Assembly (NCBI RefSeq): GCF_001428485.1 | Contig: NZ_LMHS01000001.1 | Span: 682,404 to 746,403, forward strand | DNA: 64,000 nt | Reading direction: 5' to 3' | Source of the DNA: Microbacterium sp. Root180 | Lineage (GTDB): Bacteria > Actinomycetota > Actinomycetes > Actinomycetales > Microbacteriaceae | In this document: in pieces, positions 1 to 64,000 of the stretch | How positions within the stretch are numbered: the first letter of the stretch is position 1 | Layout: each line of letters starts with the position of its first letter | Position numbers and translations under genes: made by a program | The notes under the pieces: generated by a model | Told to the model about the DNA's origin: nothing | What the model saw: only the letters and a program-made list of their open reading frames with translations | Database searches by the model: none

Positions 1-383
1 CGGAACTGCAGCCGCGCGAGGGCGTAGCCGGCGAGCGACACGAAGAACACCCGGCCGAGGGTCACGAAGACCGTCACGATCGCGGAGTTCGCAAACCACA
101 CCGGGTAGTCGCTGTTGCCGAACAGTCGCTCGTACGCGGCGAACGTGATGGTCTGCGGGATGAGCGAGATCGGATCGGCGGCTGCCTCGGCCTCGGTCTT
201 GAACGACGTCGCCACCTGCACCAGGAACGGGTAGATGTAGATCAGGGCGAGGACGACGAGCAGGGCGTAGAGCAGGATCTGCCACACGACGCGGCGGGAG
301 AGGATCCGCTGACGCGTGGGCTTCTCCGAGCGTGGAGCCTCCTGATTGAGCACCAGCGACTCGGACAGGGTCGTGCCGGTCAT
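1..383 (-). CDS. Carbohydrate ABC transporter permease, MalG type (partial, C-terminus outside window)
   Basis: Inner-membrane permease of a CUT1 sugar importer. About 127 N-terminal residues are visible: a charged cytoplasmic tail, a first membrane helix (LLYALLVVLALIYIYPF, residues about 36-52), then a YPF...TSFK segment typical of MalG-type proteins. A second hydrophobic segment (VTVFVTLGRVFFVSLAGYAL) follows. The EAA loop that contacts the ATPase would lie beyond the window edge. The start ATG overlaps the stop of the upstream MalF-type permease as ATGA, so the two are translationally coupled in a lipoprotein-permease-permease operon. No ATPase gene is visible; CUT1 systems of Gram-positives often share an MsiK-type ATPase encoded elsewhere. 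The substrate cannot be read from sequence. Confidence 0.9.
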   Translation of the reverse strand, partial: MTGTTLSESLVLNQEAPRSEKPTRQRILSRRVVWQILLYALLVVLALIYIYPFLVQVATSFKTEAEAAADPISLIPQTITFAAYERLFGNSDYPVWFANSAIVTVFVTLGRVFFVSLAGYALARLQF

Positions 384-1480
384 CGCTTCGCCTCCTTCAC
401 CTGGTACTGGCGTGCTCGCCGCTTCGACACCGGGCGCTCGCGGAGCACCCAGCGCTGGAAGGCCGTGAACGCCACGATGATCGCGAAGAGGATGAAGGCG
501 ATGGCGGCACCTTGACCCCAGTCCTGATCGAGGAACGCGGACGTGTAGGAGAGGTACGCGGGGGTCATCGTCGTCTTGGCGGGAGTGCCCTGCGTGCCGG
601 TGTAGATCTGGTCGTAGACCTGCCAGCAGCCGATGAGGCCGAGGGTGATCACGGTGAAGAGGGTCGGGCGCAGCTGCGGCAGCGTCACGCGCCAGAAGCG
701 CTGCCATCCGTTCGCCCCGTCGATCATCGCCGCCTCCTGGATCTCGCCGCCGATGTTCTGCAGGGCGGCGACGAAGAGGAGCATGAAGGTGCCGCTCGTG
801 GTGAACACCGCCATGAAGATCAGCGCCGTCATCGCCACGGACGGCCCGGCCAGCCACTGCCACCACGACAGCCCGAGGAAGTCGTTTCCGGTGAGCCACG
901 CGGGACCGTCCACGATGCCGACGGACGCGAGGCCGTTGTGGACGATTCCGCTGGGGTCGTTGAACCAGTTCGGCCCGTTGATGCCGACCCACGAGAGGAC
1001 CTCGTTCACGACACCCGAGGCGGAGAAGAGGAACAGCCACAGCACGGTGATGGCGACGGTGCTCGTCACCGAGGGGAAGTAGAAGGCGGTGCGGAAGAAT
1101 CCCCGCCCGCGGAGGATCGCGCGGTTCACGAGCACCGCCAGGAAGAGAGACAGGGCGGTCTGCAGCGGCACGACCAGCAGCACGTACCAGCCGTTGTTGC
1201 GCAGCGCGATGCCGAAGTCGCGGGTGGGGAGGCCGCCGTCCACCGTGACGGCGGCGTAGTTGTCGAGCCCGACGAAACCGACCTGGCTCGAGAAGGGGCT
1301 CCCGCGTCCCGACCAGTCGGAGAAGCTGACCCACAGCGCCATCAGCACGGGGATCAGGAGGAAGACGCCGAGGATGACGAGCACGGGACCCGTGAACAGC
1401 CATCCGGCGAGCGTCTCCCCGCGCCGGAGCCCGTTGCGGGGGCTCCGGACGCGGGAAGGCGACGTCGCTGTCGCGGTCAT
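380..1480 (-). CDS. Carbohydrate ABC transporter permease, MalF type
   Basis: A 366-residue inner-membrane permease of a CUT1 sugar importer. Hydrophobic helices run from about residue 27 (GWLFTGPVLVILGVFLLIPVLMALWVSFSDW) to the C-terminus. An EAA-loop sequence (EIQEAAMIDGANGWQRFW, about residues 246-263) is the ATPase contact site of the family. An extended extracytoplasmic stretch at about 155-210 (GVVNEVLSWVGINGPNWF onward) resembles the periplasmic loop of MalF. It starts 4 bp downstream of the binding-protein stop and overlaps the MalG-type gene by 4 bp, so it is the middle gene of an operon. The divergent LacI regulator and operator probably control it. Substrate unknown. Confidence 0.93.
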   Translation of the reverse strand: MTATATSPSRVRSPRNGLRRGETLAGWLFTGPVLVILGVFLLIPVLMALWVSFSDWSGRGSPFSSQVGFVGLDNYAAVTVDGGLPTRDFGIALRNNGWYVLLVVPLQTALSLFLAVLVNRAILRGRGFFRTAFYFPSVTSTVAITVLWLFLFSASGVVNEVLSWVGINGPNWFNDPSGIVHNGLASVGIVDGPAWLTGNDFLGLSWWQWLAGPSVAMTALIFMAVFTTSGTFMLLFVAALQNIGGEIQEAAMIDGANGWQRFWRVTLPQLRPTLFTVITLGLIGCWQVYDQIYTGTQGTPAKTTMTPAYLSYTSAFLDQDWGQGAAIAFILFAIIVAFTAFQRWVLRERPVSKRRARQYQVKEAKR

Positions 1481-1484
1481 GGGG

Positions 1485-2756
1485 TCAGCCCACGACCGCT
1501 TCGGTGTTGGACTGCACCGTGTCGAGGATCTCCTGCGGGTCGCCGGCCTTCAGCCCCTCGAGCGAGGCGTTGAAGTCGGTGATGACCGCGGCGATGCCGT
1601 CGTTCGTCGGGACACCCTTGGCGTACTCGGCGCCGGCGAGGAACGCCGCCATCGCGGGGTTGTCGCTCGTCCACTGGTCCGCGGCCGACTGCACGGACGG
1701 CATCGGGCCGAACGCCTCCGAGAAGGCGAGCTGCTGCTCGGCGCTGGTCAGGTACTCGATGAGCTCGAGCGCGGCCTGCTGGTTCGGGCTGTCGGCGGCC
1801 ATGCCCCAGCAGTTGGTGAACTGCAGCGTGCCCTTTCCTGCCGGACCCTCCGGGAGCTCCGCAACGACGTACTCGACGTCGGGGAAGTCGTTGGACATCG
1901 CGCCGGTGATCCAGTTGCCCTCGATCGTCATCGCGGCCAGCTCCTTGCCGAACGCCTCGCCGCCCCAGCCCGCACCCAGGTCGGTGGTGGCGTAGGCGAA
2001 GGATCCGGCATCCATCTGCTCCTGCACGTACGTCAGGGCCTCGACGTTCTCCGGGCTGTTCGCGACCGCCTCGGCGCCGTCGTCGGAGACGAGCTGGCCG
2101 CCCGCCTGCGCCATGAACGCGCCGACTCGCTGGTACTCGGCGCCGAACGCGAGACCGGTCACACCGTCGGCGGTGAGGGTCTGGGCGACGTCGGCGAGTT
2201 CGTCCCAGGTGGTCGGGATGTCGTCGTCGGTCAGGCCCGCGGCATCCCACAGCCCCTTGTTGATGATCAGCTGCAGCGTCGAGAAGTCCTTCGGTGCGCA
2301 GTAGAACTCGTCGTCGACGGTGAAGTTCTGCACCAGCGAGGGATAGAAGTCGTCCTTGTTCTCGAGCAGGTCGCCGTACGCGATGAGGGAGCCGTTGCCG
2401 GCGTAGCCGGCGAGCGCCTCGGTCGCGAGGTAGAACAGGTCCGGCGGCGAGCCTGCCGCGAAGCCCTGCGACAGCTGCTGGGGAAGGTCGTTGGCGACCT
2501 GCACGGATGCCTCGATCCCCGACTCCTCCGACCAGGCGGCCACGGCCTCTTCGACCGCCGCGGTCTCGGCATCGCCCGAGGATCCGATGAGGATGGTGAG
2601 CGCGTCGTCGCTCGAGGTGAGCGCATCCGCGTCGCCGCTCGCGCCGCCGTCCCCGCCGCCGTCGTCGAACCCCGAGCCGCAGCCGGTGAGGGCGAGCGTG
2701 CCGGTGAGTACCAGGGCTCCCGCGCCGAGCCAGGCGCGCATGTGTTGCCGTGTCAT
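1485..2756 (-). CDS. Extracellular sugar-binding lipoprotein of CUT1 ABC importer
   Basis: A 423-residue solute-binding lipoprotein (SBP_bac_1 type) that would deliver a sugar to the two downstream permeases. The N-terminus has a basic start, a hydrophobic core and a lipobox LTGC with Cys26 as the expected lipid anchor. A Gly/Asp-rich linker follows and then the mature domain (LTILIGSSGDAETAAVEEAV...). ATG at 2756 was chosen because GGAGAAG lies at good spacing and the lipobox falls at the normal position; an in-frame reading extends 34 codons upstream but would cross the promoter and operator. First gene of the operon, facing the LacI-family gene, with a perfect dyad between them. Typical family length is 400-450 residues. 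Confidence 0.93.
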   Translation of the reverse strand: MTRQHMRAWLGAGALVLTGTLALTGCGSGFDDGGGDGGASGDADALTSSDDALTILIGSSGDAETAAVEEAVAAWSEESGIEASVQVANDLPQQLSQGFAAGSPPDLFYLATEALAGYAGNGSLIAYGDLLENKDDFYPSLVQNFTVDDEFYCAPKDFSTLQLIINKGLWDAAGLTDDDIPTTWDELADVAQTLTADGVTGLAFGAEYQRVGAFMAQAGGQLVSDDGAEAVANSPENVEALTYVQEQMDAGSFAYATTDLGAGWGGEAFGKELAAMTIEGNWITGAMSNDFPDVEYVVAELPEGPAGKGTLQFTNCWGMAADSPNQQAALELIEYLTSAEQQLAFSEAFGPMPSVQSAADQWTSDNPAMAAFLAGAEYAKGVPTNDGIAAVITDFNASLEGLKAGDPQEILDTVQSNTEAVVG

Positions 2757-2822
2757 GAGTCTCTTCTCCTTCGATGAGCCGTGACGGGTCACTCTCGACC
2801 CTCGTTGATCGCGTTCGTTCGC

Positions 2823-2844
2823 AAACTTTGAACGATCAAAGTTT
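2823..2844. promoter_or_regulatory. LacI-family operator dyad
   Basis: A perfect inverted repeat with 9-bp arms AAACTTTGA and TCAAAGTTT around the 4-bp spacer ACGA. It lies between the divergent sugar-importer operon (start 2756) and the lacI-type gene (start 2949). Its size and AT-rich arms in a GC-rich background fit a dimeric LacI repressor site. Autoregulation and control of the importer are inferred. Confidence 0.8.
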
Positions 2845-2948
2845 CGTGCGAGACACACGATAGGAAGGTCGCGACACTCCTGTCAAGGGGCTTCCGTGGC
2901 GCATAGGATGACGTTTCGAGCGATGACAGTCCGCGTGAGGGGGGTGCG

Positions 2949-3956
2949 ATGACGAGGCTTCCCACTGTGGAGGACGTCGCCCTGGCGGCCGGCGTCTCGC
3001 GCCAGACGGTCTCGAACGTGCTCAACACCCCGGGGATCGTGCGGGCTTCGACGCGCGAGCGCGTCGAAGCCGCGATCGCCGAGCTCGGCTACCGACCCCA
3101 CATGGCCGCGCGGCGCCTGCGCACGCGGCGCAGCTCGACCATCGGCATCCACCTCGACCCCTACGCCGGCGGGATCTCGGGCGTCGTGCTCGACCGGTTC
3201 GTCCATGCGCTCACCGAGCACGCGGGCGCGCGGGGCATGCGCATCCAGCTCTACGCCGCTCGCAGCCCCCAGGAGGAGATCGCGCGCATGGGCGAGCTCA
3301 CCGAGGGCGGCGAGATCGACGCGGTCGTCATCACGGGGACGTTCCACGGAGATCCCCGCACCCGCTGGCTCGCGGATCACGGCGTCCCGTTCGTCGCCTT
3401 CGGCCGGCCCTGGGGCGACGACGACGTGGAGCAGCCCGCGCACCTGTGGGTCGATGTCGACGGAGCCGCCGGCACGCGCGCCGCGACCGCGCATCTGCTT
3501 TCGATCGCCGGCCTGCGCATCGCCTTCCTCGGGTGGCCCGACGGATCGGGAACCGGCGACGACCGCGAGCGCGGCTGGCGCGAGGCGATGGCAGCGGCAC
3601 ACGCGACCGGGGAGCGCCTCGCGTGCGAGGAGAGCGTCGGGCGCGCCCGCGCCGTCACCGCCGATCTGCTCACCCGCTCCGAGGTCGACGGCATCGTGTG
3701 CGTGAGCGACTCTCTCGCGATCGGCGCCCACCTCGCCGCCTCCGCAGCCGGACGCGCCGACCTGCCCGTCGTCGGGTTCGACAACACGCCTGCGGTGGAG
3801 GCCATCGGCATCAGCAGTGTCGAGCAGCTGCCCGAGCAGGTCGCCGCCGGTGTGCTGGAGCTGCTGATGGGGTCATCGGGGCGCATCGTGGCCCCGCGCG
3901 CCACCGCGGCGGGGGAGGCCCACGTGCTCGTCGAGCCGCGCCTCGTCGTGCGCTGA
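2949..3956 (+). CDS. LacI-family transcriptional regulator
   Basis: A 335-residue repressor. The N-terminal helix-turn-helix (VEDVALAAGVSRQTVSNVLN, residues about 7-26) and hinge are followed by a periplasmic-binding-protein-like ligand domain (about residues 60-335), with the family marker DGIVCVSDSLAIGAH near residue 245 and PVVGFDNTP near residue 275. It is divergent from a CUT1 sugar importer and separated from it by a perfect dyad. It most likely represses the importer until its cognate sugar or a derivative binds. The effector is unknown. Length is normal for LacI/GalR proteins. Confidence 0.93.
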   Translation: MTRLPTVEDVALAAGVSRQTVSNVLNTPGIVRASTRERVEAAIAELGYRPHMAARRLRTRRSSTIGIHLDPYAGGISGVVLDRFVHALTEHAGARGMRIQLYAARSPQEEIARMGELTEGGEIDAVVITGTFHGDPRTRWLADHGVPFVAFGRPWGDDDVEQPAHLWVDVDGAAGTRAATAHLLSIAGLRIAFLGWPDGSGTGDDRERGWREAMAAAHATGERLACEESVGRARAVTADLLTRSEVDGIVCVSDSLAIGAHLAASAAGRADLPVVGFDNTPAVEAIGISSVEQLPEQVAAGVLELLMGSSGRIVAPRATAAGEAHVLVEPRLVVR

Positions 3957-3978
3957 GGGTCCGTCACCCCTCACGAAC

Positions 3979-4176
3979 GAAATCGGGGTGGGGGTAGGGG
4001 CGCGTCCGGTCTCGGCCGTTTGTGCGGGGGAATGCCCGCACCCTCCGGGCGTGTTGCGCGCATTCGCCCGCACAAGCGAAATCGGGGTGGGGTGGGGGCG
4101 CGTGCGGTCCCGGCCGTTTGTGCGGGGGAATGCCCGCACCCTCCGGGCGTGTTGCGCGCATCCGCCCGCACAAGCG
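3979..4176. repeat. Two tandem ~97-99 bp units, each carrying a GTGCGGG/CCCGCAC hairpin
   Basis: This fills most of the 317-bp gap between the convergent lacI and iclR genes. Two near-identical units start at 3979 and 4078, with a third start fragment near 4174. Each unit has arms GTTTGTGCGGG and CCCGCACAAGC about 45 bp apart, enclosing a second stem (GAATGCCCG... and CGGGCGTG). The same arm core recurs at 50302-50375. The remainder, 4177-4273, is G-rich with repeated GGGGTGGGG and holds no gene. It could act as a bidirectional terminator, or be copies of a non-coding repeat element. Confidence 0.85.
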
Positions 4177-4273
4177 AATCGGTGTGGGGTGGTGGGCGGT
4201 GGCCGGGGTGGGGCCAGGAGTCGGGGCGGGGGCGGGAGTTGGGTCGGGGTGGGGTGGGGGGCGGTGTCCGGTC

Positions 4274-5074
4274 TCACACCCTGCCGATGCGGCGCTCGAG
4301 TTCGCGGGCGGCGTCGCCGAGGAGCGCGGCGAGCTCTCCGGCATCGCGCTCGGCCTCTGACGGATAGGTGAGGGCCAGCGCGGCAGCCGGCCATCCCGCG
4401 TGGTCGCGCACGGCGATGCCCACCGAGCGGAGTCCGAGCGTCACCTCGCCGTCCTCCACCGCGTACCCGCGGGCGCGCACCTCGCGCAGCACGTCGCGCA
4501 GCTCGCCCGGGCGGGACGGACCCCGACCCGTGCGATCGGCGAAGGCCGAGGCATCCGGATACAGCGCCCGCACCTGCTCGCGGGGGAGCGCCGCCAGCAT
4601 CGCGCGGCCCGTCGCCGTCAGGTGCGCGGGGAGCCGGACGCCCACGTCGGTGACGAGCGCCGGGCGCCGCGGCGCACGCTCCTCGACGATGTAGAGCACG
4701 TCGCGTCCGGTCATGACGGCGAGGTGCGCGCTCTCGCCTGCGCGGTCGGCCAGCGCTGCGACAAGGGGTCGGCCGAGGCGCGCGAGCGGCTGCTGCCGCG
4801 AGTATCCGCCGGCGAGCTCGAACGCGGCCGTCCCGAGCCCCCATCGGCGCTCGCCGGGGAAGTGGATGACGAAGCCGTGCGCCGAGAGCGCGTCGAGCAG
4901 GTGGTACACGCTGGACCGGGGGATGCCGAGCGTCGTCGCGATCGTGCTCGCCGCCACCGGGCCGCGCTGGCGCGCGAGGAACGACAGGATCCGCAGCGTC
5001 TGGTCGGCGGCGGGCACCTGCGGTCGCTCGGGGGAGGGCGGGTGGGTTCTTTCAAAAGCGAGCTTGTCTGGCAT
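4274..5074 (-). CDS. IclR-family regulator, probable regulator of the hut genes
   Basis: A 266-residue regulator. An N-terminal winged helix ([38 protein letters not shown], residues about 25-65) is followed by the IclR effector domain (about residues 85-260; RHxx-like [13 protein letters not shown] and an [12 protein letters not shown]-terminus). It is divergent from hutH, and a perfect 7-bp-arm dyad straddles its start codon. Control of the adjacent histidine genes is therefore likely but inferred. The ATG at 5074 lies inside that dyad, so binding would also block its own transcription or translation. A longer reading to 5272 was rejected because it overlaps the hutH start on the other strand. 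Confidence 0.88.
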
Positions 5075-5082
5075 ACCAGACA
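5065..5082. promoter_or_regulatory. IclR operator candidate between iclR-type gene and hutH
   Basis: Inverted repeat TGTCTGG-CATA-CCAGACA with perfect 7-bp arms. It covers the predicted IclR start codon and lies 54 bp upstream of hutH. Position and symmetry fit an autoregulatory operator shared by the divergent units. Confidence 0.65.
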
Positions 5083-5135
5083 CAGGATGCCATGTCCCGC
5101 TGTCGCGCGCCATCCGCGGGGTGTGGAATCGACGC

Positions 5136-6722
5136 ATGACCACCGTCACCGACTCCCGCCCCGGCGTCGTCACCGTCGGCGCCGCACCCCTGCGCCCCGA
5201 GGACGTCGTCGCCGTCGCCCGCCACGACGCACGTGTCGAGATCGCCCCCGACGCCCGCGCGCGCGTGGCCACGGCCCGTGCCCTCGTCGAAGGGCTCGCC
5301 GACGACCCCGACCCGCACTACGGCATCTCGACGGGATTCGGTGCGCTCGCCACGACCTTCATCGCCCCCGACCGTCGTCTTCAGCTGCAGGAGAGCCTCA
5401 TCCGCAGCCACGCGGCCGGCACCGGAGCCGAGGTCGAGCGCGAGGTCGTGCGCGCACTGCAGCTGCTGCGCCTCCAGACCCTGGCGACCGGTCACACCGG
5501 TGTGCGTCCGATCGTCGTGGAGACCTATGCCGCGATGCTCAATGCCGGCATCACGCCGATCGTGCGCGAGTACGGCTCGCTCGGCTGCTCCGGCGACCTC
5601 GCCCCGCTCTCTCACGTCGCGCTCGCGGCGATGGGCGAAGGACGCGTGCGCGATGCCGGGGGAGCCGAGGTCGACGCCGCCGACGCGCTGAGCGCAGCAT
5701 CCGTCGTGCCACTGGTACTGCGCGAGAAGGAGGGTCTCGCCCTCATCAACGGCACGGACGGCATGCTCGGGATGCTGCTGCTCGCCCTCCACGATCTGTC
5801 GGTGCTCCTCGACACCGCCGACGTCGCCGCGGCCATGTCGGTCGAGTCGCAGCTGGGGACCGACGCCGTCTTCGCGGCGGACCTGCAGGCGCTGCGCCCC
5901 CAGCTCGGCCAGGCCGCCTCGGCCGCCAACCTGCGGGCCGTCCTCGCCGGCTCGCCGATCGTGGCATCGCACCGCGACCCGGCGGTGTGCACGCGCGTGC
6001 AGGACGCCTACTCGCTGCGATGCTCGCCGCAGGTGCACGGCGCCGCGCGCGACACCGCCGACCACGCGCGCCTCATCGCCTCGCGCGAACTCTCCGCCGC
6101 CGTCGACAACCCGGTGATCACGGACGACGGCCGCGTCGAGTCCAACGGCAACTTCCACGGCGCGCCGGTCGCCTATGTGCTCGATTTCCTCGCGATCGCC
6201 GTCGCGGACGTCGCGTCGATCTCGGAGCGCCGCACCGACCGCGCGCTCGACCCCGCGCGCAGCCACGGGCTGCCGCCGTTCCTCGCGCACGAGGTCGGCG
6301 TCGACTCCGGGCTCATGATCGCCCAGTACGCCGCCGCGGGGATCGTGTCCGAGCTCAAGCGCCTCGCGGTGCCGGCATCCGTCGACTCCATCCCCTCCAG
6401 CGCCATGCAGGAGGACCACGTGTCGATGGGCTGGGCCGCCGCGCGCAAGCTCCGCCGGGGAATCGACGGCCTCGCCCGCGTGCTCGCCATCGAGGTCCTC
6501 ACCGGCGCACGCGCGATCGACCTGCGCGCACCCCTGCAGCCCGGCGCTGCCACCGGCGCGGTGCGCGACCTCGTGCGCACCGTCGTGGACGGACCCGGTC
6601 GCGACCGCTTCCTCTCGCCCGACATGGAGGCCGTGACAGCGCTCGTCGCCTCCGGCGCCGTGGCGCGGGCCGCGTTCCAGAACACGCCCGATGCAGCCAC
6701 ATCCCGAAATCAGGACATCTGA
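5136..6722 (+). CDS. hutH: Histidine ammonia-lyase
   Basis: A 528-residue cytoplasmic enzyme that deaminates L-histidine to urocanate and ammonia, the first step of histidine catabolism. The MIO electrophile region is [14 protein letters not shown], with Cys151-Ser152-Gly153 in place of the common Ala-Ser-Gly; a Cys-Ser-Gly form is known in some actinobacterial family members. Other family hallmarks are YGISTGFG near residue 60, [10 protein letters not shown] near 203 and a late [20 protein letters not shown] segment. ATG at 5136 gives the normal family length. It is the first gene of a hutH-hutU-hutI series, divergent from the IclR gene. A 12-bp-plus hairpin (6762-6779) lies in the gap before hutU. 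Confidence 0.97.
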
Positions 6723-6761
6723 CCAGCGCAGGACGATCCGCCCAGAAACATCCTGTGCCCG

Positions 6762-6779
6762 CCGGATCTCCTGATCCGG
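6762..6779. promoter_or_regulatory. Small stem-loop between hutH and hutU
   Basis: CCGGATC and GATCCGG with a TCCT loop in the 89-bp gap between hutH and hutU. There is no T-run, so it is more likely an mRNA processing or stability hairpin than a full terminator. Confidence 0.4.
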
Positions 6780-6811
6780 GCGAGGCGAGCACTGACTCGA
6801 AGGAGAGAACC

Positions 6812-8488
<1,677 letters not shown>

Positions 8489-8585
8489 GCGCCGTCGATC
8501 TCCCGATTTCGCGCACAAGCGACGCTGGGAGTGGAGGAGATGGGGACATGAGGGCGAGAATTCGGGGCAGGGAAGGACGGACGCA

Positions 8586-9767
8586 GTGACGGCCACGCTG
8601 ATCACGAACATCGGGGAGCTCACCACCAACGTCGAGCGCGACGGGGACAGGTGCGGCACCCTCCGTGACGCCGCGGTCCTTGTCGAGGGCTCGCGCATCG
8701 CGTGGGTGGGCGCGATGACGGATGCCGCGGCCGCAGCCGCCGCGCGGCGCGGGGCCGACGTCGTCGACGCCGCCGGGCGCGCCGTGATCCCCGGGTTCAT
8801 CGACAGCCACACCCACCTCGTGTTCGGCGGCGATCGCGCGGACGAGTTCGAGGCGCGCATGACCGGCGTGCCCTATGCCGCCGGCGGCATACGCCGCACG
8901 GTCGCGGCGACTCGGGCGGCGACCGACGAAGAGCTGCGGGCTCGCCTGCGGGGATTCACGGCCGAGCTCTACGGCCAGGGAACCACGACCTTCGAGATCA
9001 AGACCGGCTACGGGCTCACGGTCGAGGACGAGACGCGCCTCGCACGGCTGGCGGCCGAGGTCACGACCGAGGTCACATTCCTCGGCGCGCACGTCGTGCC
9101 GGCGGAGTACGCCGACCGTCGCGAGGCGTACATCGACCTCGTCGTCGGGCCGATGCTCGAGGCAGTCCGACCGCACGCACGCTGGGTGGACGTGTTCTGC
9201 GAACGCGGCGCCTTCACGCCGGAGGAGTCGCGCCGGATCCTGACGGCCGGAGCCGCGCACGGGCTGCTGCCGCGCGTGCACGGCAACCAGCTCGGGCACG
9301 GCGAGGGCGTGCGCATCGCGGTGGCGGCGGGCGCGGCATCCGTCGACCACTGCACGTACCTCGACGAGGCGGACGTGTCGGCGCTCGCCGGCTCGGACAC
9401 GGTGGCGACGCTGCTGCCGGGCGTGGAATTCTCGACCCGCCAGCCCTACCCCGACGCGCGCCGGCTGATCGACGCCGGCGTCACGGTCGCCCTGGCGAGC
9501 GACTGCAACCCCGGGTCGAGCTTCACGAGCTCGATGCCGCTCATGATCGCGCTCGCCGTGCGGGAGATGGGCATGACGCCCTCCGAGGCCGTCTGGGCGA
9601 CGACCGCGGGCGGCGCGCGCGCCCTGCGCCGCGACGACGTAGGAGCGATCGCGCCGGGGATGCGGGCCGACCTGGTCCTGCTCGACGCGCCGACTCGCGT
9701 GCACCTCGCCTACCGGCCGGGTGTGCCCCTGATCGCGGGCGTGTGGAAGGACGGCGAGCGGCTCTAG
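8586..9767 (+). CDS. hutI: Imidazolonepropionase
   Basis: A 393-residue amidohydrolase that opens imidazolonepropionate to N-formimidoyl-L-glutamate, step three of the pathway. The metal-binding motif [12 protein letters not shown] holds His75 and His77. Later family elements are [33 protein letters not shown] and the C-terminal [15 protein letters not shown] at 8586 was chosen because GGAAGG precedes it at correct spacing and the protein then matches family length. It follows hutU on the same strand; the 97-bp gap contains a partial hairpin-repeat-like stretch near 8505-8520. Confidence 0.96.
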
Positions 9768-9844
9768 CTGTGCATCTCGCGCGGCGTCGGCTCCGGGTCG
9801 ACGTGCGGCGCGGGCAGGCGTGGGATGCGGGGTCGTCGTCCCGT

Positions 9845-9938
9845 GCTCAGCGCGGTGCGTTGAAGCTCAGTGCGGTGCGTCGGAGCTCAGTGCGGTCGGG
9901 CTCAGCGCGTCAGTCTGGCTCAGCGCGGTGCGTCGAAC
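9845..9938 (-). repeat. Degenerate short tandem copies of the sixA 3' end
   Basis: The final ~20 bases of the SixA-like gene (…GACGCACCGCGCTGAGC on the coding strand) recur downstream of its stop. GCTCAG marks occur at plus positions 9918 (the gene), 9900, 9885, 9865 and 9845. The 9845 and 9865 copies are nearly complete; the middle two are shortened. Each copy keeps the TGA. The remaining gap 9768-9844 to hutI holds nothing recognisable. Confidence 0.75.
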
Positions 9939-10390
9939 GTCCAGTCGGCGGGGTCGAGCGCGGTGGCGACGTCCCAGTCGTCTGCGTCCCACGTAAAGGT
10001 CGCCACGGCGCACGTCGGCATGTGAGCGATCCCGTCATCGGACAGATGCGCGGCGAGCATGCTCATTCCGGGGTCGTGGGCGACGATCATCACCGAGTCG
10101 ACCCCGGACTCGACGGCGGCGGTGCGCAGCAGTGCGGCCCCGGCGCCGTAGAGCCGCTCCTGCAGCGTCACGGCGACCCCCGTCGCCGCGGCGAACGCAT
10201 GCGCCGTCGTACGGGCGCGCAGCGCGGTGCTCGACAGGATGACGTCGGGGCGGAACACCGATTCGGCGTACCACTGGGCCATGCGCGGGGCATCGGCGCG
10301 ACCGCGTTCGTTCAGCGGACGATCGTGGTCGTCCAGGAGCGGGTCGTCCCAGTCCGACTTCGCGTGCCGCACGAGAGCCAGCCGGATCAT
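9920..10390 (-). CDS. SixA-like histidine phosphatase
   Basis: A 156-residue member of the histidine phosphatase superfamily. The catalytic LVRHAKSDW motif (Arg8-His9) is the SixA form of RHG. A second conserved His lies in VMIVAHDPGMS, and ERGRADAPRMAQWY is typical of SixA-type proteins. SixA in E. coli dephosphorylates a phosphohistidine on a phosphotransferase protein; actinobacterial relatives are poorly characterised, so the substrate is open. The start ATG overlaps the hutG stop by 4 bp, so the two are translationally coupled, an unexpected pairing. Its 3' end is followed by repeated short copies of itself. Confidence 0.88.
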   Translation of the reverse strand: MIRLALVRHAKSDWDDPLLDDHDRPLNERGRADAPRMAQWYAESVFRPDVILSSTALRARTTAHAFAAATGVAVTLQERLYGAGAALLRTAAVESGVDSVMIVAHDPGMSMLAAHLSDDGIAHMPTCAVATFTWDADDWDVATALDPADWTFDAPR

Positions 10391-11280
10391 GAGCCGATGG
10401 CCTTCCCGGCGAGCAGCTCGAGCACGCACAGTGCCGCCAGTCGCACCGTGCGCCCGTCCGGGGCATCGGCGGTGGCGTCGACCTCGACGATGTCGGCGCT
10501 GCGGACACGCGCATCGGATGCCGCGGCCCGCACGATCGCGCGGAGCTCCCATGCGGCGAGCCCGCCCGGGACCGAGGCCGGGCAGCCGGGCGCCACCGAG
10601 CGGTCGCAGACATCGACATCGATGTCGAGGTGGATCGCTCCACCGCCGGCACCGGCGATCTCGAGGGCCTCGGCGACGACGTCGGCAGCACCGCGCCGCC
10701 GCACTTCGTCGAGGCTCACCACCGTGATCCCGAGGTCGGCGGCGCGCTGCGCGTACGCGACGGAGTTCGCGAAGTCGGCGATGCCGAGCTGCACGATGCG
10801 GCGCGGATCGAGACCGTCCTGAACGAGCCGGCGCACCGGAGAGCCGTTGGAGACGCCGTCGCGCAGGTCGAAGTGCGCATCCAGGGTGATGAGGCCGGTC
10901 GCGCCGGCGCCCTGAGCGACCGGGCAGGTCACGGAGTTGTCGCCGCCGAGCGCGACGACGAGCGCGGCATCCGCCGTCAACTCCGCCACGGCGGCGCGGA
11001 CGGATGCCTCGCCCTCGGGCCCGTCGGGCGAGGCGATGTCGCCCGCATCGGCAATGCGAAGGCTTTCGGCCAGATCGATCGGCGGCGGGCCGAGCAGCGT
11101 CGGGCTGAAGCGCCGGAGCGCCTCGCGCACCGCCGCCGGCGTCGCGTGCGCGCCGGTCGGCGACAGCGACGTGCGCCACGCCGGGACGCCGAGCAGGACG
11201 GCATCCCAGCCGCCCGAGTCGGCGTCGGGGGCGGGCCAGCCGCCGGCTCGTGGCCACAGGGGATCGTGGGAGAGCGTCAC
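10387..11280 (-). CDS. hutG: Formimidoylglutamase (arginase/ureohydrolase family)
   Basis: A 297-residue Mn-dependent ureohydrolase. The metal motifs are GGDNSVT (112-118), DAHFDLRD (134-141) and HLDIDVDVCD (about 228-237), which supply the Asp/His ligands of arginase-fold enzymes; note Asn where many have His in GGDH. The cluster with hutH, hutU and hutI points to hydrolysis of N-formimidoyl-glutamate to glutamate and formamide, completing the pathway. It starts at GTG 11280 and ends overlapping the SixA-like gene. It is transcribed convergently to hutHUI. Agmatinase or arginase activity is possible but less likely in this context. Confidence 0.88.
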   Translation of the reverse strand: MTLSHDPLWPRAGGWPAPDADSGGWDAVLLGVPAWRTSLSPTGAHATPAAVREALRRFSPTLLGPPPIDLAESLRIADAGDIASPDGPEGEASVRAAVAELTADAALVVALGGDNSVTCPVAQGAGATGLITLDAHFDLRDGVSNGSPVRRLVQDGLDPRRIVQLGIADFANSVAYAQRAADLGITVVSLDEVRRRGAADVVAEALEIAGAGGGAIHLDIDVDVCDRSVAPGCPASVPGGLAAWELRAIVRAAASDARVRSADIVEVDATADAPDGRTVRLAALCVLELLAGKAIGS

Positions 11281-11315
11281 GTTCCGAAGCTACTCCGATC
11301 CCGGGCTCGCACGGG

Positions 11316-11355
11316 GTTGCGCACGCATGCGCGTCGTGGTGTCGGCGTGCGCAAT
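11316..11355. repeat. Hairpin with TTGCGCACGC arms upstream of hutG
   Basis: Perfect arms TTGCGCACGC (11317-11326) and GCGTGCGCAA (11345-11354) in the gap between hutG and the preceding minus-strand gene. It may terminate the upstream unit or serve as an operator for hutG. The rest of the gap to 11402 is featureless. Confidence 0.5.
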
Positions 11356-11402
11356 CCGGACAGATTGCCCGGTCGCGCGAGCGATGAGCCGCGGCGATGG
11401 CG

Positions 11403-11545
11403 CAGACAGCCGCGAGCACTCGAGCGTCTGGACCGCTCGCGCGAACGCGGAGCTCAGGCAGCCGCGTACACACGAGGGTCTGGGCCGCTCGGGCGAACGA
11501 CAGCGCTCAGACAGCCACGTACACCCACGCGTCTCGACCGCTCGC
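11403..11545 (-). repeat. Diverged tandem copies of the gamma-glutamylcyclotransferase-gene 3' end
   Basis: The coding-strand end of the 11507-11848 gene (…GTGTACGTGGCTGTCTGA) is repeated downstream at spacings of about 53 and 52 bp. Plus-strand CAGRCAGCC marks lie at 11508 (gene), 11455 and 11403. The nearer copy keeps a TGA; the farthest has lost it and is the most diverged. Confidence 0.75.
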
Positions 11546-11848
11546 GAGCCTTACCAGGACACGTCGGTAGAGGGCGACCTCGTACTCGTCGGAGGCATCC
11601 AGCTCGTCCTCTGTCACCCACAGCGCCTTCCCCACGACCTTGTCCAGCGCACTGCCGGTCGCGCGCACGATCGGATGCACGGATACGCCTGACAGGTCCA
11701 CGACCCGCATGTCCTCGATCTCGGCGTAGTCGACCGTGTAGCCGGGAAGGACGTCGTCCTCGGCCGCGAGGAGCCGCCCGAACGTGTCGAGCTGGACATC
11801 GGGATTCTGGAGCGTCCCGTAGCTGAAGAGGAGCTGGTCGGCGGCCAC
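11507..11848 (-). CDS. Gamma-glutamylcyclotransferase-fold (AIG2-like) protein
   Basis: A 113-residue protein with the family's N-terminal LFSYGTLQNPDVQ motif (residues about 7-19), whose YGTLxxP loop lines the substrate pocket. The conserved acidic segment VTEDELDASDEYEVALYRR (about 79-97) carries the Glu expected to catalyse cyclisation of a gamma-glutamyl amino acid. It starts at GTG 11848. No partner gene reveals the substrate; many bacterial members are uncharacterised. Its 3' end is followed by diverged tandem copies. Confidence 0.85.
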   Translation of the reverse strand: MAADQLLFSYGTLQNPDVQLDTFGRLLAAEDDVLPGYTVDYAEIEDMRVVDLSGVSVHPIVRATGSALDKVVGKALWVTEDELDASDEYEVALYRRVLVRLASGRDAWVYVAV

Positions 11849-11910
11849 GGCACCAGGCTAGTGCCGGACCCGCTCCCAGGCACCCGCCGCGACGTGAGAC
11901 GTCACGTAAT

Positions 11911-12158
11911 GGCACCGGGATCTCCGCCCAGGAGGGCGTGTGTGATCGAGAAGATCACGAGACCCGCCAGGGCGCCGGGATCTCATCCCAGGAAGGCGTG
12001 TGCGATCGAGAAGATCGCGAGACCCGCCAGGGCGCCGACATCTCATCTCAGGAAGGCGTGTGCGATCGAGAAGATCGCGAGACCCGCCAGGGCGCCGGGA
12101 TCTCATCCCAGGAATGCGTGTGCGATCGAGAAGATCGCGAGACCAGCCAGGGCGCCGA
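11911..12158 (-). repeat. 60-bp tandem array: 3' end of the DUF445 gene repeated four times
   Basis: Four units with an exact 60-bp period. The unit at 12099-12158 is the true end of the DUF445 gene (encoding GALAGLAIFSIAHAFLG-stop). The three downstream units repeat it with 90% or better identity; the farthest is the most changed and has lost the stop. Because 60 is a multiple of three, each stop is followed in frame by another copy. There are no spacers, so this is not a CRISPR array. Confidence 0.93.
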
Positions 12159-13374
12159 CGACCGTGCCGTTGAGCCGGATGTACTGCAGGTCGCGCCCGA
12201 CCATGAGCTCGATCTTCTCGGTCGTCTCGTTCGGGTCCCACCGCTCGACGGTGTCGGTGATGATCGACGCGATGTCGTGACGGTACCGGTCGACGAGGAA
12301 GACGGCGGCGTCGGTCACCCAGGAGTCCACGCGACGCTGGAGGGCGGCATCCGTCGTCAACCGCTCGCCGATCTCAGCCAGCGCCGTCGCCGCGCGCCGA
12401 CGGAGCGCGCTCTCGGGGTCGGCGAGCGAGGCCAGCAGCCCGGCCTTCGCGGTGTTCCACGCCTCGGCGGCGAGTTCGCGGATGCGCGGGCTGTCGAACA
12501 CCGTCGACTTCGCGTCCTCGAGACGACCGATGGTGGCCGGGTCGTGCTGCAGGTTGTCGGCGAGGCGGTCGAGGTATCCGTCGATCGCCTGGCGCGCCTG
12601 GTGGTCCGGATCGGCGCGGACGGCGGCGACGAACTTCACGGCCTCGTTGTACACGGTGTCGTCGACCAGGCGATGCGCCACCGACGGAAGCCACGACGGC
12701 AGCCGCTTCGAGACGAGGCCCGTGAACGCGACGCGATTGGCCTCGAGCCACGCGCCGATGGTGTCGACGGCCATGTCGACCGCGCCGTGGTGGGCGCCCG
12801 ATTCCACGATGCGCCCGAGCCAGGCGCCGAGCGGCGGTCCCCACTCCGGCGCGATGAGGTGCTCCCGCGCGAGGTCCTCGATGATGCCTTGGACATCGTC
12901 GTCGCTGAGCGCCTGCAGCACGCCGGAGGCCATGACGGAGGCCTCGGCCGCGATCCGCTCCGCATGGGCGGGTTCACTCAGCCACTCGCCGAGTCGCGCC
13001 GAGATCGCCGTCGCCTCGAGCTTCGTGCGCACGACGTCGCTGCGCAGGAACTCCGTCTCGACGAACTCACCCAGCGTGCGGCCGATCTCGTCCTTGCGGT
13101 TCGGGATGATCGCCGTGTGCGGGATGGGGATCCCGAGCGGATGCCGGAACAGTGCCGTCACCGCGAACCAGTCCGCGAGCGCACCGACCATGCCGCCCTC
13201 CGCCGCCGCGCGCACATACGCCAGAGCGCGCACCTGCGCCTCGAACGCGAACGACACCGCGAACAGGACCGCCATGCCCACCAGGGCGCCGAGCGCGACG
13301 CCCTTCATGAGCCGCAGGCCGCGGCGCCGCTCCTGGTCGGCCGGGCTCAGCAGAGCTGTCGGAGTGCGCGCCAT
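12103..13374 (-). CDS. DUF445 family membrane protein
   Basis: A 423-residue protein with a helix near the N-terminus (VALGALVGMAVLFAVSFAFEA) and another at the C-terminus (VVGALAGLAIFSIAHAFL), enclosing a long soluble, helix-rich domain. The conserved GMVGALADWFAVTALFRHPLGIPIPHTAIIPNRKDEIG region is the DUF445 signature. Function of the family is unknown. ATG at 13374 was chosen over 13383, 9 bp upstream, because GAGG sits at better spacing; an open frame reaches 13596 but runs through repeats copied from the neighbouring gene. Its 3' end is amplified as a 60-bp array. Confidence 0.88.
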   Translation of the reverse strand: MARTPTALLSPADQERRRGLRLMKGVALGALVGMAVLFAVSFAFEAQVRALAYVRAAAEGGMVGALADWFAVTALFRHPLGIPIPHTAIIPNRKDEIGRTLGEFVETEFLRSDVVRTKLEATAISARLGEWLSEPAHAERIAAEASVMASGVLQALSDDDVQGIIEDLAREHLIAPEWGPPLGAWLGRIVESGAHHGAVDMAVDTIGAWLEANRVAFTGLVSKRLPSWLPSVAHRLVDDTVYNEAVKFVAAVRADPDHQARQAIDGYLDRLADNLQHDPATIGRLEDAKSTVFDSPRIRELAAEAWNTAKAGLLASLADPESALRRRAATALAEIGERLTTDAALQRRVDSWVTDAAVFLVDRYRHDIASIITDTVERWDPNETTEKIELMVGRDLQYIRLNGTVVGALAGLAIFSIAHAFLG

Positions 13375-13426
13375 GCCCGCCATCCTCGCACGCGCCTCCC
13401 GTGCCGGCAGGGGGCTTGCGGCGGGG

Positions 13427-13620
13427 CTCAGGCCTCCGACGGTCCCAGCCACGCGGTGGCGATCGTCGCGTGCTCGGCGCAGGGGGTGAGAGCGGGGGCT
13501 CAGGCGTCGAGCGGTCCCAGCCACGCGGTGGCGATCGTCGCGTGCGCGGCGCAGGGGGTGAGAGCGGGGGCTCAGGCGTCGAGCGGTCCCAGCCACGCGG
13601 TGGCGATCGTCGCGTGCGCC
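13427..13620 (-). repeat. 72-bp tandem copies of the acyl-CoA dehydrogenase 3' end
   Basis: Marks GGTCCCAGCC occur at 13441, 13513 and 13585, an exact 72-bp period. The unit at 13571-13620 is the true gene end (encoding ATIATAWLGPLDA-stop). Two further copies lie downstream, filling the gap to the DUF445 gene. The period is a multiple of three, so backup stops remain in frame. Confidence 0.92.
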
Positions 13621-14744
13621 GACTCCGGATCGCTCGGGTGGAAGAGCCCGGCGAGCACGTCGCGGTATAGGCGACCGAGCTCATGGGAGGCGAAGTACGA
13701 CGATCCGCCCGCAACGAGGACAGCGTCGTCGACCACGGATTTCGCCGTGACGACGGCCCGGTGCTTGAGGCCCGCGAGCAGCGAGAACCATCGCCCGCCG
13801 TGATCGGTGAGCCCATCGACGTCGCGTGCGAGAGAGTCGAGCTGCGGCGGCAGCGCATCGTAGGCGAGCGCCATTCCTGCGATGCGCCGGCGGATGTCGG
13901 GGTCCTGGTCGTACGCCAGCCCCGTCTTCTTCGAGGTGCGCGCGCCCGCCGATTCGACGGCAACCTCGAGCGCCCGCCGCGCGATTCCGGTGTACACCGA
14001 GGCGAGGAGGATCTCGAACACGCTGAAGATGCCGAACACCAGCGGATCGGGGTTCGGGCCCGGATCGATCCGCCGTGCGACGCGATCGGCGGGCGCGACG
14101 GCGCCGCGCAGCTCGGTCGTGCGCGACTGCGTGCCGCGCATGCCGAGGGTGTCCCAGTCGTCGCGCGTGACGACGCGGCCCGCGGCCTCCTCGGTCCGCG
14201 GGACGAAGGCGTAGACCATCTTCGGCGCGTCCGGCGACGTCGTGTCGAGGCCGTGAAGCCCGAGCTGCGTCCACACCGGGGCGAGCGAGGTGAAGATCTT
14301 CGTGCCGGAGAACGCGTAGCCGCCGCCGGGGAGGGGCGCGGCATCCGTTCCGCTCCCGAACAGCACCAGGTCGTTGCCCGCCTCACTTATGCCGAAGGCG
14401 AAGATCTCGCCGGCCGCCGCGCCTTCCTGAACGAACCGCAGGTCGTCGAAGCCTCGATCGGCGAGGACCTTGGCGACGCCCGTCCACACCAGATGCATGT
14501 TCACGGCGAGGGCGGTCGCGGGTGCGGCTCCCGCGAGTCGCTGCTGCAACGCCGATGCCTGGGCCAGGCCGAGTCCCGCACCGCCGAGCTCGCTCGGCAC
14601 GAGGATCGAGAGGTAGCCGGCATCGCGCAGCTCGGCGAGGTCGGCGTCGGGGAAGGTGTTCTCGCGATCGTGGGTCGGAGCCCGGTCGCGGATGCGCTCG
14701 AGCAGGTCGTCCGGCAGGAACGCGGCGGCATCGAACGCGGTCAT
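13572..14744 (-). CDS. Acyl-CoA dehydrogenase family flavoprotein
   Basis: A 390-residue protein with the three-domain ACAD layout. The N-terminal helical part includes LVPSELGGAGLGLAQA; the middle beta domain has FGISEAGNDL, YAFSGTKIFTSLAPV and GMRGTQSRTTELRG; the C-terminal helices follow. It would oxidise an acyl-CoA or related thioester with FAD, though the closest relatives of this shape include monooxygenase-like members, so the substrate is open. ATG at 14744 overlaps the stop of the upstream alpha/beta hydrolase (ATGA), implying coupled expression and perhaps a shared pathway. Its last codons are duplicated downstream. Confidence 0.9.
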   Translation of the reverse strand: MTAFDAAAFLPDDLLERIRDRAPTHDRENTFPDADLAELRDAGYLSILVPSELGGAGLGLAQASALQQRLAGAAPATALAVNMHLVWTGVAKVLADRGFDDLRFVQEGAAAGEIFAFGISEAGNDLVLFGSGTDAAPLPGGGYAFSGTKIFTSLAPVWTQLGLHGLDTTSPDAPKMVYAFVPRTEEAAGRVVTRDDWDTLGMRGTQSRTTELRGAVAPADRVARRIDPGPNPDPLVFGIFSVFEILLASVYTGIARRALEVAVESAGARTSKKTGLAYDQDPDIRRRIAGMALAYDALPPQLDSLARDVDGLTDHGGRWFSLLAGLKHRAVVTAKSVVDDAVLVAGGSSYFASHELGRLYRDVLAGLFHPSDPESAHATIATAWLGPLDA

Positions 14745-15499
14745 GCGAGGGCGTTCCGCAGGATCTCGATCGTCGCCTCGGGCTTGTCCCGGTGCGGCGA
14801 GTGCCCGGCGCCGGACACGACCGACATCGTGATCCTCGGGTTCGCGTGCACGACCGCCTCCGCGGGCTTGCCGGCGAAGATGCTGTACACCTCCGGGTCG
14901 GAGGCGATCACGTGGGTCGGCACGGCGAGGGCGGCCGCGGCATCCGTCACATCCCACACCGGGTTCTGGATGCTCGTCTGCTCGACGGCCCAGCGACTCG
15001 CCTGCTGAGCCGAGAGCGCCTTGAGCTCGACGTCCTGCTCGTGCCAGTGGGGGTGGCTCGCGCGCACCGCCCGCGCGGAGGGGGCGGCGAACGACTCCTC
15101 CTGGCTGGCGCGGACGACGTCGCGATCGTGGTCGGTGAGCGAGAGGGCGGGGTCGATGAGGATGAGGTGCCGCGTCCAGGAGGGATCGGATGCCGCCGCG
15201 AGCGTCGCCGCCGCGCCGCCGAGGGAGTGTCCGATCACGAGATCCCACGAGCCGCCGTCGCGAGGCTGGGCGGCGGCGAGGTCGGCGCCGTACGCGGCGA
15301 GGCTGTAGTCGAGCGTGCGGGGAGCCGTGCCGTGGCCTCGGAGGTCGACCGCGTCGGCGCGCCAGCCCGCATCGGCGAGGGCGATGCCGTAGCGCCACAT
15401 CAGCGGCGCGTTCGAGCCGAGCCCGTGGACGAGCAGGGCGCGGCGGTCGGCGTCGGGGGCGCCCCACGAGAGGCGGGGGAGCGTCACGGCAGCAGGCAT
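14741..15499 (-). CDS. Alpha/beta hydrolase
   Basis: A 252-residue serine hydrolase. The nucleophile elbow is GHSLGG, preceded by the LLVHGLGSNAPLMW oxyanion-hole segment (HGxG). The acidic residue is probably in VIASDPEVY, and the C-terminal catalytic His is in GAGHSPHRDKP. No signal peptide, so cytoplasmic. It overlaps the downstream acyl-CoA dehydrogenase by 4 bp. It could be a thioesterase or esterase acting on the same compound class; the sequence does not settle the substrate. Confidence 0.9.
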   Translation of the reverse strand: MPAAVTLPRLSWGAPDADRRALLVHGLGSNAPLMWRYGIALADAGWRADAVDLRGHGTAPRTLDYSLAAYGADLAAAQPRDGGSWDLVIGHSLGGAAATLAAASDPSWTRHLILIDPALSLTDHDRDVVRASQEESFAAPSARAVRASHPHWHEQDVELKALSAQQASRWAVEQTSIQNPVWDVTDAAAALAVPTHVIASDPEVYSIFAGKPAEAVVHANPRITMSVVSGAGHSPHRDKPEATIEILRNALA

Positions 15500-15536
15500 A
15501 CCGCCATGCTACGGATCCGGCAGGACCCCCTGGCGC

Positions 15537-15613
15537 GTCGAGATTCGAGGAGACACGCCGGGATGCCTGGCTCGGGGGCGACCGCTGCGCGGCGAGTCTC
15601 CTCATTTCTCGAC
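15537..15613. repeat. Imperfect inverted repeat (type A) in a divergent gap
   Basis: Arms of 24 bp (from GTCGAGATTCGAGGAGAC at the left to CTCCTCATTTCTCGAC at the right) matching at about 21 of 24 positions, around a 29-bp centre. It lies between two divergent genes, so it is not a normal terminator. The right arm is shared with the repeated sequence at 52728-52900 after the Sir2 gene. Confidence 0.75.
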
Positions 15614-15700
15614 GGCGACGCTCGATGGTGGCTCTCGACGGCTGCTCTCGGCTCCGGGCTTCCCGGCCCCGGCCGTCCCGGCCGCGGGGACAATGGACCC

Positions 15701-16105
15701 ATGATCTCGACCGACCTCGCCCTCGCCCTGCGAGACGCCGGCCTCACGTGGCGGCCGCGCTCGGGTGACCGGTTCCAGCTGGACGAGCCCGAGTTCGAGG
15801 CCGACGTGTTCACGGTGAGCGAGATGACGATCGAGCCGCGCGAGTACCCGACGGGCCACATCCTCGCCTTCAACGGGACGACCGAGTGGGCGCTGGATTC
15901 CGTGGCACTCGAGGACGCGCTGTGGCTGCCGCACGAGAGCCAGCTCCGCGAATTGCTCGGGCGCTCCTTCCGCGCGCTGCGGCGCCTGCCCGACTCGTTC
16001 GAGGTGGAGATCGAGCTCGCCGCCGAGGCCCGGGTCTTCGAGCACCCCGAGCCGGCCGATGCCTACGCGCTCGCGCTCCTGGAGCAGCTGCGCCGGCTTG
16101 CCTGA
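15701..16105 (+). CDS. Conserved hypothetical actinobacterial protein
   Basis: A 134-residue soluble, acidic protein (MISTDLALALRDAGLTWRPRSGD...). I do not recognise a domain. It has the look of a small actinobacterial family that is often loosely labelled as pilus-assembly related, but nothing here supports that role. No signal peptide or membrane helix. ATG at 15701 is the only start giving a compact protein. It stands alone on the plus strand between a divergent hydrolase and a convergent dioxygenase-like gene, with inverted-repeat elements on both sides. Confidence 0.8.
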   Translation: MISTDLALALRDAGLTWRPRSGDRFQLDEPEFEADVFTVSEMTIEPREYPTGHILAFNGTTEWALDSVALEDALWLPHESQLRELLGRSFRALRRLPDSFEVEIELAAEARVFEHPEPADAYALALLEQLRRLA

Positions 16106-16198
16106 CCGGGCACAACGTCGGCGATCCCGGCCATGTCGGACCGATTCCGGTCGCCGACGTGGGTGAGGAGCCCGATCTGCCGACGTTGTGCTCGCCGG
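16104..16198. repeat. Long inverted repeat (type D) in a convergent gap
   Basis: Outer arms GCACAACGTCGGCGATC and GATCTGCCGACGTTGTGC, about 60 bp apart, with further internal pairing (CGGACCGATTCCGGTCG). It begins at the stop of the small plus-strand gene and abuts the duplicated 3' end of the dioxygenase-like gene. It could terminate both convergent genes, but is much longer than a usual terminator. Confidence 0.75.
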
Positions 16199-16213
16199 GT
16201 GGGCGCTTCGCGT

Positions 16214-16386
16214 GATCAGACCCCGATGGCGAGCGAGGCGGAGTAGCCGGACGTCGATCCCGACATCGTCTCGGTGCTCGACGGGTGGGTGCTTCGCGTG
16301 ATCAGACCCCGATGGTGAGCGAGGCGGTGTAGCCGGAGGACGCCGAGCCCGACATCGTCGCGATCTGGTGGATGCCTCCGTCGTCG
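16214..16386 (-). repeat. 86-bp tandem copy of the dioxygenase-like gene 3' end
   Basis: The mark GATCAGACCCCGATGG occurs at 16214 and again at 16300, giving an 86-bp period. The downstream copy would encode the same terminal residues (SGYSASLAIGV versus SGYTASLTIGV) followed by a stop. The copy differs at several positions, so the duplication is not recent. Confidence 0.88.
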
Positions 16387-17192
16387 CCGAACACGTTGTC
16401 GCTCTGCAGTGAGATCTGGGCCGCGTTGCGCACGCTCTGCTCGTACCCGCTCGTCGCGTACACCACGGCGTTCGTCTCGTCGGGCAGCGCCAGCTGCGAC
16501 GTCTTCACGATCGGGCCCGAGGCGACGGCGGTCGCGACATCCTCGTACACCTCGAAATGGATGTGCGGCCACCGTCCGGAGTAGCACGCCGGGTAGATCG
16601 ACGTGAAGCGCACGGTCCCGTTCGCGTCGGTCTCCTGCACGCCGCGCAGGTAGTTCTCGTTCTCCACACCCTGGCTGTACAGCGAGTACCGACCCTCGCG
16701 GTCGCAGTGCCACAGGTACACGCCGCGCCCGGCGAGCGCGGCGCCGGTCGCAGCATCGCGCACCGTCAGAGCGATCGTCAGCGGGACACCCTGCGCACGA
16801 GTGGTCGACGACCCGAAGCTCGAGCGGATGTCGCTGCGCACGATGCCCGAGTCGTCGAGCACGTTGACGCCGTTCGACCCATCGCCCGGGTACGGTCCTC
16901 CGGTCTCGTCCGGCACTTCGTCGAGGGGGACGGATGCCTCGGCCGTCGCGCTCGCCGAAGGTGTCGGCGTCGCGCTCTCCGATGCGGAGCCGGAAGACGA
17001 CGGCGTGGCCGCGGCATCCGCTTCGCTCTTCGCGCCGCACGCCGCGAGAAGGCTCGTGAGGGCGACGCCACCGAAGATGCCCAGCGCCCGGCGGCGGTCA
17101 ATGAGGGTGCGGATGTCGTACACGAGGCCGCGGTGGTCCTCGTCGATGATCTGGCCGTTCGCATCGGTCCAGCGGCTGTCGTCGTCTCTCAT
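16302..17192 (-). CDS. Intradiol dioxygenase-like exported lipoprotein
   Basis: A 296-residue protein. Residues 33-52 hold a twin-arginine-like DRRRALGIFGG start, a hydrophobic stretch and a lipobox LLAAC (Cys52), preceded by an unusually long 32-residue cytoplasmic leader. A Ser/Thr/Ala-rich linker follows, then an intradiol ring-cleavage fold: ENYLRG and PACYSGRWPHIHFEVY supply the two Tyr and two His that bind ferric iron in protocatechuate and catechol dioxygenases. The whole ligand set is present, so an extracellular catechol-type activity is plausible, but no aromatic pathway genes are adjacent. Exported members of this family are common and mostly untested. Confidence 0.86.
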   Translation of the reverse strand: MRDDDSRWTDANGQIIDEDHRGLVYDIRTLIDRRRALGIFGGVALTSLLAACGAKSEADAAATPSSSGSASESATPTPSASATAEASVPLDEVPDETGGPYPGDGSNGVNVLDDSGIVRSDIRSSFGSSTTRAQGVPLTIALTVRDAATGAALAGRGVYLWHCDREGRYSLYSQGVENENYLRGVQETDANGTVRFTSIYPACYSGRWPHIHFEVYEDVATAVASGPIVKTSQLALPDETNAVVYATSGYEQSVRNAAQISLQSDNVFGDDGGIHQIATMSGSASSGYTASLTIGV

Positions 17193-17308
17193 GGGGACGA
17201 GGCAACCGCACCAGGCTATGCGGCGGCTATGGGCCGGCTATGGCGTTTGACGAGCCCGCGGCCGGCGCCGGCGGTTCCGGGCGAGGCGTGAGCGGTGCCG
17301 GGGACCCG

Positions 17309-18514
17309 TCAGGTGATCGTGTGCACGGGCTCGGTGTCGGGGATGGGGCTGGCGTCGCGCCCGCGCAGGTCAGGGAAGCCGCGCACGAAGGCGATCGCGA
17401 CGAGGAGTCCCGCCACGGCGAAGGCGGTCGCCGCGATGTAGGCGCCCGTCGGGCCGATGTCGTCGATGAGGAAGCCCGCGATCGCCGAGCCCGCCGCCGC
17501 GCCGATGAGCTGACCGGTGCCCACCCAGCCGAAGGCCTCGGCCGTGTCGCTGAACTTGACGCTCGCCGACGTCATCGCGAAGAGCACCGCCAGTGCTGGG
17601 GCGATCCCGATGCCGGCCAGGACGAGTGTGCCGCCCAGCCAGAACACGTTGAGCGACACGATCGTCAGGGCCAGGCCCACCGTCACGATCGCGAGGCGGC
17701 GTGCCATCGCCCATGGGCCGATCGGGATGTGGCCGAACGCCAGGCCGCCCGCGAGGCTGCCGACCGAGAAGAGGGCGAGCACGATGCCGGCCTCGAGTCC
17801 GCCGTGGTCGAACGTCGCCACGACGCCGGCCTCGACCGCCGCGCACGCGCCGATCAGCAGGAAGCCGACGACGGTCGCCAGGAGCACCGGCGCCTTGGTC
17901 AGCACCTTGCCGATGCTGCGGCGGCTGCGCGGAATGCGCACCCGGCCGACCTCGGGCGAGAGGACGAACCACGCGCCGCCGGCCAGGAGGATGACGACGA
18001 TGAGCAGCAGGGCGGGCACGGTGCCGACCTGGGTCGCGACGATCGTGATGACGACGGGGGCGATGATCCAGATGATCTCCTGCAGCGACGCGTCGAGGGA
18101 GAACAGCGGCGTGAGCTGCTTCGCGGTGACGAGCTTCGGGTAGATCGTGCGCGCCGCGGACTGGATCGGCGGCGTCGTCAGCCCGCTGACGAATCCCAGC
18201 GCCATGTATCCGGGCACGGGCAGGGTGAGCAGCGCGATCGCCGTGATCGAGAGCGCGCACAGGATCATGGTGGTCGTGATCACCGGGCGCATGCCCCAGC
18301 GGCCCATCCAGCGACTGGTGACGGGGCCGGCGATGGCCTGACCGATCGACGCGGCCGCGAGCACGAGGCCGGCCGACCCGTACGAACCCGTGACGAACTC
18401 GATGTGCAGCAGGATCGCGAGGCTGGTCATGCCGTTCGGGAACCGCGCGGTGAGCTGGGCGGCGATGATGCGCCCGACTCCCGGAGTGCGAAGAAGATCC
18501 CGGTAGCCCGCCAC
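17309..18514 (-). CDS. MFS transporter
   Basis: A 401-residue polytopic protein with about 12 hydrophobic segments and the major-facilitator loop SRWMGRWGMRP between helices 2 and 3 (a variant of GxxxDRxGRR). The two halves are separated by a basic loop (RVRIPRSRRSIGKVL, about residue 197). No accessory domains. It is monocistronic, separated from nrdH by 411 bp. It could be a drug or metabolite exporter; the sequence gives no substrate. Confidence 0.88.
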   Translation of the reverse strand: MAGYRDLLRTPGVGRIIAAQLTARFPNGMTSLAILLHIEFVTGSYGSAGLVLAAASIGQAIAGPVTSRWMGRWGMRPVITTTMILCALSITAIALLTLPVPGYMALGFVSGLTTPPIQSAARTIYPKLVTAKQLTPLFSLDASLQEIIWIIAPVVITIVATQVGTVPALLLIVVILLAGGAWFVLSPEVGRVRIPRSRRSIGKVLTKAPVLLATVVGFLLIGACAAVEAGVVATFDHGGLEAGIVLALFSVGSLAGGLAFGHIPIGPWAMARRLAIVTVGLALTIVSLNVFWLGGTLVLAGIGIAPALAVLFAMTSASVKFSDTAEAFGWVGTGQLIGAAAGSAIAGFLIDDIGPTGAYIAATAFAVAGLLVAIAFVRGFPDLRGRDASPIPDTEPVHTIT

Positions 18515-18925
18515 GGATCAACGTTATCGCGGGCGTCGGACGAGTCGCCGCAGTCGGGTTCCGCGCGACGCGCCCGGGCGTCGGTGCGACACGCCGCGAC
18601 ACGCCGATGACACGCCGAAGAGCGTCATCCACAGGCAGATCGGATGTCGGAACCCCCGCGTAGCGTCCCACCTGTGGACAGCCTCGATCGGGGCGGCCGA
18701 AATCCCCGTGATTCAGGCTTTTTCCAGGTTCGGAATCAGGTGCCCTCCTGTGGATGAAACGGTGGAGAACCTGTGTTGTACATGGGGAGAGCGGTGGAAA
18801 ATCACACAGATGTAACTACTAGCCCTTGTGGTGCTACCGGATGTCGGTACCCACATGTAGTGTTGGTCTCCCGGCGGGGGCCTGCCGGAGAATCAAGCAG
18901 ATGTGAGGGGAGAGACAGGATCAAA
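18515..18925. promoter_or_regulatory. nrdHIEF upstream region with near-consensus DnaA boxes and a candidate NrdR region
   Basis: This 411-bp non-coding gap between the MFS gene and nrdH is visibly less GC-rich near nrdH. Three near-consensus DnaA-type 9-mers are present: TCATCCACA at 18625-18633 (plus), CTGTCCACA at 18673-18681 (minus) and TCATCCACA at 18749-18757 (minus). Nearer the gene, CACAGATGTAACTAC (about 18802-18816) and CCACATGTAGTGTTGG (about 18851-18866) resemble the AT-rich dyads bound by NrdR, but match no strict consensus. A purine-rich ribosome site (GGGGAGAGACAGG) precedes nrdH. Confidence 0.4.
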
Positions 18926-19159
18926 ATGGCGATCACCGTCTACACCAAGCCAGCGTGCGTGCAGTGCACGGCGACCTACCGAGCACTGGACTCGAAGGGC
19001 ATCGAATACGAGATCCACGACCTTTCCGAGGACCCTTCGGCCCTCGAGCAGGTCAAGGCGCTGGGCTACCTTTCGGCGCCGGTCGTCATCACCGATGAAG
19101 ACCACTGGTCGGGCTTCCGTCCCGACAAGATCGACGAGCTCGCCTCGCGTCTGGCCTGA
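18926..19159 (+). CDS. nrdH: Glutaredoxin-like protein NrdH
   Basis: A 77-residue thioredoxin-fold electron donor for class Ib ribonucleotide reductase. The redox motif is CVQC (Cys11-Cys14) right after the first beta strand, and the C-terminal WSGFRPD loop is the NrdH hallmark that accepts electrons from thioredoxin reductase. ATG at 18926 follows a GGGGAGAG site; an upstream in-frame ATG at 18773 would add about 50 residues lacking conservation. First gene of nrdHIEF, with only 3 bp to nrdI. Confidence 0.96.
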   Translation: MAITVYTKPACVQCTATYRALDSKGIEYEIHDLSEDPSALEQVKALGYLSAPVVITDEDHWSGFRPDKIDELASRLA

Positions 19160-19162
19160 CCG

Positions 19163-19590
19163 ATGTCTGTCGTGGCGCAGCGCGTCGCGACAGACGTGCC
19201 ACTCCTCGTCTACTTCTCGAGCGTCTCGGGCAACACGGCACGCTTCATCGAGAAGGTGGGAGCACGGGCGGTGCGGATTCCGCTGCACTCGACGGAACCG
19301 CCGCTCCAGGTCGACGAACCCTTCATCCTCGTCACACCGACCTATGGCGGAGGCCAGGGCCGAGGCGAGGAGCAGGGCGCTGTACCCAAGCAGGTGATCC
19401 GGTTCCTCAACGACGAGCGCAACCGGCGCCTGATTCGCGGAGTGATCTCCGCGGGCAACACCAACTTCGGCGAGCACTACTGCCTCGCCGGCGACATCAT
19501 CAGCCGCAAGTGTCATGTGCCGCACTTGTACCGGCTCGAGGTATTCGGCACGCCTGAAGACGTGGAACGCGTGAGCGAGGGATTGGAACG

Positions 19591-19609
<19 letters not shown>
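19163..19609 (+). CDS. nrdI: Flavodoxin-like protein NrdI
   Basis: A 148-residue FMN protein that supplies the oxidant needed to assemble the dimanganese-tyrosyl radical cofactor of NrdF. The flavodoxin phosphate loop is [14 protein letters not shown], and TPTYGGG near residue 60 and [18 protein letters not shown] near 95 are NrdI signatures. Its 3' end overlaps nrdE by 19 bp. The gene order nrdH-nrdI-nrdE-nrdF is classical for class Ib systems. Confidence 0.96.
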
Positions 19610-22771
<3,162 letters not shown>

Positions 22772-22807
22772 CGTGACGTGACATCGCGTGACCCGGGCCG
22801 CGCTGTC

Positions 22808-22873
22808 CGGGATCACGCACAACGACAAGGCCCTCGGCCGGTCACCCTCACGGGTGATCGACCGGGAGCCTCC
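22808..22873 (+). terminator. Hairpin terminator after nrdF, first copy of a 65-bp repeat
   Basis: A stem of about 20 bp (AGGCCCTCGGCCGGTCACCC paired with the segment ending GACCGGGAGCCT, loop TCAC) at 22828-22871. The whole 65-bp block, including the leading CGGGATCACGCACAACGA, recurs at 23722-23787. Likely terminator for nrdHIEF. Confidence 0.75.
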
Positions 22874-22960
22874 TCCGGCCGAGGCATAGGCGAGACGACG
22901 CGACCGCCGACAACCCGTCCACTGCACGAGGCAGTGACGCATGGCCACTACTGTCGCCTC

Positions 22961-23140
22961 ATGGACAACATGGGCGAGACGTTCCTGGCCGCGTTCTTTG
23001 AGGGGGCCTCCTACGCCCTCCGCTCGTTCTGGGAGGCGATGCTCGCGAACCCCTGGCTGTTCCTCATCGTCGTGGTGCTCGTCGTGCTCGCCGTCGCGAA
23101 CCAGCTCACGCCCCGCCGTCGACGCCGCGGCGCCCGCTGA
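22961..23140 (+). CDS. Small single-pass membrane protein
   Basis: A 59-residue product: an N-terminal amphipathic part (MDNMGETFLAAFFEGASYAL), one strong membrane helix (PWLFLIVVVLVVLAVANQL, about residues 31-49) and a basic tail TPRRRRRGAR. The positive tail predicts a cytoplasmic C-terminus. No good ribosome site precedes the ATG, so the transcript may be leaderless or the call wrong. Function unknown. It sits between the nrd terminator and an otherwise empty accessory stretch. Confidence 0.55.
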   Translation: MDNMGETFLAAFFEGASYALRSFWEAMLANPWLFLIVVVLVVLAVANQLTPRRRRRGAR

Positions 23141-23547
23141 CGCCCCGGTGGCCACGCACTCGGCTCTGTCGGATCATCGCTCCATGACTTGAACGAGGAC
23201 GGCCTTCCGCGGCGTTGTTTCGTTCACCTCAAGGATTGATGCCCCGCCACGCCCGGGCATCGTAGGGTGGTCGCGACGTCGCATCGCCCGAGGCCGTCCC
23301 CAACTGCCGCTCGAGGGCACGCACCACCCCAGGGTGCGAGCCGGACCTGTCCCCAACAGGCCCGGCGTCGCGACCGTCCGGTCCCCTCGGGCTGCTTGGT
23401 TGGTGCCTGGCTGGCTCGAGGGGGCTGTTTTTGCGCGAGCGGAAAGCTCGCCGCAAGTAGGTGTTACCCAGGTGCGAAAGCCTCGCGGAACGAGATCCCC
23501 AGAACCTCCCCAGCGTCCCGCTCGGCGTCGCTGCAGGCAACGGTACC

Positions 23548-23567
23548 TGTCCCCCATTCGGGGGACA
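23548..23567. promoter_or_regulatory. Perfect dyad TGTCCCCC-ATTC-GGGGGACA
   Basis: Eight-bp perfect arms with a 4-bp spacer, in the empty 23.1-24.0 kb stretch. It has the size of a dimeric regulator site; G/C-run dyads of this form are bound by some actinobacterial response regulators. It could equally be a short hairpin. No gene starts within 400 bp downstream on either strand that I can support. Confidence 0.4.
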
Positions 23568-23721
23568 AGCTGATTCCGCGGATGTTTCCTCAAGATTCCC
23601 AGAAGACCTCGATATTCGCTTTCGTGCGAGGCTGACGACGATGTCGAACACCCCCAGCAGACTCGTCGTCGATGGGGACTGGAGACCTGCTCGATTTCGA
23701 GCGCGCATGGCCGCGGCACGG

Positions 23722-23787
23722 CGGGATCACGCACAACGATAAGGCCCTCGGCCGGTCGCCTCTCGGGTGATCGACCGGGGGCCTCGC
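23722..23787 (+). terminator. Second copy of the 65-bp hairpin block
   Basis: Nearly identical to 22808-22873, with compensated differences in the loop (GTCGCCTCTCGGGTGAT versus GTCACCCTCACGGGTGAT). The stem AGGCCCTCGGCCGG...CCGGGGGCCT is kept. Nothing obvious upstream needs terminating. Confidence 0.65.
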
Positions 23788-24023
23788 CGTTCGCGGTGCC
23801 CTCACGACGAGACCTCTGGCCTCGCCGCCGATCCAGGAGGATGATCGTGGCGGGGGCCCCCTCGAGGCGCGTGCTGTCCGGCGCGCCACGACGGCGTTCC
23901 CGGCGCGGTATCAAACGGGGCGCGAAGGCGTTCCTCCACTACGCCGCCGATGGTTCCGGAGGGGAGCCCGGCGATCGGTCGGCACAGCATTCTCATCTCA
24001 GCGCACAGAGGGAAGGCTCATCC

Positions 24024-24182
24024 ATGACGATCCCGAAGGACGAATTCGAACCGATCGAGCCGGACGAAGAGCCGTTCGAGCCCATCGAGCCGGACCCCGA
24101 TCCTGGTGAACCGACCGACGAGGCCGGCCGCCACGGATACGGAGCGACGCCGGACATGACCGAGCAGGCCGCCGATGGGTAA
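24024..24182 (+). CDS. Small acidic Glu/Pro/Asp-rich protein
   Basis: A 52-residue product (MTIPKDEFEPIEPDEEPFEP...) dominated by E, P and D with an imperfect FEPIEPD repeat. A good ribosome site (GAGGGAAGG) precedes the ATG. Its stop lies inside the start of the M23 peptidase gene (8-bp overlap), so the two are coupled. No hydrophobic segment or signal. I do not recognise a family; a disordered acidic partner, inhibitor or phage-type accessory protein are all possible. Confidence 0.65.
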   Translation: MTIPKDEFEPIEPDEEPFEPIEPDPDPGEPTDEAGRHGYGATPDMTEQAADG

Positions 24183-24834
24183 GCTCGCCAGCCTCCCGAT
24201 GCCGTACTGGAACTGGTACACGTACAAGAAGCACACCGGTCTCGACTGGGCGCAGGGGAGAGGCACCCCGATCCGGGCGATCGCCGACGGCTACATCTCG
24301 TTCGCCGATCAGTGGGGCCCCCGCGCGGCGGGGACACGAACCCTGACGATGCCCTCCCTCGGCGGCTTGAAGTTCATGATGTGCCACCTCGACGACCCCG
24401 GCGCGGGGCCGCGGGTGGGCACGCGCGTCAGGTGCGGCGACATCGTCGCCTTCGTCGGGAACTCCGGACTCTCCACCGGACCGCACCTCCACGGGGAACT
24501 GTGGCTCAACGGCGTGCGCCAGAGAGGGTTCGACTGGTTCGACCTCGAGAACTGGCTGGGGAAGAACGGCACACGCGCATCCCGAGGCGGTGACCTCCGC
24601 CCGCACAAACCGATCATCATCGAGAGGGAGACGGAAATGATCCTCATCGCTCAACGCAAGGACGCCGGCCTCGCCAAGGGCCGCTACAACCCCGACACCG
24701 GCCGGATCCGCGAGATCAGCAAGTCCGAGAACGAGCTGCTTCGCGGCGCGCAGGCCGCGGGCGCGGGCGCCAACGTGGTCTACTCCACGGTGTCCAACGA
24801 GGCGTACGCGAAGCTGGTCACCGGCAAGAAATGA
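24175..24834 (+). CDS. M23-family metallopeptidase without a signal peptide
   Basis: A 219-residue protein. The N-terminal ~125 residues form an M23 (LytM-like) peptidase domain: HTGLDWA supplies the first His/Asp zinc ligands and GPHLHGEL the HxH pair. GDIVAFVGNSG is the usual preceding strand. The C-terminal ~65 residues (from MILIAQRKDAGL) are Ala/Gly/Lys-rich and could be a wall-targeting part. There is no signal peptide or membrane anchor, so it would need lysis or a holin to reach peptidoglycan, as phage endolysins do. No other phage genes are visible. It is coupled to the acidic peptide upstream. Confidence 0.82.
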   Translation: MGKLASLPMPYWNWYTYKKHTGLDWAQGRGTPIRAIADGYISFADQWGPRAAGTRTLTMPSLGGLKFMMCHLDDPGAGPRVGTRVRCGDIVAFVGNSGLSTGPHLHGELWLNGVRQRGFDWFDLENWLGKNGTRASRGGDLRPHKPIIIERETEMILIAQRKDAGLAKGRYNPDTGRIREISKSENELLRGAQAAGAGANVVYSTVSNEAYAKLVTGKK

Positions 24835-24984
24835 CAGGGGCGGATGCCGCGGCATCCGTCTTCTTGCAGCTCGCGCACGAAGGGCTTGACCCTGACGCAA
24901 CGTCAACCCGGCACGCTGGATCACATCCAGGAACGAAGGGGAGACGCCATCATCACTCGAACCTCTGCCTCGACGTGGACCGGG

Positions 24985-25740
24985 ATGGTTCCGGTCGACG
25001 ACACTGCCCTGGCCGTCACCGATTCCGGGGGCTCCGGGACTCCGGTGATCTATCTCAACGGCCAGTTCGCGACCCAGGGCTACTGGCGGCGGGTGATCGC
25101 CGAACTCGGTCCCGGCTGGCGGCACATCACGTACGACGAGAGGGCCCGTGGACGCACGTCCGGACGCTCGGCGGACTACTCGTTCGAGGCCGCCGTTCGC
25201 GATGTCGACGCGGTACTGGACGCGCGACGTGTCGATCGAGCGCTGGCCGTGGGGTGGTCGTACGGCGCTTTCGTCGCCGCGCATTGGGCGAGCCGCCATC
25301 CGCACCGCGCGATCGGCGCGGTGCTCGTCGACGGGGCGCAGCCGCACGACTGGCTCACCGACGACATGGAGCAGGGGATCCGAACCGTCTTCCGTCGACT
25401 GCACTGGCTGACAGTGCCGCTTCGCGTGACCGGACTCACGCCGCGCATGACGGCGGGCGAGATGGCCGAGTGCAACATCGAAGTCGGCAGGCTCGCCCGG
25501 GAACGCGAACTCGGTCCGGTCATGGATCGGATCACCGTGCCGACACGGTACGTCCTCGCGTCGGGAACGTCGTTCGGCAGTACGGGGGACGGGCAGGAGA
25601 GGATCCGCGCCAGCGTGCCCGCGGTGGTCGAACGCAACCCGCACATCGAGATCCACGCCAAAGTCGCGAGCAACCACGGCGCGATCCTCCGCAAAGACTT
25701 CCGCACGATCGCCGAAGCCGTCCGCGGCGTCGCCGGGTGA
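24985..25740 (+). CDS. Alpha/beta hydrolase
   Basis: A 251-residue hydrolase. The nucleophile is in VGWSYGAFVAA (GxSxG), the acid probably in YVLASGTSFG and the terminal His in ASNHGAIL. A YLNGQFATQGYW segment forms the oxyanion-hole region. No ATG is ideally placed: AAGGGGAGA at about 24936 precedes a GAC-GCC-ATC run without a start, so ATG 24985 is chosen by alignment of the first beta strand. It is followed 15 bp later by a MerR regulator that probably belongs to the same unit. Substrate unknown. Confidence 0.8.
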   Translation: MVPVDDTALAVTDSGGSGTPVIYLNGQFATQGYWRRVIAELGPGWRHITYDERARGRTSGRSADYSFEAAVRDVDAVLDARRVDRALAVGWSYGAFVAAHWASRHPHRAIGAVLVDGAQPHDWLTDDMEQGIRTVFRRLHWLTVPLRVTGLTPRMTAGEMAECNIEVGRLARERELGPVMDRITVPTRYVLASGTSFGSTGDGQERIRASVPAVVERNPHIEIHAKVASNHGAILRKDFRTIAEAVRGVAG

Positions 25741-25755
25741 GGCATCCTGGAGCCC

Positions 25756-26550
25756 ATGCTCACGATCAGCCAATTGGCCTCGTACGCCGGGGTCACCGTG
25801 CGCACGGTCCGGCACTATCACCAGATCGGGCTGCTCGCCGAGCCCGCACGCGACCATTCCGGCTACCGGAGCTACGACGCCGCCGCCGTCGTGCGGCTGA
25901 TTCGCATCCGGGTGCTCGCGGATGCCGGCGTGCCCCTCGCGCGAGTGCAGGAACTCCTCGATGCGGGCCCCGCGGAGTTCACGCGGGCGATCGCGGAGAT
26001 CGACCAGGCGCTGAGTGCCGACATCCGACGCCTGCGGAGCAATCGCCGGCGGATCGCGAAGCTCGCCGCCGGCGACCACCTGGCCCTTCCACAGGGCGTC
26101 CTGGACTATCTGGACCGGCTGCGCGGGCTCGGCGTCGGCGAGAGCTACATCCAACTCGAGCGGGATTCTTGGATCCTGCTCGCCGCGCAGGACCGGCCCA
26201 GCATCGAGATCGTGATCGCCGCGAAGAACCGCCAGCTGGACGATGACCCGGACATGACGCGGCTCTACCGCCTCCTCGGCTCCGCCCCCGAGTGGTCGCC
26301 CGACGATCCGCGCGTCGTCGAACTCGCCGACATGGTCGAGCACCTCCGCATCCGCGCGATTCAGAGCGGTGAGCTGGAGATCGGCGGCGCCGATCGGCCC
26401 GACCCGTTCACCGCCCTCCTGGACGCAGCCATGACCGAGTCCGCACCGGTAGCCCGACGACTGCTGGCGATCCTCGAGGAACGCGGATGGCGCGGCTGGA
26501 CGCGCCTCGAACGAGTCCCCGAAGCGCGGATCCCCGACGACGTGACGTGA
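25756..26550 (+). CDS. MerR-family transcriptional regulator
   Basis: A 264-residue regulator with an N-terminal MerR DNA-binding domain (LTISQLASYAGVTVRTVRHYHQIGLL, then GYRSYDAAAVVRL) and a dimerising coiled coil (about 85-120). A C-terminal domain of about 140 residues has no metal-binding cysteines, so it probably senses an organic molecule. It lies 15 bp after the alpha/beta hydrolase gene, in an operon-like arrangement. It ends 22 bp from the convergent DUF2071 gene. Confidence 0.9.
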   Translation: MLTISQLASYAGVTVRTVRHYHQIGLLAEPARDHSGYRSYDAAAVVRLIRIRVLADAGVPLARVQELLDAGPAEFTRAIAEIDQALSADIRRLRSNRRRIAKLAAGDHLALPQGVLDYLDRLRGLGVGESYIQLERDSWILLAAQDRPSIEIVIAAKNRQLDDDPDMTRLYRLLGSAPEWSPDDPRVVELADMVEHLRIRAIQSGELEIGGADRPDPFTALLDAAMTESAPVARRLLAILEERGWRGWTRLERVPEARIPDDVT

Positions 26551-26572
26551 GCGCGGGGCATGGTCTTCGCCG

Positions 26573-27349
26573 CTAGCGGACATCGACCGGCATCTCAGCG
26601 CCTGAGTGGGTGCGTAGACGTTGCTTCGAACACGCTGATGTGTCGGGCGTGGTCCATTCGATGGGGATGTCGCGCATGACGAGCACGTTGTCGAGGGTTG
26701 CTGCTCCGCGGGGCAGCGCGTCGAAGTAGCTGGATGCGACGTGAAGTGGCTCGCCGGCGGCGACGTGCCAGCGGTGGGTATGCAGCTGAAGCCCTTCCAG
26801 TGCGTGCGCCTTGCGCGTGGGGGACCAGCCCACGTTCCCACGCTGGAAGAACTCGGACGCGTCCTGAAGGGTGGGGAACAGAGAACTGGACCAGTCCTCC
26901 GTGATGCGCACGTCGACGGCGACCGCCGTGCGAGGCGCTGTCAGTCGCACGGAGATGTGCTCAGGCCTGTCTTGTGCCTGGATTCGGGCGTGTTGGTGGA
27001 CGCCGGGGAAGAACCGGCCGCCGATGGCCACAGGGATCCAGGACGCGGAGTGTCGCTCGGGGATGTAGACACCGGTCCGCGGGCCATCCGATTCGTCCCA
27101 CTCGACCGCGATGCGGTGCGCGGCGTTCTCGAACCGCCAGCCGATGCTCGGTGGCAGCCAGCCTGGGCGCAGGTGGGTCAGTCGGATCAGGCAGATTCCT
27201 GCGACGGCGGATCCGTCGACGAGTTGTGGGCGGAGCCCGGGCGGGATCAGGGTGCGGGCGATGGCTGTATCGAGGCGGTAGTTGATCAGCAGTCGCCGCT
27301 CGATGGTTCCTTCGAGGGGAAGTGTCAGGCGGGTCAGGCCGGTGGTCAT
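26573..27349 (-). CDS. DUF2071-family (acetoacetate-decarboxylase-like fold) protein
   Basis: A 258-residue protein with the family pattern of an N-terminal LLINYRLDTAIARTLIPPGLRPQL, a central GVYIPERHSASWIPVA region and VRITEDWSSSLFPTL. The fold is like acetoacetate decarboxylase, but catalytic function is not established for most members. Its ATG overlaps the TetR gene stop by 4 bp, placing it last in the epimerase-TetR-DUF2071 operon. Soluble. Confidence 0.78.
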   Translation of the reverse strand: MTTGLTRLTLPLEGTIERRLLINYRLDTAIARTLIPPGLRPQLVDGSAVAGICLIRLTHLRPGWLPPSIGWRFENAAHRIAVEWDESDGPRTGVYIPERHSASWIPVAIGGRFFPGVHQHARIQAQDRPEHISVRLTAPRTAVAVDVRITEDWSSSLFPTLQDASEFFQRGNVGWSPTRKAHALEGLQLHTHRWHVAAGEPLHVASSYFDALPRGAATLDNVLVMRDIPIEWTTPDTSACSKQRLRTHSGAEMPVDVR

Positions 27350-28020
27350 GCGTGTACATCACTGACGAGGGTGAGCATGTCGCGGAGGGCGCCGCGGAGG
27401 ATGGGCAGTCGCGCAAGGGGCAGGACGGATCCGAGCAGTTTCAGGCCGCGGTCGAGGAGCTGTCGGGTGCGGCGTTGCCCTTCGGAGGTGTCGTAGACCC
27501 AGAACAGGGCGAGCAGCAGGTGGGCAAGGACGAGTGCCCGGGGCAGCAGCGTTCGTATGTCGTCGGGGAGACTGGTCGCGCTGGCGCCGTCTACCGCTTG
27601 TGCGAAGAGGTCTTGGACGATGGCGAGGGCCTCGGCGGATTCGGTGGACAGCGGATTGATCGGGGACCGTGGAGAGACGGCCGCCGAGAGGAACTCTCCG
27701 GCGTGCGAGTGGTAGGGCGTGAGCTGGTCGAGCCCGGACGAATACACGATGCCCAGACGGTCGACCAGTCGGCCCTCTCGACCGAGGAGCGGCTCGGCGG
27801 TGGCGCGGTGCGCTTCCTGCACGTCGAGGTAGAGCTCCTGGATGAGGTGGTTCTTCGACGGGAAGTGGTAGTGCGTCGCGCCGACCGATATCCCGAGTTC
27901 GTTCGCGATCTTTCGGATCGTGGTCGCGTCGTAGCCGTTCTCTCGAAACGACGCGAGAGCGGCTGCCCGGATGCGGAGCCTGGTGCGGTCGCCCTTGCCA
28001 GGAAGTTCGTCAGACGACAT
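27346..28020 (-). CDS. TetR-family transcriptional regulator
   Basis: A 224-residue regulator. The N-terminal helix-turn-helix (IRAAALASFRENGYDATTIRKIANELGISVGATHYHFPSKNHLI, from about residue 18) is followed by an all-helical ligand domain. It overlaps the upstream epimerase gene by 11 bp and the downstream DUF2071 gene by 4 bp. ATG 28020 was preferred to 28071 because the latter intrudes deeply into the epimerase reading frame. A perfect 14-bp palindrome upstream of the operon is its likely operator. Confidence 0.92.
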   Translation of the reverse strand: MSSDELPGKGDRTRLRIRAAALASFRENGYDATTIRKIANELGISVGATHYHFPSKNHLIQELYLDVQEAHRATAEPLLGREGRLVDRLGIVYSSGLDQLTPYHSHAGEFLSAAVSPRSPINPLSTESAEALAIVQDLFAQAVDGASATSLPDDIRTLLPRALVLAHLLLALFWVYDTSEGQRRTRQLLDRGLKLLGSVLPLARLPILRGALRDMLTLVSDVHA

Positions 28021-29050
28021 GGGTGGCGCTCCTCGCGGTGGTGATTCCACTATCGGCAGCTTCAGCGGCACGGTTGCGGTGGACGTCCGTGAGTGCCGCT
28101 TGCAGGTCGGTGCGCGCGAAGGTGAAACCGGCTTCGGTGAGGATCCCGGGGAGGACGTACCGACTCTTGAGGATCAGTTCGGATTCGGTGTGCAGTGCCC
28201 ACATGCCCAGCTCCAGCATCCACCGTCGGGCGGGGAGCCCGAACGGCGCACCGACCACTCGGCGCAGTGTCCGCATCAACGTGCGGTTGTCCGACGGTGA
28301 GGGGGAGGCGATGTTGATCGGCCCGACGAGGCGGTCGTCGTCGCGGATGAATCTGATCGCCGCGACGACGTCGTCGATGTGCACCCAGCTGAACTTCTGC
28401 CGCCCGCCCGTGCGGTACCAGGGGGCTGTGCGCTGGCCGGTCGGATGTGCCCCGACGCCACGGTAGCGACGGTGCGGTGGGCACCAGCCGTCGTACTGCG
28501 TCCCGCCGAGTCCGAACCGGGCCGTCGTGAGCAGCATCCGCGTCGCCGGGCCGTCGCCGATCACGATAGCCATCCGAAGCGCGACCCGTCGCGTGTCGGG
28601 GAGGGACCCCGTGAACAGCTCCCGCTCCCAGGCGGTGGCGACATCGACCGAGAATCCTGATCCGATCTCACCGTCTGCTTCCGTGTTCGGGTGATCCGTC
28701 GACTGCTGATAGATGGTCGCCGTCGACGCGTTGAGCCAGACCCGGGGGGGCCGCTCCGCACGCTCGATCGCGTCTCGCAGGGCACGCGTGGTCGAGAGTC
28801 TCGAGTCGAGGATCTCCTGTCGGTTCTGGTCGGTGTAGCGGCAGTTCACCGACCTGCCGGCAAAGTTGACCACGACATCCGCGCCATCGACAGCTCGACT
28901 GATCGCATCGTGATCGAACCACCGGATGCCGGCACTTCGGCCGATGTGTCGCAGTTCGTACCCGTCTGCCGCGAACGCCTCCGCCACCTTGGCGCCGATG
29001 AATCCGCTCCCCCCGGCGATCACTGCGACCGGTCTGCGACTCTCGCTCAT
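28010..29050 (-). CDS. TIGR01777-type NAD(P)-binding epimerase
   Basis: A 346-residue short-chain dehydrogenase/epimerase. The N-terminal Rossmann motif GGSGFIGAKVAEA (about residues 13-25) lacks a typical leader. Family landmarks include VVVNFAGRSVNCRYTDQNR and WVHIDDVVAAIRFI, and the C-terminal ~45 residues form a DUF1731-like domain (PARRWMLELGMWALHTES...). Enzymatic function of this family is not established. First gene of a minus operon with TetR and DUF2071, facing an SRPBCC gene. Confidence 0.9.
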   Translation of the reverse strand: MSESRRPVAVIAGGSGFIGAKVAEAFAADGYELRHIGRSAGIRWFDHDAISRAVDGADVVVNFAGRSVNCRYTDQNRQEILDSRLSTTRALRDAIERAERPPRVWLNASTATIYQQSTDHPNTEADGEIGSGFSVDVATAWERELFTGSLPDTRRVALRMAIVIGDGPATRMLLTTARFGLGGTQYDGWCPPHRRYRGVGAHPTGQRTAPWYRTGGRQKFSWVHIDDVVAAIRFIRDDDRLVGPINIASPSPSDNRTLMRTLRRVVGAPFGLPARRWMLELGMWALHTESELILKSRYVLPGILTEAGFTFARTDLQAALTDVHRNRAAEAADSGITTARSATHVV

Positions 29051-29070
29051 GCCCGAACAGTACTACACTT

Positions 29071-29084
29071 CTGAACATGTTCAG
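29071..29084. promoter_or_regulatory. TetR operator candidate CTGAACATGTTCAG
   Basis: A perfect 14-bp palindrome in the 70-bp gap between the divergent epimerase-TetR-DUF2071 operon and the SRPBCC gene. TetR dimers usually bind palindromes of this size; control of both directions is inferred. Confidence 0.75.
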
Positions 29085-29120
29085 TAATACCCCAACGCGC
29101 GATCTGACGTGGAGCGAACG

Positions 29121-29573
29121 GTGAGCAGTTCCTTCACTGTCGAGACGCGGACGAGCCTGCCCGTGGAGGAGCTGTTCGATGTTTCGCTGAGTATTGACGA
29201 ACACCTGGCGTCGATGGACCGTTCGCGGGAACGAGCGATTGCGGGGGTCACCACTGGGTCGATCGGACTCGACGAAACCGTGACATGGCGCGCCCGGCAC
29301 TTCGGGATCTGGTTCACCATGACATCGCAGATCACCGCCCTCGACCGACCCAGCCGATTCGTCGACGAGCAGGTTCACGGACCCTTCCGATCCTTCCGTC
29401 ACGAGCACTCATTCACGCGCGACGGCGAGACCACCGTGATGATCGACACGATCACACTCGCCTCACCGGTCTTCGGGCTGCTCGCCGAGCGACTCGTACT
29501 CGTCCCGTACCTGCGCCACCTCATCCGTCACCGCAATCGGCATCTGCTGGCACGTCCGGCGACCCGGCGATGA
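29121..29573 (+). CDS. SRPBCC (START-like) family protein
   Basis: A 150-residue helix-grip protein. It follows the SRPBCC pattern of an initial strand with FTVETRTSLPVEELFDVSLSIDEHLASM, a long middle sheet (SRFVDEQVHGPFRSFRHEHSF) and a C-terminal helix. It is related to the coenzyme Q-binding/cyclase-like type that often accompanies TIGR01777 epimerases. GTG at 29121 was chosen over GTG 29109 because GGAG lies 6 bp upstream. It is divergent from the epimerase operon across the TetR palindrome, so it belongs to the same module. Confidence 0.83.
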   Translation: MSSSFTVETRTSLPVEELFDVSLSIDEHLASMDRSRERAIAGVTTGSIGLDETVTWRARHFGIWFTMTSQITALDRPSRFVDEQVHGPFRSFRHEHSFTRDGETTVMIDTITLASPVFGLLAERLVLVPYLRHLIRHRNRHLLARPATRR

Positions 29574-29613
29574 TCGGAGCATTCGCACCGAGAGACAGTG
29601 TGCCCGCGCTCGT

Positions 29614-30339
29614 TCAGCGCTCCCGGCCCAGGGCATCAGACAGCATGCCCTGCATGTCCGCCAGCTGAGTCTCGAGGGCGCGGATGTGGCCGACGGTGGC
29701 GGCCTCCTGCTCGGCGTCCCGCTCGGCGACCCGCTCCACGATCCAGGATGCGAGCGTCGCGGTCACCACACCCAGCAGCGCCACGCCTCCGATCATGAGA
29801 CCGACGGCGATCAGTCGGCCGAGGGTGGTCACGGGGGTGTAGTCGCCGTATCCGACGGTCGTTCCGGTGACAAATGCCCACCACATCGCTTCGCCGAACG
29901 TCTCGATGTTCGAGCCGGGCTGCCCGCGCTCGGCATCGAGCACCGCCAGCGCCGCCACGAAGATGAGTAGCGCCGACGCGCTCGCGACGTAGATCGCGAT
30001 CTTGCCGCGGATGGCCGTGCCCACGGTCCGCTGGAGCACCGTCAGGAGCGTGACCAGCCGCAGGATGCGCAGCGGCCGGAGCATCGGCAGCACGACTACG
30101 CACAAATCGAACCAATGCGTGTAGAACCATCGCCACCGTCGCTCGCGTCCAACGAGCATGAGACACGCGACATAGTCCGCGAGGAACGCGCCCCACGTCA
30201 CCCACATCACCGCCTCGGCGACTGTATCGGCAGGGCCGGACAGATCCGCGATCACCTGCCACGCGTAGGCCACGAGGAACAGGGCGGAGGCGATGATGAG
30301 GGGCCACTCGGTGACCCGCTGCCAGCGGTCGTAGTCCAT
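29614..30339 (-). CDS. Voltage-gated-type potassium channel
   Basis: A 241-residue ion channel subunit. Helices S1-S4 occupy roughly residues 12-110, with a basic MLRPLRILRLVTLLTVLQR S4-like segment. The pore loop carries the selectivity filter TVGYGD near residue 170, between the S5 and S6 helices. A C-terminal coiled coil (VERVAERDAEQEAATVGHIRALETQLADMQ, about 200-230) suits tetramer assembly. No RCK/TrkA domain. It ends 41 bp from the convergent SRPBCC gene. Confidence 0.93.
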   Translation of the reverse strand: MDYDRWQRVTEWPLIIASALFLVAYAWQVIADLSGPADTVAEAVMWVTWGAFLADYVACLMLVGRERRWRWFYTHWFDLCVVVLPMLRPLRILRLVTLLTVLQRTVGTAIRGKIAIYVASASALLIFVAALAVLDAERGQPGSNIETFGEAMWWAFVTGTTVGYGDYTPVTTLGRLIAVGLMIGGVALLGVVTATLASWIVERVAERDAEQEAATVGHIRALETQLADMQGMLSDALGRER

Positions 30340-30402
30340 GGGCGTGATCGTAGGGCGTGTCAAGCGCTCGCGTGAACCGGCATCCTCTGCGAGCGTGGGG
30401 CC

Positions 30403-30786
30403 ATGATGAGAACCGCCGCCCGCTGGCTGCTCGCCGCCGCCATGGTCTTCGCCGGTGTGAGCCACCTGTTCTGGGCTCGAGAGGAGTTCCGGGCACAGGT
30501 GCCCGCCCTCGCCACGAAGGTGATGGACGAAGACGCGGTGGTCGTGGCATCCGGCGTCGTCGAGGTCATGCTCGGAGCTGCGCTCGTCGCCCTGCCCGAG
30601 TCCCGCGGGCGCGTCGGGGCGATCCTGGCCGCATTCTTCGTGGCCGTGTTCCCGGGGAACATCGAGCAGTACGTCAAGCGCCGGGACGGATTCGGCCTCG
30701 ACAGCGACCGCAAGCGGCTCGTGCGCCTGTTCTTCCAGCCCGTGCTGGTCGCGTGGGCTCTCTGGTCCACGCGCGGCGCGCGCTGA
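30403..30786 (+). CDS. DoxX-like membrane protein
   Basis: A 127-residue protein with four hydrophobic segments (about 7-23, 47-63, 70-86, 108-124) and the DoxX-type VFAGVSHLFW start. Many members are small integral membrane proteins of unknown role. It is divergent from the K+ channel gene and followed by a perfect hairpin at 30849-30882. Confidence 0.82.
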   Translation: MMRTAARWLLAAAMVFAGVSHLFWAREEFRAQVPALATKVMDEDAVVVASGVVEVMLGAALVALPESRGRVGAILAAFFVAVFPGNIEQYVKRRDGFGLDSDRKRLVRLFFQPVLVAWALWSTRGAR

Positions 30787-30848
30787 TACCAACACCCGGC
30801 CGCCGGCCCGGTCGCGGCGAGGGATCATCCTCCCGGGGTGAGGCCGCG

Positions 30849-30882
30849 CGGCGTGACGCTCTCTACAGTGAGCGTCACGCCG
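30849..30882 (+). terminator. Perfect 13-bp-arm hairpin
   Basis: Arms CGGCGTGACGCTC and GAGCGTCACGCCG around an 8-bp loop (TCTACAGT), 63 bp after the DoxX-like gene and 52 bp before the collagen-like gene. Likely terminator of the former, or an operator for the latter; there is no T-run. Confidence 0.6.
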
Positions 30883-30933
30883 CTCCGCGCGACCCCCGAG
30901 CGCTCTGGGGAGCGGTCGAATGGAGTCGTGCCC

Positions 30934-31551
30934 ATGTCCGCCAGCCCCCAGCCGCCGGCCGCGCCTTCGACGGTCTCCCGCGGAACCCTGATCTGGTTCG
31001 GTCTCGCGATCGTCATCCTTGCCTTCTTCGCCGCGTTCCTCGGTTCGTGGCTGGCGCGATCGGTGGATACGACGCCGGCAGCGGCCGAGGCCACGCCGAC
31101 CGCCGAGCAGACGGCAACCGCCGAGGACTATGAGGCGGCCCTCGAGGAGATCCTCCCCGCGGGTGCGGCCGTGCGCGCCGGATCGGGCGTCCCCGAAGCG
31201 GGCAAGGGCTACGACGGTGACGTCTACATCGACGTCGCGACGGCCGATGTGTACCTGTTCGAGGACGGCGAGTGGACGCTCGTCGGCAACATCCGCGAGT
31301 CCGCTGCGGAGAACCTCACCGGTGCGACAGGTGCGTCCGGCGCCACCGGATCCCAGGGTGACCAGGGCGCGCAGGGCGAGCAGGGCGATCCCGGCACCCA
31401 GGTCTCGCTCGGTACCGGCGAGCCCGCGCAAGCCACCTGCCAGGGCGACGAGATCTACATCGACACGTCGACGCCGATGTTCTACCAGTGCGCCGACGAG
31501 GCATGGGTCTCGTTCGCGCCGCCGGTCGCCGGGACCGCGCCCGAGGAGTGA
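30934..31551 (+). CDS. Membrane-anchored protein with a collagen-like Gly-X-Y tract
   Basis: A 205-residue protein: a short cytoplasmic Pro/Ser N-terminus, one membrane helix (LIWFGLAIVILAFFAAFLGSWLA, about residues 19-41) and an outside domain. Residues about 129-153 form eight Gly-X-Y triplets (GATGASGATGSQGDQG...), flanked on each side by a similar small module (DVYIDVATADVYLFEDGEWTLVG and EIYIDTSTPMFYQCADEAWVSF). The repeat can seed a short triple helix, and the flanking modules resemble each other, suggesting duplication around the tract. ATG 30934 gives the helix at the usual distance. Function unknown. Confidence 0.8.
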   Translation: MSASPQPPAAPSTVSRGTLIWFGLAIVILAFFAAFLGSWLARSVDTTPAAAEATPTAEQTATAEDYEAALEEILPAGAAVRAGSGVPEAGKGYDGDVYIDVATADVYLFEDGEWTLVGNIRESAAENLTGATGASGATGSQGDQGAQGEQGDPGTQVSLGTGEPAQATCQGDEIYIDTSTPMFYQCADEAWVSFAPPVAGTAPEE

Positions 31552-31564
31552 TCCGGATTCACCG

Positions 31565-32674
31565 TCAGCGCCGGGTCGACACCGTCACGGTGAACTTCGC
31601 ATTGCGCGCGACCTGACGCGTCGGGCCGACGAGCCGCTCGAGGGCGGGTCGGTATCGCAGCGCCGAGTTCCACACCGTCCACAGTTCTCCGCCGGACCGC
31701 AGCACGCGTGCGGCGTCGGCGAACATCCGCGGTGCGACGCTCTCACTGACGGCGGTCCCCACGTGGAACGGGGGATTGAGCGCGATGAAGGAGGCCGACC
31801 CGTCGGGGCGCGATCCGAGCACGTCGTCGCGCACGACCTCGACGCGATCGGCGACGCCGTTCGCCTCCGCTGTGGCGCGGGCGGATGCGACGGCGGCGGC
31901 GGACTGGTCGCAGGCGAGCACGCGGAGCTCCGGATGCCGCAGCGCCAACGTCGTGGCGACGACGCCGGTGCCGCACGCGAGGTCGATCGCGGCATCCGCT
32001 CCTGCCGGAGGCTCGGGAAGGTGCGCGAGGAGCAAGCGGGTGCCGATGTCGATGGACGCGCCGGCGAAAGCGCCGCCGAATGCACACACGATGAGCCCGT
32101 CGTGGGTCTCGCGGCGCGGCACGGGGTCACGGCCGCCGTGCGGGCCGCGCGCGACGAGTACGCGGGACTTCTGTCGCGCGTGCGTGACGTCGACCCGGGC
32201 GAAGTGCTCCCGCAGGACGTCGTTCATCGCGAGGGTCATGTGCTTGAGCCGGCCGCCGGCGTAGACCACGACGCCCGGATCGGCGTGCGCCGCGACCACG
32301 CCGGCGACATCGCGCAGGGCGTCCAGCGAGCGCGGGAGCCGCAGCAGCACGACCGCCGCGCCGCGCACGAGGTCGGCCGTCAGCGGCAGCGACGTCAGCG
32401 CGTCGCCGAACCCGAATCGCTCGGCGTTCGCCGCGAGGGCCTGCTCGCCGGTGAGGGCGTCCTGGTGCACCCGGATGCCGCGCCCGCCGTCCGCCGCAGC
32501 TCCGAGGGCGAGCGCGCCGTACGCGTCGCCGATCACCGAGATCGCTTCGCCTGCCGTGCCGGATCGTGCATCGGCAGACTCGTCGAGGATCAGCCGGTCT
32601 GCGGCATCCGACGCCGGAAGTCCGGGGCCTTCGAGATCGGGCCAGCGGCGCAGCGCGGCGGGGGAGTAGTCCAC
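31565..32674 (-). CDS. RsmC/RlmG-like class I methyltransferase
   Basis: A 369-residue protein with a degenerate N-terminal half and a catalytic C-terminal half, the two-domain layout of RsmC/RlmG rRNA guanine-N2 methyltransferases. The SAM loop is AIDLACGTGVVATTLALRHP (about residue 235) and the catalytic motif NPPFHVG (about 307), which is diagnostic for N2-guanine methylation in this family. GTG 32674 or GTG 32683 could start the protein. It ends 13 bp from the convergent collagen-like gene. The exact rRNA position is unknown. Confidence 0.86.
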   Translation of the reverse strand: MDYSPAALRRWPDLEGPGLPASDAADRLILDESADARSGTAGEAISVIGDAYGALALGAAADGGRGIRVHQDALTGEQALAANAERFGFGDALTSLPLTADLVRGAAVVLLRLPRSLDALRDVAGVVAAHADPGVVVYAGGRLKHMTLAMNDVLREHFARVDVTHARQKSRVLVARGPHGGRDPVPRRETHDGLIVCAFGGAFAGASIDIGTRLLLAHLPEPPAGADAAIDLACGTGVVATTLALRHPELRVLACDQSAAAVASARATAEANGVADRVEVVRDDVLGSRPDGSASFIALNPPFHVGTAVSESVAPRMFADAARVLRSGGELWTVWNSALRYRPALERLVGPTRQVARNAKFTVTVSTRR

Positions 32675-32700
32675 CGTCCCCACGGTACCGGCGACGCCGC

Positions 32701-32775
32701 GTGAAACCGCGGGGAGAAATGGCCGCTTCCGGGCCGGGCTCGCGGCCCTGACCCGGAATCTCCCCGCCGTTTCAC
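32701..32775. repeat. Imperfect inverted repeat (type B) in a divergent gap
   Basis: Arms GTGAAACCGCGGGGAGA and TCTCCCCGCCGTTTCAC (one mismatch), about 40 bp apart, with an internal CGGGCCGGGCTCGCGGCCCTGACCCGG stretch. It lies between the divergent methyltransferase and DUF3817 genes, so it does not look like a terminator. Confidence 0.75.
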
Positions 32776-32843
32776 CGGGTCGGGCGGTCAGGACCGCACC
32801 GGCCGCAAACGTAGGCTGGAGGCACCCCACCCGAAGGAGACCC

Positions 32844-33308
32844 GTGTTCCGCACGCCCTTGAACCTGTTCCGAGTTCTGGCTGTTGCGGAGGCGATCTCG
32901 TGGACCCTGCTCCTCGCGGGACTCGTGGTGCGGGCGACCACCGACCTCGCCGTCGCGGTCACGGTCGGCGGCGGCATCCACGGGTTCGTGTTCCTGTCGT
33001 ACGGCGCGACGGCGGTGCTCGTCGCGAAGAACCAGCGCTGGGGAGCGTGGCCGACGATCGTCGCGATCGGGAGCGCGGTGATCCCGTACGCGACGATCCC
33101 GACCGAGCTCTGGCTGCACCGCTCCGGCCGGCTCGCCGGTCCGTGGCGCCTGCAGGCGACGGACGACCCGCGGGATGCCGCGTGGCACGACCGCCTGATG
33201 CGATGGTTCCTGGGTCGTGCGTGGCTGCTCGCCGTGCTCATCGCGGTCGCCGTGGTCGCGCTGTATGTCGTGCTGCTGATCGTCGGTCCGCCTGGCGGCC
33301 GCGACTGA
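32844..33308 (+). CDS. DUF3817 membrane protein
   Basis: A 154-residue actinobacterial membrane protein with three to four helices: FRVLAVAEAISWTLLLAGLVV near the N-terminus, FVFLSYGATAVLVA (about 48-61), TIVAIGSAVIPYATIPTELWL (about 70-90) and a last helix LLAVLIAVAVVALYVVLLIV (about 127-146). GTG at 32844 follows AAGGAGACC. Role unknown; family members are common in actinobacteria. The last 38 bases of the gene, stop included, recur 52 bp downstream. Confidence 0.87.
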   Translation: MFRTPLNLFRVLAVAEAISWTLLLAGLVVRATTDLAVAVTVGGGIHGFVFLSYGATAVLVAKNQRWGAWPTIVAIGSAVIPYATIPTELWLHRSGRLAGPWRLQATDDPRDAAWHDRLMRWFLGRAWLLAVLIAVAVVALYVVLLIVGPPGGRD

Positions 33309-33360
33309 GCCTGGACGGGCTGTGCTGCTGATCGTCGGTCCGCCGGGCGGCCGCGACTGA
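33271..33360 (+). repeat. 52-bp tandem copy of the DUF3817 gene 3' end
   Basis: TGCTGCTGATCGTCGGTCC occurs at 33271 within the gene and at 33323 downstream. The copy, including the stop, differs at a single position over 38 bases, so this is the youngest-looking of the window's 3'-end duplications. Confidence 0.92.
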
Positions 33361-33378
33361 GCCCCGGCGAGTCCTCTC

Positions 33379-36273
33379 TCACCAGCCGGTCGTCAGCACC
33401 CGGTCCAGCGCGTCCGCGAGAGCGTCCGCGCTGGCGCGGGTGAAGCACATCGGCGGCTTGATCTTCAGGATGTTCTGGTGGTCGCCCGTCGGCTGGGCGA
33501 TCACGCCGAGGTCGCGCAGCCGTGCGCAGATCAGGGCGGTCTCGGTCGTCGCGGGCTCCCCTGTGACGCGGTCGCGCACGAGCTCCGGGCCGAGGTAGAA
33601 CCCCGAGCCGTGCACGACGCCGATGAGCGGATGCCGCTCCCCGAGCTCCTCGAGCCGTCCCTTGAGGTAGCCGCCGACGTCGCGGGCGTTCTCCTGCAGG
33701 CGTTCGTCGCGGATCACGTCGAGCACCGTGAGTCCGACGACGCTGGAGACCGGGCTCCCGCCCGCCGACGAGAAGAAGTAGCCGCCCGCCCGGTAGCGCT
33801 CGGCGATCTCGCGGGTCGTGATGACCGCGCCGAGCGGATGCCCGTTGTCCATGGCCTTGGCGACCGCGACGACATCCGGCACGACCCCCTGCTGCTCGAA
33901 GCCCCAGAACCACTCCCCGAGGCGGCCGTAGCCGACCTGGACCTCGTCGGCGATCGCAAGCCCGCCGTGGGCCCGCACCGCCCCGTACACGGCGGCGAGG
34001 TATCCCTCGGGCAGGGCGACTCCGCCGCCGTTGCCGAACAGGGTCTCGGCGATGAAGGCGCCGGGCGCGGACCCGGCAGCGGCCAGACGCTCGATCTCGG
34101 CCACGGCATCCGCGGCGTAGCGGCCGGGCTCGTCTCGGTGCCTGCCACGCAGCGGATGGGGCGCGGGCACTGTGTGCACCCATGCCGGCCGGGTCTCGAG
34201 GGCGGCGGGATTGTCGGCGACCGACGTCGAGACGGCGTCGCTCAGGTAGGTCCACCCGTGATACGCCTCCTCCACCGAGAGCACATCCGTGCGCCCCGAC
34301 CACGCCTGTCCGAGGCGCAGCGCGAGGTCGACGGCCTCCGAGCCGCTGTTCACGAGGAACACCGTGTCGAGCGGGTCGGGCACGAGCTCCGCCAGGCGCT
34401 CCGAGAACTCCACGACCGAGGCGTAGTGGAACCGCGAGTTGGTGTTGAGCAGGCTCCACTGCTCGGCGACGGCGGCCACCAGCCGAGGGTGGGCGTGCCC
34501 GATCGAGGTCACATTGTTGAGGGTGTCGAGGTACACGCGGCCGTCCGCGTCGACGAGGTGCTCGCGCCACCCGCGCACCATCACCGGCGGCTCCGGGAAG
34601 TAGTGCTCCTGCACGTCGGCGTACACCGCCTCGCGCCGCGCGAGCAGCTGTTCGGCGCGGGGCTCCTGGGGGGAGTCCGGATGCCCCGGCACGAGCTCGC
34701 CCGCATCCGCGACGACCGCGCGCCAGGCCGCGGCGAGGCTCCGCGGCACGAAGCGCGGCGCCTGAACCCCGGCCTTCAGGACCTGCACCCAGAGCGTGCC
34801 CTCGACCTCGCCGACGAGCTCGCCCGCGTCGACGACGCTCCCGTCTCGAAGAGCGCTGCGGACGCCGCCCAGGACCAGGTCGATCTCGCCGCTGCGCAGG
34901 AGGACGCCGTGCGGGGTGGTGGCGACGGTGCCCGCCCAGGGCGCAGCGACCGGCTGAGGGCCATCGACGCGCAGCTCGACCCCGAGAGCGACGTTGCACG
35001 GCTCCTCGGGGTCGTGGAGCCGCGAGCGGGTGAGCCTCGCCTCGCCGAAGCGGGCGACGGCGACGCGGGCTGAGCCGAGGCATCCGCTCATCACGTCCGC
35101 TTCGACGGAATCCTCGAGCCACCGCCCCTCGTGCAGGACCGGGCTGGTGGGTGAGAAGTCGGCGACGGCGACGTCCTCGCCGGCAAGCCAGGGGAGCAGC
35201 GGCTGACCGGGCGGGAGGGGAAGCGGGTCGGCTGCGCGCCCGGTCGCAACAGCGACCAGCGCCCTGGCCACTTCGAGCGGCACGGCCGTGGCCGCGTCGA
35301 GGATCGCGAGCTCGTGGTCGAGGTTGCCGGCCGCGTAGTCGTTGCCGGGGTCGGTCTCGAGGACGTGGTGGGCGCTCGCGACGAGCGTGGCCGCGCGCAC
35401 GACGAGGAGCGGCCACAGCACTGCGGCTTCGGCGTCGGTGAGCGGGCGTACGCGGTCGTAGGCCGTGACGGCGCGCAGCGCGTGCGCCAGATCGACGCCG
35501 TCGTGGTGCAGCAGCGACGACACGGTGATCGCGAGCTCGCCCACGGTCCAGGTGCGGTTGAGATCTCCGAGGTCGATGACGCCGTCGGGGATGCGGGTGA
35601 CGGGGTCGCCCGTCACGACGTTGTCGTCGGTCAGGTCGCCGTGGATGAACTGCACCGGCAGCTCCGCGGCGACCTCCTCGACGGCGGACCACGCGGATGC
35701 CGCGACATCCGCCAGCCGTTCGCGGAGAGCAGGGTCGGCCACGAAGGGCAGCAGTTCGTCGAGGACCGCGCGGGCGTGGCGCAGGTCCCACTGGTGCACG
35801 CGCTCGGCCTCGGGGGCATCGAGATCGGACAGCGCGAGCGCGGTGCGGGCGGCGAGGCTCCCCATCTCCTCGACCACCGGGCGCGAGAGGTGACCGGAGA
35901 GCGTGGCGCCCTCGAGGAACTCCAGCACGCGCGCGTGCATCACGACCCCGTCGATCTCGAGGCGCAGCGCTGTCGTGCCGTCGGGGAACGCGCGCGCACG
36001 CGGTGCGCGGCATCCCGCGCGCTCCGACAGCAGCGCCGCCGCCGCCGACTGCGCCTCGAGCTCGGCCGCGGACACGCTGGGATTGGCGACCTTCAGAAGA
36101 AGTCGAGGCCCGTCATCGGATTCGAGCAGGAAGTTGCGGTCCTGGTGGCTGCCGAGGGTGCGCGCCGTGGCGACGATTCCCCAGTGCTCGCGCGCGATCG
36201 CCGCGGCTGCGTCCGGCGAGATCTCCGGTGGCGCCGGCTGCGTCACGGCGCCGGGCGTCGGGTCGGCGCTCAT
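33379..36273 (-). CDS. Phosphotransferase - central M23/biotinyl-like domain - class III aminotransferase fusion
   Basis: A 964-residue three-part protein. Residues about 20-330 are an APH/HSK2-type kinase: FIHGDLTDDNVVTG is the catalytic loop with the invariant Asp, and DLGDLNRTWTVGEL the metal-binding stretch. Residues about 340-530 form a small beta-rich domain (GPQPVAAPWAGTVATTPHGVLLRSG) of M23/biotinyl-like appearance. Residues about 550-960 are a class III PLP aminotransferase: VNSGSEAVDLALRL, IADEVQVGYGRLGEWFWGF and VAVAKAMDNGHPLGAV carrying the PLP lysine. Known relatives act on amino alcohol phosphates (phospho-lyases), so phosphorylation then elimination of one substrate in one polypeptide is plausible, but untested. 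ATG 36273 has a GGAGCACCC site. Confidence 0.88.
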   Translation of the reverse strand: MSADPTPGAVTQPAPPEISPDAAAAIAREHWGIVATARTLGSHQDRNFLLESDDGPRLLLKVANPSVSAAELEAQSAAAALLSERAGCRAPRARAFPDGTTALRLEIDGVVMHARVLEFLEGATLSGHLSRPVVEEMGSLAARTALALSDLDAPEAERVHQWDLRHARAVLDELLPFVADPALRERLADVAASAWSAVEEVAAELPVQFIHGDLTDDNVVTGDPVTRIPDGVIDLGDLNRTWTVGELAITVSSLLHHDGVDLAHALRAVTAYDRVRPLTDAEAAVLWPLLVVRAATLVASAHHVLETDPGNDYAAGNLDHELAILDAATAVPLEVARALVAVATGRAADPLPLPPGQPLLPWLAGEDVAVADFSPTSPVLHEGRWLEDSVEADVMSGCLGSARVAVARFGEARLTRSRLHDPEEPCNVALGVELRVDGPQPVAAPWAGTVATTPHGVLLRSGEIDLVLGGVRSALRDGSVVDAGELVGEVEGTLWVQVLKAGVQAPRFVPRSLAAAWRAVVADAGELVPGHPDSPQEPRAEQLLARREAVYADVQEHYFPEPPVMVRGWREHLVDADGRVYLDTLNNVTSIGHAHPRLVAAVAEQWSLLNTNSRFHYASVVEFSERLAELVPDPLDTVFLVNSGSEAVDLALRLGQAWSGRTDVLSVEEAYHGWTYLSDAVSTSVADNPAALETRPAWVHTVPAPHPLRGRHRDEPGRYAADAVAEIERLAAAGSAPGAFIAETLFGNGGGVALPEGYLAAVYGAVRAHGGLAIADEVQVGYGRLGEWFWGFEQQGVVPDVVAVAKAMDNGHPLGAVITTREIAERYRAGGYFFSSAGGSPVSSVVGLTVLDVIRDERLQENARDVGGYLKGRLEELGERHPLIGVVHGSGFYLGPELVRDRVTGEPATTETALICARLRDLGVIAQPTGDHQNILKIKPPMCFTRASADALADALDRVLTTGW

Positions 36274-36357
36274 GGGTGCTCCTTGGTCGAATCCCCTGAG
36301 GCTACCCGCCCCGGGCGCGCGGATTCGTCCGGAATCCGCGCGCTTCACGTCGGCGTG

Positions 36358-36729
36358 TCAGGAGCGGGCGGGCAGCTCCTGCAGAGTCCACCGGTTGCCG
36401 TCGGGGTCGGCGAACGAGACGAACCGGCCCCATCCCTGCTCATCGACTCCGTCGGCCTCGACGCCCAGCCCGCGCAGGTGGGCGAGGGCCTCGTCGGCGT
36501 CGGGCACGACGACCTGGATGGTGTTCTGCCGCCCGGGCTCGAGGTCGATGCCCAGTCCCTCGCCGATCGCGATCGAGCAGGCCGAGCCGGGAGGGGTGAG
36601 CTGCACGAACCTCAGCCCCTCGAACGGGACCTGATCGTGATCGGCGTGGAACCCGATCTTCACGTAGAAGTCCTTGGCGCGGTCGACATCCGTCACCGGC
36701 ACGAAGATGAGCTCGATCTTCCAGTCCAT
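36358..36729 (-). CDS. VOC (glyoxalase/bleomycin-resistance fold) protein
   Basis: A 123-residue vicinal-oxygen-chelate domain protein: IELIFVPVTDVDRAKDFYVKIGF at the start and FVSFADPDGNRWTLQELP at the end are the two beta-alpha-beta-beta-beta halves. The usual metal-binding His/Glu are partly replaced, so it may not be a classical glyoxalase I. ATG 36729 follows CTGGAGACAG. It stands alone between the aminotransferase fusion and the divergent Clp gene. Confidence 0.87.
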   Translation of the reverse strand: MDWKIELIFVPVTDVDRAKDFYVKIGFHADHDQVPFEGLRFVQLTPPGSACSIAIGEGLGIDLEPGRQNTIQVVVPDADEALAHLRGLGVEADGVDEQGWGRFVSFADPDGNRWTLQELPARS

Positions 36730-36863
36730 GCTGCTGTCTCCAGTTCCTCGGGCGGTCGCCCGGTTCGCAGCCACGGTACGCCCCGTCCCGGACACGGGGT
36801 GGCCGTGACGGCGTCAGACGGGGGTGGCGTGCGCGGGAATACACCGCGATCCTGCTCGTTGAA

Positions 36864-36884
36864 CTTGATACGACTGCGCTCAAG
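36864..36884 (+). promoter_or_regulatory. HspR (HAIR-type) site upstream of the Clp ATPase
   Basis: CTTGA-N11-TCAAG, exactly the spacing of the actinobacterial HAIR element (CTTGAGT-N7-ACTCAAG). The left half reads CTTGATA and the right GCTCAAG. It starts 66 bp before the clp ATG, overlapping a likely promoter. HspR repression and heat-shock control are inferred. Confidence 0.65.
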
Positions 36885-36929
36885 TTACGAATCCGTGCAG
36901 TCGTTTCCCGATCCCAGGAGACAGACGGA

Positions 36930-39515
36930 ATGCCCGAAGACTTCACCCCCTCCACCGGTGCCGACGACAGCGAGCGCTCGTTCGACGAGTTCCTCGCGAG
37001 GTACCTGGCGGGCGAGCGCACGCGCGCGCAGCGGTCGATCGACCTCAGCCGCTTCCTCGGCGCACGCACCCAGGAGCTGCTGCAGCGCGCCGGCCGGTTC
37101 GCCCTCGAGCGCGGCCAGCGCGAGCTCGACGCCCTGCACGTGCTGCGCGTGCTCGTCGAGGAGCCGCCCGCGCGCGACGCGGTCGAGCACATCGGCGCCG
37201 ACCCCCGCGCGATCCTGCGCGCCGCTGAGGAGCGCCTGCCCGCAGCATCCGCCCCCGCCGACGTGGATGGCGCGGTCATCACGTCGTCGGTGCAGCGCGC
37301 CCTGTTCCACGCGTTCCAGGTCGCACGTTCGTCGGGCTCGACCTACGTCGACCCCGAGCACCTGTTCTTCGCGCTCGTGCTCGCACAGGACACCCCCGCC
37401 GGCCAGGTGCTGGCCCGCGCCGGTGTGACGGCCGAAGCCCTCACCCAAGGCCTTCGCGAGACGGTCACGCCGAGCAGGGCGACCGACACGGAGGAGGGGA
37501 CGGATGCCGCGGCATCCGACACCCCCATGCTCGACACGTACGGCACCGACCTGACGGCACGCGCCGCAGACGGCGACCTCGACCCCGTCATCGGCCGCGC
37601 GGACGAGATCGAGCAGACGATCGAGATCCTCAGCCGCCGCACCAAGAACAACCCGGTGCTGGTCGGCGAGGCGGGCGTCGGCAAGACCGCGATCGTGGAG
37701 GGGCTGGCTCAGGCGATCGTCGACGGAGCGGTCCCCGAACAGCTGCTCGGCAAGCGCGTCATCTCGCTCGACCTGCCCGCGATGCTCGCAGGCACCCGGT
37801 ACCGCGGCGACTTCGAGGAGCGCCTCACCAAGACGATGGACGAGATCTCCGCCCGCAAGGACGAGCTCGTCATCTTCCTCGACGAGGTGCACACCGTGGT
37901 GGGTGCCGGCGGCGCCGGAGACGGCGGAATGGACGCCGGCAACATCCTCAAGCCGCGCCTCGCGCGCGGCGACCTGCACCTCGTCGGCGCCACGACGCTC
38001 AAGGAGTACCGAGCGATCGAGAAGGACCCCGCACTGGAGCGCCGGTTCCAGCCGGTGCGCGTGGGCGAACCGGGCATCGAGGACGCCGTGCTGATCCTGC
38101 ACGGGCTCAAGCCCGCGTACGAGGAGCACCACGGCATCGTCTACACCGACGAGGCGATCCGCGCCGCGGTGGAGCTCAGCGACCGCTACCTGTCCGAGCG
38201 CGTGCTGCCGGACAAGGCGATCGACCTCATCGACCAGGCCGGGGCGCGGCTGCGCCTGCGGCTGGGTGCCAAGGTCGACGTGACCGGGCTCGTCGAGCAG
38301 CTCGCGACGCTCGAGGCCGACAAGAACGCCGCCGTGACGGCCGAGCACTACGAGGAGGCGTCGCGCCTGCGCGACCAGCTCTCCGCCGTGCAGGCGCGCC
38401 TCGACGACGTGACGGCGTCGGGCGCCGCGGCGCGCGGAGAAGCGGTCGTCGGCGAGCCCGAGATCGCCGCCGTGATCAGCCGGGCGACGGGCATCCCGGT
38501 GAACCGCCTCACCGAGCCCGAGCGCGAGCGCCTCGCACAGCTGGACGATGAGCTGCACGACCGGGTGATCGGTCAGGACGACGCCGTGGCCGCGGTTGCG
38601 AAGGCCGTGCGACGCAACCGCACCGGCATGGGCGACGCGCGTCGTCCCGTGGGCTCGTTCCTGTTCCTCGGGCCCACCGGTGTCGGCAAGACCGAGCTCG
38701 CCAAGGCGCTCGCCGCCTCGCTGTTCCCTTCGGGCTCAGGACAGGGCGGTGGCGAAGGAAGCGTGATCCGGTTCGACATGAGCGAATTCGGAGAGCGTCA
38801 CACCGTGTCGCGCCTCGTGGGAGCGCCTCCCGGATACGTCGGCTACGAGGAGGCGGGTCAGCTCACCGAGCGCGTGCGTCGCAACCCCTACTCGATCGTG
38901 CTGTTCGACGAGATCGAGAAAGCGCACCCCGACGTGTTCAACCTGCTGCTGCAGGTGCTCGACGACGGCCGGCTCACCGACGGGCAGGGACGCACCGTGG
39001 ACTTCCGCAACACCGTGGTCGTCATGACGTCGAACCTCGGCTCGGAGTTCCTCGCCTCGCGGGGCGGAGCGATCGGCTTCCTCGCCGATGGCGGTGGCCC
39101 GACCGGCTACGGCTCCGAGAAGGACCTGCGCGACCGCGTGTTCGCCAAGCTCCGTGAGGCGATGCGCCCCGAGTTCCTCAACCGCATCGACGAGATCGTG
39201 CTGTTCCGCAAGCTCGACAAGCCCCAGCTGCGGCAGATCGTCGGCCTGCTGCTCGGCGCGTCCGAGGCGCGCCTGGCCAAGCGCGAGGTCGCCCTCGTCG
39301 TGACGGACGCAGCGATCGACTGGCTCGCCGACAACGGCTACGAGCCGGAGTACGGCGCCCGGCCGCTGCGCCGGCTGATCCAGCGCGAGGTGGACGACCG
39401 CGTGGCAGACCTGTTCGTGACGGGCGCTCTCGTCGACGGCGGGACGGTGACGGTGGATGCCGCGCCCGACGGCCTGACCGTGCGCGCCGGCGTTGCCTTG
39501 ACCGTCGCCGCCTGA
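36930..39515 (+). CDS. ClpC/ClpA-like AAA+ unfoldase
   Basis: An 861-residue Hsp100 protein. An N-terminal repeat domain of about 170 residues ([17 protein letters not shown]; second repeat [31 protein letters not shown]) is followed by two AAA+ modules. The first has [21 protein letters not shown] (about residue 247) and a UVR-like helix [13 protein letters not shown] (about 473). The second has [17 protein letters not shown] (about 578) and [18 protein letters not shown]. ClpP-docking capacity (the LGF-type loop) could not be confirmed. It is longer at the N-terminus and less conserved there than housekeeping ClpC, and a HAIR-type site suggests HspR/heat-shock control, so it is probably a second, stress-induced Clp ATPase. 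Confidence 0.88.
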
Positions 39516-40043
39516 GGCCCGGCCCCGACCCCGCCCGATCTCTGGGCGGAGTCGGGGGCGCCCGCCAGGGAGCCGCGCCCGGCGTCCGCTCGCGCCCGAC
39601 ATCCGCTCGCCTCCGGCATCCGCTCGCCTCGGCATCCGCCCGCGCCCGCTTCAACAGGACAACCGGGCTCCTGCAGGACAACCGGGCTTCTGCAGGACCG
39701 ATCCGGTGCGAATTCTCCTGTGGAACCCAGGTTGACCTGTGGAAGCACTCGGGCGGCGGATGCTGTGACCCAGGCACCTCAGGAGCGCCGCGCGGGTTCC
39801 GGGGCAGTGGCTCACCCCCGGCTTGAACAGGACAATTGCGGTTGCGCAGGACCGATCCGGTCCGAACTCTCCTGTGGAACCCCGGTTGACCTTTTGGAAT
39901 CCGGGGCCGGGCGGTCGGGCGGTCGGATGCCGGGTGCCGCCGAGCCCGAAGCGCGAAGCGATAACACGGACGGGCGGGCGGATGCCGGGGCACCGCCGCA
40001 GCCGTGGTGGGCGGACGTCGGGGACCCCTGCCAGAGTGGGGGC
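39516..40043. repeat. 528-bp gap with short repeats and two diverged copies of a 70-90 bp inverted-repeat block (type G)
   Basis: Between clp and the LLM genes. 39580-39650 has repeated (T/C)ATCCGCTCGCC units. A block at 39652-39742 recurs at 39825-39892: both contain CAGGACAA..., a GGACCGATCCGGT core (a perfect palindrome GGACCG-ATC-CGGTCC in the second copy) and AACTCTCCTGTGGAACCC followed by GGTTGACC. Outer arms CAGG(A/T)CAACC pair with the right end. No gene is supported here. Confidence 0.7.
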
Positions 40044-40913
40044 ATGGCACGCAGCGGCGCGATCTTCAATCCGTACACCCATACGCCGGACGAGTTCCGC
40101 GACGCGGTGCTCGTCGCCGAGCGCGAGGGGCTCCCCGAGCTGTGGATCTGGGAGGACTGCTTCCGCACCTCGGCGTTCGCCGCCGCGGCCGCCGCTCTCG
40201 CGTGGACCGAGCGGCTGCGCATCGGCATCGGGATCTCGCCGATGCCGCTGCGCAACGTCGCGGCGACGGCGATGGAGATCGCGACGGTGGAGCGGCTGTT
40301 CCCCGGCCGCCTGCTTCCGGGCGTCGGCCATGGCGTGCTGCCATGGATGGGGCAGGTCGGCGCGCGGGTCGCGTCGCCTCTCACCCTGATGCGCGAGTAC
40401 GTGCCCGCGCTGCGCGCGCTTCTGGCCGGCGACCAGGTCGACGCCGCAGGGCGCTACGTCTCCCTCGACGCGGTGCGTCTGGACGCACCGCCGGCCACGG
40501 CGCCGCTCGTCTACGCCGCCGCCGAGGGGCCCAAGACGCTGCGCCTGAGCGGCGAGGTGGCCGATGGCACCGTCCTCGACAGCGGTCACACTCCCGCCGA
40601 GGTGCGGGCGGCGGTCGAGGCGGTTCGCGGCGCGCGCGCCGAGGCAGGCCGTGCGGGTGCGCACGACGTCGTGTCGTACGTCGTGGCGGCGTTCGGACCC
40701 GATGCCGAGGAGCGCGCGATCGCGGACGTGGGCGACAAGCCCGATCCGCACGAGCGCGCCGTGTGGGGCGACCCGGCGGCGGTCGCGGCCGCCCTCGGCG
40801 CGTACTTCGAGGCCGGCGTCGACGATGCCGTGCTTCTTCCGGCGTCGCGTGTCGACCTCGCGGAGTTCTACGCCTCCGCCGCCGAAGTGTCGCGTCTGGT
40901 CGCGCGGGCGTGA
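40044..40913 (+). CDS. LLM-class flavin/F420-dependent oxidoreductase
   Basis: A 289-residue TIM-barrel (luciferase-like monooxygenase family) enzyme. Typical segments are LPELWIWEDCFRTSAFAAAA, LRIGIGISPMPLRNVAATAMEIATVERLFPGRLLPGVGHGV and a late AEDGTVLDSGHTP-like phosphate loop (EVADGTVLDSGHTPAE). It would bind FMN or F420 and oxidise or reduce an unknown substrate. ATG at 40044 was chosen as the first start before the core strand. It overlaps the second LLM-type gene by 4 bp (GTGA), suggesting the pair works together. Confidence 0.9.
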   Translation: MARSGAIFNPYTHTPDEFRDAVLVAEREGLPELWIWEDCFRTSAFAAAAAALAWTERLRIGIGISPMPLRNVAATAMEIATVERLFPGRLLPGVGHGVLPWMGQVGARVASPLTLMREYVPALRALLAGDQVDAAGRYVSLDAVRLDAPPATAPLVYAAAEGPKTLRLSGEVADGTVLDSGHTPAEVRAAVEAVRGARAEAGRAGAHDVVSYVVAAFGPDAEERAIADVGDKPDPHERAVWGDPAAVAAALGAYFEAGVDDAVLLPASRVDLAEFYASAAEVSRLVARA

Positions 40914-41674
40914 CCGCCGCACTGTCGATCGGCGTCGCGGCGGCGATCGGCGCCGAACTCGCCGAGCGAATCGCGCCCGCCATCGAGGCCGCGGGCTTCC
41001 ATGCTCTCTGGGTCAACGACGTGCCGGGCCACGATGCCCTCGACGTCCTCGCCGCCGCTGGGCGGGTCACGGAGCGGCTCGTCCTCGCGACCGGAGTGCT
41101 GCCGGTCGATCGCCGTGCCCCCGACGAGATCCTCGCGCGCGTGGACGCCCTCGGGCTTGCGCCGGACCGCCTCGTGCTCGGCATCGGATCCGGCGCGGGA
41201 TCCGCCGGAGCGCTGGCACGCGTGACGGATGCCGCCGCTGCCCTCCGGGAGGGGACCTCCGCCCGCGTCGTGGTGGGCGCGCTCGGCCCGAAGATGCGCA
41301 CGGTCGGGGCCGAAGCATCCGACGGACTGCTGCTCAGCTGGCTCACACCCGACGCCGCCGCCACGCAGGCGGACGAGGCGCGGGCGATCAGGCCCGAGAC
41401 GCACGTCGCGCTCTACGTGCGGGCCGCGACCGACCCGGCGGCCGTCGCGAAGCTCGCCGACGAGACGCGTCGGTATGCGGGCTACCCGGCGTACGCGGCG
41501 AACTTCGCGCGGTTAGGCATCTCGGCGGACGACACCACCGTCGGTCCCGACGGCGCGGCAGAACGAGTCGCGGCCTACCGGCGCGGGGTCGACGAGGTCG
41601 TGCTGCGCGTCATCACGGCGCGTGACGAACCGGAGGAGTACGAACTGTTCCTCGGCGACGTCGCCGCACTCTGA
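40910..41674 (+). CDS. Second LLM-class oxidoreductase (shorter)
   Basis: A 254-residue relative of the upstream protein: the TIM-barrel strands ALWVNDVPGHDALDVLAAA, LVLATGVLPVDRRAPDEI and RLVLGIGSGAGSAGALARVT are recognisable. It is about 35-50 residues shorter than most LLM proteins, lacking part of the insertion region, but has no frameshift. It starts at GTG 40910 inside the stop of the first gene. It may be a diverged heterodimer partner, as in LuxA/LuxB-like pairs, or an independent reductase. Confidence 0.85.
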   Translation: MTAALSIGVAAAIGAELAERIAPAIEAAGFHALWVNDVPGHDALDVLAAAGRVTERLVLATGVLPVDRRAPDEILARVDALGLAPDRLVLGIGSGAGSAGALARVTDAAAALREGTSARVVVGALGPKMRTVGAEASDGLLLSWLTPDAAATQADEARAIRPETHVALYVRAATDPAAVAKLADETRRYAGYPAYAANFARLGISADDTTVGPDGAAERVAAYRRGVDEVVLRVITARDEPEEYELFLGDVAAL

Positions 41675-41716
41675 CTTCGCCGCGCCGCAGGTGGCGCTGG
41701 CCGCCCCGCGACGGGC

Positions 41717-42976
41717 TCAACGACCGCCGCGCGGCACCTTCACGTCGACCCATACCAGCCGGTGGTCGCTGCTCGGGAACGGGAAGACGCCGGTGAGCAC
41801 CGACAGCGGGTCGGCCTGGACCGGCCAGAACACGCCGGCGTCGACGGGGCGCAGATCGCGGGAGGGCAGCACGTAGTCCGCTCGCAGGTTGCCGGGAGCG
41901 CCGTCCGCGAAATCGGCCGTGTCGTACGCCGGGTCCCCGCGGTGCGTCTCGTTCGCTCCGCCCTGCAGCGCCGCCGCCTCGACGGCTCCCGCCGAGATGG
42001 GCTTCGGGTCGACGATCCACCGGTGATCGAGGAGCTGGCCGATCGCCGCGTCGACCGAGTCGCCGTCGAGCGGGTCGGCGTTCTGGTCGCCCAGGATCAC
42101 GAACGACGATGACGGGCTCAGCCCTCCGCGACCGCCTTCATCGTCGTAGATGTAGCGCGACTTGCCCGGGGTGACGTAATCGGCCCAGAACCGGATCTCG
42201 TCGTGATTTCGGAGACCGTTGCGATCCTCCACGCCGTCGAACGTGGGCGGCGTCGGGTGCGAGGCGAGCACGTGCACGGTGTGGCCGCCGACCTCGACCG
42301 GCACGTCCCAGTGCGACTTGCTCGACAGCCGGAACACGTCGAGCTCGTCGGGCGAGTACCAGTCGGCCGGTGCCGCGGTTGCGGGGTCGTCGGGGAGGAG
42401 GGCGCCGGGCATGTCCTTCCACAGGAAGCGCTGAAAAGTGCGCACGTCCTCGGTGACGATCGGATGCTTCGACAGCACGACCATTCCGTACTGGCCCTCG
42501 AACAGGCCGAACCCGAACGCGTCGTCGCCGCCGGACACCACACCGTTGTTGTTGAGGTCGAAGCCGCTCGGAACGCCGGTGTTCGAGGGGGCGACGAATG
42601 CGTAGGGGTACTCCACCGGCGCCGCGCCGTTCTGCGAGACCTCGAGGTAGTTGTCGCGGAAGAGGTCGACGGCGAGGCCCCCTTCGACGTAGTCGAACTC
42701 GTTGAGGAGCACGACATCCGGGTTCGCGCGCTGAATGACCTCGGCGACCGTGCGCGCCTGCGCATTCGCGCCCGTCGACAGGTCGGTCACGAGCTGACCG
42801 GCCGCGTTGCGGTTGAGGGAGAGGTTGTACGTGGCGACGCGCAGTGGCTCGGTCTGCGTCGCGGCGTCCGGGGGAGCGGCCGGCGCTGCAGCGGCCGGGA
42901 TGACGGTGAGAGCGCCGGCGCACACGAGGCCGGCGGTGGTGACGGCGACGATCGCGCCGCGGAACCTGGGGGACAC
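41717..42976 (-). CDS. Secreted endonuclease/exonuclease/phosphatase-family protein
   Basis: A 419-residue exported protein. An N-terminal basic region (VSPRFRGAIVAVTTAGLVCAGALTVIPAAAAPAAP) forms a signal peptide with an AAA cleavage site near residue 30. The catalytic domain then shows TYNLSLNR (the N/E metal-site strand), VVLLNEFDYV with the active Glu, ASHPTPPTF for the catalytic His-like position, FVILGDQNADP and the terminal SSDHRLVWV His. A DLNNNGVVSGGDDAF insert resembles a Ca-binding dockerin-like loop. Secreted nuclease or phosphodiesterase acting outside the cell; the substrate is unknown. GTG 42976 follows GAAGGAGAACC. Confidence 0.9.
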   Translation of the reverse strand: MSPRFRGAIVAVTTAGLVCAGALTVIPAAAAPAAPPDAATQTEPLRVATYNLSLNRNAAGQLVTDLSTGANAQARTVAEVIQRANPDVVLLNEFDYVEGGLAVDLFRDNYLEVSQNGAAPVEYPYAFVAPSNTGVPSGFDLNNNGVVSGGDDAFGFGLFEGQYGMVVLSKHPIVTEDVRTFQRFLWKDMPGALLPDDPATAAPADWYSPDELDVFRLSSKSHWDVPVEVGGHTVHVLASHPTPPTFDGVEDRNGLRNHDEIRFWADYVTPGKSRYIYDDEGGRGGLSPSSSFVILGDQNADPLDGDSVDAAIGQLLDHRWIVDPKPISAGAVEAAALQGGANETHRGDPAYDTADFADGAPGNLRADYVLPSRDLRPVDAGVFWPVQADPLSVLTGVFPFPSSDHRLVWVDVKVPRGGR

Positions 42977-43194
42977 GGTTCTCCTTCGAACGGGAAGCCG
43001 TCTCGTGGACGGCGCCAGGGGGATGGTGTCGAGCTGCGATCGATCCGCGCGGTTCGACGCTCTCCACGCTAGGCGGGAGAGGTGACGAGAGGAAGAACGC
43101 CGGATGAGGGAGTGCTCATGAGACGGGAAGTCCACACCTGCGACGGAGTACCGGAACGCCTGAGTTAGAGTGCCAGAGTGCAAAGGGTGGCCGC

Positions 43195-45876
43195 GTGATC
43201 GGAGGACTCCGCTTCGCCCTGGCCCGGGCGCGCGCCGCGACCGCGCCGCTCGTGACGCTGGCGATCGTCTCGGCGCTGGCAGCACTGCTCGTGGTCGGGG
43301 TCGCGGGCCTCGTGACCGCCGTCGAGACGCGCGAGGCGCGCGGAGCCCTGGCCGCTGTCACGGGTGACCGCGCGCAGATCGTGCTGACGATCGACGGGTC
43401 GTCGTCACCGGATGCCGTGGCCGACGCCGCCGCGTCCGCGCTGGCGGGAATGGGCGCCGGCGGTGCGCTGACCATCGACATCGAGGACGGCGCGGTCGTC
43501 CTGGAGCCGAATCTCGATGCGATCACCGCAGAACAGGCGCTGACGCTCACCGACGGACTCGCCGGGCTGCGCGACGCCGTCGAGGAGGCGACGGGCGACC
43601 GCCCCCAGGAGTCGGGCGGACTGAGCGACACGCTCGCAGGAGTGCGGGACGGCATCGAGACGCGACGCGGACCGACGACGGTCGCTCTCGGTCTTCTCGG
43701 ACTGCTCACCGCCGTGGTCGTCGGAGCGGTCGCGCTCGAACCCGTCCGTGCGCGCGAAGCCGAGAGCAGACTGCTGCGCGCCCGCGGCGCGCGTCGCCGG
43801 GACGTGGTGGGGCTCGCCGCCGTCGAGGCCGTCGCCGTCGCGCTCGTCGGCGCCGCGGTCGGCGCCACGGCCGGCGCGATCGCGCTCGCCGTCGGGACGA
43901 CAGCGGCGTCCGGCATCCTCATCGCCGGCGTCGCCGCCCTCGGCATCGCCGCGGTGGCCGGAGTCGTCGTGGTGGTCGCGACCGCCCGCGGGTCCGACCG
44001 CGGATCGGCGCGCGCCCGCGCGGTCGCCGACGTCGGTGCCATCGTGCTGCTCGCGGTCATCACCGGGCTGGCTGTCTGGCAGTTCGTCCAGGCGGGCACG
44101 CCGATCGTCGAACGCGGCGACGGCGCCGCCGCCCTCGACCCGCTCGTCGCGCTGGCTCCGGCGCTCGCCCTGGCGCTCGCCGCGATCGTCGCCGTCGCAC
44201 TCGCCACCCCCATCGCGCGCGCGATCGCCGCCGCCTTCTCGCGCTCGCGCCGCGTGACCCCCGTGACCCCGCTGCGACTCGCCTCGCGCCGCCCCGGCCG
44301 CCACGCCCTGCCGATCACCGTGGTCGCCTTCGCGATCGGCACGATCACCGTCGCCGGCGCCTACCAGTCGAGCCTCACGGCGCTGGGCGACGCCCCCGAG
44401 GCGCTCCGCGTCGGCGCCGATGTCAAGGTCGGCACGATCCCCGAGGACATCGCGGCGGCGGATGTCGCGGCATCCGCCTCGCCCGACGCGGCGATGCTCG
44501 CGCGACCGCTGAGCGCGCAGGGAGCGGACGTGCGCATCCCGATCCTCGCAGTGGAGGCCGCGCAGCTGCCCGAGGTCATGCTCGATGCCGACGGCACGAT
44601 CGACCCTTCGGCGATGCGCGAGGCTCTCGCGCTTCCCCCATCCGACGCCGTGCTCGCGGGCGACGAGCTCACGCTCACCCTGCTGGCCCCGGCCGCGCCG
44701 CCGATGGAGATCGACGGCGAGCTGTTCGAGCAGGGATCGCCGGGTCTGCAGGTGCGGGTGACCGTCATCGCGGCATCCGGTGCCGTGGAGACTTTCGAGT
44801 TCACGAACGCCGACGTCCGCGAGAGCGAGGACGACAACGGGAACTCGTTCCCGGCTGTGGAGGTCGACCCGGTCGAGACGGTGACCTTCGACCTGCCCGC
44901 AGACGATGACTGGTCGCTCGCCGCCCTCGCGGTCGGCTACCACCCGCTGGGGTATGTGCCCGGCGGAGGCGAGATCACCGACGTCGTGAGCGGCGGCACG
45001 CCCGTCGACCTGTCCGGCTTCCGGCCCGCCGCCGGCACCCCGGGTGCGGTCGAGGCGACGGAGTCCGGACTCGCCTTCACCCCCGAGGCGGCGACGGGGG
45101 AGCCGTTCACGCGTGCTGTCGCCCCTCTCGTGCCGGCCGCCGTGCCCGCCGTCATCACGACCGAGCTCGCGGCGTCGATGAGTCTCGAGGTCGGCGACAC
45201 GATCGCCCTCGAGCTGATCAAGCCCGACATCGAGGCCGAGTTCGAGATCGTCGACGTCGTGCCGGTGCTTCCGGGCACCTCGACAGGACAGGGGATGCTC
45301 GTCGACCTCGGAACGCTGTCGATGGCGAGTCCGTTCGAGATCGTCCCGACGCAGGTGTGGATGTCGACCGACGACCCGGGGGCGGTCGCGGCCGCCGTCG
45401 CGGCAGAGTACCCGCAGACGGTGACGATCGTCGCGGATCCGCGGTCCGCCGAGAACGCGGCGGGCACGGCATCCGCCTTCGTCCTCGCCGCCGTCGGAGC
45501 GGTCGTGCTCGCCCTCGTCGTTCTCGTTCTGCGTCGGACCCGCTCGCGCGCCGACTCTCGAGAGCTCGCGCTGCTCGCGGTGATGGGTCTGGGCCGGCGC
45601 CGTGCCTCGCGGCTGCGCGCTCAGGAGGACCTGTTCGCCGTCGCGATGGGCGTCGTCGGAGGTATCGCCGCCGGCGCGGTGACGGCGTGGCTCGTCGTGG
45701 CGCCGCTCGTGCGCGCCGCGTACGGCAGCGTTCCCGAGGCTTACCCGATCGACCTGCGGATTCAGCCCGGTGCCCTCGCTCTCGCGATCGCCGTGGCCGT
45801 CGCCGTCTTCTGCCTGATCGTCGCGAGCGTTCGAACTCCACCGCAGCTCGCCCCGCTCCTCAGGGAGGACGAGTGA
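43195..45876 (+). CDS. FtsX-like ABC transporter permease (first)
   Basis: An 893-residue permease of the MacB/FtsX type. An N-terminal helix (APLVTLAIVSALAALLVVGVAGLV) leads into a large extracytoplasmic domain. Clusters of helices follow at about residues 155-345, then an FtsX-fold core with a second large outside domain (about 390-740), and three helices at the C-terminus (FVLAAVGAVVLALVVLVL, AMGVVGGIAAGAVTAWLV, ALALAIAVAVAVFCLIV). A DNA-style RSRADSRELALLAVMGLGRRR coupling segment lies between the last helices. GTG at 43195 is the start; it overlaps the second permease by 4 bp. Exports or extracts an unknown lipid or peptide. Confidence 0.88.
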   Translation: MIGGLRFALARARAATAPLVTLAIVSALAALLVVGVAGLVTAVETREARGALAAVTGDRAQIVLTIDGSSSPDAVADAAASALAGMGAGGALTIDIEDGAVVLEPNLDAITAEQALTLTDGLAGLRDAVEEATGDRPQESGGLSDTLAGVRDGIETRRGPTTVALGLLGLLTAVVVGAVALEPVRAREAESRLLRARGARRRDVVGLAAVEAVAVALVGAAVGATAGAIALAVGTTAASGILIAGVAALGIAAVAGVVVVVATARGSDRGSARARAVADVGAIVLLAVITGLAVWQFVQAGTPIVERGDGAAALDPLVALAPALALALAAIVAVALATPIARAIAAAFSRSRRVTPVTPLRLASRRPGRHALPITVVAFAIGTITVAGAYQSSLTALGDAPEALRVGADVKVGTIPEDIAAADVAASASPDAAMLARPLSAQGADVRIPILAVEAAQLPEVMLDADGTIDPSAMREALALPPSDAVLAGDELTLTLLAPAAPPMEIDGELFEQGSPGLQVRVTVIAASGAVETFEFTNADVRESEDDNGNSFPAVEVDPVETVTFDLPADDDWSLAALAVGYHPLGYVPGGGEITDVVSGGTPVDLSGFRPAAGTPGAVEATESGLAFTPEAATGEPFTRAVAPLVPAAVPAVITTELAASMSLEVGDTIALELIKPDIEAEFEIVDVVPVLPGTSTGQGMLVDLGTLSMASPFEIVPTQVWMSTDDPGAVAAAVAAEYPQTVTIVADPRSAENAAGTASAFVLAAVGAVVLALVVLVLRRTRSRADSRELALLAVMGLGRRRASRLRAQEDLFAVAMGVVGGIAAGAVTAWLVVAPLVRAAYGSVPEAYPIDLRIQPGALALAIAVAVAVFCLIVASVRTPPQLAPLLREDE

Positions 45877-48596
45877 CCAGGACTCCCGGCCTCTTCGCGC
45901 TCACGCGCCGCCGTTTCGCGACCCCGCGCAGCGCGGCCATCGTCATCGTCGCCCTCGTCGCCTTCGCGGCGTTCGTGATCGCCGCCGCGCCGCGTGCGCT
46001 CGTCGGCGTCGTGCGTGCCGAGGTGTCGCACCAGATCGCCGACATGCCGGCGATCTCGCGCGACCTCTCGGCGAGCCTGATCGGCCTGCCCGGATTCGGC
46101 GCGGCCTCGGATCCGTCTGTCGCCGAGGACTGGGACGAAGGTGCCGGAGAGGTGTTCGGCGCGCTGGGCCAGCTCCTCGCCGACAATCGCGACGATCTCG
46201 AGCCCGCGCTCGAGCCGCTGGTGGGCGACGCCCAGTTCGCCGCCTACGGGCAGCCGACGCTGGTCGTCCCCGAGAGTCTTCCCGCCGACGCCCCGTACAG
46301 CCTCGTGCAGCTGCTCGCGGACCCGACGGCGCAGCAGCATGTGCAGCTCGTCGAAGGGGAGTGGGTCCAGCCGTGGGATGGCGAAGGGCCGCTGCCCGTC
46401 GTGCTCAGCGCGGCCGCCGCCGAGACCATGCAGTGGCCCGTCGGCCAGCTGCGCGGCATGCCGGCCGATCCCGGTGCGCCCACCACGGGCGGGTGGGCGG
46501 AGGGGTCGCCCGTGCTCGAGCTCGTCGGCACGGTCGAAGCGGTCGACCCCGAGGACGACCGGTGGACGCACCTTCCCACCTCGCTCACGGCGACGGTGTT
46601 CGACGACGGCAACCGGCGCCCCCAGGCGACGTCGGTCGCCTGGGTGGATCCCCTCACGCGCGTCGCCCTCGGGGAGTTCGACGATCCCGAGATGACCCTG
46701 TGGTACCCGGTCGATGGCGGCGGGGCGCTCGGCGAGGAGCCCGTCGCCCTCCTCGCGGCCCTCCGCGCGGCGACCTCGACGAGCGTGCCCGTCGACGAGA
46801 CAGGGCAGCTGCGCGTGCGCTTCGAGAGCGAGATCGTCACGGTGCTCTCGACCGCCCTCGCGCGGGCGAATTCGGCGAGCGCGATCCTCGCCGTCGCGGC
46901 CGTCGGCCCGCTCGCGGTGAGCGTGGCCCTCGTGGTGCTCGCCGCGGCGCTGATGATCCGACGCCGGCGCGCCGACCTGTCGCTCATGTCGGCACGCGGT
47001 GCGCCGCTCGCGCGCCTGCGACGCCTGCTGCTCGGGGAGGGGCTGATCCTCGGCATCCCCGCCGCAGCCGTGGCCGCGGCCGTCGCCGTCGCGGTCACGC
47101 CCCACGACGCCGGTCTGGTCCCGACGATCCTCGCCGTCGCCGTGGGTGTCGTGCCCGGCCTCGCGCTCGCCTTCACGCTGCGGCCGTCCCTGCTGGAGCG
47201 AGCGCGCGCCGATCTCGACGCGCCGGTGCGCAGCAAGACCGTGCGGATCGTCGAAGCCGTCGTGATCCTGCTCGCCGTGGTCGCGGTGGTGCAGCTCTTC
47301 GTGCGCGGCATCGGACCCGCGACCGACGGCATCGACCCGCTCGTGGTCGCGGCACCCCTTCTCGCGACGGTCGCCGTCGCCCTCATCGTCGTGCGCCTTC
47401 ATCCGATCCCGATCGCCGCCGCGCTGCGCGTCGCGCGGCGCGGGCGAGGCGTGGTCGGCCTCGTCGGCGCCGCACGCAACCTCCGCGACTCGGCCGCGGG
47501 CACGACGGCCGTTCTCGCGATGCTCGTCGCCGTCGCGATCGCGGTCTTCTCCTCGCTCGTCCTGGCGACCGTCGATCGCGGCGCGGTCGTTGCCGCGCAG
47601 CGCGACGTCGGCGGCGACATCCGCCTGTCCGGCCCGTATTTCGACGCGGAGATGATCGACCGGATGCGCGACGTCGGCGGCGTGGACGACGCGGTCGGGC
47701 TGCTCCGCGGCGACTACGTCACCGTCGCCGGACCCGGCGGGCGCGACAGCGTGCAGGTCATCGTGAGCGAGGTGGAGCGTCTCGCCGAGGTGCAGCGCGG
47801 CATGGTCGGCGCTCTGCCTCCGGGGCTCATCGCGCCGGAGTCGAATCCCGTGCAGGTCGTCGAGTCGACCGTCCTCGCCGAGAGCCTCGGCGAGGGGCAG
47901 ACGACCGTCGTGAACGATCCGGTCGAGGTCGTCGGCACCCTTGAACGCGTCCTCGGCGTGCAGGGATCCGAGAAGTTCCTGCTCATGGACGCGGCCGACT
48001 ATGCCGCGATCACCGGCTTCGGCTTCTTCCCGCGCACCGTCTTCGTCGACGTGGCGGACGGAGCGGATGCCGCGGCCGTCGCCGATCAGCTCGGCGACAT
48101 CGTCGGCAGCGCCCACTCGGTGCGCATCCTGTCGGAGTCCACCGCCGAGATCCAGGCGTCGCCGGCGGTCTCGGCGCTGCGCTTCGTCCTCCTCGCCGCC
48201 CTCGGCATCGCCGTCGGGCTCTCGGTCGTCGCGCTGCTCCTCGTGGCCGGGGTGTCCCGCGACGCGCGCTCCCGTGTGCTCGCACTCCTGCGGAGCATGG
48301 GCCTCGACCGCGGCAGGGCACGCGGCGTCGTCGCCTGGGAGTTCGTGCCGCTGGGCATCACCGCTATCGTCGGCGGAGTGGTGCTCGGCGCCGTGCTCCC
48401 TCTTCTCGTGGTGACCTCGATCGATCTCCGCCCGTTCACCGGCGGCGGCGGTCAGCCGAGCGTCGCCGTCGACCCCGTGCTCAGCGGGACGCTCATCGCC
48501 GTGGTGGTCGTGGCGCTGGCCCTCGCCGTCGTCGGCGGAGTGGTCAGCGCGCGCACGACGTCCATGGCGACCGTACTCCGGACAGAGGAGGACTGA
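45873..48596 (+). CDS. FtsX-like ABC transporter permease (second)
   Basis: A 907-residue partner of the upstream permease with the same general plan: N-terminal helix (AAIVIVALVAFAAFVIAAAPRAL), a large outside domain (about 45-310), helix groups at about 330-505, a second outside domain (about 570-770), and C-terminal helices ending in VALALAVVGGVVSARTTS. It starts at GTG inside the stop of the previous gene and overlaps the ATPase gene by one base (TGATG). Such paired giant FtsX-type permeases usually form a heterodimeric complex. Confidence 0.88.
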   Translation: MTRTPGLFALTRRRFATPRSAAIVIVALVAFAAFVIAAAPRALVGVVRAEVSHQIADMPAISRDLSASLIGLPGFGAASDPSVAEDWDEGAGEVFGALGQLLADNRDDLEPALEPLVGDAQFAAYGQPTLVVPESLPADAPYSLVQLLADPTAQQHVQLVEGEWVQPWDGEGPLPVVLSAAAAETMQWPVGQLRGMPADPGAPTTGGWAEGSPVLELVGTVEAVDPEDDRWTHLPTSLTATVFDDGNRRPQATSVAWVDPLTRVALGEFDDPEMTLWYPVDGGGALGEEPVALLAALRAATSTSVPVDETGQLRVRFESEIVTVLSTALARANSASAILAVAAVGPLAVSVALVVLAAALMIRRRRADLSLMSARGAPLARLRRLLLGEGLILGIPAAAVAAAVAVAVTPHDAGLVPTILAVAVGVVPGLALAFTLRPSLLERARADLDAPVRSKTVRIVEAVVILLAVVAVVQLFVRGIGPATDGIDPLVVAAPLLATVAVALIVVRLHPIPIAAALRVARRGRGVVGLVGAARNLRDSAAGTTAVLAMLVAVAIAVFSSLVLATVDRGAVVAAQRDVGGDIRLSGPYFDAEMIDRMRDVGGVDDAVGLLRGDYVTVAGPGGRDSVQVIVSEVERLAEVQRGMVGALPPGLIAPESNPVQVVESTVLAESLGEGQTTVVNDPVEVVGTLERVLGVQGSEKFLLMDAADYAAITGFGFFPRTVFVDVADGADAAAVADQLGDIVGSAHSVRILSESTAEIQASPAVSALRFVLLAALGIAVGLSVVALLLVAGVSRDARSRVLALLRSMGLDRGRARGVVAWEFVPLGITAIVGGVVLGAVLPLLVVTSIDLRPFTGGGGQPSVAVDPVLSGTLIAVVVVALALAVVGGVVSARTTSMATVLRTEED

Positions 48597-49597
48597 TGAC
48601 CGAACCCGACATCGTCTGCGAAGGGCTCGTGCGGATCTTCGCTGTGGCCGATATCGAGGTGCAGGCCCTGCAGGGCCTGGACCTGGTGATCGACCAGGGC
48701 GAGCTCGTCGCACTCGTCGGCGCGTCCGGCTCCGGGAAGTCGACCCTGCTGTCGATCCTGTCGGCCCTCGACGCCCCCACCGCAGGCTCCGCCCGTGTCG
48801 CCGGCCGCGACCTTCCGTCGCTGTCCGCACGCGACCGGGTGACCTACCGCCGCGAGGTGGTCGGCTTCGTGTGGCAGCAGACCGCGCGCAACCTGCTCCC
48901 GTACCTCTCGGCCCGCGAGAACGTCCAGCTCGCGCGCGCGATCGGCGGTGATCGCCGCAACACGGCGCGCGCCGGGGAGCTTCTGGACCTCGCGGGTGTC
49001 GCGGACGTCGCGGACCGGCGTCCTGCCGAGCTGTCGGGCGGTCAGCAGCAGCGCGTGGCCATCGCCGTCGCCCTCGCGAACGATCCGCGCGTGCTGCTCG
49101 CCGACGAGCCGACCGGAGATCTCGACGAGCACGCGTCCGCCGAGGTGCTGGCGACCTTCGAGACCGTCAATCGCGAGCTGGGCACGACCGCGCTTATCGT
49201 GACGCACGACCCCGCGGTCTCGGAGCACGTGCAGCGCACGGTGCAGATCCGCGACGGGCGCACCTCCACCGAGGTGCTGCGGTGGACGCACACCGACGAC
49301 GAGGGCCGCGAGCACGACATGGCCGAGGAGTTCGTCGTCCTCGACAAGGTCGGCCGCCTGCAGCTGCCCACGGAGTACATGCACCAGCTCTCGCTGCGTG
49401 AGCGCGTGAGGTTGAAGCTGAACGCCGACCATGTGGGCGTGTGGCCCGGTGACGGCCGTCAGGCGCCGCCCGCGTCCGCCGACGCTCCAGAGCGGGACCC
49501 GGGCGCGCCGGCGGGGGCAGAACCCGCCGCGGCGCCCGGCGAGACGCGCCGCAGTCGTCGTCTCGGCGCCGAGGAAGGGGAGCCCGACCATGAGTGA
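48596..49597 (+). CDS. ABC transporter ATPase of the FtsX/MacB type (first)
   Basis: A 333-residue ATPase. Walker A GASGSGKST (about residue 43), the signature LSGGQQQRVAIAVALAN (about 143) and Walker B VLLADEPTGD (about 164). The final ~90 residues extend beyond the normal MacB/LolD-type length: a conserved-looking WTHTDDEGREHDMAEEFVVLDKVGRLQLP piece and then a Pro/Ala/Glu-rich, probably disordered tail. It overlaps the second permease by 1 bp and the second ATPase by 8 bp. Confidence 0.93.
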   Translation: MTEPDIVCEGLVRIFAVADIEVQALQGLDLVIDQGELVALVGASGSGKSTLLSILSALDAPTAGSARVAGRDLPSLSARDRVTYRREVVGFVWQQTARNLLPYLSARENVQLARAIGGDRRNTARAGELLDLAGVADVADRRPAELSGGQQQRVAIAVALANDPRVLLADEPTGDLDEHASAEVLATFETVNRELGTTALIVTHDPAVSEHVQRTVQIRDGRTSTEVLRWTHTDDEGREHDMAEEFVVLDKVGRLQLPTEYMHQLSLRERVRLKLNADHVGVWPGDGRQAPPASADAPERDPGAPAGAEPAAAPGETRRSRRLGAEEGEPDHE

Positions 49598-50291
49598 ACC
49601 CGTGCTCGAGGCATCCGGTCTGTCCGTGGTGCACCGCACGCCTGCGGGTGACGTTCACGCGCTGTCGGATGCCTCGCTCGAGCTGCATCCGGGAGAGCTG
49701 GTCGTGCTGAGCGGCCCGTCGGGCGCCGGCAAGACCACCCTGCTCCACGTGCTCGGCGGCATCCAGCCCCCGACGACCGGACGTGTGCGGGTGGGGGACG
49801 TCGTCGTGACGGAGGCGCCGGAGCGCGACGTCGACGCCGTTCGCCGCGACGATATCGGCTACATCTTCCAGTCCTTCGGCCTCATCGGCGCGCTGTCGGC
49901 GGAGGAGAACGTGGAGCTTCCGATGCGCATCCGCGGCACCGACCCGGCCGAGCGGTCGGCGCGCGTGTCGCGGCTGCTCGAGCGCGTCGGGCTCGCCGAC
50001 CACGCGAAGCAGCGGCCGGGGGAGCTCTCCGGTGGCCAGCAGCAGCGCGTCGGCATCGCCCGTGCGCTCGCCGGCTCGCCGCGCATCGTGCTCGCCGATG
50101 AGCCGACAGGTCAGCTGGACTCGCACACGGCGGCGGCGATGATCGATCTCATCGCCTCGATCGCCCACGAGGACGGGGTCGCCGTGCTGCTGTCGACGCA
50201 CGACCCGTCGATCGTGCTGCGGGCCGACCGGGTGCTCGAACTCCACGACGGCGTGCTGCGCCCCGCCGCGGAAAGCTCCGTGCACGTGTAG
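49590..50291 (+). CDS. ABC transporter ATPase of the FtsX/MacB type (second)
   Basis: A 233-residue ATPase with Walker A SGPSGAGKTT, signature LSGGQQQRVGIARALAG and Walker B IVLADEPTGQLD. It has the standard length for MacB/LolD-like ATPases, unlike the extended upstream paralogue. It overlaps the previous gene by 8 bp. The two ATPases probably form a heterodimer powering the two giant permeases. A long hairpin follows directly (50302-50375). Confidence 0.93.
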   Translation: MSEPVLEASGLSVVHRTPAGDVHALSDASLELHPGELVVLSGPSGAGKTTLLHVLGGIQPPTTGRVRVGDVVVTEAPERDVDAVRRDDIGYIFQSFGLIGALSAEENVELPMRIRGTDPAERSARVSRLLERVGLADHAKQRPGELSGGQQQRVGIARALAGSPRIVLADEPTGQLDSHTAAAMIDLIASIAHEDGVAVLLSTHDPSIVLRADRVLELHDGVLRPAAESSVHV

Positions 50292-50301
50292 GACGACCTC
50301 T

Positions 50302-50375
50302 GGCTTCCGTTTGTGCGGGCGAATGTCGGTTCGCAGACGGTGACATGCGCGCAATCTCCCGCACAAACGGAAGCC
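50302..50375. repeat. Long hairpin (type C) with 18-bp perfect arms
   Basis: Arms GGCTTCCGTTTGTGCGGG and CCCGCACAAACGGAAGCC are perfect reverse complements, 38 bp apart; the next bases inward (CGAATG and CAATCT) pair partly. The core GTTTGTGCGGG matches the tandem units at 3979-4176. It lies between the ABC operon and ligB and could terminate the operon, but no T-run follows. Confidence 0.85.
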
Positions 50376-50425
50376 CTACCCTTCGACCTCGCCCCACTGT
50401 CGTACCCGGGTGGAAGAATTCAGGG

Positions 50426-51952
50426 ATGCTCCTGTCCGCCGTCGTCGATGCCGCTGACGCCGCGGGCGCGACGTCCTCCCGGCTCGCGAAGGTCGCGGCG
50501 ATCGCCGAGGTGCTCACCGGGCTCGACTCCGACGAGGTGGCCCCTGCCATCGGCTTCCTCGTCGCGAGCCCGCGCCAGGGGCGGCTCGGGGTCGGTTGGC
50601 GCGGTCTCCGCTCGTTCGAGGTCGCGCACGCGGCTTCCGCGACGTTGACGGTGGGCGAGGTCGACGCGGCGCTCGAGCGTCTCGCCCGGGCTGACGGAGC
50701 CGGGTCCGTCGCCGTGCGGCGCGACACCCTCACCGAGCTGGCCGGCCGGGCGACCGCGGCGGAGTGGGACTTCCTCTCCCGCGTCATCCTCGGCGAGCTG
50801 CGCACCGGCGCCCTCGAGGGGGTGCTCCTCGATGCGATCGCGAGGGCGGGGGACAGGGATGCCGCGGTCGTCCGCCGCGCAGCGATGCTGTCGGGCGACC
50901 TCGGCGAGACGGCGCGGGTCGCGCTGTTCGGCGCGCCGGGTGAGCTGAGCGACATCGGGCTCGAAGTCGGCCGACCCGTCATGCCGATGCTCGCCTCGAC
51001 GGCGGGATCGACGGCCGAGGCGATCGCCGCCGTCGGGGGACCGGCATCCGTGGAGTACAAGCTCGACGGCGCGCGCATCCAGGTGCACCGTGACGGCTCC
51101 GAGGTCAGCGTCTACACACGAAGCCTGGCCGACATCACGCATCGCGTGCCCGAGATCGTCGAGGCGGTGCGCGCCCTGCCCGCCCAGCGCGTGATCCTCG
51201 ACGGCGAGACGCTGTCGCTCGACGAGGACGGCGGGCCGCGCCCGTTCCAGGACACCATGGCGCGCTTCGGCTCCGAGGGGGCCGCGTCGGTGGTGCTGCG
51301 GCCGTGGTTCTTCGACATCCTCCACCTCGACGGCCGCGATCTCATCGACGAGCCCCTCGCGACGCGGCTCGAGCTGCTCGAGCAGGTCGCGGGCGCCGCC
51401 CGCATGCCGGGAATCATCACGACCGATCCGCAGCGCGCCGAGGAGTTCTCGCGCGAGGCGCTCGCCGCCGGTCACGAAGGCGTCATGGTGAAGGGCGTCG
51501 ACTCTCCCTACGCCGCCGGTCGCCGAGGGAAGAGCTGGCTCAAGGTCAAACCCGTGCTCACGTTCGACCTCGTGGTGCTCGCGGTCGAGTGGGGCTCGGG
51601 CCGGCGGCAGGGCATGCTGTCGAACCTGCACCTCGGCGCGCGTGATCCCGATGGCGCGTTCGGCGAGCCCGGCGGGTTCGTGATGGTGGGGAAGACGTTC
51701 AAGGGACTGACCGACGAGCTGCTGCGCTGGCAGACCGCACACTTCCCGACGATCGAGACCCACCGCTCCGCGTACGCCGTGCACGTGCGCCCCGAGACCG
51801 TCGTCGAGGTCGCGATCGACGGCGTGCAGCGCTCGACGCGATACCCGGGCGGCGTCGCCCTGCGTTTCGCACGCGCCAAGGGGTACCGGCCCGACAAGCG
51901 GCCGGAAGAGGCTGACACGATCGCCGCACTGCGCGCGCTCCTGCGCGGCTGA
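50426..51952 (+). CDS. ligB: ATP-dependent DNA ligase, LigB type
   Basis: A 508-residue ligase of the archaeal/eukaryal type. An N-terminal DNA-binding helical domain (about 1-190) precedes the nucleotidyltransferase domain with the adenylated lysine Lys212 in KLDGARIQ. Later motifs are TRSLADITHRVPEI (III), DGETLSLDED, EGVMVKGVDSPY (IV), SWLKVKP (V) and an OB-fold C-terminus with EVAIDGVQRSTRYPGGVALRFAR. Actinobacteria carry such LigB enzymes in addition to the essential NAD-dependent LigA; its physiological task is not settled. ATG at 50426 gives normal LigB length. Confidence 0.94.
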   Translation: MLLSAVVDAADAAGATSSRLAKVAAIAEVLTGLDSDEVAPAIGFLVASPRQGRLGVGWRGLRSFEVAHAASATLTVGEVDAALERLARADGAGSVAVRRDTLTELAGRATAAEWDFLSRVILGELRTGALEGVLLDAIARAGDRDAAVVRRAAMLSGDLGETARVALFGAPGELSDIGLEVGRPVMPMLASTAGSTAEAIAAVGGPASVEYKLDGARIQVHRDGSEVSVYTRSLADITHRVPEIVEAVRALPAQRVILDGETLSLDEDGGPRPFQDTMARFGSEGAASVVLRPWFFDILHLDGRDLIDEPLATRLELLEQVAGAARMPGIITTDPQRAEEFSREALAAGHEGVMVKGVDSPYAAGRRGKSWLKVKPVLTFDLVVLAVEWGSGRRQGMLSNLHLGARDPDGAFGEPGGFVMVGKTFKGLTDELLRWQTAHFPTIETHRSAYAVHVRPETVVEVAIDGVQRSTRYPGGVALRFARAKGYRPDKRPEEADTIAALRALLRG

Positions 51953-51986
51953 GCCTCGCGTCGCAGCGCGGCGGCACACTGGTGTC

Positions 51987-52718
51987 ATGCGCATCGTCGT
52001 GCTCACCGGGGCCGGAATCTCTGCCGAGAGCGGCGTCCCGACGTTCCGCGACGCCGACGGGCTGTGGGAGGGGCATGACGTCGACGACGTCGCGACGCCG
52101 GAGGGCTTCGCGCGCGACCCCGACCTGGTGCAGCGCTTCTACGACGCGCGTCGGCGGGCTGTGGCATCCGTCGTCCCCAACGCCGCCCACCGCGCACTCG
52201 CGCGCCTCGAGGGAGCGTTCGGCGAGGACCTGCTGGTCGTGACGCAGAACGTGGACGACCTGCACGAGCGCGCGGGAACGAGCAATCTCGTGCACATGCA
52301 CGGCGAGCTGCGCCGGGCGCTGTGCGCGGGCTGCGGCGCCCGTCCGGTGTGGGACGCGGATCTCGAACCGCGTCCGCCGTGTCCGGCGTGCGGTGAGCGG
52401 ATGCTGCGCCCCGACGTGGTCTGGTTCGGTGAGATGCCGTACGAGCTCGACCGCATCGAACAGGCCCTCGCTGCGTGCGATGTGTTCGCCTCGATCGGCA
52501 CGTCCGGCGCCGTCTATCCCGCTGCCGGCTACGCCGCCCTCGCCGCCGCGTGGGGAGCGTGGACCGTCGAACTCAACCTCGAGCCGAGCGACGCGCTCGT
52601 CCCCTTCGACGATGCCCGGTCGGGCCGGGCGGGGGAGCTCGTTCCCGCCTGGGTCGAGGAGCTCCTGGCGACGAGGAATGAGGAAGAATCGACCGGCGCG
52701 CCGACGGAGCGGGACTAG
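51987..52718 (+). CDS. cobB: Sir2-family NAD-dependent deacylase (class III, CobB-like)
   Basis: A 243-residue sirtuin. NAD-binding GAGISAESGVPTFRDADGLW, active-site TQNVDDLHERAG and HGEL with the catalytic His (about residue 108), and a Zn site of CAGC and CPAC. The YDARRR element (about 51-56) matches the Tyr-x-x-Arg pair of class III sirtuins that prefer succinyl/malonyl groups, so desuccinylase activity is likely. The last ~20 codons (from ELLATRNEEE to the stop) belong to a repeated unit copied 153 bp downstream. Confidence 0.92.
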   Translation: MRIVVLTGAGISAESGVPTFRDADGLWEGHDVDDVATPEGFARDPDLVQRFYDARRRAVASVVPNAAHRALARLEGAFGEDLLVVTQNVDDLHERAGTSNLVHMHGELRRALCAGCGARPVWDADLEPRPPCPACGERMLRPDVVWFGEMPYELDRIEQALAACDVFASIGTSGAVYPAAGYAALAAAWGAWTVELNLEPSDALVPFDDARSGRAGELVPAWVEELLATRNEEESTGAPTERD

Positions 52719-52920
52719 GCGCGGCGCGTCTCCTGATTTCTCGACACGGTGGCGAGGAGCGACGGAGAGGGACTGGGCCGCGTTTCTCCTGATTTCTCGA
52801 CACGGTGGCGAGCAGCTCCTGGCGACGAGGAATGAGGGAGAATCGACCGCCGCGCTGACCGAGAACGACTGGGCGCGGCGTGTCTCCTCATTTCTCGACA
52901 CGGTGGCGAGGAGCGCGGCA
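52661..52920 (+). repeat. Repeat array built on the Sir2 gene 3' end
   Basis: The sequence from AGCTCCTGGCGACGAGGAAT (52661, inside the gene) recurs at 52814, a 153-bp period. A TCTCCTGATTTCTCGAC block occurs at 52729, 52785 and 52883 (as TCTCCTCATTTCTCGAC), each time followed by ACGGTGGCGAG. The same block is the right arm of the type A repeat at 15537-15613. The units carry self-complementary halves, so the array can fold. It ends near 52920, before the importer terminator. Confidence 0.85.
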
Positions 52921-52962
52921 CCGCGCGAAACGCGGCACCGCACGAAAAGGGTGCGACGCGAA

Positions 52963-52995
52963 AGGGCGCCGGGCGGATCTCCCGCCCGGCGCCCT
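52963..52995 (-). terminator. Terminator hairpin after the CUT2 importer operon
   Basis: Perfect 14-bp arms AGGGCGCCGGGCGG (52963-52976) and CCGCCCGGCGCCCT (52982-52995), followed on the minus strand by TTTCGCG. It lies 17 bp past the stop of the last permease gene and is the strongest classical terminator in the window. Confidence 0.85.
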
Positions 52996-53011
52996 CTCAT
53001 GCGATCTTCGG

Positions 53012-54283
53012 CTACGTGCGCACGCCGTTGCCGCGGAGGCGCGAGAGCGCGTCGACGGTTGCGGCCAGGATCAGCACGGCGCCGGTGACGAGCAGGTTCA
53101 CGCCCGCCGGGAGGTTCAGCAGGCCGAGGCCGTTCGTGATCGTCGCGATCACGAGGGCGCCGATCGCCGCGTGCATGAGCCGGCCCTTGCCGCCGAAGAG
53201 GCTCACGCCGCCGACGACGGCCGCGGCCACCCCGGAGAGGACGATGTCGCGTCCGACGGTCGCGTCCACCGTGCCGACGCGCGACACGCTCAGCAGCGCC
53301 GAGAACACCGCGAGGGACGAACAGATGACGAACGCCCACCACTTGATCCAGCGCACCTTCACGCCGGAGCGCCGCGCCGCCTCGGCGTTGCCGCCGATGG
53401 CGTAGATGTACCGTCCGAACTTCGTGCGGTCGAGGACGAACGTGCCGATCCAGAGGATGACGAGCACGATCGGCACGACGTTGGGCACGCCCTGTACCGC
53501 GTTGACCGACTGGCCGCGGTCCTGGTTGAGGATGAAGACCACCGCGCCGCCGATGACGGCGATCACGCCGAGCTTGATCCACACCAGCGAGAGCGCGCGG
53601 TTCGGCACTCCTGCCCGTGTGCGCCGCGCGCGGTCCCAGAACGAGGTCGCAGCCGAGACCAGGATCATGATCGCGAGCATCACCCAGCCGCCCCACACGG
53701 GGAGGTTGCCGTTCTGCAGGGCGATGAGCTCGGGAACCTCGACGCGGAACAGTCCGCCCGGTCCGATGATGACCAGCGCGAGTCCCTGCAGTCCGAGGAA
53801 CAGGCCCAGTGTCACGACGAACGATGGAATTCCCACCCTCGCGACGAAGAAGCCTATGAGCGCGCCGATCAGGAACCCGAAGCCGAATCCGATCAGCAGG
53901 GCGAGCGGCCACGGGACGTTGAACTGGGAGTTCAGCACGACGAACAAAGCCATGCCCACGCCGCCGGTGACACCGGCCGACAGGTCGATCTCGCCCAGGA
54001 GCAGCACGAACACCAGCGCCATGCCGAGCACCACGAGGGTGGCGGCCTGGTTGAGGAGGTTCGCGAAGTTGCGCTCGGTGAGGAAGAACGGACTGAGTGC
54101 CGTGAACAGGATGCTGAGGACCACGAGGCCGCCGATGGCGGGCAGGGCGCCCATGTCACCGCTGCGGACGCGCTGCCACCAGGCGCGCGCCTGATCGGCC
54201 ACGCCCCCCTCGACTCCGCTGCCGATGAGGTCGCTGGCGATCGGGTCGGGTGCGGCCTCCGTACGGGTCGCGTTGCTGCTCAT
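53012..54283 (-). CDS. CUT2 sugar ABC importer permease (xylose/ribose type)
   Basis: A 423-residue permease of the BPD_transp_2 family with about ten hydrophobic segments. The ~40-residue cytoplasmic N-terminus is followed by LPAIGGLVVLSILFTAL, the conserved LLGEIDLSAGVTGGVGMALFV and GRYIYAIGGNAEAARRSGVKV (the permease's coupling loop), and GVSLFGGKGRLMHAAIGALVIATI. Its ATG overlaps the ATPase stop by 4 bp. Last gene of the SBP-ATPase-permease operon. XylH-like in layout; substrate inferred to be a pentose or related sugar. Confidence 0.92.
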   Translation of the reverse strand: MSSNATRTEAAPDPIASDLIGSGVEGGVADQARAWWQRVRSGDMGALPAIGGLVVLSILFTALSPFFLTERNFANLLNQAATLVVLGMALVFVLLLGEIDLSAGVTGGVGMALFVVLNSQFNVPWPLALLIGFGFGFLIGALIGFFVARVGIPSFVVTLGLFLGLQGLALVIIGPGGLFRVEVPELIALQNGNLPVWGGWVMLAIMILVSAATSFWDRARRTRAGVPNRALSLVWIKLGVIAVIGGAVVFILNQDRGQSVNAVQGVPNVVPIVLVILWIGTFVLDRTKFGRYIYAIGGNAEAARRSGVKVRWIKWWAFVICSSLAVFSALLSVSRVGTVDATVGRDIVLSGVAAAVVGGVSLFGGKGRLMHAAIGALVIATITNGLGLLNLPAGVNLLVTGAVLILAATVDALSRLRGNGVRT

Positions 54284-55089
54284 ACCGCCCCCTCCTCGGT
54301 GCGAAGCGTGGACGTGTCGACGATGTTGACGTCGCCCAGGGTCTTGGTTCCGGTGATGTACCCGACGACGTCGTCGCGGGTGGTCTCGGACACGGGGATC
54401 TGCGCCACCATCTGACCCAGATACAGCACGGCGATGTCGTCGGCGACCTCGAACACGTCCGCGAGGTTGTGGCTGATGAGGATCACCGCCACGCCTTGGT
54501 CGGACAGTCGCTTGACCAGGTTCAGCACCTGCTCGGTCTGCGCGACGCCGAGAGCTGCGGTGGGCTCGTCGAGGATCACCACGCGCGCCTTCTTCAGCAC
54601 GGCACGCGCAATTGCGACCGTCTGACGCTGACCGCCGGACAGGCTGGACACCTTCTGCCGCACCGACTTCACGGTGCGCACCGAGAGCGAGCGCAGCGTG
54701 TCGGACGCGTCCTTCTCCATGCGCCCCTCGTCGAACGTCCCGGCGGAGGTCTCCTCGCGACCGAGGAACATGTTCTGGACGATGTCGAGGTTGTCGCACA
54801 GGGCGAGGTCCTGGTACACGACCTCGATGCCCAGGCCCGCGGCATCCCTCGGCGCGTGCAGGTCGCGATGCGCGCCGTCGATGAGGACTTCGCCCTCGTC
54901 ATACGGCTGCACGCCCGCGAGACCCTTGATGAGCGTGGACTTGCCGGCACCGTTGTCGCCCACCAGGGCGGTCACCTTGCCGGGGAACACTTTGAGGTCG
55001 ACGCCCTTGAGGACGCTGACCGGACCGAAAGACTTCTTGACGCCGACCAACTCGATGATCGGCTCTGTGGCTGTGATCGTCTCTGACAT
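54280..55089 (-). CDS. CUT2 sugar ABC importer ATPase (single-domain)
   Basis: A 269-residue ATPase: Walker A GDNGAGKSTLIKGLAG, signature LSGGQRQTVAIARAVL and Walker B VVILDEPTAALGV. Unlike RbsA/XylG/MglA, which fuse two ATPase domains (about 500 residues), this has one, as in FrcA-type actinobacterial systems. ATG 55089 was chosen (IITELVGVKKSF alignment); an upstream frame runs through the gap hairpin. A stem-loop lies between it and the binding-protein gene. Confidence 0.92.
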   Translation of the reverse strand: MSETITATEPIIELVGVKKSFGPVSVLKGVDLKVFPGKVTALVGDNGAGKSTLIKGLAGVQPYDEGEVLIDGAHRDLHAPRDAAGLGIEVVYQDLALCDNLDIVQNMFLGREETSAGTFDEGRMEKDASDTLRSLSVRTVKSVRQKVSSLSGGQRQTVAIARAVLKKARVVILDEPTAALGVAQTEQVLNLVKRLSDQGVAVILISHNLADVFEVADDIAVLYLGQMVAQIPVSETTRDDVVGYITGTKTLGDVNIVDTSTLRTEEGAV

Positions 55090-55123
55090 ACTCGCTTCCT
55101 TGCGAAGTGCCGGTACAGGCGCA

Positions 55124-55154
55124 GGGGCGCCGCGCCCGATGACGCGACGCCCCC
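55124..55154 (-). promoter_or_regulatory. Intercistronic stem-loop between binding-protein and ATPase genes
   Basis: GGGGCGCCGCG and CGCGACGCCCC pair (one mismatch) around CCCGATGACG in the 82-bp gap. Such hairpins often protect and raise the binding-protein mRNA relative to the downstream transporter genes; that role is inferred. Confidence 0.6.
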
Positions 55155-55171
55155 GCGGCTTGACCGATAAC

Positions 55172-56248
55172 TTACTCGGTGACCCCGTACTCTTCGCAGG
55201 CTGCCGCGACATCCGGCGTGCAGACGTCGTCGAACGATGCGTCGCCGGCGGCGATGACGTCCTTGACGTTGTCCGGTCCGACCAGGATCGGCGTGACCTG
55301 GACGTACGGCGTGCCGTCCTCCAGCTCGGCGCCGGCGTCGGGCGTCTCGCCGTTGAGCAGTGCGATCGCGGTGGCGACAGCGGCCTCGGCCTCGTCCTTC
55401 ACGGGCTTGTAGACCGTGGCGGTCTGCCAGCCGAGGAGGATGTTCTGCAGGCCCGCGACGTTCGCGTCCTGACCGGAGACGGCCACGCCCTTCAGGTTGT
55501 TGTCCTGGAGGACCTTGATCACACCGGCGGCGTTGGTGTCGTTCGCGACCCAGACGCCGTCGACCTGACCGCCCAGACCGGTGAGGGCCTGCTCGAAGTT
55601 GGTCTGCGACTTGGCCTGGTCCCACACGCCCGGGGGCTCGGCGGCCGGAGTGATGCCCGCGGCCTCCATGACCTCGACAGCGCCTTCCTTGAACATCGCG
55701 GCGTTGCCGTCGGTCGGGTCTCCGCCCATGTAGACGACGGTGGCCTCGGCCGGGTCGACGCCTGCGGCCTCGAGCCCGTCGAGGACCGTCTGGCCCTCCA
55801 TGCGGCCGACCTCGACGTTGTCGAAGGACACGTAGTAGTCGGCGCCCGCGAACGGACGGTCGTACGCGATGACCGGGATGCCCTCAGCCTTGGCCTTGGT
55901 GGCCACGGCCTCGGCGGCGCCCTGGTAGTCGACGAGCAGCATTACGCCACAGCCCTGAGAGAGCTGCTGGTCGGCGATGGTCGCGTACTTGTTGACGTCA
56001 CCCAGAGCGTTCTGGATGTCGGTCTCGAAGCCGGCAGCCTCGAGGCCCTCCTGCAGGTACTTCGCGTCGAAGTTCTCCCAGCGCGGCGACGAGGCCGCGT
56101 CAGGGAGAATCACGCAGGCGCGGCCGGCCTCGGCATCTCCGCCGCCGCTCTCGCTCGGGGTGCCGCCGGAACCGCCGGCACAACCCGCAAGCATCACCGC
56201 AGCCGCACCCGTGAGGGCGGCCACGGCGAGGAGTGAAGACTTCTTCAT
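55172..56248 (-). CDS. CUT2 sugar-binding lipoprotein (xylose-type)
   Basis: A 358-residue binding lipoprotein: KKSSLLAVAALTGAAAVMLAGC signal with lipobox LAGC (Cys23), a Gly/Ser linker, then a two-lobe sugar-binding domain (ACVILPDAASSPRWENFDAKYLQEGLEAAG; PVIAYDRPFAGADYYVSFDN; GQDANVAGLQNILLGWQTATVYKPV) of the XylF/ChvE group. ATG 56248 is preferred to ATG 56251 because of the AAAGGCGA spacing. First gene of its operon. Confidence 0.93.
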   Translation of the reverse strand: MKKSSLLAVAALTGAAAVMLAGCAGGSGGTPSESGGGDAEAGRACVILPDAASSPRWENFDAKYLQEGLEAAGFETDIQNALGDVNKYATIADQQLSQGCGVMLLVDYQGAAEAVATKAKAEGIPVIAYDRPFAGADYYVSFDNVEVGRMEGQTVLDGLEAAGVDPAEATVVYMGGDPTDGNAAMFKEGAVEVMEAAGITPAAEPPGVWDQAKSQTNFEQALTGLGGQVDGVWVANDTNAAGVIKVLQDNNLKGVAVSGQDANVAGLQNILLGWQTATVYKPVKDEAEAAVATAIALLNGETPDAGAELEDGTPYVQVTPILVGPDNVKDVIAAGDASFDDVCTPDVAAACEEYGVTE

Positions 56249-56344
56249 CATTCGCCTTTCGTCATTGAAGTGCGCGAGCCCCAGGTTCGTTCCTGCTGCA
56301 CTTCGCGCTTGATCAGATCCTTTCCGCCTCTGTTCTTGGCGTCA

Positions 56345-56372
56345 AGTCTTGAACGTAACGCTTTCGCAACGC
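56345..56372 (-). promoter_or_regulatory. Candidate operator in the promoter region of the second CUT2 operon
   Basis: On the minus strand, TTGCGAAAGCGTTACGTTCAAG contains a GAAAGCG core like LacI/ROK-type operators, though only one half is well formed. The 286-bp gap 56249-56534 otherwise shows a CACAATGCG motif twice (about 56427 and 56459) and nothing else. Weak call. Confidence 0.25.
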
Positions 56373-56534
56373 CCGTCGAAGATGCATCCGTTCACCCGTC
56401 GGCGTTCCACGATACGTTGCCTCGCGGTGCACAATGCGAGCATCACGCCTCGGGATGGGGCACAATGCGCAGACGCCTATGCGGGACCGCTCCCAGCGAA
56501 CGCAGGCGGGTTTGCCCTATGAATGCACGACGGG

Positions 56535-57776
56535 TCAGGCGCGCCCTGTCGCGGCGCGCGTGCGTCGCGAGATCGAGTCGACGATCACGGCCAGCACGAG
56601 CACGATGCCGGTGATCATGAACTGCACGGAGGAGTCGAGGGTGAGCAGCGTCAGGCCCGACGAGATCGACTGGATCACGATGATCCCGAGCAGGGCGGAG
56701 AAGGCGGTGCCGCGCCCGCCGAAGAGGCTCGCGCCGCCGATCACGGCCGCGGCGATGGCGTTGAGATTGACGTCGCCGGTGCCGGAGCTCTGACCCGCCG
56801 ACCCCAGGCGCGCCGCGGCGAGGATGCCGCCGACCGCGGCCAGGGTCGAGCACATCATGAACACCGAGAGGTAGATGCGATCGACGCGGATGCCGGCGCG
56901 GCGCGCCGCCTCGACGGAGCCGCCGACCGCGTACACCGCCCGCCCCCAGCGCGTGCGGGTCAGCACCAGGTTCATGGCCACGACGAGCGCGATGAAGAAC
57001 ACGAACATCACGCCGACGCCCCGGTGCAGGTTCAGGTACCAGGTCGTGAGGAGCAGGAAGAGCAGCAGAGCACCGCTGCGCAGCCCGATCTCGAGATTGC
57101 TCTGGCTCGCGAGGTTCGCCGCCGTGCGCCGCCGCGCGCGGCGCAGCAGCACCCACGCGTACGCGCCCACGGACAGGACCACCAGGAGATACGCCGCCCA
57201 GTGCGGCAGGAACCAGTCCTGCGCGAACTCGACGATCCACGAGTCGAACCCGAGTCCGATCGTGCCGGTGTCGCCGAGCACCCAGAGCTGCAGCCCCAGG
57301 AATCCCAGGAGGCCGGCGAGCGTGATCACGAAGCTCGGCAGGCCGAAGCGGGTGTAGAGGAATCCGTACAGGAGGCCGACGAGGCATCCGATCGCGATGC
57401 CCGCGACGAGGGCCAGCGCCAGCGGCCAGCTCAGCTGCACGAAGGTCACGGCCAGGACGGCAGCCGCGAGCCCCGACACCGACCCGACGGACAGGTCGAT
57501 CTCGCCCAGCAGCAGCACGAGCACGACACCGAGCGCGATCGTGCCGATCGCCGCGCATTGCATCGTGAGATTCCCGAGGTTCTCGCTCGAGAGGAACACA
57601 GGGTTCAGGGCCTGGAACACGAGCCAGATCACGATGAGCCCGCCCACGACCGGTGCGGCGCCGAGGTCTCCGCCGCGGATCCGGGTGATGACCGACTCGA
57701 CCGCGCCACGGAGCCCGGCGACGCTGAGCAGACGGACGTCCGCGTCCTCGGTTCCGGGAATGACCTCGCGGCTCAC
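56535..57776 (-). CDS. CUT2 sugar ABC importer permease (second system)
   Basis: A 413-residue permease with the same architecture as the one at 53012-54283: VVGGLIVIWLVFQALNPVFLSSENLGNLTMQ, LLLGEIDLSVGSVSGLAAAVL, GRAVYAVGGSVEAARRAGIRVD and a GGASLFGGRGTAFSALLGIIV end. The middle is a soluble-looking basic loop (RRARRRTAANLASQSNLEIG) as in the paralogue. It overlaps its ATPase gene by 4 bp. Last gene of the ROK-SBP-ATPase-permease series. Confidence 0.92.
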   Translation of the reverse strand: MSREVIPGTEDADVRLLSVAGLRGAVESVITRIRGGDLGAAPVVGGLIVIWLVFQALNPVFLSSENLGNLTMQCAAIGTIALGVVLVLLLGEIDLSVGSVSGLAAAVLAVTFVQLSWPLALALVAGIAIGCLVGLLYGFLYTRFGLPSFVITLAGLLGFLGLQLWVLGDTGTIGLGFDSWIVEFAQDWFLPHWAAYLLVVLSVGAYAWVLLRRARRRTAANLASQSNLEIGLRSGALLLFLLLTTWYLNLHRGVGVMFVFFIALVVAMNLVLTRTRWGRAVYAVGGSVEAARRAGIRVDRIYLSVFMMCSTLAAVGGILAAARLGSAGQSSGTGDVNLNAIAAAVIGGASLFGGRGTAFSALLGIIVIQSISSGLTLLTLDSSVQFMITGIVLVLAVIVDSISRRTRAATGRA

Positions 57777-58696
57777 GATCGGTCGCCCTTCGGGTCGGCG
57801 GTGCGGCGAGGGCGGTCACGCGGGATGCGGATGATCTCGGCGCCGTGCTCGTGGGCGGGATCGGTCTCGTCCACCGGGTCGGGCACGGGCGTGGTGCGGG
57901 GGGCGGGACGTTCGGCCGCCCGCCGGGCTGCCACGTTGTCGGCGGCGCCGGTGATCGCCGCGATGAGCGTCCCGCTCGTCACCTCGGCCACGTTGTACAC
58001 GCCGTTGTTGCGCCCGAGCCGCAGCACGACGGCGCGGTCTGCGACCGCCATCACATCGGCCATGTTGTGGCTGATGAGGATCACCCCGTGTCCGCGCTCG
58101 CGCAGGCGCTCGATGAGGTTGAGCACCTCGGCGGTCTGAGCGACGCCGAGGGCCGCCGTCGGCTCGTCCAGGATCACGACCCGCGGGTCGCCGATGAGCG
58201 AGCGGGCGATCGCGACCGTCTGGCGCTGACCCCCCGAGAGCGAGGCGACCGGGATGCGCACGGACGGGATCTTCGCCGACAGCTCGCGCAGGAGTGTCCA
58301 CGTGCGCTGCTCCATGTCGACTTCGTCGAGCGCGCCGCCCTCCACGAGCTCGCGGCCGAGCCAGAGGTTGGCGACCACATCGAGGTTGTCGCACAGCGCG
58401 AGATCCTGGAAGACGGTGGCGATGCCGAGCTCCTGAGCGTCGGCGGGGCTCGGGATGTCCACGACCGCGCCGTCGAACTCGATCGTGCCGGCGTCGGGCG
58501 CGTGCACCCCGGCGAGCACCTTCACCAGGGTCGACTTGCCGGCGCCGTTGTCCCCGACGAGGGCCACTACCTCCCCCTCGTTGACCCAGAAGTCCACGTC
58601 GGTCAGGGCTTTGACCGCACCGAAGTGCTTGCCGATCCCGCGCATGGTGAGCACGCGCTCGCGCGGTCGCCCCGCGCGCGGCTGTGTCATCGACAT
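57773..58696 (-). CDS. CUT2 sugar ABC importer ATPase (second system)
   Basis: A 307-residue single-domain ATPase: Walker A GDNGAGKSTLVKVLAG, signature LSGGQRQTVAIARSLI and Walker B VVILDEPTAALGV. A C-terminal tail of about 45 residues (AARRAAERPAPRTTPVPDPVDETD...) rich in Arg, Pro and Asp is absent from the paralogue at 54280-55089. ATG 58696 or 58690 start the protein. It overlaps the permease by 4 bp and follows the binding-protein gene by 32 bp. Confidence 0.92.
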   Translation of the reverse strand: MSMTQPRAGRPRERVLTMRGIGKHFGAVKALTDVDFWVNEGEVVALVGDNGAGKSTLVKVLAGVHAPDAGTIEFDGAVVDIPSPADAQELGIATVFQDLALCDNLDVVANLWLGRELVEGGALDEVDMEQRTWTLLRELSAKIPSVRIPVASLSGGQRQTVAIARSLIGDPRVVILDEPTAALGVAQTAEVLNLIERLRERGHGVILISHNMADVMAVADRAVVLRLGRNNGVYNVAEVTSGTLIAAITGAADNVAARRAAERPAPRTTPVPDPVDETDPAHEHGAEIIRIPRDRPRRTADPKGDRS

Positions 58697-58728
58697 CCGG
58701 TCATGCCCTCCTCGCCAAGGTCAGGACC

Positions 58729-59826
58729 CTACCTGATGCCCGCGGCTTCGCACGCATCGACGTACGCGGGCGTGCAGATGTCCTCGACGGTCCAGAAGCC
58801 GTCGGCGACGACCGTCTCGAGGATGTTGTCGACGGTCACGGCCACCGGATCGAGGAGCGTCGTCGGCACGCCGTCGATCTCCATGGGCGCGGTGACCTCC
58901 TCGCCGTGCAGGAGCGCCACCGCCACCTCCGCCGCGAGCTCGGCCTGCGGCTTGATCGCCTTGTAGACGGTCATGTGCTGGTCGCCCGTCACGATGCGCT
59001 GGAGCGCCGCGAGCTCGGCATCCTGTCCGGTGACGATCGGGAACGGCTCGACGTTCGCGGCCTTGAGTGCTGCCACGGCACCGCCCGCCGTACCGTCGTT
59101 GGCGGCGTACACCCCGACGATCCGGTCGCCGTACTGGGCGATCTGTCCGGCGACCCACTCCTGCGCCTTGTCGGGGCTCCAATCGGGCGTGGAGTACTCG
59201 GCGAGAACCTCGAGCCCGCTCTCGTCGATGAGACTGTGGGCTCCCTTGCGGAACAGGGCGGCGTTGCTGTCGGTGGGGGAGCCGTTGACCATCAGGATGC
59301 CGCCGCCCCCGGCATCCTGGATCGCGTCGACGAACTCGGTCGCCTGCAGAACTCCGACCTTCTCGTTGTCGAACGAGATGTAGTACGCGAGGTCTCCGCC
59401 CGCGATGAGGCGGTCGTACGAGATCACCGGGACGCCCTTCGCATTCGCGGAGCGGACGATGCTCACGGCGGCGTTGGCGTCCACGGCATCGAGCACCAGC
59501 ACCCCGGCGCCCGCCGCGAGCGCCGACTCGGCCTGCTGCTGCTGCTTCGCGGCGTCCTGGTCGGCGTTGGAGTACAGCACGTCGTAGTCGCCGAGCTCCG
59601 CGACGCGGGCTTCGAAGAATGGGCGGTCGAACGTCTCGTAGCGGGCCGTCTTCGCATCGGGCAGCAGCAGCGCGATCGATTCCGTCCCGCCGCTGGTCGA
59701 CGGGCCGGGATCGGCCCCGCTGCACGCGACGGCGGTCGCGGCGAGCAGCGCCCCGAGGACCGTGGCGGCTGCCGCGCGCCCGAGGGCCTTCCTCAGAACC
59801 TCGCGTCCTGATCTCGACTTCGCCAT
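58729..59826 (-). CDS. CUT2 sugar-binding lipoprotein (second system)
   Basis: A 365-residue binding lipoprotein: basic start (MAKSRSGREVLRKALGR), hydrophobic core and lipobox AVAC (Cys35). The binding domain resembles the paralogue at 55172: SIALLLPDAKTARYETFDRPFF, PVISYDRLIAGGDLAYYISFDN, GVYAANDGTAGGAVAAL and TGQDAELAALQRIVTGDQHMTVYK. Position right after the ROK gene and before its ATPase suggests an intact inducible importer. Xylose-like sugars are the likely ligands by family. Confidence 0.93.
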   Translation of the reverse strand: MAKSRSGREVLRKALGRAAAATVLGALLAATAVACSGADPGPSTSGGTESIALLLPDAKTARYETFDRPFFEARVAELGDYDVLYSNADQDAAKQQQQAESALAAGAGVLVLDAVDANAAVSIVRSANAKGVPVISYDRLIAGGDLAYYISFDNEKVGVLQATEFVDAIQDAGGGGILMVNGSPTDSNAALFRKGAHSLIDESGLEVLAEYSTPDWSPDKAQEWVAGQIAQYGDRIVGVYAANDGTAGGAVAALKAANVEPFPIVTGQDAELAALQRIVTGDQHMTVYKAIKPQAELAAEVAVALLHGEEVTAPMEIDGVPTTLLDPVAVTVDNILETVVADGFWTVEDICTPAYVDACEAAGIR

Positions 59827-59829
59827 GGG

Positions 59830-61026
59830 CTACGCCGAATACGGGAGTGCTTGCGCATCCACCGTCACATGATCGAGGGCGATCGCGATCGCCCCGCGCG
59901 TCTCGGCCCATTCGCCGAACGAAGCACCCACGATCTCGGGGAGCCCGCCTGCCGACGTCAGCGCCGTGCGCTCGAGCGAGTGGCGCATGGGAGCCATCAG
60001 GATCTCGCCCGCCTGTGCGAGCTCGCCGCCCATGATGATGAGCTCGGGGTCGAAGAGGTTGCACAGGCTCGCCGCGGCGATGCCGATGTGGCGGCCGGCG
60101 TCGGCGATCACGCGCCGGGAGCTGCCGTCGCCGGCCTCCGCCGCCTGCAGCAGGTCGCCGAGGCGCTGCATGCCCTCGCTCGGCGGGAACAGCGACATCA
60201 GTGCCGGGCCTCCGGCGTAGGTCTCGAGGCAGCCGCGGTTGCTGCAGCGGCAGATCGGCCCGTTCTCGTCGATGGTGACGTGCCCGATCTGCCCGGCCTT
60301 GCCGTTGACGCCGTGGAACAGGTCGCCGCCGACGATCAGCCCGGCGCTGATGGTGTGGCCGGCGCGGATGAACACCGACGAGGACGCCTCACGCCCGTTC
60401 CCCTCGCGAGCCTCTGCGAGGCCGCCGAGGTTCGCCTCGCTGTCCACGAACACGGGGCGCCCGATGCGCGCCGACAGGCTCTCGGCCACATCGACGCCCT
60501 CCCAGCCGCGCAGGAGCCCGGGCGTGGACACCATGCCGGTGCGCGGGTCGATGGGTGCGGGAAGCGCGAGACCGACGGCGAGGAGATCCGAGAGCGAGCC
60601 GCCGAGCGACTCCATCATGTCTCCGAGCAGCAGACTCAGCCGGTCGAGCTCGGCATCGTGGCGGTGATCGAGCGGGAGCGGCAGCGAGGACTGCGTGACG
60701 ATCGCGCGCGCCGTGTCGGCGATGGCGATGTGGAGCTGTCGCGAGCTGAAGTGCACGCCGGCGACGAGGCCGAGCTGGCGGGCGAGCGAGACGAGCGTCG
60801 CGCGGCGTCCGCTGCGCGAGGTGAACGACGTGTGGAGGATGCCCGAGGCGGTGAGCTCCTTGACGATGTTCGACACCGTCGCGGGCGAGAGGCCGGTGCT
60901 GCCGGCGAGCTCGACCTGGGTGAGGCGGCCGTGTCGCTTCAGCGACTCCACCAGGCGCGCGCGATTGGCCTCGCGGAGCGAGGTCTGCGAGCCTGGCGGC
61001 GGGTTTCGGCGTGCCACAGCCCACAC
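59830..61026 (-). CDS. ROK-family transcriptional regulator
   Basis: A 398-residue repressor: winged helix LREANRARLVESLKRHGRLTQVELAGSTGLSPATVSNIVKEL at the N-terminus, then a ROK sugar-kinase-like domain with GLALPAPIDPRTG, FIRAGHTISAGLIVGG and the zinc motif CRCSNRGCLETYAGG. It lies 3 bp upstream of the binding-lipoprotein gene, so it is cotranscribed with the importer it probably controls (XylR-like). GTG 61026 is used; GTG 61017 is also possible and neither has a strong ribosome site. Confidence 0.9.
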   Translation of the reverse strand: MWAVARRNPPPGSQTSLREANRARLVESLKRHGRLTQVELAGSTGLSPATVSNIVKELTASGILHTSFTSRSGRRATLVSLARQLGLVAGVHFSSRQLHIAIADTARAIVTQSSLPLPLDHRHDAELDRLSLLLGDMMESLGGSLSDLLAVGLALPAPIDPRTGMVSTPGLLRGWEGVDVAESLSARIGRPVFVDSEANLGGLAEAREGNGREASSSVFIRAGHTISAGLIVGGDLFHGVNGKAGQIGHVTIDENGPICRCSNRGCLETYAGGPALMSLFPPSEGMQRLGDLLQAAEAGDGSSRRVIADAGRHIGIAAASLCNLFDPELIIMGGELAQAGEILMAPMRHSLERTALTSAGGLPEIVGASFGEWAETRGAIAIALDHVTVDAQALPYSA

Positions 61027-61039
61027 TCTAGTAGACGGC

Positions 61040-61903
61040 TCAGCGGCGGTCGGCGGCGAGACGGACGAGGACGATGTTCCCGGACTCGTCGACCTCGGCC
61101 ACCGACGGATGGGCTTTCACGAACTCGGAGAAGCTCTTGTGGCCGAGCGCCTTCTCCGAGAACGACGGGTCGAGCCGCTTGACGAGGCTCTTCACGGCCG
61201 ACGCATGCTGCCACTCCACGTCCTCCTTGTCGCTCTCGAGGCGCAGGGCGCGATCGAGGAGCGCCTCGGCCGGGTCTGCGCCCGACGTGCGAGCGCGACG
61301 GCGCGGAGGAGCGGCATCCTTCCGAGCCTCGGCCGGGGCCGCGACTCCCGGGAGAGCGTCGTACGAGTCGAACTGGTCGCACGCGGCGGCGAGCGACTTC
61401 GCCGTGGAGCCCGCGACGCCCACGCCCACGACGAAGCGACCCAGGCGCTTGCAGCGCTGGGCGAGGGGGACGTAGTCGGAGTCGCCGGCCACGATCACCA
61501 CGTGGGTCAGATCGGGCAGGCGGAACATGTCCTCCACGGCGTCGACGGCGAGGCGGATGTCGGCGCCGTTCTTGGCGTAGGCGGCCGCAGGGAACAGCTG
61601 CACGAGGTCGACGGCGCGCGCGACCAGCTGCGAGCGGTACACCGCGTTGACCGGCGACGACCAGTCGGCGTACGCACGCGTGAGCACGAGCGTGCCGAAC
61701 GACGTGGCGTAGTCGATGATCGCGCCGACGTCGATCGTGGCAGCGGTCAGGCGCTCGGCGATCTCGGGATCCGAGGCAGCCGAGGTGATCTTCTGCCGGT
61801 CGCGCGCGTACGAGTTCTTGCCGTGGACGCGGTCGTACCAGGACATGACGATGTTGTCGAAGTCGAGGTAGACGGCCACGCGGGCGTTCTGCAGGTCGGG
61901 CAT
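61040..61903 (-). CDS. NYN-domain (LabA-like) protein with a C-terminal OST-HTH-like domain
   Basis: A 287-residue predicted RNA-processing protein. The N-terminal NYN nuclease fold begins RVAVYLDFDNIVMSWYD with the catalytic Asp residues, and continues ADIRLAVDAVEDM and VVIVAGDSDYVPLAQRCKRLGR, the typical acidic-residue set of PIN-like nucleases. After an Ala/Pro/Arg linker, the C-terminus (WQHASAVKSLVKRLDPSFSEKALGHKSFSEFVKAHP) matches an OST-HTH/LOTUS domain that binds RNA. ATG 61903 follows GGGGAGGAG. Single gene, 1 bp from the oxidoreductase gene. Confidence 0.88.
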   Translation of the reverse strand: MPDLQNARVAVYLDFDNIVMSWYDRVHGKNSYARDRQKITSAASDPEIAERLTAATIDVGAIIDYATSFGTLVLTRAYADWSSPVNAVYRSQLVARAVDLVQLFPAAAYAKNGADIRLAVDAVEDMFRLPDLTHVVIVAGDSDYVPLAQRCKRLGRFVVGVGVAGSTAKSLAAACDQFDSYDALPGVAAPAEARKDAAPPRRRARTSGADPAEALLDRALRLESDKEDVEWQHASAVKSLVKRLDPSFSEKALGHKSFSEFVKAHPSVAEVDESGNIVLVRLAADRR

Positions 61904-61904
61904 C

Positions 61905-62900
61905 TCACTCCTCCCCGGGGTAGCTGACGCCGACGAGCTGGCGGATCTCGTCGAGGGTGGACATGATCGCGACCGTCTCGTCGATCGGCAGCACCACGCT
62001 GTCGGTGAGACCATCCGCCAGATACTGCTCCGCCGCGATCGCCTGATACTGCATGCCGCGCCCCTGGATGTCGGACGCGTACTCCTCGAGCACCGTGCCG
62101 TCGGCGTCCACGACGCGGAAGGACGTCGCGCTGTACCAGACGCGGTCGATGTCGATGCGGGCGTCGGTGCCGATGATGTGCGCGGTGTTGGGACCGGCGG
62201 CTCGGGATGCCGAGAGCGACGTGGACAGTGCGCCGGAGACATGCGACATCACGGTCGCGACCTCGGTGTCGGCGCCGGTGTCGCCCAGGCGGGCGGAGGC
62301 GGTGATCGCGAGCGGCTCGCCCAGGATGTCCCACGCGAACGAGATCGGGTACACGCCGAGGTCGAGCAGCGCGCCGCCGCCCAGCTCGAGGGCGTTGAGG
62401 CGATGGGCGGGGTCCGACGAGATGCGCTGCGTGTGATCGGCCAGGAGCGCGCGGATCTCGCCGAGCGCTCCCGAGGCCACGACCTCGCGGATGCGTGCCA
62501 TGTGCGGCAGGTAGCGGGTCCACATCGCCTCCATGGCGAGCAGGCCGCGCTCGACGGCGACGTCGCGCACGGCGGCCGCTTCGTCGCCGGTGAGCGTGAA
62601 GGGCTTCTCCACCAGCACGTGCTTGCCGTGCTCGAGGGCGAGGATCGCCTGCTCGGCATGGAAGGGATGCGGGGTCGCGATGTAGACGATGTCGACGTCG
62701 GGGTCGGACACGAGAGCCTCGTATGAGCCGTGCGCGCGGGCCACGTCGAAGTCTGCGGCGAAGGCGCCCGCGGACTCGGCGCTGCGCGACCCGACGGCGA
62801 CGAGGTCCAGGCCTGCGGTGCGCAGATCGGAGGCGAAGGCTCGGGCGATGCCGCCCGGGCCGAGGATGCCCCAGCGCAGGGCGGACGATGAAGCGGTCAT
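61905..62900 (-). CDS. Gfo/Idh/MocA-family oxidoreductase
   Basis: A 331-residue NAD(P)-dependent oxidoreductase: Rossmann GILGPGGIARAFASDLRTAGLDLVAVGSR (about 11-39), catalytic-type EKPFTLTGDEAAAV (about 97) and a C-terminal beta-sheet domain. Family members act on sugars, inositols and sugar-phosphates; the neighbouring sugar importers make a sugar dehydrogenase plausible, though it is transcribed with the NYN gene rather than with them. ATG 62900 was chosen at the start of the Rossmann strand. Confidence 0.9.
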   Translation of the reverse strand: MTASSSALRWGILGPGGIARAFASDLRTAGLDLVAVGSRSAESAGAFAADFDVARAHGSYEALVSDPDVDIVYIATPHPFHAEQAILALEHGKHVLVEKPFTLTGDEAAAVRDVAVERGLLAMEAMWTRYLPHMARIREVVASGALGEIRALLADHTQRISSDPAHRLNALELGGGALLDLGVYPISFAWDILGEPLAITASARLGDTGADTEVATVMSHVSGALSTSLSASRAAGPNTAHIIGTDARIDIDRVWYSATSFRVVDADGTVLEEYASDIQGRGMQYQAIAAEQYLADGLTDSVVLPIDETVAIMSTLDEIRQLVGVSYPGEE

Positions 62901-62949
62901 GTCCCGAGCGTAGCGACCGTCGCCGACCCCGTGCGCCTAGGCTCTGCAC

Positions 62950-64000
62950 GTGACTTCCCCCGTCGAGCGCTTCCGCGAGCTTCTGCGCATCCCGACCGTG
63001 TCGCACGCCGACGAGACCGAGATCGACTGGGCGGCGTTCGGCCGATTCCAGGAGACCCTCGAGCGGCTGTACCCCGCGCTGCACCGTTCGCTGGAGCGGG
63101 AGGTCGTGGACGGCCACTCGCTGCTGTTCCGCTGGCGGGGGGCCGCGGCATCCGATCCTCTCGTCCTCATGGCGCACATCGACGTCGTCCCGGTCGTCGA
63201 GTCCGAGTGGGACGGCGACCCGTTCGCCGCCGAGATCGTCGGCGAGGGAGCGGATGCCGCCATCCACGCCCGCGGCGCGATCGACGACAAGGGCGCGCTC
63301 GTCGCGATCGCCGAGGCCGTCGAGCAGCTCGCCGTCGAAGGGTTCGCCCCGGCCCGAGACGTGTACCTCGCCTTCGGGCACAACGAGGAGACGGCGGGCG
63401 GCGGTGCCGGTGCGATCGTCGAGCTGCTGCGCACCCGCGGCATCCGTCCCGCCCTCGTGCTCGACGAAGGTGGCGCCGTCGTGGACGGCGTGATCCCCGG
63501 CGTGACCGTGCCGACCGCGATGGTCGGGGTCGCCGAACGCGGCGTCATGACGCTGCTGCTGACGGCCCGCGACGGCGGCGGGCACGCCTCCACGCCGCCC
63601 TCGACGCCGGCGACCGCGCGCCTCGCGCGCGCGGTCGACCGGCTGCACCGGCATCCGTTCCCCACCCGCCTCGCCCCGCCGGTGCGCGCGATGCTGTCGA
63701 CCGTCGCCCCGCACGCGCCGCAGCCGCTGCGCTCGCTGCTGCGCAGCCTCGCCGTCACCGGACCGCTCGTGGCCGCGGTGCTCTCGCGCCTCGGTCCCGA
63801 GATGAACGCGACCGTGCGCACGACCGCCGTCGCCACCGAGCTGAGCGGCGCCCCGGGGGAGAACGTGCTCGCCACGACGGCCCGGGCATCGATCAACATC
63901 CGCCTGCTCACGGGCGACACGGTCGCCGGCGCGACCGCGCGCGTGCGCCGGGTGATCGCCGATCCCGAGGTCGACATCGAGGTGCGGCACGGCTCCAACC
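62950..64000 (+). CDS. M20-family peptidase (partial, C-terminus outside window)
   Basis: The first ~350 residues of a CPS1/PM20D1-like M20 metallopeptidase read from GTG 62950. LVLMAHIDVVPV with its metal His-Asp, GRGAIDDKGALVAIAEAV with the bridging Asp, FGHNEETAGG with the catalytic Glu and the following metal Glu, and the VLDEGGAVVDG Asp. The dimerisation domain is present up to the window edge. Predicted carboxypeptidase or amidohydrolase acting on N-acylated peptides or amino acids. Confidence 0.9.
   Translation, partial: MTSPVERFRELLRIPTVSHADETEIDWAAFGRFQETLERLYPALHRSLEREVVDGHSLLFRWRGAAASDPLVLMAHIDVVPVVESEWDGDPFAAEIVGEGADAAIHARGAIDDKGALVAIAEAVEQLAVEGFAPARDVYLAFGHNEETAGGGAGAIVELLRTRGIRPALVLDEGGAVVDGVIPGVTVPTAMVGVAERGVMTLLLTARDGGGHASTPPSTPATARLARAVDRLHRHPFPTRLAPPVRAMLSTVAPHAPQPLRSLLRSLAVTGPLVAAVLSRLGPEMNATVRTTAVATELSGAPGENVLATTARASINIRLLTGDTVAGATARVRRVIADPEVDIEVRHGSN

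Follow-up and report, generated by a model that had tools for sequence, protein, structure and literature searches.

The 3' end of the DUF445 gene of Microbacterium sp. Root180 is repeated in tandem as four 60-bp units, and the array very probably represents a lineage-specific tandem duplication that was generated by slippage or unequal exchange and tolerated, its extra copies being most likely functionless and decaying. It lies within the 64,000 nucleotides analysed here (the window; contig NZ_LMHS01000001.1, positions 682,404 to 746,403), in which neighbouring genes carry arrays of their own.

Array layout and genomic setting

Using TRF, we located the array at 11911-12157 (period 60, 4.1 copies, 92% matches, 0 indels), where its score of 417 was the highest of any tandem array in the window. 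Comparison of the units resolved four 60-bp copies without indels and a 12-bp stub, together spanning 11911-12162 on the minus strand. Unit 1 (12103-12162) is the true 3' end of the gene, encoding VVGALAGLAIFSIAHAFLG followed by the TGA stop; the exact 60-bp period, the four units and the identity of the first as the real gene end, all claimed in an earlier sequence-only reading, were thus borne out by both TRF and unit comparison. Unit 2 (12043-12102) encodes DPG...FLR with an in-frame TGA and carries one Gly-to-Arg change, unit 3 (11983-12042) encodes DVG...FLG and likewise keeps its in-frame TGA, and unit 4 (11923-11982; DPG...LLGG), furthest from the gene and also the most diverged, has three missense changes and reads GGA for TGA. 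The loss of the stop in the last copy had been recognised correctly, and the claim that the three extra units encode the C-terminus plus a stop holds for units 2 and 3 but fails for unit 4. The stub of a fifth unit (11911-11922) is old post-stop sequence. Beyond the initial 6 nt, a single site distinguishes unit 2 from unit 3. The exact period, together with the point divergence, had been read as age plus ongoing homogenisation. Age and partial homogenisation agree with our comparison; the near-identity of units 2 and 3 beside a diverged unit 4 would, however, be explained equally well by a recent re-expansion, so that "ongoing" does not follow.

The host gene (12103-13374, minus strand; 423 aa; PF04286, E 2.1e-115) is present in a single full-length copy and has orthologues in most genomes of the genus, where the order abhydrolase, acyl-CoA dehydrogenase, DUF445, GGACT, arginase and histidine phosphatase is largely kept. 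GGACT, the gamma-glutamylcyclotransferase-like gene next after DUF445 (11507-11848, minus strand; PF06094), is preceded by the conserved -10-like element TAGCCT (11855-11860, minus strand), positioned 12 nt before its start and outside the array. The motif TA(G/C)CCT was found in front of GGACT in 28 of 39 sequences, the window included, compared with 0.3% of random 70-nt stretches, and its conservation suggests that GGACT has its own promoter, with TA(G/C)CCT as its likely -10 element, a short distance from the start codon. Gene calls were made with a home-made codon-usage finder, by which starts are approximate and each stop is fixed by the reading frame. In one genome (G015) the DUF445 gene end occurs on two contigs (180 and 10), in one case close to where the contig ends; an assembly break is the probable reason.

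Origin and fate of the 60-bp copies

We searched 366 Microbacterium genomes, one per species, with a 341-bp query over the array. A full match was obtained only in the window's own genome, and the others, among the matches listed, ended within base 162; furthermore, no tandem copy of the DUF445 end was present at 29 other loci of the genus. The sequence-only reading had named the lack of any trace in related strains, together with a single copy on resequencing, as what would refute its proposal, and such a lack of extra copies was indeed found for the other species of the genus (365 genomes). In the closest relative found (G299), which is collinear at ~90% nucleotide identity, the DUF445-GGACT junction is undisturbed and holds a single unit. 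The unduplicated state is thus present in G299 and in all listed matches from the genus.

The likely slippage repeat is TCGGCGCCCTG, 11 bases within the gene (12148-12158, minus strand), since the same 11 bases stand directly after the stop in G299 and the lag between the two positions is 60 bp. In the unduplicated state a short direct repeat would bound the unit, its two copies being seen in different species (the window and G299). What follows the stop in G299 (GATCTCGGCGCCCTGCGTGACGTC) has its counterpart in the stub and the bases after it in the window (GATCCCGGTGCCATTACGTGACGTC). From these two species we infer an ancestor carrying a ~10-11 bp sequence both within the gene end and immediately past the stop codon. 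With these repeats at a lag of 60, slippage during replication or an unequal exchange would duplicate the intervening 60 bp and so yield exactly the unit observed, and subsequent misalignment of whole units could have raised the number up to four. Tandem duplications that arise in either way from short direct repeats are an established mutational class. The array resembles such duplications in its lineage specificity, its decaying copies and the short direct repeat at its bounds, the latter inferred via G299, and differs from them in having four copies and in clustering with similar events at neighbouring genes.

Comparing the substitutions in the copies with those in the gene, a check that the sequence-only reading had proposed, separated the two. 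All 10 codon differences between the gene unit and G299 are synonymous, whereas of the six changes unique to copy 2 or copy 4 one is synonymous, four are missense (Gly to Arg, Ala to Val, Ala to Thr and Phe to Leu) and one is a stop loss (TGA to Gly; Fisher p ~0.001 for the contrast, calculated by hand). As judged from these substitution patterns, purifying selection acts on the gene unit and not visibly on the extra copies. Two of the unit-4 changes, at 11957 and 11943 (Ala-to-Val and Ala-to-Thr), are complementary and convert the stem GCGATC-TTCTC-GATCGC into GTGATC-TTCTC-GATCAC. This pair could reflect a quasipalindrome template switch, a described mutational process (PMC8794818, PMC7202029), or chance; as in the described cases the hairpin stem is left perfect, but unit 4 offers a single instance, which may be fortuitous.

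A duplication that spans the stop leaves the upstream reading frame whole, and this array also ends before the conserved promoter-like element of GGACT; it was very probably tolerated because the gene and the -10-like element both stay intact. Arrays were found at 35 of 481 convergent junctions (7.3%), 34 of 1684 co-directional junctions (2.0%) and 6 of 476 divergent junctions (1.3%), the order expected if selection protects promoters and starts. The array on its own illustrates how bacterial intergenic spacers grow: stop-spanning duplication is nearly cost-free and short arrays accumulate at gene 3' ends.

Alternative functions and repeat classes

The sequence-only reading had given meaning to the in-frame "backup stops". 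Were the first TGA leaky, translation would run on through 19 residues of a second membrane helix and end at the next TGA, and selection would keep the copies as a readthrough reserve, in keeping with the 60-bp period, with units 2 and 3 holding the frame and TGA, and with the hydrophobic character of the predicted peptide (DPGALAGLAIFSIAHAFLR-type peptides). We consider this highly improbable, as the copies accumulate missense changes, unit 4 has lost its stop, and the array is absent from other species; in the genus search and unit comparison no conserved in-frame extension under purifying selection was found. Sibling arrays argue against it as well: of the other stop-spanning arrays in the window one has a period of 72, but the remaining periods (52, 86 and 56) are not multiples of 3, and a period divisible by 3 is not general. 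A role as spacer or RNA-structure device is also improbable, if less so. The repeats widen the DUF445-GGACT gap to 254 bp, compared with 74 bp, and hairpins could alter coupling, termination or mRNA stability; three co-directional junctions are lengthened in the same gene run, folding of the array RNA is somewhat stronger than that of shuffled sequences (z -3.2), and unit 4 has the compensatory pair in its 6-bp stem. Counted against a plain slippage reading, the fold and the pair could hint at structure. Repeat structure alone, however, increases pairing between units, the degree of structure at the DUF445 gene end is common among genes (a fraction of 0.77 fold as strongly), GGACT carries its own conserved promoter-like element and the array is not conserved in other species. 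Moreover, no terminator- or promoter-like site matched at the array, and no match to Rfam covariance models was obtained at 9500-17000 up to E 1. An assembly artefact is the least credible reading: tandem repeats are generally error-prone to assemble, but here the units differ mutually at distinct sites and independent arrays occur at several other junctions.

With head-to-tail copies of a unit longer than ~10 bp (60 bp x 4.1, 0 indels), the array resembles minisatellite/VNTR-type repeats. It shares with the bacterial ones the units of tens of base pairs, the lack of indels, the point divergence and the mostly intergenic position, and differs in that its unit is the gene's own 3' end including the stop. 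Mycobacterial MIRUs, apparently mobile repeats which insert at start codons and whose ORF is coupled to the gene (PMC12548453), are likewise short intergenic repeats involving stop codons. The window unit, in contrast, derives from the adjacent gene and matches its own locus only, a search of the genome having returned this locus alone and no array-to-array match for the 60-bp unit.

Regional crowding of gene-end arrays

Besides DUF445, three genes within 5 kb carry stop-spanning arrays of their own by TRF and gene calls: GGACT (11403-11546, minus strand; 52 bp x 2.7, 79% matches, the oldest-looking), acyl-CoA dehydrogenase (13423-13619, minus strand; 72 bp x 2.7, 96% matches) and the gene at 16302-17192 (array 16188-16359, minus strand; 86 bp x 2.0, 89% matches). 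A further one ends the gene at 51987-52718 (array 52702-52816, plus strand; 56 bp x 2.0, 88% matches). In 1.24 Mb of the same genome TRF found six stop-spanning arrays in all, five of them inside the window, and six consecutive genes hold four (in simulations, p 6e-6 for as many as four in eight genes). The background was drawn from 1.24 Mb of the window's genome, with a further 400 kb from G016 and 400 kb from G299. Junctions with arrays were in excess on contig 1 at 634-736 kb, at 15 of 93 (16%) compared with 18 of 1044 (1.7%) elsewhere in the sampled genome; the Fisher value of 5e-9 is inflated, as the block limits were chosen after seeing the data. The scan-statistic maximum of 8 in 20 junctions was reached in none of 20,000 permutations, its width being likewise post hoc, though less affected than the Fisher test. 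Junction by junction, 17 arrays in the window's genome compare with 6 in G299.

Neutral slippage alone does not explain this crowding. A regional mutational hotspot, in which ~100 kb of the lineage would be prone to short tandem duplications with slippage as the local mechanism, is possible but unlikely. It would accommodate the excess and the scan maximum, the four arrays in six consecutive genes, the 5 of 35 array-bearing junctions in the matching region of G016 (compared with 12 of 331), and the differing divergence among arrays, which implies separate duplication events. The matching region of G299, however, has arrays at 1 of 92 junctions, the limits of block and scan were set after seeing the data, and a hotspot shared by the genus at this locus is rejected, as the neighbourhoods of ~60 related loci show the background rate (16 of 780 junctions). 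Nor do introgression and terminus location supply a cause: nucleotide identity to G299 stays at ~88-92% throughout, within the block as well as beyond it, and in 13 relatives DUF445 is separated from dnaA by ~0.23-0.38 of the chromosome and so is not terminal there, GC skew on the window's contig being too weak to place the terminus. Hairpin-driven slippage was dismissed because array-bearing gene ends are not unusually structured. More specifically, a localised recurrent process that duplicates gene 3' ends over ~100 kb, by which adjacent genes would gain their own arrays at different times, is a doubtful proposal; no description of clustered 3'-end duplications was found in a literature search with little reach into subscription papers. 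The array itself is an ordinary, lineage-specific and probably non-functional tandem duplication, and it is the regional crowding that deserves more work: should a locally duplication-prone state lie behind it, differences in duplication rate between regions of a bacterial chromosome would become testable.

A shared mobile repeat was also rejected, as the array units are mutually dissimilar except for short matches and one clear pair. This pair consists of a 98-bp x 2.2 array just past the gene at 2949-3956 (3978-4198) and a 101-bp array at ~358 kb of contig 1, ~75% identical over 164 bp; the two form a dispersed repeat family, which has arms resembling hairpins and is not derived from a gene end. 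Elsewhere in the window, a degenerate 20-bp array (9845-9896, ~2.6 copies) resembles the 3' end of the gene for histidine phosphatase, whose stop lies at 9920, and the gene end at 32844-33308 and downstream shows a partial duplication at a 52-bp lag that TRF missed. The array-rich junctions of G016 (contig 8, 308-345 kb) are at different genes from those of the window, and in the window's own genome tandem arrays with periods mainly of 52-55 make up a second, small cluster on contig 3 at ~266-291 kb.
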